From Bacilli bacterium (GTDB lineage: Bacteria > Bacillota_I > Bacilli_A > RF39 > UBA660), in assembly GCA_017411235.1 (NCBI GenBank), contig JAFPMR010000007.1, positions 1 to 20,325 on the forward strand: a DNA stretch of 20,325 nucleotides, written 5' to 3'. Under the pieces are notes generated by a model that searched no databases, was not told where the DNA came from, and saw only the letters and a list, made by a program, of their open reading frames with translations. The position numbers were made by a program, and so were the translations under genes. Shown here in pieces: positions 1 to 20,325 of the stretch (positions within the stretch are counted from its first letter, which is position 1; each line of letters begins with the position of its first letter).

Positions 1-267
1 AAATTCTTCTTCCAATAGTTTCTCACAATATTTCTTTGTTTCACTATTATATCCTTTTGTTATGTATTCATCACATGATTCTATCTTATCTTTTTTAGGT
101 ATTCCATAACTCCATATCATTGTCCTTAATGTTGTTTTTTCTATTGCTGCTAATTTATTATTTATTGATGACAAGAAGGTATATCCTGCAATTATAATGC
201 CAACAAACCCAACTATAATTGTAAGCAATTCTTTTGTCATTTTTAACTTTTCCAGTATTTCTTTCAT
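1..267 (-). CDS. Small single-pass membrane protein, C-terminus cut off by the window edge
   Basis: An open frame begins with ATG at 267 and runs without a stop to base 1, giving at least 89 residues. Residues 1-13 are basic and amphipathic, residues about 14-32 form one hydrophobic segment (LLTIIVGFVGIIIAGYTFL), and the rest is hydrophilic with two cysteines. The ATG overlaps the TGA of the upstream HNH gene (ATGA, 264-267), so translation is probably coupled; AAAGGAA lies about 11 bases upstream. I do not recognise a family. Its place downstream of the endolysin, and its one membrane segment near the N-terminus, would fit an accessory lysis protein or a second holin-like protein, but that is inference from context. 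Confidence 0.6.
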   Translation of the reverse strand, partial: MKEILEKLKMTKELLTIIVGFVGIIIAGYTFLSSINNKLAAIEKTTLRTMIWSYGIPKKDKIESCDEYITKGYNSETKKYCEKLLEEEF

Positions 268-509
268 TCCCTATTCATTTCCTTTTCATGTTTATTAGCA
301 ATCTCTATTAATATTGGTTGCCATTTCTTTTTATTTGAATGTACCAATTGATGACAATTAATGCATAATCTTATTATATTTCCAAAGTATGTATGCCTTC
401 CCACCATTCCGTACCTTATATGGTGAATATTTAAGTTGTAAGGATTTCCACACAACATACAATATGGCTCTTCCTCTGCTATCGTTTTATATATTTCTTT
501 TTCTGTCAT
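264..509 (-). CDS. Small HNH endonuclease (81 aa)
   Basis: The product has the zinc-binding and HNH pattern of small phage HNH nucleases: C17-x2-C20, a His-His pair at 29-30 (NIHHIRYG), Asn44, then C49-x2-C52-H53 and H57. The paired cysteines probably hold a structural zinc, and the His pair with Asn44 would form the beta-beta-alpha metal nuclease site. A start at 509 is chosen because its ATG overlaps the TGA of the endolysin (ATGA, 506-509). A longer frame exists upstream but reads through endolysin codons. There is no strong ribosome-binding site, so translational coupling is likely. HNH proteins in phages either help terminase cut DNA or act as free-standing mobile nucleases. The position among lysis genes rather than next to terminase favours the latter, without proof. 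Confidence 0.8.
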   Translation of the reverse strand: MTEKEIYKTIAEEEPYCMLCGNPYNLNIHHIRYGMVGRHTYFGNIIRLCINCHQLVHSNKKKWQPILIEIANKHEKEMNRE

Positions 510-1342
510 TCTGTTAATGCCTTGTATGTTGCTGGTCCAACCCAACCATCTACTTTTAAATGCATTTTCTTTTGAAAGTCTTTTACTTTAGTTCTTGTAT
601 CTGGTCCAAAACTACCATCTATTGACAATTTGTAACCTAATTCATTCAATCTATTTTGCAACCACTTAACCATAATAGGTGCTTTAACCAAATAATGTAA
701 TTGATGTTCATTACAAGCTTTTGTTGTTAATGGTCCAAAGCTACCGTCTACTGCAAGCCCACAATTCCATTGTTCATTCATATAAGCCTGCAATATTTTA
801 ACTTGATTTATAGGCGATGGCTGGTCTGTATAATCAATCCATTTCATTTTGCCATGATTTGTCCATTTTGCTACATTTTTTACGCCATTATAATATCTAT
901 TGCCATAAATATCAAATTCGCTTATAATAGCCCTTTTTGTGCCCCAACCTGTTGTGTCTTCAAACATCTTGCCACGTTTAGTTGGAGTTGCAGATTCAAT
1001 ACATACTCCTGAATGGTTATACTTAGTACCTTTCATACATACATATTCACCTGGTGTTAAATTACTAAAATTCGTACTTACATCACTACAATAATTTAAT
1101 GCACCGTTACATGTGAAATCAGGTACACCATTACTGCAATATACTGTTCCACCTCTAAATAAGTTCTTATCTGCTTTAAAACCCCATAATATACATTTTA
1201 CTGATAAAACACAATCAAATTGCCATTTTCCTGCACTATTTAATTTACTCCAGTTTTTACCACTATAATATACATTAGGTACTTCTTTAGCAAGCCATTT
1301 TAATCTAGCTATAAACTCTTTACTTGTATATACTTTACTCAT
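506..1342 (-). CDS. Endolysin: cysteine peptidase/amidase-type catalytic domain plus two peptidoglycan-binding repeats
   Basis: This 278-residue protein looks like an NlpC/P60- or CHAP-like cell-wall hydrolase. Cys44 sits in a W-x-FDC context at the start of a helix, and His110 is in NHSGVCIE, matching the His-x-GV-x-I strand of these enzymes; Glu116 is a candidate third residue. Two PG_binding_1-type repeats follow. The first is around 181-218 with DGSFGPLT, the second around 224-278 with DGSFGPDT and DGWVGPATYKAL. There is no signal peptide, so export would rely on the phage holin. The protein carries nine cysteines, unusual for a cytoplasmic lysin. The start overlaps the stop of the BspA-like gene (ATGA) with GAGG just upstream. 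Whether it cleaves an amide or a peptide bond cannot be read from sequence. Confidence 0.85.
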   Translation of the reverse strand: MSKVYTSKEFIARLKWLAKEVPNVYYSGKNWSKLNSAGKWQFDCVLSVKCILWGFKADKNLFRGGTVYCSNGVPDFTCNGALNYCSDVSTNFSNLTPGEYVCMKGTKYNHSGVCIESATPTKRGKMFEDTTGWGTKRAIISEFDIYGNRYYNGVKNVAKWTNHGKMKWIDYTDQPSPINQVKILQAYMNEQWNCGLAVDGSFGPLTTKACNEHQLHYLVKAPIMVKWLQNRLNELGYKLSIDGSFGPDTRTKVKDFQKKMHLKVDGWVGPATYKALTE

Positions 1343-1965
1343 AAGCTTGCCTCATATTCTGCAACTGTTTTAATATTAATTAATGATGAAAATTTATTTT
1401 TCAACCATGTTTTAAATGTATCATCTTTTACTATAATTAAACATCCACTTGGTACATTCCCCATCATTTGTGAACTTGATGTTATTTTTGTGTTGTCTAA
1501 TGTTCTTATATCAATTTTTTCTGCACTTTGGCAATAATAAAACATATACGTAACATCTGTTACATTGCTTAAATCTAAATTAGATAAATCAAACTCTGTT
1601 GCATGTCTACATGAATTAAACATATATGTACATGTTGTTATTGTTACACCACTTTGAATTGTTAAACTAGGAATTGTTGTACCTGCATATCCACTTAATA
1701 AATATGCACAACTTGCTGTATTTATTGTTAATGGTGATGGCACTTTTTTTGCAACTTTCCTCCAACCAGGTAATGATGATGTTCCGTTTCCTATTGTTGT
1801 ATTAAAATACTCACTTAAATCTGCTCCACCGCCACCTGTTGTAATTTCTCCATTTTCTGCCATTGTTGCTATATCTGTAAACTTTGTTCCCTCTTGTAAA
1901 TTTAATGATGTATTGATTGTTGTTAAATCATTCTGTAAACTTTCTAAATAATCACTAGTAGTCAT
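1339..1965 (-). CDS. BspA-like (DUF285) repeat tail fibre or receptor-binding protein
   Basis: This 208-residue protein has an N-terminal segment resembling phage baseplate attachment regions (residues 1-55, ending in a Gly run GGGG). BspA-type repeats follow, recognisable by CTYMFNSC and VTYMFYYC around residues 112-145, with the intervening motif FDLSNLDLSNVTDV. DUF285/BspA repeats are known from surface proteins of gut bacteria and mycoplasmas that bind proteins or other cells. In a phage tail they most likely contact the host surface. The ATG overlaps the TAA of the BppU-like gene by one base, with GGAGG upstream. The C-terminal 35 residues (TFKTWLKNKF onward) also resemble the ends of BspA-like proteins. 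Its role as the receptor-binding protein is inference. Confidence 0.75.
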   Translation of the reverse strand: MTTSDYLESLQNDLTTINTSLNLQEGTKFTDIATMAENGEITTGGGGADLSEYFNTTIGNGTSSLPGWRKVAKKVPSPLTINTASCAYLLSGYAGTTIPSLTIQSGVTITTCTYMFNSCRHATEFDLSNLDLSNVTDVTYMFYYCQSAEKIDIRTLDNTKITSSSQMMGNVPSGCLIIVKDDTFKTWLKNKFSSLINIKTVAEYEASL

Positions 1966-3263
1966 TACTCATTACCTCCTGGAGTTGTCAATGTTGCTAA
2001 TATCGTATTTATATTTCCTATTGCATTTGATATACTATCATCAACATACTTTTTGTTTGTAAATTCTTTATCTTGTGTTGGTGCTATTGTGGTACTTTGT
2101 TGTGGGATAGAAGTAAATGTCTTTAATCCATTAAATGTCTGTTTGTCAGATGTCACACAAAAATTGCTACCAAGAGCTGTGTCTAAATATGTTACTCCTA
2201 TATTGCCTGATGTATTTACATATAATCTTATAGCTCTTATTTGCCCTTTGCTTGAAGAACTTACCGAAAAATAATACATATTAGCGAAATAAACATTTTC
2301 ACTAGGCGTTCCTATTTCCTGTATTGTTTTATAAATCGTAATAAAAATTGGTGTTACTTCGCCTATACTACTTACTGTTGAACTGCTGTCTTTTCTATAA
2401 TAAAAACTTATTGGTGTACCTACCCTTCTTCCCATAACATACAAACCTTTTTTATATTCACTAAAAACAAAAGGCTTATAATTTACATTTCCAATATCTT
2501 CTGCTAATTCACTTACTATTGATATTTCTGGCTTATTAGATAAATCATCATAAGCACCACTAAAATCACTTTTATTATTCCAACTTGTTTTTTCTTCACT
2601 TGTTACAAATTTATTATTCTGATTTATGTCTGTTACATAATCTGATAATAATTTATTAGTATCATCATAAGTTGTGCCACTATCACCTTTGTCGCCTTTT
2701 GGACCTGCTGGACCTGCTGGGCCTGCTGGGCCTGTTAAACCTCGCTCACCTTGAATTCCTTGAGGACCTGCTGGACCTGTATCACCTCTATCACCTTTGT
2801 CGCCTTTAAAATAGCCACTATCTACTTTATCTTGTAAATCATCTAATGTCTCATCAATTTCATTTAATTTGGTGTTTGCTATATCTATCCATTGAGGATA
2901 ATCTTCTTCTTCTTCGATTTCTGCATTAATACTAGGATTTACTATTACAAAGAATACATTACTTTTAAAAATAGGTATTTCATTTTCATTTGTTCCCTCT
3001 GTTATAACTAATTGTAAATCTAATTTACCTACTTTAGTTATAAGTGATTTAATAGGCAATTCATAAGTATTGTCTACTTTTGTTAACATTACATATGACT
3101 GTGTATTATTTCTATTTAATTCAAGCCTTGCTGTTCCATTTACAAAAGAATCAAAAGAGAAAACCAACTTTTCTTGTAGGTTTTCTCCATCATTTCCTAT
3201 TACACTTTTTGATAAATAAACTTTTCTTGTATTTTTCTCTATTTTTGCAATTATATTTTCCAT
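1965..3263 (-). CDS. BppU-like upper baseplate / tail fibre protein with collagen-like segment
   Basis: The 432-residue product begins with a beta-rich domain (about 1-115) of the BppU N-terminal type, which in lactococcal phages plugs fibres into the baseplate. A short acidic helix follows (116-150), then 14 Gly-X-Y triplets at residues 154-196 (GDKGDRGDTGPAGPQG and onward), which should trimerise as a collagen-like stalk. The C-terminal 230 residues are Ser/Thr/Tyr-rich beta structure and probably form a trimeric head; motifs such as FTNKKYVDDSI are common in tail fibres. The ATG at 3263 has AAAAGGATG about 11 bases upstream. The next gene starts on this stop codon. It likely carries or presents the host-binding head; the ligand is unknown. 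Confidence 0.75.
   Translation of the reverse strand: MENIIAKIEKNTRKVYLSKSVIGNDGENLQEKLVFSFDSFVNGTARLELNRNNTQSYVMLTKVDNTYELPIKSLITKVGKLDLQLVITEGTNENEIPIFKSNVFFVIVNPSINAEIEEEEDYPQWIDIANTKLNEIDETLDDLQDKVDSGYFKGDKGDRGDTGPAGPQGIQGERGLTGPAGPAGPAGPKGDKGDSGTTYDDTNKLLSDYVTDINQNNKFVTSEEKTSWNNKSDFSGAYDDLSNKPEISIVSELAEDIGNVNYKPFVFSEYKKGLYVMGRRVGTPISFYYRKDSSSTVSSIGEVTPIFITIYKTIQEIGTPSENVYFANMYYFSVSSSSKGQIRAIRLYVNTSGNIGVTYLDTALGSNFCVTSDKQTFNGLKTFTSIPQQSTTIAPTQDKEFTNKKYVDDSISNAIGNINTILATLTTPGGNE
2676..2804 (-). repeat. Collagen-like Gly-X-Y coding repeat
   Basis: Fourteen in-frame glycine triplets are encoded here. At the DNA level nine-base units such as GGACCTGCT and GGGCCTGCT (plus strand) recur. Local G+C is clearly higher than in the flanking AT-rich DNA because of Gly and Pro codons. 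Such tracts can expand or contract by slippage. Confidence 0.85.
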
Positions 3264-3284
3264 ATCATATCACATCCTTTTCCT

Positions 3285-3494
3285 TTATTTTTTCTTTTTC
3301 TTAGTTAATTCTACTTCTGGTAATCCTGCAATTGATGTAAGTATTGACAAGATTCCTGCTAATAATGCAGTAGAGCCTACTATTAGCCAATCTACTTCAT
3401 GAAAAGCAGCACTTGCACCTATTGATGCTATTGCACTTTGAGCTACTGTTTTTAATGCTCTTATACCTGCACATTTAAACCATAATTTATCCAT
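3285..3494 (-). CDS. Holin, phage r1t type
   Basis: This 69-residue protein matches the pattern of r1t-family holins: WFKCAGIRALKTVAQSAIA, a short turn, DWLIVGSTALLAGILSIL, then TSIAGLPEV. Two hydrophobic segments (about 12-31 and 36-56) should span the membrane, and the C-terminus is a lysine run (TKKKKK) that would stay cytoplasmic. Its role is to open the membrane at a set time so that the endolysin reaches the wall. TAGGAGGATAGT just before the ATG is a strong ribosome-binding site. The gene lies between two tail-fibre genes rather than directly before the endolysin, which is not the textbook order. Confidence 0.85.
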   Translation of the reverse strand: MDKLWFKCAGIRALKTVAQSAIASIGASAAFHEVDWLIVGSTALLAGILSILTSIAGLPEVELTKKKKK

Positions 3495-3506
3495 ACTATC
3501 CTCCTA

Positions 3507-3890
3507 TTAATTTAAAGTTCTCCAACTTCCCCATTCTGCACCATTATAAAAACGTACATATATATTGTAATAGTAATCACTTGTTATAATCATCTGCCCT
3601 ACATAGTATGATTTAAACACTATTAACAACCCTACAAATGCACTACCTACAGGATTATGTGCTGGATTTTGTCCACCGTTTGTATAACATCCTGCAGTTA
3701 AATAATTATCTAAATCATCATTTTCACCAATATAATTAATTTCTGTTTTGTCATAAAATTTAGCATCTGCTGCTGTTTGTGTGTAGTAATTATTAAATTC
3801 ATTTTCAACATTTGTTTGTATTGCATTTAAGTTAGTTGCATTAACTGGTGTACTTGTACTAGGTAAATCTTGAAAATTAATCTTTTGCAT
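3507..3890 (-). CDS. Tail/baseplate protein with C-terminal pyocin-knob-like domain
   Basis: The product is 127 residues. The N-terminal part (about 1-50, INFQDLPSTSTPVNATNLN) is a segment common at the start of small baseplate proteins. The C-terminal part (about 55-127) has the pyocin knob pattern: LDNYLTAGCYTNGG, then GSAFVGLLIVFKS, and an ending YNGAEWGSWRTLN. Pyocin knobs are short beta domains in tail fibres and tailspikes that mediate fibre assembly or glycan contact. A strong site GGGAGGATATAATA precedes the ATG. It follows the tail tip gene, in the usual place for host-recognition proteins. Its partner is not visible from sequence. Confidence 0.75.
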   Translation of the reverse strand: MQKINFQDLPSTSTPVNATNLNAIQTNVENEFNNYYTQTAADAKFYDKTEINYIGENDDLDNYLTAGCYTNGGQNPAHNPVGSAFVGLLIVFKSYYVGQMIITSDYYYNIYVRFYNGAEWGSWRTLN

Positions 3891-3892
3891 TA

Positions 3893-4021
3893 TTATATCC
3901 TCCCTTCATCTTCTCTTGATTCAACATATGCATAATTTTTCTCACTATGTCCTATCAAGATGTTCCATAAGAATTGATACCATTTTAAGTCAGTTCGCTT
4001 TATTTTTTTACATTTTCCCAT
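3893..4021 (-). CDS. 42-residue protein of unknown function
   Basis: A short frame starts with ATG at 4021, three bases beyond the tail tip stop, and is preceded by GAGAGGTAGTT. It ends just before the pyocin-knob gene and fills the gap exactly. The product begins MGKCKKIKRTDLKWYQFLWN, so it is basic and aromatic at the N-terminus and acidic at the end. A longer frame upstream overlaps tail tip codons and is not preferred. I recognise no family. The tight spacing and the ribosome-binding site support translation. Confidence 0.55.
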   Translation of the reverse strand: MGKCKKIKRTDLKWYQFLWNILIGHSEKNYAYVESREDEGRI

Positions 4022-4023
4022 AA

Positions 4024-7000
4024 CTACCTCTCTTTCTTCAATTCTTCTATTTCTTTTTTTAGTTCTTGAACTTCTTTTTTCAATAGCTGTATTTGCCATG
4101 TATTTAAAGCAATTATTTCTTTTCTATCTAACAATAAATAATCATTATCTTCGTATACTAAATCTAAATCAAGTTCATTATCTTCTTGTGCTTTTTGTAT
4201 ATCTTGTGCAATAAATCCTATATGTGTTTTATTGTCTATAATTTTTTTCCAATTAAATGATACTGGTTTTAATTCATCATAAAATTTATTGAATTTACTA
4301 TTTAACTCTTTTATATTTGTTTTTAATCTTTTATCAGAGTAAGCAGTTCCTGCTCTTCCTACCCCTAACCATGAAGCACTTACATATTGTCCATCTGCTT
4401 TATATCCTAAATAATCAGGATATAACTGAACGTTACTTGAATATATCCCTGTACTATTTATTGTCCAATTACCAATTTTTCCACTTTTAGCAGTTAAATA
4501 TCCACCTGTAGAAACACTAAATGTTCCACTACCGTTATTTATTGCACGTGATGTAAGTGTTCCACTTGTTATCTTACTTGCATTAATATTTTGTGCAGAA
4601 AAGTTACTTGTTGTAATAATTGCACTTGATACTTGACTAGCAGTTATGCTTCCTGTTGTTATTTTATTTCCATTTATTGTTGTTGAACTGTCATTATTAA
4701 TAGCAGTTATCACACCGTTTATGTTTACTTTACTTGCATCTATTGTTGCACTTTCCTGTGTTAAATTTATTTTTGATATTACTTCATCATTTCCAACTTT
4801 ATTTGCTACTTGTATATTAATTTCATTAGCTTTTTGATTTATTGTAGAATTTAAAGTATTGTAGCTATTTTCGGCATCGTTTTTAGTTTCGTATGTTTGT
4901 GCTACTTGGCTTGTTATACTATCTGCTGTCTGTTGAATTGTAGAATTTGTTGTTTGTAATGCCTCTTTTGTTGCATAAGTAGTTGCAACTTCTGTTGTTA
5001 TATCTGTGGCTGTTTGTGTTATACGTGAGTCTACTACTTGCAACTCATTTTTAGTAGCATATCCACCTGATACTTCTGTTCTTATTTGACTTGCAGTTTG
5101 TGATAGTTCACTTCTTGTTGCAAATTGACTTGTATATATATTGCTTGCCATACATCTTACCATTATGTATGCACTTAAATATCCAGGTAATGTTATCGTA
5201 TAATTTCCTGTTGTTAGATAAAAATCAAGTGGTGATGGAAATGGTCTTGTTTCTATTACTTCTTGTTGTTTTAATACTACTGAACCATCTGCAGCATATT
5301 CACATTTCTTTGTTATCTGAACTGTCTCATTGTCATAATCCCAATAAAATTCATCATAATTCGTACTATCATAATAAAGCAAATCATCAAATAACTCATA
5401 ATCAAATATTTCCCCTGTTGTTGTGTTTGTAAACCTTATTATTCTTACTGGCATATATAAAGTATCACTAGGATATAAATTATTTCTAGGATATAGCAAA
5501 CTTATATTCTCTGTACTCATTGGATGTATCTTTATCATTATTGGTTGTGATTCATTTACATTTAATAGTTGAACTTCTGCATATTCGCTTTCTGCTGCAG
5601 TTGTTATATCTGCTATATCTTGTATTTTAGAATTTAATTCTCCTACGTTTTGTGTCAATGTTGATATTTGCCCTGTATTATTTGTTACTTGTAATGTTAA
5701 GCTATCATAACCTTCTATTACACTAGTTCTTAATGTTCCTGTTGTTATATAATCAGCAACTATTGAACCATCCATTGTCATAGCAAGTCCATATGGTCCA
5801 TTTATTCCTGTACTTGAATATCCTAACCCATTTATATTCCATCGCCATACATGAACTGCTTGGTTAGGATCTTCGTTATCCATTATGTATAATTCATTGT
5901 TTGTCTTATATACATAACCACCCATAGCTTGTGTAATTAAACTTGTTGCATTGCTTTGAGCTTCTTCTAATATTGAACCTGGATTAATCTGTTCTAATTC
6001 AAATTCATATTTATTCATTTGTGTAGCATAATTTGCTTGTAATGTTCCTATTTCAAATTTTTCTACTCTGTCTACCAATGGATTATATACTGTCTTAATT
6101 ACTCTTGTTGTGTAATTTAATCCAAATATTTCAGCATGAATTGTATCTCCTAATTCTACTCTTTCTAAATTAGAATACTGCTTATATTCTTCTGTTTTAC
6201 TTAACTCCAACCAATCTATTTTTATGTTGATTTTAGGCAAATTTACCCCATTTTCATATAATATAGCGACTTGTTCTCTTAATGCATCGTAAGCATCTTC
6301 TATATCATGATATGCACTTTCATCTTCAGGATCATACTTTATATCACTAAATTCTATTAATGCTATCTTAGGATATGGATAATCATTTATATTGTCTGCA
6401 TCAATATATTTCTCTGGTAATAATAACCCATCAAATCCAATTGGCATTATTCTTGTATATATTTGTGTTGCATCTGTAGTTATATTAATTCCTGTTATAT
6501 TCTTTCCGTATAATAGTTTTTCGCCTCTATCTGCACCTATTCTTGAATTTAAAGCTATATTAAAATTATTCCTATCTATTTCAATACCAAATAAATTTAC
6601 CATTGAATTTTTTTGCTCGCCTAATATTACTTCAACAAGATTTTTTCTTACATATCTTGCAGTTTTCTGCACTGATACATCAGAAGTAACATTAAAAGGA
6701 AGTTGATAATTTGCTCTTTGTAATACCCAATCCAAAAAAGGTTTTGGGCTTAATTGATAAGGATATATATTTTCAGCAAAATCATCTAGTAACAAATAAA
6801 AAAGATGGCTACAATTTATAGTCATCTTGTCATATGTTTTTGTTACTTTTTTTATTATAAAGCATTGCATTGTTCCATCAGAAACTTTGCATTTAACTAT
6901 TCTTCCTTCTTTTAATTCATTTGCCATTGTACTTAATGTTGGATATTCAAAATCTAATGAATATTCCCCATTTAATTCTTCTGTTACTTTAGCAGTTAAT

Positions 7001-7065
7001 ACATCGTTAAGATATCCTAAACCATTTTTTGTAAAATTAGTTGTTCCCTCTTCATATAATATCAT
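4024..7065 (-). CDS. Tail tip / tail-associated protein with C-terminal S74 intramolecular chaperone
   Basis: This 1013-residue protein starts with the prophage endopeptidase tail (Tal-like) domain of about 360 residues (MILYEEGTTNFTKNGLGYL, later IYTRIMPIGFDGLLLP), which forms the tail hub below Dit. A beta-rich insert spans about 480-640. Repeated segments of the type TTEVATTYATKEALQ around 650-770 suggest a trimeric coiled stalk. The C-terminus carries the Peptidase_S74 signature YSDKRLKTNI. Ser910-Asp911 is the expected autocleavage site, followed by about 100 residues with HIGFIAQDIQ and a final Leu/Lys/Glu coiled coil. By analogy with endosialidases, this chaperone drives trimer folding and is then released. 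AAAGGAGG precedes the ATG. Whether the N-terminal region has peptidase activity is not determined. Confidence 0.85.
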   Translation of the reverse strand: MILYEEGTTNFTKNGLGYLNDVLTAKVTEELNGEYSLDFEYPTLSTMANELKEGRIVKCKVSDGTMQCFIIKKVTKTYDKMTINCSHLFYLLLDDFAENIYPYQLSPKPFLDWVLQRANYQLPFNVTSDVSVQKTARYVRKNLVEVILGEQKNSMVNLFGIEIDRNNFNIALNSRIGADRGEKLLYGKNITGINITTDATQIYTRIMPIGFDGLLLPEKYIDADNINDYPYPKIALIEFSDIKYDPEDESAYHDIEDAYDALREQVAILYENGVNLPKINIKIDWLELSKTEEYKQYSNLERVELGDTIHAEIFGLNYTTRVIKTVYNPLVDRVEKFEIGTLQANYATQMNKYEFELEQINPGSILEEAQSNATSLITQAMGGYVYKTNNELYIMDNEDPNQAVHVWRWNINGLGYSSTGINGPYGLAMTMDGSIVADYITTGTLRTSVIEGYDSLTLQVTNNTGQISTLTQNVGELNSKIQDIADITTAAESEYAEVQLLNVNESQPIMIKIHPMSTENISLLYPRNNLYPSDTLYMPVRIIRFTNTTTGEIFDYELFDDLLYYDSTNYDEFYWDYDNETVQITKKCEYAADGSVVLKQQEVIETRPFPSPLDFYLTTGNYTITLPGYLSAYIMVRCMASNIYTSQFATRSELSQTASQIRTEVSGGYATKNELQVVDSRITQTATDITTEVATTYATKEALQTTNSTIQQTADSITSQVAQTYETKNDAENSYNTLNSTINQKANEINIQVANKVGNDEVISKINLTQESATIDASKVNINGVITAINNDSSTTINGNKITTGSITASQVSSAIITTSNFSAQNINASKITSGTLTSRAINNGSGTFSVSTGGYLTAKSGKIGNWTINSTGIYSSNVQLYPDYLGYKADGQYVSASWLGVGRAGTAYSDKRLKTNIKELNSKFNKFYDELKPVSFNWKKIIDNKTHIGFIAQDIQKAQEDNELDLDLVYEDNDYLLLDRKEIIALNTWQIQLLKKEVQELKKEIEELKKER

Positions 7066-7077
7066 AACAACCTCCTT

Positions 7078-7749
7078 TTATAAGAATGACTTCTTGTATT
7101 GTATAGTTAAATCTGTTACTGTTCCTGTAACTGTTAAAGCATTACTTCCATTAATTACTCTTGGAAAATCCCCACTCATTGAACCCGATGCATTTATTCC
7201 ATTTTTAGTTATAATTTTTGCCTCGGAATCTAAAATATATGTACCATCTGCATCATATATTGTAAATTGTATACCATTTAATCCAATTGTTATATTTCCT
7301 GTTCCTGTTAAAGTAATTATAGGATAAGCATCCGTATATGTATCACTACTAAATGAACCTGTTGTTGTCATGTTTACTGTTGTTGGTGTTACTGCTCTTC
7401 CTATTGGTTGTAACATAAATTGTACTGGAAATTTCCTAAATCTCACTACTTTTTCAAATGGTATTGTATTAGATATATAACCTCTATATTCTTTTTCACT
7501 ATCTATTTGTAATGTTCCATATCCATCAAGCCAACTTGTTATATCTTCTCTATTTGCATTTCTGTAATGGCATTTTAAGGTAAATGGAATTGCATCATAT
7601 GTTTTATTGTCTATTGCTAAAAAACCACTTTTACCAGGTATTGTATATTGTGTAAAGTTTCTTTTTGGTTTTGGTATTATTGGTGTTTCTTCTATTATTA
7701 TGCCTTTTGAATTAAAGCTTACCCCATTCCATTTGTAATTTTCATTCAT
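7078..7749 (-). CDS. Distal tail protein (Dit)
   Basis: The 223-residue product has the siphovirus Dit pattern: an N-terminal FNGxxS-like start (YKWNGVSFNSKGI), the segment YTIPGKSGFLAIDNKTYD, and a basic hinge FRKFPVQFMLQPIGR around 108-122, followed by a galectin-like C-terminal beta domain with ITLTGTGNITIGLNG. Dit forms the hexameric ring joining the tail tube to the tip and baseplate. It sits between tape measure and tail tip genes, the standard location. The start at 7749 is chosen over an in-frame ATG four codons upstream because AAAGGTGGTG is better placed and the tape measure gene stops at 7751. Confidence 0.85.
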   Translation of the reverse strand: MNENYKWNGVSFNSKGIIIEETPIIPKPKRNFTQYTIPGKSGFLAIDNKTYDAIPFTLKCHYRNANREDITSWLDGYGTLQIDSEKEYRGYISNTIPFEKVVRFRKFPVQFMLQPIGRAVTPTTVNMTTTGSFSSDTYTDAYPIITLTGTGNITIGLNGIQFTIYDADGTYILDSEAKIITKNGINASGSMSGDFPRVINGSNALTVTGTVTDLTIQYKKSFL

Positions 7750-7750
7750 T

Positions 7751-9784
7751 TTATACACCACCTTTTGCTAATGCACTATTTTTTCTATAAAATTCTAGTT
7801 CTTCGGCAAGTTGTTGTATATCTGTTTCTCTATTATTATAAAATTTATCTATTGTAAGAAATAGTGGATTACTATTAGCAGTTGGATTTATTGTAGGATT
7901 TACTGATGCATCCACACCAGTAGCTAATTCTCTCATCGCATTTTCAACTTGTGGTATTGTATCTTCAATTCCTTCAACATAACCCTCACCTAACATTTGT
8001 CCTTGCCATCTTGTTGCTTTTGATGGACTTGCAATTCCAAATATTGATTTTAAACCATTTAAAACGGCTTTACCAAATCCAGTTATCTTTTCCCATAACC
8101 AACTTGATACAGATTTAATTCCTTCCCACAAGCCAGCTACTAAATTTTTACCTATTTCAAATATACCTGAAATTCCTTTTGCAAATTCTTTAAGTATATT
8201 TACTGTGACTTTTCCTGCACCTATTACTGCTTCTGGTGCTGCTTTTAATATACCTTTGCCTAATTCTACTACTAAGTCCATGCCTAATTTTAAAATTTTA
8301 GGAAGGCTAGTTATTATCGTATTTATAATTTCTAAAATACACTCCAAAACTGCAGGAATTAAAACATCTATATTATTTATAATACCTTTTGCTAATGCTA
8401 CTACTATCTGTAAAGCAATTTTCACAAGTTTAGGCAAATTGTTTGTTATAAATAATATTATTGATTCTATTAGCTTATCTATTGTTTTTTGCAATTCTGT
8501 TGTATCTTGAGAAACTAAATCTAAAATATTGTCTATCATCATTGTAATTGAATCTAACAATTGTGGTACTAAATCTAAAAGCATTGTAGATATTTGTGGA
8601 AGTAATTCGCCTGTTAAATCTGCAATTCCTTTTAATATTTCAGGTGCTAATTGTTTTAATACAACACTTACATTTTTTACTACTGTTGTTATTGTACTTG
8701 CTAATTGTTTTGCATTGCCAGTTCCATTTATAAAATTATCCCATGCAGCTTTCATTTGTGATACACTGCCACTTATTGTTGATGATAGTTGTTGACTTGC
8801 TGTTCCTGCAATTTTTTGCATTTTTACATAATCAACTAATGCTTGTTGCATATCTGCATAATTACCCATTTGATAGTTTGTAGCATTTCCTTGTGCCTTA
8901 TTCCACTCATTTACTTTGTTAATAACTTCTTGCATTCCTTGTTTTGATCCTTTAATACCAAGTCTTAAATTATCAATTAAGGTAAAGTTACCTCTCATTA
9001 CTGCTGCAAAAGCATTTTGAACAGCTTCTTGACTTGCACCTGTTGATGCAACTATATCAGCTTGTGCTACTAAAATATCATTAGCAAGTTTTGCTGATTT
9101 TTCTGCATCGCCACCTAATGAGTCTTTTAATCCTACTGCATATGTATTTACTTGGTCATAATAATCTTTTGCACTTATTCCCATTGTTTTATAGGCATCT
9201 GTTGCATTCTTTTTTACTGTAGAAAAAGCTGTACCAAATAATCTTTCACTACCTTTGTGTGCTTTTTCAAGTTCTGCATATGATTTAACTCCTGCACCTA
9301 CAACTGCTGTTAAAGCACCTGCTACTGCACTTGTTACTTGTAACATTTTTTTTGATACTTCTAAAGCAACATCTCCAACTTTTTTTAAGCCATCTTTTAA
9401 TTTAGTTAAATCAGCTTTATTTGCATTTTTTAGTTCTTCATTCATTGATTTTAATGCATTTTCACTTTTTGCAATTTCTAAAGACAATTGATTATAGCTT
9501 TCTTTTTGCTGGTCGGTAAGTTTACTATAATCTCCCATTTGTCTTTGTGCTTCTTTTAGCTTATCTAATCTGTATGATGTTTCAAATATGTTCTTTTTTA
9601 ATACATCATATTTTTGTGCAAGTAAATCTGTGTTTTTAGGATCTAACTTCAAAGCCTGATTCAATGCTTTTAAGTCGCTATTTAATGCATATACTTGTTT
9701 GTCTGTTTGCTTTAATGCATCTTGTAATTTTGTGGTATTACCCCCAATTTCGATGACTATGCCTTTAATTTTAGAACTTGCCAT
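7751..9784 (-). CDS. Tail tape measure protein
   Basis: This 677-residue protein has an N-terminal alpha-helical coil (about 15-130, KLQDALKQTDKQVYALNSDL and onward). A conserved tape-measure core follows around 170-300, with YDQVNTYAVGLKDSLGG and TGASQEAVQNAFAAVMRGNF. Hydrophobic helices lie around 145-170 and 395-520, and the C-terminal portion includes FGIASPSKATRW. It sets tail length and is ejected with the DNA. At the usual 0.15 nm per residue the length implies a tail of roughly 100 nm. AGGAGGTAAGATAA before the ATG is strong and lies inside the end of the GIY-YIG gene, overlapping it by 14 bases. The expected tail assembly chaperone genes are not present upstream. Confidence 0.9.
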   Translation of the reverse strand: MASSKIKGIVIEIGGNTTKLQDALKQTDKQVYALNSDLKALNQALKLDPKNTDLLAQKYDVLKKNIFETSYRLDKLKEAQRQMGDYSKLTDQQKESYNQLSLEIAKSENALKSMNEELKNANKADLTKLKDGLKKVGDVALEVSKKMLQVTSAVAGALTAVVGAGVKSYAELEKAHKGSERLFGTAFSTVKKNATDAYKTMGISAKDYYDQVNTYAVGLKDSLGGDAEKSAKLANDILVAQADIVASTGASQEAVQNAFAAVMRGNFTLIDNLRLGIKGSKQGMQEVINKVNEWNKAQGNATNYQMGNYADMQQALVDYVKMQKIAGTASQQLSSTISGSVSQMKAAWDNFINGTGNAKQLASTITTVVKNVSVVLKQLAPEILKGIADLTGELLPQISTMLLDLVPQLLDSITMMIDNILDLVSQDTTELQKTIDKLIESIILFITNNLPKLVKIALQIVVALAKGIINNIDVLIPAVLECILEIINTIITSLPKILKLGMDLVVELGKGILKAAPEAVIGAGKVTVNILKEFAKGISGIFEIGKNLVAGLWEGIKSVSSWLWEKITGFGKAVLNGLKSIFGIASPSKATRWQGQMLGEGYVEGIEDTIPQVENAMRELATGVDASVNPTINPTANSNPLFLTIDKFYNNRETDIQQLAEELEFYRKNSALAKGGV

Positions 9785-10445
9785 TTATCTTACCTCCTTC
9801 CATATTAGAATATTTCCATATATAACCATGAAATTTATTTCTTTTACCACTGCAACACATACTTATATGAGAAGAACTTTTTAATCCTAATTCATTTACT
9901 GCATCTTGCATACACTCAAATGTTTTAATAAAGTTTTCTTCTAAATCATATTGATTAACTGCTCTACTATGATGGTTTTTTTTACCTATCATGTATTGTC
10001 TATGTTTTTCTTTGGTTTCCTCACTATGTTTATACCCTAAACATTTTTGTTTTCCAATATGTGAAATACTCATTTTTTTTCTTGTTTCTAATGTATGTTT
10101 TCTTCCTTTATTAGCCATTTTTATTTTATATTTTGTTAATTCGCTTAAATTAGTAATTCCTCCACCTTTTTGTATATTATAGCCATATTTTTCATTTGTA
10201 GTGTTATATTTTTTTATATATTGTTTTTCTAAAGTTTCTGCATTATCTTTTGTTAAATTTTCATATATAATTTGATGATGAAAATTATCCCATCCATACT
10301 TAATAATTGCATTAAAAAATCTTGGTGATTTTTTATAACCCATACCATTGCTCCATCTTCTTGATACAGGTTGTTGATTAGTTATTCCTATATATTTCTT
10401 ACCATTAATTTTGTTAGTATGAATATATAAACTATAGTTTTTCAT
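9771..10445 (-). CDS. GIY-YIG homing endonuclease with NUMOD3 and IENR1/NUMOD1-type DNA-binding repeats
   Basis: The 224-residue product opens with a GIY-YIG nuclease domain: SLYIHTNKINGKKYIGIT carries the two motif halves, Arg follows in SRRW, Glu in AETLEKQYI is the metal ligand, and YGYNIQKGG closes the domain near residue 90. NUMOD3-like basic repeats follow (ANKGRKHTLETRKKM; GYKHSEETKEKHRQ), then an IENR1-type segment (NQYDLEENFIKTFECMQDAV) ending FHGYIWKY. It is a free-standing mobile nuclease that would cut cognate DNA lacking it. The start at 10445 is chosen because AAAGGAAG is seven bases upstream. The longer frame would run through a terminator hairpin. It sits between major tail protein and tape measure genes, where chaperone genes are expected. 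Confidence 0.9.
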   Translation of the reverse strand: MKNYSLYIHTNKINGKKYIGITNQQPVSRRWSNGMGYKKSPRFFNAIIKYGWDNFHHQIIYENLTKDNAETLEKQYIKKYNTTNEKYGYNIQKGGGITNLSELTKYKIKMANKGRKHTLETRKKMSISHIGKQKCLGYKHSEETKEKHRQYMIGKKNHHSRAVNQYDLEENFIKTFECMQDAVNELGLKSSSHISMCCSGKRNKFHGYIWKYSNMEGGKINGKF

Positions 10446-10475
10446 CATATCACTTCCTTTTTCCTTATGAATACT

Positions 10476-10499
10476 AAAAAAACTACCCTTACGAGTAGT
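10476..10499 (-). terminator. Rho-independent terminator-like hairpin after the major tail protein gene
   Basis: On the minus strand ACTACTC-GTAA-GGGTAGT forms a seven-pair stem (one G-U) with a four-base loop, followed by seven T residues. It lies 27 bases past the major tail protein stop and before the GIY-YIG gene. It could lower expression of tape measure and downstream genes relative to the abundant major tail protein. Confidence 0.7.
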
Positions 10500-10505
10500 C
10501 TTTTT

Positions 10506-10523
10506 ACTACTCATAAGAGTAGT
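10506..10523 (-). repeat. Second near-identical palindrome upstream of the terminator
   Basis: ACTACTC-TTAT-GAGTAGT on the minus strand is a perfect seven-pair palindrome three bases after the major tail protein stop. It is almost the same as the terminator stem, with a 24-base period. It lacks a T-run. It may protect the 3' end of the mRNA or have arisen by tandem duplication of the terminator. Confidence 0.6.
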
Positions 10524-10525
10524 TA

Positions 10526-11083
10526 TTATTGCGTTTCATATACAGTTGAAAAGAATGTATTATATACATTTGCATTTTCATCTGTTTTTTCAAGAACTGC
10601 TCTTACAAGTTTATCACTAGCACGTGGTGCTGCAGTTATGTCAACTGTTTCTGTTTGTGGTTCTTTAGTAGATTCAATTGTAGAACTGCTATTTGATGGT
10701 CTATTTGCCATGCAATTGTAATACCAGAATCTTCTATTTGCTCTATCTCCATCAATTTGAAAACCTAAAGCAAATCCTGTTGTACCTTTTGTAGCATCTT
10801 CAATTAATGCACCATTTGTATCTTGTAATTCACCTAATATTTTTTTTCTAAATTCGTCAGTGAATATTGCCATTTCTAATGAACCTGTATATCCTTGGTT
10901 TGCTGATTCATTAAAATATTTAATATTGTCTGCATAGAAGTCTGTTTCATCACCTGCTCTATCAAGTGATAAACTTACTGCACCTGGTATAGCAAATATA
11001 TCACCATAAGTATATCCACTTGCTGATTCAGCAGTTATTGGTGCTATATGAACTTCACTTAATCCAAATTTTACTTTATTCAT
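10526..11083 (-). CDS. Major tail protein, phi13 family
   Basis: The 185-residue product matches phi13-type major tail proteins: it starts MNKVKFGLSEVHIAPIT, has AIPGAVSLSLDRAGDETDFY, then GSLEMAIFTDEFRKKILGE and RRFWYYNCMANRPS, and ends with a short beta segment. It polymerises as hexameric rings to form the tail tube around the tape measure. No extra Ig-like domain is present, so this is the compact form. TAGGAGGAAAT precedes the ATG. Downstream are two tandem hairpins, one of terminator type, consistent with high expression of this gene compared with those after it. Confidence 0.88.
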   Translation of the reverse strand: MNKVKFGLSEVHIAPITAESASGYTYGDIFAIPGAVSLSLDRAGDETDFYADNIKYFNESANQGYTGSLEMAIFTDEFRKKILGELQDTNGALIEDATKGTTGFALGFQIDGDRANRRFWYYNCMANRPSNSSSTIESTKEPQTETVDITAAPRASDKLVRAVLEKTDENANVYNTFFSTVYETQ

Positions 11084-11091
11084 ATTTCCTC

Positions 11092-11403
11092 CTATATTTC
11101 ATAAAAATTATGATATATTTTTTCATCGTCATCCCATAATTCATCTCCCACATCATATGGGATGTTGTTTGTAGTTAATAATTCCTCTAGTGTTTGTTGT
11201 AATGCAACTTCTTTTTTTTCAGTTATTAATTCTATTTCAAATTCATACGGTCTATAATATGTAATTCCATCGGCTTTAAAAGTATCAGGGCTTATTTCTC
11301 TATAGACAACAAATGGTATAGATATTTCCTTGTCTGATACAAAATGGTCATATGCTACTGGTATATTTAATGTCTTTAATAAATCATAAATTCTTTTATG
11401 CAT
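11092..11403 (-). CDS. Tail completion / head-tail joining protein (gp17-like)
   Basis: This 103-residue protein has the size, position and composition of the small proteins that sit just before the major tail protein in HK97/SPP1-type phages. An N-terminal helix (MHKRIYDLLKTLNIPVAYDH) is followed by a beta segment (PFVVYREISPDTFKADG) and RPYEFEIELITEK. Such proteins cap the tail tube at the head-proximal end. GGAGGGTAAA directly before the ATG at 11403 decides the start over an upstream in-frame ATG. The upstream gene stops at 11405. The family is assigned from position and overall pattern, without a decisive motif. Confidence 0.65.
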   Translation of the reverse strand: MHKRIYDLLKTLNIPVAYDHFVSDKEISIPFVVYREISPDTFKADGITYYRPYEFEIELITEKKEVALQQTLEELLTTNNIPYDVGDELWDDDEKIYHNFYEI

Positions 11404-11404
11404 T

Positions 11405-11776
11405 TTACCCTCCATTTTTGATTATTCTTTCTACATCTTGTTCATATTGCTTGATACACTTTTGTTCTACTGGTGCTATATGCACAAATGCTCTTGTTCT
11501 ACCACCATTCCTTGTTACATGTCCTTTTTCAAGTAAATGTGTTAATTGGTATTGTGTATTATAAATAGTGCTACTTACATAACCTCTACCTTTTTGTGTT
11601 TTTGTTTTCCAACCTTTATTATATTTGCCTGTTCTTACATGATAAGTATTTGTAGTATTTTTTAAATCATTTGCACCATCTTTAGCAATTCTTTCAGCAG
11701 AACGTGTTATTTCTTCTTGTATATCTTCACTATATTCATTAAGTATGTTTTTAATATCTATAATAGAATTAGCCAT
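11405..11776 (-). CDS. HK97 gp10-like head-tail / minor tail component
   Basis: The 123-residue product resembles the HK97 gp10 family: an N-terminal helix (MANSIIDIKNILNEYSEDIQ), a segment with AKDGANDLKNTTNTYHVRTGKY, KGWKT, then VSSTIYNTQYQLTHLLEKGH and a closing His-Ile-x-Pro motif (AFVHIAPVEQ). Proteins of this family act at the neck or tail terminator. The start at 11776 overlaps the end of the head closure gene by eight bases. A longer upstream frame would overlap that gene more deeply and has no better ribosome-binding site. Confidence 0.85.
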   Translation of the reverse strand: MANSIIDIKNILNEYSEDIQEEITRSAERIAKDGANDLKNTTNTYHVRTGKYNKGWKTKTQKGRGYVSSTIYNTQYQLTHLLEKGHVTRNGGRTRAFVHIAPVEQKCIKQYEQDVERIIKNGG

Positions 11777-12083
11777 TAATTCCCATCTTTCTAGCACATA
11801 CCAATACAATATCAAACTTGTTCTTAGGATCTATTGTTCTTATAACTGAATATCTTTTATTATTCCAATTAAGTTCTTGTTGTCCATCATAATCTAGTCT
11901 TTTCATAACAAACTCTACACTAGGTGTTAAGCCTGTTTCTACTGCACTATAGTATTCATTTGTTCTAACACTTTGCTTTTTCGCATATCGTTTAGTTAAT
12001 GTAAAAGAAGAGGTTTTGACATTTCCTATCTCATCCTCTTCTAATACTTTGCTAACTAAATATATTATCTCGGTGTATTCCAT
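11769..12083 (-). CDS. Head closure / head-tail adaptor protein
   Basis: The 104-residue product is beta-rich with the typical layout of SPP1 gp16-like head closure proteins: a short N-terminal strand (MEYTEIIYLVS), YAKKQSVRTNEYYSAVETGL, the strand VEFVMKRLDYDGQQELNWNN, then KRYSVIRTIDPKNKFDIVLV. It would bind under the connector ring and close the head after packaging. AGAGGCATAAT precedes the ATG, which lies two bases past the stop of the connector gene. Assignment rests on pattern and on its place between connector and gp10-like genes. Confidence 0.75.
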   Translation of the reverse strand: MEYTEIIYLVSKVLEEDEIGNVKTSSFTLTKRYAKKQSVRTNEYYSAVETGLTPSVEFVMKRLDYDGQQELNWNNKRYSVIRTIDPKNKFDIVLVCARKMGING

Positions 12084-12084
12084 A

Positions 12085-12363
12085 TTATGCCTCTATGTAT
12101 TCTTTAATATGCCTTAATGTATCTAATTGATATGAATAAGAATTTTCATACATTTCCTTATTTACAACATCAAGTTGACTTAAAGCATATGTAATAATTG
12201 CAGTTTCAACTAAACTATCGGGATTATCAACTAAAGCACTGACTATGCCAATTCTTTTTAAATCTTGTTTCCCTGCATCTATCCACATTTGAATTGTTGA
12301 ATCAAATTCATCATGTGATATGCCTTGTATTTTCTTTAATTTTTGTAATATTGTATCTTGCAT
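12085..12363 (-). CDS. Head-tail connector protein, gp6-like (QLRG family)
   Basis: The 92-residue, helix-rich product has the pattern of phage gp6-like DNA-packaging connectors: DTILQKLKKIQGISHDEFDS, an IDAGKQDLKRIGI helix, AIITYALSQLD, and a C-terminal helix SYQLDTLRHIKEYIEA. These proteins form a ring below the portal and link it to the head closure protein. It follows the major capsid gene with a 22-base gap, and AGGAGGTAGACT precedes the ATG. Confidence 0.85.
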   Translation of the reverse strand: MQDTILQKLKKIQGISHDEFDSTIQMWIDAGKQDLKRIGIVSALVDNPDSLVETAIITYALSQLDVVNKEMYENSYSYQLDTLRHIKEYIEA

Positions 12364-12385
12364 AGTCTACCTCCTATTTTATTTA

Positions 12386-13549
12386 TTAAGCACTAACTGG
12401 TTTTGCAATTAGACAGAATGCTTTATCTGCAACTGCTTCAACACCAACAAACTTACGACCTAAAATACGAACTAAATCATATTCCATCTTAGTCTTGTCA
12501 TCGTATTTCATTTCAATACCTTCGCCACTTGGATAGTTAGCTAATGCACCATGGTTGAAATCTCCAACTATCATGTATACATCTCCTGAACTTGCAGTGT
12601 CATATGCAGGTAAAGAATTGTTGAATACAACTTTAATTCCTTCAAATATATCTAATGCATAATTATTAGTGTATTGAATTTCTTTAAATTTAGCATATGT
12701 TAATTTATTCATAACAATTGTTAAATTATTTGCTTCATCGCTTAGATTTCCAGTAGCTTGAGCTGTTAAGCTGATTGATGGAGCTGCAGTAATCTTGTTA
12801 GCACTTACAGTATCATATACACCATCGCTATTTGCAGTTAGTGATTGTGGTAATGCTGCAATCTTAGCAACTAATATATCAGCACATTTCTTAGCTATTC
12901 TATAAGTAATTTCATCATAGATATAACGTAAGAAATCTTCTGATCTCATATCAATTACTTCATCTGATAAGCTTATCCATTTTTTGATGCTCATAGGTAC
13001 TAAAGTTACTACCCCTAATACTAATTCTTGTTCTGTTACTGCACCATTTCCTTCTTGATGAATTATTGCAGGATCTCCACTTACTTCAAATTGAACTTTT
13101 AAGTTACCTTTTACTGAAAGTGAACGAACTCTTGACATTAGTTCTTCTCTTTCCCATGCAGTTTTAACAATGTCATATACCATATCTGGTACTTCAACTG
13201 TTGCACTATTTCCTGTTGCATATCCTCCTGTAGTTACCAATGCTCTTAACTCTTTATCATCATTTGTTTTGATATAGTTAGCAAATGCATCGATATATTC
13301 TTTTGAATTTCTTAATTCTTTGTTGTTTTCCATTTCTTTCTCCTCCTTAACAACTTCTTTTACTGCAAATGATTTTTCTTCCATTTCTTTTGCAGCTTTT
13401 TCATTTTCGATATGCTCTTCAATTTTTCTTTCTTCTTCGTTTAAAGTTTCAACTTCTTTATTAAGTTCTTCAACTTTTTCTATATCTTCTGTTTTTTCAA
13501 CTTCTTCACGAATTTCAAGTTTACGAGCTTCGATTTGTTCCTTAGTCAT
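12386..13549 (-). CDS. Major capsid protein, HK97 fold, with N-terminal delta/scaffold domain
   Basis: This 387-residue protein begins with about 80 residues of Lys/Glu-rich coiled coil (LEIREEVEKTEDIEKVEEL and onward), the delta domain that acts as an internal scaffold and is normally removed by the phage protease. The HK97-type capsid fold follows from about residue 105, with TTGGYATGNSATVEVPDMV, KWISLSDEVIDM, ILVAKIAALPQSL, GDFNHGALANYPSGEG and VGVEAVADKAFCLI. The cleavage site cannot be fixed by eye but should lie in 80-110. The gene follows two hairpins and has AAGGAGGTCAAT before the ATG. It is the main shell protein and is expected to be the most abundant product here. Confidence 0.92.
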   Translation of the reverse strand: MTKEQIEARKLEIREEVEKTEDIEKVEELNKEVETLNEEERKIEEHIENEKAAKEMEEKSFAVKEVVKEEKEMENNKELRNSKEYIDAFANYIKTNDDKELRALVTTGGYATGNSATVEVPDMVYDIVKTAWEREELMSRVRSLSVKGNLKVQFEVSGDPAIIHQEGNGAVTEQELVLGVVTLVPMSIKKWISLSDEVIDMRSEDFLRYIYDEITYRIAKKCADILVAKIAALPQSLTANSDGVYDTVSANKITAAPSISLTAQATGNLSDEANNLTIVMNKLTYAKFKEIQYTNNYALDIFEGIKVVFNNSLPAYDTASSGDVYMIVGDFNHGALANYPSGEGIEMKYDDKTKMEYDLVRILGRKFVGVEAVADKAFCLIAKPVSA

Positions 13550-13625
13550 ATTGACCTCCTTATTGTTTTTTGCTATTTAAGGCATAACTACCATTATTCC
13601 TCTCCAGGATTTATTAAACGAATTA

Positions 13626-13641
13626 GTTGGTATCCACCAAC
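13626..13641 (-). repeat. Hairpin in the leader of the major capsid gene
   Basis: GTTGGT-GGAT-ACCAAC on the minus strand is a six-pair palindrome with a four-base loop, directly after the terminator-like hairpin and about 75 bases before the capsid start. It has no T-run. It may stabilise the 5' end of a capsid transcript or be an RNA processing site. Confidence 0.5.
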
Positions 13642-13666
13642 AAAAAAAGAGTTCTCCAACTCTTTT
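13642..13666 (-). terminator. Terminator-like hairpin between prohead protease and major capsid genes
   Basis: On the minus strand AAAAGAGTT-GGAG-AACTCTTTT forms a nine-pair stem with a four-base loop. The T-run totals seven, part of it inside the stem. It begins 12 bases after the protease stop. The stem is AT-rich, so termination is probably partial; processing is an alternative. Confidence 0.6.
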
Positions 13667-13678
13667 CTCATATTCGTA

Positions 13679-14293
13679 TTAACCTAATTTCTTTAATAAT
13701 TCTTCTTTAGCTTTTGCTAATGCTTGTTTTCTTTCTTCTTCTTTTAGTTCTTCTTCATGTTGTTTTCTTAATTCTTCTCTTCTTTTAGTAAAATCATCAC
13801 ATTTAATATCTCTAGCAACACTTACATCAGTTGCATTATAAAATGGTTGATCTACAACTGATACATCAAATACTTTACCAATTCTTTTAATTGTTCTTGT
13901 ATCTGTATCATAATCGTATTCATCTTCATCAACTGTAAATGCAAATGATTGTTTATCTATTAATCCACTTTTTATTGCATTAAATATATCTCTATGTGTT
14001 GATACATTATCTTGTAGTTTAGCATCCATAAACAATCCTTTTTCATCTACACTTAATTCAAGTGATTTATTTCTTGTTCTTGCTAATACCATAAAACTAT
14101 CATTATGATTATAACGTAATACAACATCTGACATATCTGCTTCATCAAATGCCCTTGAATCAATAGTCTCGGTATAACTATAAGTTTCTGGACTATTAAA
14201 AACTGCAGCATATCCTTTTATTTCCATTTTGCCATCTTCGGTATCTTCTGCCCTAAATTGTATGTCTAGTTTTCTAATTTCCTTCTCCTTCAT
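13679..14293 (-). CDS. Prohead protease, HK97 type (S78-like)
   Basis: The 204-residue product has the signature of HK97-type prohead proteases: IKGYAAVFNSPE near the start, His63 in YNHND, and Ser116 in KQSFAF as the catalytic pair. KVFDVSVVDQPFYNATDVSV is the conserved strand region. Residues 165-204 are a charged helix rich in Lys and Glu that probably targets the protease into the prohead and may be self-cleaved. It removes the delta domain of the capsid protein. Its start overlaps the portal gene by 20 bases, and the ribosome-binding site GGAGGAG lies in the portal C-terminal codons. Confidence 0.92.
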   Translation of the reverse strand: MKEKEIRKLDIQFRAEDTEDGKMEIKGYAAVFNSPETYSYTETIDSRAFDEADMSDVVLRYNHNDSFMVLARTRNKSLELSVDEKGLFMDAKLQDNVSTHRDIFNAIKSGLIDKQSFAFTVDEDEYDYDTDTRTIKRIGKVFDVSVVDQPFYNATDVSVARDIKCDDFTKRREELRKQHEEELKEEERKQALAKAKEELLKKLG

Positions 14294-15482
14294 TTTCTTC
14301 TCCTCCTACTCCTTCATTTAACGTATGATTTTGGTCTATTAAAAATTGGTCGCCATTTTCAATTGGTGCTAAATTAAATACTTCCCTTTGTTCATTAATT
14401 GTTAATATATTACTTGCATATCTTATTAATTCAACTTTTGTCTTATTACTTGCATATTGTAATCTATTACTTTCAAATATTATTTCGTTACCATTAAATC
14501 TTTCGTATGGTGTAAATAACTTATTTGTAAACTCTAAACTCATTTGTAAACCAATTGGTTCTAATACACTTTCATAAAAAGCATTCCATTCATCTTCGCT
14601 ATATTTTGACTGTAGTATATTTTCATTTAAACCAAAATAGCTTAATACTTTGTTATCTATTTCTTTTATTTGTCCATCACTTGCTGTTGCTGGTTCTATC
14701 TTAACTGGAATAAAGTCAGTTGTTGCATCAAGTCCACCAATTCCACTTTTATTATGTTTATTTATAAAATCATCAACAAATTGATCTCGCATTTTCTTTA
14801 CATCTTCTGGTTTTAATAATGCTTTAGTTGACTTTAATAAACCTTTTATTGATGATGTTGTTTTAATTGCATTTATTATTCCTTCATCAAGTATATGCTT
14901 CATAGAAAGTGTTTTAATAATTGGTCTTGAACTTCCACCTGTTAATCCATTTGTTCCAACAAATCTAGTTAAATGTATACATTCCTCTAATGGTACATAT
15001 TTACTTTTCATTCTGCCAAATTTAAACTTTAGATATAATTTGTCATTATACTCGTAATATTTACCTTCATCATAAATTAGTGGATATATAGCTTCTACTT
15101 TATATTCTTTATCTCTTTTAACATATGCAAATGCATCATTATATGTTTCTAATGTTGCTAGTAATTGATAATAGAATTGATATGCATTTTGAAATTCATT
15201 AGGTTGTTTTGCAAGTAGTCTGTATGTTCTTCCCTTTAAATTATCTAATTTTAAATTTCCATCTTTATCTTTAAAATTACGTATGTGTTTTGGATGCATT
15301 TTAGCCCCATTTCTAGCAATTGCATCTACACATGTCAGTACATCAGGATCATACTCTAAATCACCATGATAAGTTGTGAATACTGCCTTATTATCATCAA
15401 GTAATCTTAACTCTTCGTATTGTCTTTCGCTTTCTTCTTTTTCCCTTCCAAACAACCTTTTAAACATACTTCTTAATTCCAT
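14274..15482 (-). CDS. Portal protein, HK97 family
   Basis: The 402-residue product shows HK97-type portal features. A basic N-terminal helix (MELRSMFKRLFGREKEES) comes first, then VLTCVDAIARNGAKMHPKHI. The central region reads NDAFAYVKRD and VPLEECIHLTRF, followed by SRPIIKTLSMKHILDEG and GLLKSTKALLKPED. The C-terminal wing and crown include SDGQIKEIDNKVLSYFGLNE. It forms the dodecameric ring at one capsid vertex through which DNA enters and leaves, and it docks terminase. AGGAGG six bases upstream of the ATG at 15482 decides the start over an upstream in-frame ATG inside the terminase gene. The acidic C-terminus is GGEENEGEGN. Confidence 0.93.
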   Translation of the reverse strand: MELRSMFKRLFGREKEESERQYEELRLLDDNKAVFTTYHGDLEYDPDVLTCVDAIARNGAKMHPKHIRNFKDKDGNLKLDNLKGRTYRLLAKQPNEFQNAYQFYYQLLATLETYNDAFAYVKRDKEYKVEAIYPLIYDEGKYYEYNDKLYLKFKFGRMKSKYVPLEECIHLTRFVGTNGLTGGSSRPIIKTLSMKHILDEGIINAIKTTSSIKGLLKSTKALLKPEDVKKMRDQFVDDFINKHNKSGIGGLDATTDFIPVKIEPATASDGQIKEIDNKVLSYFGLNENILQSKYSEDEWNAFYESVLEPIGLQMSLEFTNKLFTPYERFNGNEIIFESNRLQYASNKTKVELIRYASNILTINEQREVFNLAPIENGDQFLIDQNHTLNEGVGGEENEGEGN

Positions 15483-15483
15483 T

Positions 15484-17166
15484 TCATACCTCCTCATTTA
15501 TATAATTCAAATATTCTTGTTGTTTATTAACAAAAATTACATAAGCATCCATAAGTGAGGCAACCCCATCTATTCTTTGCCTTGACTTTTCTTTTGACAA
15601 CATAATATTCTCATTATCATCCTTTTTAATTGCTGCATTGGATAAATTCCACTTTAATATTGGATTATTGTTATAATTTATCTTCTTATCCATTAAATCT
15701 GCTTTCATCTGTTTTAATGGTGCACTTTCCGTTTTAAATCCCTGGCGAACTTCTATCATATCGAATCCATTTTCTTCCATGTCAATTTTCCAATAATTAG
15801 CATTCCAAGAATCATAGCCTACCCACAGTGGTCTTAAATCATTTTTTTCTACTTCTTCTAAAAACCATTGTGTTACATCATGATAATCTATTTTAGAATC
15901 ACCACTTAACCTTAACCATCCCAACTTTAACCATTTATCGTATGGAATTTTATCATCTATTACTTTCTTTTCTAATGAATTGGTTGGTATCCAATACATT
16001 TGCTTAACTCGTATTTTCCCCTTAACTACACCTAAAATGGTCGCTGCTGTAAGATCAGTTGTGCTTGATAAATCGACACCAGCTATGGTATAGCAATCTT
16101 TCCAATCTGTGTATATTTCTTCATTATTTAACTCATCAAATGTAAGCCATGCATTTACACTATTCTGTCTTATATTAAAGTCCTTACATAATAAATTAAC
16201 TAATTCTATTGGACTTGCTTTGGCTCTTTCTACTTTTTCTCTTAAATCCTTTAATGATTTAATAACATTTAATGCTGGATTTGCTTTATACCAAGCCTCT
16301 TCATTTACCCACTCTTTTTCATCATCTAGTTCGTATATTATAGGCAATAAACTTTCATCTTGTATTGTTCCATCTATTACCTGACTAGCATATTCGTATT
16401 CTACATCAAAGACATTTTGTCTTACTGTTCCCATTGTACTTGTTTCAAGTAACATTGGTTGTGTTCTTGCACTCATTGAATCGTACATTACATCTAGTAA
16501 GTTTTTATCTTTCCATGCATGTACTTCATCTGCTATTACTAAATGTGCATTTAAACCATCTAGCGAGTTACTATCACTTGCTAAGGCTCTAAATATACCA
16601 TCTGTTTTATCATAATATATTCCACCAATTAAACATCTTATTTTTCTTGCTAAATCTGGACTTTTTTTTATCATCCTTTTAGCTTCTTCCCATACTATCC
16701 TACTTTGATCCTTTTTTGTTGCTACACTGTATATTTCTGCACCACCTTCGCCATCACACGTTAACATATAATTTGCTATTGCAGAATCTAATACCGATTT
16801 ACCATTTTTTCTTGCTACAAAAAAAATTACTTTTTTATATTTTCTTTTTCTTGTTTCTTTATCTACAAATCCAAAGGCTGCTTCTATCATAGCTTTTTGA
16901 AATAGCTCTAATTTTAATAATCTACCATTCCATTGACCTTTACTTTGTCTACAATACTTTTGAGCAAAATTAATCGGTTTGTGTGCCAAATATTTATCAA
17001 ATACGTATGTATGTTCTTCTGTTTCCCCTGTCGATTTATTAAAAAAAGACACTTTTTTTTCTGTCTTTATATCTTCTACTAATTTAGCATATTGTTTTTT
17101 TACTTTGTTACATACTTTTTTAGGATTATCACATATCCATTTGTAGTATTCTTCTATGTATGTCAT
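15484..17166 (-). CDS. terL: Terminase large subunit (HK97-type, Terminase_1)
   Basis: This 560-residue protein has all expected motor and nuclease motifs. Walker A is ARKNGKS (118-124), Walker B is HLVIADEVHAW with Asp213-Glu214, and the coupling motif is TSTMG (242-246). The RNase H-like nuclease carries Asp365 in GVDLSSTTDLTA, Asp452 in YDSWNA, and Asp533/Asp540 in RIDGVASLMDA. It cuts concatemeric DNA and pumps it through the portal using ATP. The ATG overlaps the TAA of the small subunit by one base and has no strong ribosome-binding site, so translation is probably coupled. Length and motif order are normal; no intein or intron is seen despite nearby homing nucleases. Confidence 0.96.
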   Translation of the reverse strand: MTYIEEYYKWICDNPKKVCNKVKKQYAKLVEDIKTEKKVSFFNKSTGETEEHTYVFDKYLAHKPINFAQKYCRQSKGQWNGRLLKLELFQKAMIEAAFGFVDKETRKRKYKKVIFFVARKNGKSVLDSAIANYMLTCDGEGGAEIYSVATKKDQSRIVWEEAKRMIKKSPDLARKIRCLIGGIYYDKTDGIFRALASDSNSLDGLNAHLVIADEVHAWKDKNLLDVMYDSMSARTQPMLLETSTMGTVRQNVFDVEYEYASQVIDGTIQDESLLPIIYELDDEKEWVNEEAWYKANPALNVIKSLKDLREKVERAKASPIELVNLLCKDFNIRQNSVNAWLTFDELNNEEIYTDWKDCYTIAGVDLSSTTDLTAATILGVVKGKIRVKQMYWIPTNSLEKKVIDDKIPYDKWLKLGWLRLSGDSKIDYHDVTQWFLEEVEKNDLRPLWVGYDSWNANYWKIDMEENGFDMIEVRQGFKTESAPLKQMKADLMDKKINYNNNPILKWNLSNAAIKKDDNENIMLSKEKSRQRIDGVASLMDAYVIFVNKQQEYLNYINEEV

Positions 17167-17693
17167 TAATCATCACTCAAATCATCATCTTCAAAGTCGG
17201 ATGGACTATTATAGTTATTTACTACTAAATCGTTTAATTGCTTCATACAACTTTGATAACTTTTCATCATATTGTTGTATGTCTTTACTTCCGTTCTATC
17301 TTTCCATCCCCATTGATTATTTCCATTCTTGTATTTTTCTTTTACACCATGAATAGCTATATAATCTGATAAATGTCTTAATTGAACCGATTGAAATGCT
17401 ACATTATGTATTAGTTCTTTATTTATAGCAATTACTTCTTTTGATAATCCGTTAAGTGTTTTTATTAATTTTTTTTCTTCTGTTTCTACTTCTTTTGTTA
17501 AATCCTCTATGCTTTCTTCTTCTTCATCATTTTTAGAAAAAGTGTTTTTTATTGAATTTATAGCACTAACGTTTCCATGTAATGCCTGTTCATATAACTT
17601 AATGTTTACCAAAGTTTCTGGTGTCATTTCTTCTTCTGTAAATCCTAACTTTTGTAATTGTAATTTTTGGTTTTCTGTTAGTTCTATTTTCAC
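17166..17693 (-). CDS. terS: Terminase small subunit (P27-like)
   Basis: The 175-residue product lies immediately before terL. The C-terminal half has the P27-type pattern: YIAIHGVKEKYKNGNNQWGW, then DRTEVKTYNNMMKSYQSCMK and QLNDLVV. The N-terminal portion (QALHGNVSAINSIKNTF) resembles the helix-turn-helix region of gut-phage small terminases, and an acidic stretch (DEEEESIEDLTKEVETEEKK) links them. It recognises the packaging site and regulates the large subunit. The start is GTG at 17693 with AAAGGAAG seven bases upstream. The last residues are acidic (FEDDDLSDD). Assignment is good from context, moderate from sequence alone. Confidence 0.82.
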   Translation of the reverse strand: MKIELTENQKLQLQKLGFTEEEMTPETLVNIKLYEQALHGNVSAINSIKNTFSKNDEEEESIEDLTKEVETEEKKLIKTLNGLSKEVIAINKELIHNVAFQSVQLRHLSDYIAIHGVKEKYKNGNNQWGWKDRTEVKTYNNMMKSYQSCMKQLNDLVVNNYNSPSDFEDDDLSDD

Positions 17694-17708
17694 TTTCTCA
17701 CTTCCTTT

Positions 17709-18516
17709 TTAGAATAATCCCCATTCAGCAAATTTTTCAAATCCACCAACTTTATTAATATATTCTCTTGCTATTTCTACTATCTCACTATATGGTTTAC
17801 CATCTATTGTATCATCGCCAATAGCACAACATAACTCTACTACTTTGCCTGTTTCTTGTGCTTTTAGGAATGCATATATATTAACTGATACATCGGCTTT
17901 AGATAAGTCTTTGCCATGTAATCCTCCACCTGTAACACTTTGTGCCATATCACTGCCTAACTTTCTATTTGTAGCACCTGTGTCAACGTCAGTTCCACCT
18001 GTCCATTCTCCAAGTGGATTAATTATTATTTTCATATTTGTTGTTTCTAATGTATTGTGTATTACTTTTAGTATGTCTTGCTCTTTCGCATTTGATTGAC
18101 ATACTATTACTTTATCATCTGTTAATATATATTTACCATCGCATTTAAAATTATCATATATATTTCTTGCTAACTCACTTAAATCTTTTTCATTCCAATT
18201 TAATGGTACACCTTTAAATATTCCATTGTCGCCACATCTTATTTCTTCTTCTTGATTTTCTGCTAGGTGTTTATCTTGAGGCACTACAACTAAATCTAAT
18301 GCCATTTTCCCTGCGATTCTATTAACTATGGCCTGTACCTCGTCTTTTTTAAAAACTTCGCTTGTTTCGGCTATTATGTGGCAAATACCATGTCCTATTA
18401 ATACTTCCACTGCAATTTTTGGTCTTTTACTCTTTTTATATGCTAAATCTACCAATGCTCCTGCTATTCTATCTGCTATCTTGTCAGGGATGCGATGGGT
18501 TACACTTTTCTATCAT
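17709..18516 (-). CDS. metK: Phage-type S-adenosylmethionine synthetase, requires a +1 frameshift after codon 10
   Basis: Methionine adenosyltransferase makes SAM from methionine and ATP. The ATG at 18516 has AAAGGAAG about ten bases upstream and reads MIEKCNPSHP, then UGA. One base later the frame continues DKIADRIAGALVDLAY and runs to the stop at 17709, giving 268 residues if joined. Joined, it has the catalytic HPDK (His9, Asp11), GDNG (Asp96), GGTDVDTGATNRK (Asp178, Arg184, Lys185) and GKDLSKAD (Lys202, Lys206, Asp208), matching the known active-site pattern of MetK. Without the shift, His9 is lost and initiation would have to use a weak TTG at 18455. It is much shorter than bacterial MetK (about 380-400). 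It probably supplies SAM to the nearby DNA methyltransferase. Programmed frameshift, mutation and sequencing indel are all possible. Confidence 0.85.
18483..18492 (-). promoter_or_regulatory. Putative +1 ribosomal frameshift site (CAU CCC UGA C) in metK
   Basis: In the initiating frame the mRNA reads CAU CCC UGA C. If the proline tRNA slips from CCC to CCU, the next codon is GAC (Asp), restoring the invariant HPDK motif without loss or gain of a residue. The context UGA C is the same as in the prfB site (CUU UGA C). No internal Shine-Dalgarno-like stimulator is visible. Confidence 0.6.
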
Positions 18517-19058
18517 CGCACATCACTTCCTTTCTCTATTTCTATATTTAATAATTTATATAATTTTCTTGTACTTATATTTAATTTAATCATGGCATCT
18601 TTTATACTTTCATATTCAATACCTTCAATTGTTATTTTTCTTTTTCTTTTACTTGGTTGCCCTAATTTTTTTAATCTCATTTTCTCTATAGCTTCTTTTG
18701 TGTGATGTTTGCCTTTAAAAGGATTATTTTCCAACATCCTCTTTCTTTGCCTTTCCTTTAATGTCCCATAATTCATATTATATTTTTGAGTGCACCACTC
18801 TAAATTAGAAACATTGTTATTCATAGAATTTTCATCTTTATGATTTACTTGTGGCAAGTTATATGGATTATCTATAAAAGCTTCAGCAACTAATCTATGA
18901 ACTGCTTTAAATTTTCTTTTATTATTTTGATAAAGATAAACTCCTAAATAGTTTTTTCTTTCATATTGTTTAAGTATTTTGTTTCTTTTAATACTATAAA
19001 CTTCTCCGTTTTCGTTAACTTTATAATCTGTAAAGCCTTCTATTATTTTCCAATTCAT
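18513..19058 (-). CDS. HNH homing endonuclease with NUMOD4 and NUMOD1-type modules
   Basis: The 181-residue product begins with a NUMOD4 module (WKIIEGFTDYKVNENGEVYS). An HNH_3 nuclease follows, with His54 in VHRLVAEAF, His73 in NHKDEN and Asn85 in VSNLEWCT. Next come a NUMOD3-like basic stretch (NPFKGKHHTKEAIEKMRLKK) and a NUMOD1-like helix-turn-helix segment (IEGIEYESIKDAMIKLNIS). This is a free-standing homing endonuclease of the type that spreads between phages. GGAGG (19067-19071) is eight bases from the ATG at 19058, so this start is chosen over in-frame ATGs at 19064 and 19073. Its stop overlaps the metK ATG (ATGA), and its last codons contain the metK ribosome-binding site. It separates the methyltransferase from metK. 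Confidence 0.92.
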   Translation of the reverse strand: MNWKIIEGFTDYKVNENGEVYSIKRNKILKQYERKNYLGVYLYQNNKRKFKAVHRLVAEAFIDNPYNLPQVNHKDENSMNNNVSNLEWCTQKYNMNYGTLKERQRKRMLENNPFKGKHHTKEAIEKMRLKKLGQPSKRKRKITIEGIEYESIKDAMIKLNISTRKLYKLLNIEIEKGSDVR

Positions 19059-19079
19059 AATCATATCCTCCATATAATT

Positions 19080-19108
19080 ATTATACCATAACGGCTTTAC
19101 TTTTTCAA
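19080..19108 (-). promoter_or_regulatory. Near-consensus sigma-A promoter upstream of the HNH-metK-terminase genes
   Basis: On the minus strand TTGAAA (19103-19108) and TATAAT (19080-19085) are separated by exactly 17 bases, and TGG before the -10 box gives an extended -10. The start of transcription would be near 19073, placing GGAGG at 19067-19071 very close to the 5' end. It lies between the methyltransferase stop and the homing nuclease start. Confidence 0.75.
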
Positions 19109-19113
19109 GTTTT

Positions 19114-20214
19114 TCAATTTATCTTCACTGCCTTTTCTCCTGTAAAGTTTTCCCATCTTTGTATTATTACATCTACCCATTTTGGTTCTAATTCCATAGT
19201 ATAGCAATTTCTATTATTTTGTTCACAAGCAATTAATGTGCTTCCACTTCCACCAAATACATCAAGTACATTTTCATTTTCTCTACTTGAACTTTTTATT
19301 GCTCTAGTACATAATGCAATAGGTTTTGGTGTTGCGTGTCCTCCTACACTTTCTCTTTCTTCTCCACTTGTTTTACTAAAATGCCATACATTATTCATAT
19401 TGTCGTGTGTATTATCAAAATAAGCGAAATTACTTTGAAATTCTTTTCTGTGTTCATTATAAATCTTTTTTAATTCTTCATATTTAGTTCTTAATACATC
19501 ATAATCTTCTGTAAATGCATTAATATTATTATCAAAACAATATTTTTGAATTTTTAAATATGCTTTTCTTATTGGGAATTCAGTTTGATTTTTTGCCCAA
19601 TAATGTGTAACTCTAGTGCTGTCAATTTTAGTTAATTGTTTTGTAGTTAATCCACTTTTATTTTTTTCAACTTCAAACCATTTTCTTATTGGTTCAAAAC
19701 ATTCGTTATATTTTGCTATAGTTCGTGGGTCTTTTTTTATATCTCCACACACTACAAATAAACATTTTTCATCTGCTATCGGGTACATTCTAAACTCACT
19801 AGATAATTGTCCTTGTCCATTATCTTTATCCCAAGTAATCAAATTTCTAAATGTAATTTTTTTTTGTTTTGCCATAGGCTTTAAAATATTAGAATATATA
19901 TCCATTAAAGGTTCATCTATTCCCCAACAATACCAACTCCCATTATCTTTTAAATTATTAAATGTTATTGGTATCCATTTTTTATTAAATTCCAGCAAAT
20001 CATCATAATTAAGGTTGTCATTTGCTACACCATCATTTTCTTTTTTCATTCCATAAGGTGGGTCAGTAAATACCATATCAGCTTTTACACCATTCATTAA
20101 TTTTGATACATCTTCAGGATTAGTGCTATCTCCACACATTAAAAAGTGTGAATGTATTTCGCTTTCATCATATTCTATTATTTCTCCTGTTTCTGGGCAT
20201 TTAACTTTAACCAT
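19114..20214 (-). CDS. DNA methyltransferase, beta class (DPPY type)
   Basis: The 366-residue product carries the catalytic motif DPPYG at 51-55 and the SAM-binding motif VFGGSGSTLIACEQNNRN at about 319-336. This order (catalytic first) marks the beta class, and DPPY suggests N6-adenine methylation, though N4-cytosine cannot be excluded. Between them lies a target-recognition region with TRVTHYWAKNQTEFPIRKAY around 205-225 and a coiled stretch (DVLRTKYEELKKIYNEHRK). It starts directly with the GDS/DPPY region and lacks the ParB-like domain fused to many phage relatives. GAGGAGG precedes the ATG by about ten bases. No partner restriction gene is seen, so it is probably an orphan phage methylase protecting or marking phage DNA, with SAM perhaps supplied by the phage metK. 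Confidence 0.92.
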   Translation of the reverse strand: MVKVKCPETGEIIEYDESEIHSHFLMCGDSTNPEDVSKLMNGVKADMVFTDPPYGMKKENDGVANDNLNYDDLLEFNKKWIPITFNNLKDNGSWYCWGIDEPLMDIYSNILKPMAKQKKITFRNLITWDKDNGQGQLSSEFRMYPIADEKCLFVVCGDIKKDPRTIAKYNECFEPIRKWFEVEKNKSGLTTKQLTKIDSTRVTHYWAKNQTEFPIRKAYLKIQKYCFDNNINAFTEDYDVLRTKYEELKKIYNEHRKEFQSNFAYFDNTHDNMNNVWHFSKTSGEERESVGGHATPKPIALCTRAIKSSSRENENVLDVFGGSGSTLIACEQNNRNCYTMELEPKWVDVIIQRWENFTGEKAVKIN

Positions 20215-20325
20215 TCTATATATTCCTCCTCAGTTTTATCGCTTTTTTGAGAATTACAATGTTTGCAACATAAGACCAGGTTATTTTCTTTATTATTTCC
20301 ACCACGGCTTACTGGTATTTTATGG
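20178..20325 (-). CDS. HNH endonuclease, C-terminal part (5' end outside window)
   Basis: A frame open from the window edge reads HKIPVSRGGNNKENNLVLCC then KHCNSQKSDKTEEEYIEWLK and stops at 20178. This is the second half of an HNH domain: His and Asn of the nuclease (HKIPVSRGG, NNL) and the C-x2-C zinc pair of LCCKHCN. The visible part is 48 residues. Its end overlaps the methyltransferase start by 37 bases. In many HK97-like phages an HNH protein encoded near the terminase genes assists DNA packaging. Here it lies several genes upstream of terminase, so either that role or a role with the methyltransferase is possible. Confidence 0.82.
   Translation of the reverse strand, partial: HKIPVSRGGNNKENNLVLCCKHCNSQKSDKTEEEYIEWLKLNAQKQEK

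Follow-up and report, generated by a model that had tools for sequence, protein, structure and literature searches.

The window analysed here, the whole 20,325-nt stretch at positions 1-20,325 of contig JAFPMR010000007.1 (assembly GCA_017411235.1), comes from a Bacilli bacterium (RF39; UBA660) and carries a phage metK-like gene on its minus strand. The start codon of this gene, ATG 18516-18514, is preceded by the ribosome-binding-site-like sequence GGAAGTGAT (18522..18530), with GGAAG at 18530. The ten codons from this start read MIEKCNPSHP, resembling the MIEKVNPxHP start of relatives, and end in CCC (18489-18487), followed directly by UGA (18486-18484); this frame-0 reading occupies 18484..18516. 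In the +1 frame translation resumes at GAC (Asp; 18485-18483) with DKIADRIAGAL and continues for 258 codons to a stop that ends at 17709 (17709..18485). The shift site, CAT CCC TGA C, lies at 18483..18492, and TAG at 18512-18510 is the 5' limit of the MetK frame. The preliminary description of an ATG at 18516, MIEKCNPSHP, UGA and a clean +1 frame is thus exact when read on the minus strand. Decoding of the UGA as an amino acid is no help, as frame 0 meets a TAG five codons later. The presence of a structured RNA, such as a group I intron, was likewise rejected, since a search of the window against Rfam returned three matches, all far below the gathering thresholds and none near metK.

The open reading frame immediately 5' of metK (18513..19073, minus strand) encodes a homing-type endonuclease, with HNH_3 and NUMOD3 matches above the Pfam cut-off, a NUMOD4 match just below it, and the PHROG annotation 'HNH endonuclease'; its stop codon overlaps the start of metK. 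An N6/N4 DNA methylase gene (PF01555; 19114..20214, minus strand) lies 5' of the endonuclease. A second homing-type endonuclease, with GIY-YIG, NUMOD1 and NUMOD3 domains and a match to TIGR01453, is found at 9771-10514 on the minus strand, between the gene for the major tail protein and that for the tape measure. A tail assembly chaperone is usual at this position; besides the endonuclease, no open reading frame of at least 60 aa is listed on that strand between the two genes.

The +1-frame product of the window gene (P0001) matches PF00438 (S-AdoMet_synt_N) at 36.9 bits, above the gathering threshold of 33.1 bits, and the protein of one recoded relative discussed below, L081, scores 30.7 bits, below that threshold. 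A close in-frame relative (P0004) reaches 58.4 bits against TIGR01034, for which the cut-off is 309.4 bits, and falls in PHROG_1569, annotated as unknown function. In a profile of 16 relatives the HPDK motif aligns to that of solved SAM synthases, including chain 5h9u_C; the His and Asp of this motif are catalytic. Short phage MetK-like proteins are about 257 aa long, carry PF00438 and HPDK, and are often encoded beside a DNA methylase or a terminase small subunit gene. The window gene product is by its sequence of this short form, and we infer that it synthesizes SAM. It shares its length of about 257 aa, PF00438 and HPDK with the PHROG_1569 proteins, but differs from them in that nearly all of those examined are encoded in a single frame. 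A MetK-like protein of 357 aa (P0002), whose C-terminal half is apparently repeated, was also seen and may be an assembly chimera.

Of 585 confirmed relatives in IMG/VR, the 80 best-scoring loci were compared, and all 80 have a MIEKVNPxHPDK-type start in one frame. This places the join correctly between the Pro and Asp of HPDK, as had been described, and identifies the shift as a derived minority allele; a family-wide CCC UGA shift is not what is found, as all 80 of these best loci have CAU CCN GAC in one frame, an arrangement in close relatives that had been named beforehand as a refuting observation. The in-frame pattern occurs at least 120 times in IMG/VR and at least 117 times in GTDB genomes, and 29 named phage records have a tblastn match. 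MetK matches were obtained for 319 of 356 sequences, of which 313 were scored in frame by script and four are truly shifted: the window and three others, L081, L082 and L083. Two further candidates were rejected as shifted; the matches of L344 (scored 'shift') and L334 (scored 'other') start deep in the gene, and their own starts have HPDK in frame. The 319 loci include duplicates and reduce to 260 that are distinct in the stretch around the start, 254 of which have an exact HPDK in frame. The shifted allele is, on these comparisons, derived, with nearly all of the relatives examined in frame.

The three further shifted phages were found in a scan of IMG/VR, and a broader scan returned the same three. 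In all four loci the site is CAU CCC UGA, followed by C in three and by U in L082. An IMG/VR scan with equally strict requirements for the flanking sequence found no insertion of A, C or G at the same point; the shifted pattern has no occurrence in GTDB genomes, and the window's own site sequence has none in IMG/VR. A looser IMG/VR pattern matched 38 stretches, of which 35 gave no match to MetK. We built a tree from 70 MetK bodies starting after the shift (the four shifted genes, their near relatives and 45 random others), on which the window groups with L001-L003, L082 with L020, and L081 with L083. These three positions require three changes to account for the four shifted loci, a number forced by the starred branches of the tree, and none of 200 bootstrap trees (0%) unites the shifted loci, although the bootstrap is not fully settled. 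The proposal of a +1 shift at CCC_UGA_Y thus holds in that the site recurs at three positions on the MetK tree in genes that are otherwise open, and has to be narrowed in that the allele is rare and derived. The site is present with both frames intact in four loci from these divergent parts of the tree, and nearly all relatives examined are without it.

One-base indels are common errors and the compared loci are metagenome contigs, so that an extra base introduced in sequencing or assembly has to be considered. The same site is present in the window and in three IMG/VR contigs whose data-set numbers differ, and the N-truncated 248-aa reading of the window gene (P0003) is represented by one sequence on 10 contigs, perhaps including the window's own. 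No break is seen in the other gene-length open reading frames of the window, which is a weak point, as open reading frames are open by definition. Together, recurrence and the integrity of the genes make a strong case against sequencing error, judged from the sequences, and we consider it extremely unlikely. Two database proteins are candidates for further shifted alleles, as both begin at the point expected for the annotated start of such a gene: P0027 (244 aa) has the same start point as the window's truncated reading, but its longest contig has 1648 bases and may simply end there; P0084, from a Treponema MAG, begins MPDK and may use a rare start codon.

Each of the four shifted loci has a MetK frame that stays open for 256-258 codons, with its motifs conserved, and the random disruptions elsewhere in the gene that had been named as a sign of decay are absent from these codons in all four genes. 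DK(I/V/L)ADRIAGA is retained in every one of them. Of the changes between L081 and L083, both shifted, 10 are synonymous and 3 non-synonymous (p = 2.7e-5, two-sided binomial test); by this comparison metK is under purifying selection in the pair. These observations bear on the possibility that a homing-linked one-base insertion has broken metK and left it as a passenger gene making little or no full protein. An endonuclease could indeed carry a resistant but broken target, and the fold analysis described below found no stimulatory element; against this stand the lack of a second lesion in the 256-258 codons of the four genes, the purifying selection between L081 and L083, and the finding of UGA-forming insertions only. 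The sequence case against a recently broken gene is good, though it comes mostly from the one pair, L081 and L083, and we regard a broken passenger as distinctly unlikely.

Alternatively, translation might terminate at the UGA and re-initiate internally to give an N-truncated MetK-like protein without HPDK. Candidate internal starts exist, at TTG of residue 21 in the window, where P0003 as listed begins, and at GTG of residue 13 in L081 and L083. The MetK frame of L082, however, has no ATG, GTG or TTG before residue 190, so re-initiation at those codons cannot yield the protein there, and the retention of DK(I/V/L)ADRIAGA in all four loci also argues against this route, which we judge very improbable.

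The shift site itself has the elements expected for recoding: in the window a shift-prone P-site codon is followed by an A-site stop codon, and the +1 frame is open beyond them. CCC is rare in these phages, accounting for 0 of 154 proline codons in the long open reading frames of the window (1 of 163 with hand-chosen open reading frames), 2 of 64 in L081, 1 of 75 in L082 and 3 of 56 in L083; it occupies all four shift sites, and the same position in 29 of 254 in-frame relatives. The addition of a C to CCT yields CCC T at once, so the use of CCC may partly reflect the mutation. A stimulatory structure or an internal Shine-Dalgarno sequence is frequent at programmed +1 frameshift sites, without being universal. 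No downstream stimulatory structure was found at any of the four shifted loci (fold z-scores of -0.31 to 0.13, for pseudoknot-free folds), and no internal Shine-Dalgarno sequence is seen by eye at the window site. In prfB, which encodes RF2, a +1 frameshift takes place at CUU_UGA_C; the shifted metK resembles it in the early in-frame UGA, the +1 direction and, in three of four loci, the following C, but differs in having no internal Shine-Dalgarno sequence by eye, in not encoding a release factor and in not being family-wide.

The same slip codon and stop are known from other genes. CCC_UGA supports +1 shifting in tsh of the Listeria phages PSA, A118 and A500, where the stop codon but no structure is named as an element of the site, and at pheL it is reported to shift at 15% in E. 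coli K12 and 1.9% in Salmonella (PMC5009743). As in the window, the Listeria shift uses the rare proline codon CCC directly before UGA in a phage gene. In those phages the shift adds a further product to a tail protein gene, whereas in the window it falls ten codons into the gene, within a conserved motif, and nearly all of the protein depends on it. Taking these sequence features together, we consider that real, used +1 shifting at the metK site is probable.

The homing endonuclease directly 5' of metK and a mosaic junction between the two genes, neither of which figured in the preliminary description, provide a likely reason for the shifted allele. In L083 an open reading frame with HNH_3 and NUMOD4 matches adjoins metK at the same place as in the window. 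L082 has a 50-aa open reading frame with NUMOD3 adjoining metK, which we read as a remnant. In L081 the shift is present and an endonuclease beside metK is absent; at the position of the HNH gene in its near-copy L083, L081 has a 259-aa open reading frame (1488-2267, minus strand) with weak HTH-like and TRM-like matches. With three queries against the 2.5 kb 5' of the 319 loci, 29 of these under 600 nt, endonuclease matches adjoining metK were confined to the window and L083. Another four loci, on three contigs and all in frame, have matches some 0.76 to 2 kb away. This search overlooked the L082 remnant, and short remnants elsewhere may therefore have been overlooked too. L082 also encodes LuxS (PF02664) and a second open reading frame without a significant Pfam match between its methylase gene and metK (13104-13933, minus strand), an arrangement that suggests a phage-borne SAM-recycling set.

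An upstream open reading frame could be assigned in 243 of the 260 distinct loci, 239 of which are in frame (L334 and L344 included). Fifty of these in-frame neighbours are methylase-like by motif and 189 were scanned against Pfam; among the families listed, none beside the 239 distinct in-frame metK genes is NUMOD, HNH_3 or GIY-YIG. The Pfam scan of 98 in-frame neighbours gave 27 families, two of them outside this listing, and another HNH type (PF01844) in 2 of the 98. Compared with 0 of 239, the association of endonuclease and shift has a Fisher p of 2.0e-4 for two of four shifted loci, and of 1.7e-6 for three of four when the remnant is included; it remains small, as there are only four shifted loci and L081 and L083 are near-copies and hence not independent. 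The recoded insert is absent from relatives that have no endonuclease, with one exception, L081, which has the insert without the endonuclease. Relatives of the window endonuclease were found at three IMG/VR loci, one of which (L356) has no MetK-like gene, by eye, in its list of open reading frames.

These neighbourhoods also bear on a regulatory explanation, in which a programmed +1 frameshift, comparable to those of prfB and antizyme, would adjust MetK output, for instance by sensing termination or the supply of proline-tRNA, with the endonuclease incidental. The shared site, the open frames, the rare CCC and the UGA context would all suit such a role, as would the shifted L081 with no endonuclease. 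It fits poorly with the lack of the shift in nearly all relatives examined and with the HNH/NUMOD gene or remnant beside three of the four shifted loci, and we think it unlikely.

The junction between the two genes was compared between loci over the 25 nt 5' of the ATG and the first 30 nt of metK. The window and L082 are 0.873 identical here, ranking first of 259, with the next locus at 0.745 and the median at 0.636. The bulk of this signal comes from the 25 nt 5' of the start codon (0.84, next 0.72); over the first 30 nt of metK the identity of 0.90 is barely above that of the in-frame L127 (0.867). The stretch common to the two loci (18484..18535 in the window, minus strand) covers the endonuclease tail, the ribosome-binding site and the recoded metK start with CCC UGA. 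In both, the open reading frame before metK ends in KGSDVR; among the distinct loci only these two have GTGATGTGCGATGAT close to the start, and the likewise shared AACCCATCGCATCCC is found in 0 of 254 in-frame loci. GGAAGTGAT also lies 5' of the window's other endonuclease, so part of the junction match is an ordinary ribosome-binding site. The resemblance does not extend into the gene: L082 ranks 107th for the window over the first 60 nt after the join and 77th from +60 to +300 of the metK body (0.675), where the in-frame L001 is first (0.912). Over the last 470 nt L082 is 8th of 248 for the window, and the window is the best match of L082 (0.777 against 0.772). The two loci therefore share the endonuclease tail and the recoded metK start, and little beyond. 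L081 and L083 agree at 98% in metK and at 96% over the last 25 nt before it, and are unlike further 5'. The mosaic of the window and L082 is the pattern expected from co-conversion with a homing endonuclease, although it is a single pair and no proof.

We propose that the HPDK motif of this metK-like gene is split by CCC_UGA, that a +1 slip restores the protein, and that the allele is likely due to the neighbouring homing endonuclease; on balance we hold this to be slightly more likely than not. Ribosomes would start at ATG 18516 and, on arriving at CCC, have UGA as the A-site codon; a fraction would then slip from CCC to CCU, joining HP to DK and giving the full protein. The endonuclease, in turn, would have as its target the conserved DNA encoding HPDK in phages that have no endonuclease, and repair would copy in both the endonuclease and the recoded 5' end of metK. 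The extra base in the recoded copy would remove the target, and the shift-prone CCC_UGA would let the phage retain MetK. The firm elements here are the site, its recurrence, the open frames, purifying selection in one pair, the endonuclease linkage and the mosaic junction; from these we infer that shifting occurs, that the endonuclease cuts at the HPDK DNA and that the extra base blocks cutting. Reading the junction as an endonuclease cassette is, from sequence comparison, nearly an even proposition. The fuller proposal, in which the HNH endonuclease spreads together with a recoded metK start that one base makes uncuttable and CCC_UGA shifting keeps productive, is put forward more tentatively.

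The mobA/gene 60 insert of phage T4 is reportedly a mobile cassette. It offers a close parallel, as an HNH gene lies 5' of a gene whose 5' part needs recoding. In T4 the mobA HNH endonuclease gene lies 5' of gene 60, and the insert there is overcome by a 50-nt bypass (PMC3014915, PMC5009743); protection from cleavage has been suggested for this insert (PMC5009743). The window differs in having a single inserted base, passed by a +1 slip and not by a hop over 50 nt, in encoding a MetK-like protein and not a topoisomerase subunit, and in that the gene is unsplit. The recoded metK start is predicted to be resistant to cleavage. No report of a recoded phage metK-like gene was found in the literature, judged by titles and the openings of abstracts of the papers listed. 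What appears to be new here is an HNH/NUMOD homing endonuclease directly 5' of a recoded metK, in the window and L083, with a remnant in L082.

If the proposal is true, this locus would repeat the T4 mobA/gene 60 partnership in minimal form, with a single base as the insert. It would bear on the old question of why programmed frameshifts arise in genes that can do without them: in the metK-like family the in-frame state is usual, the shift is found repeatedly at a single base and is adjoined by a mobile endonuclease, making selfish DNA testable as a source of recoding. Such genes may be called as truncated from internal starts, which counsels caution in their annotation, and a metabolic-type enzyme would join the list of proteins made by +1 shifting.
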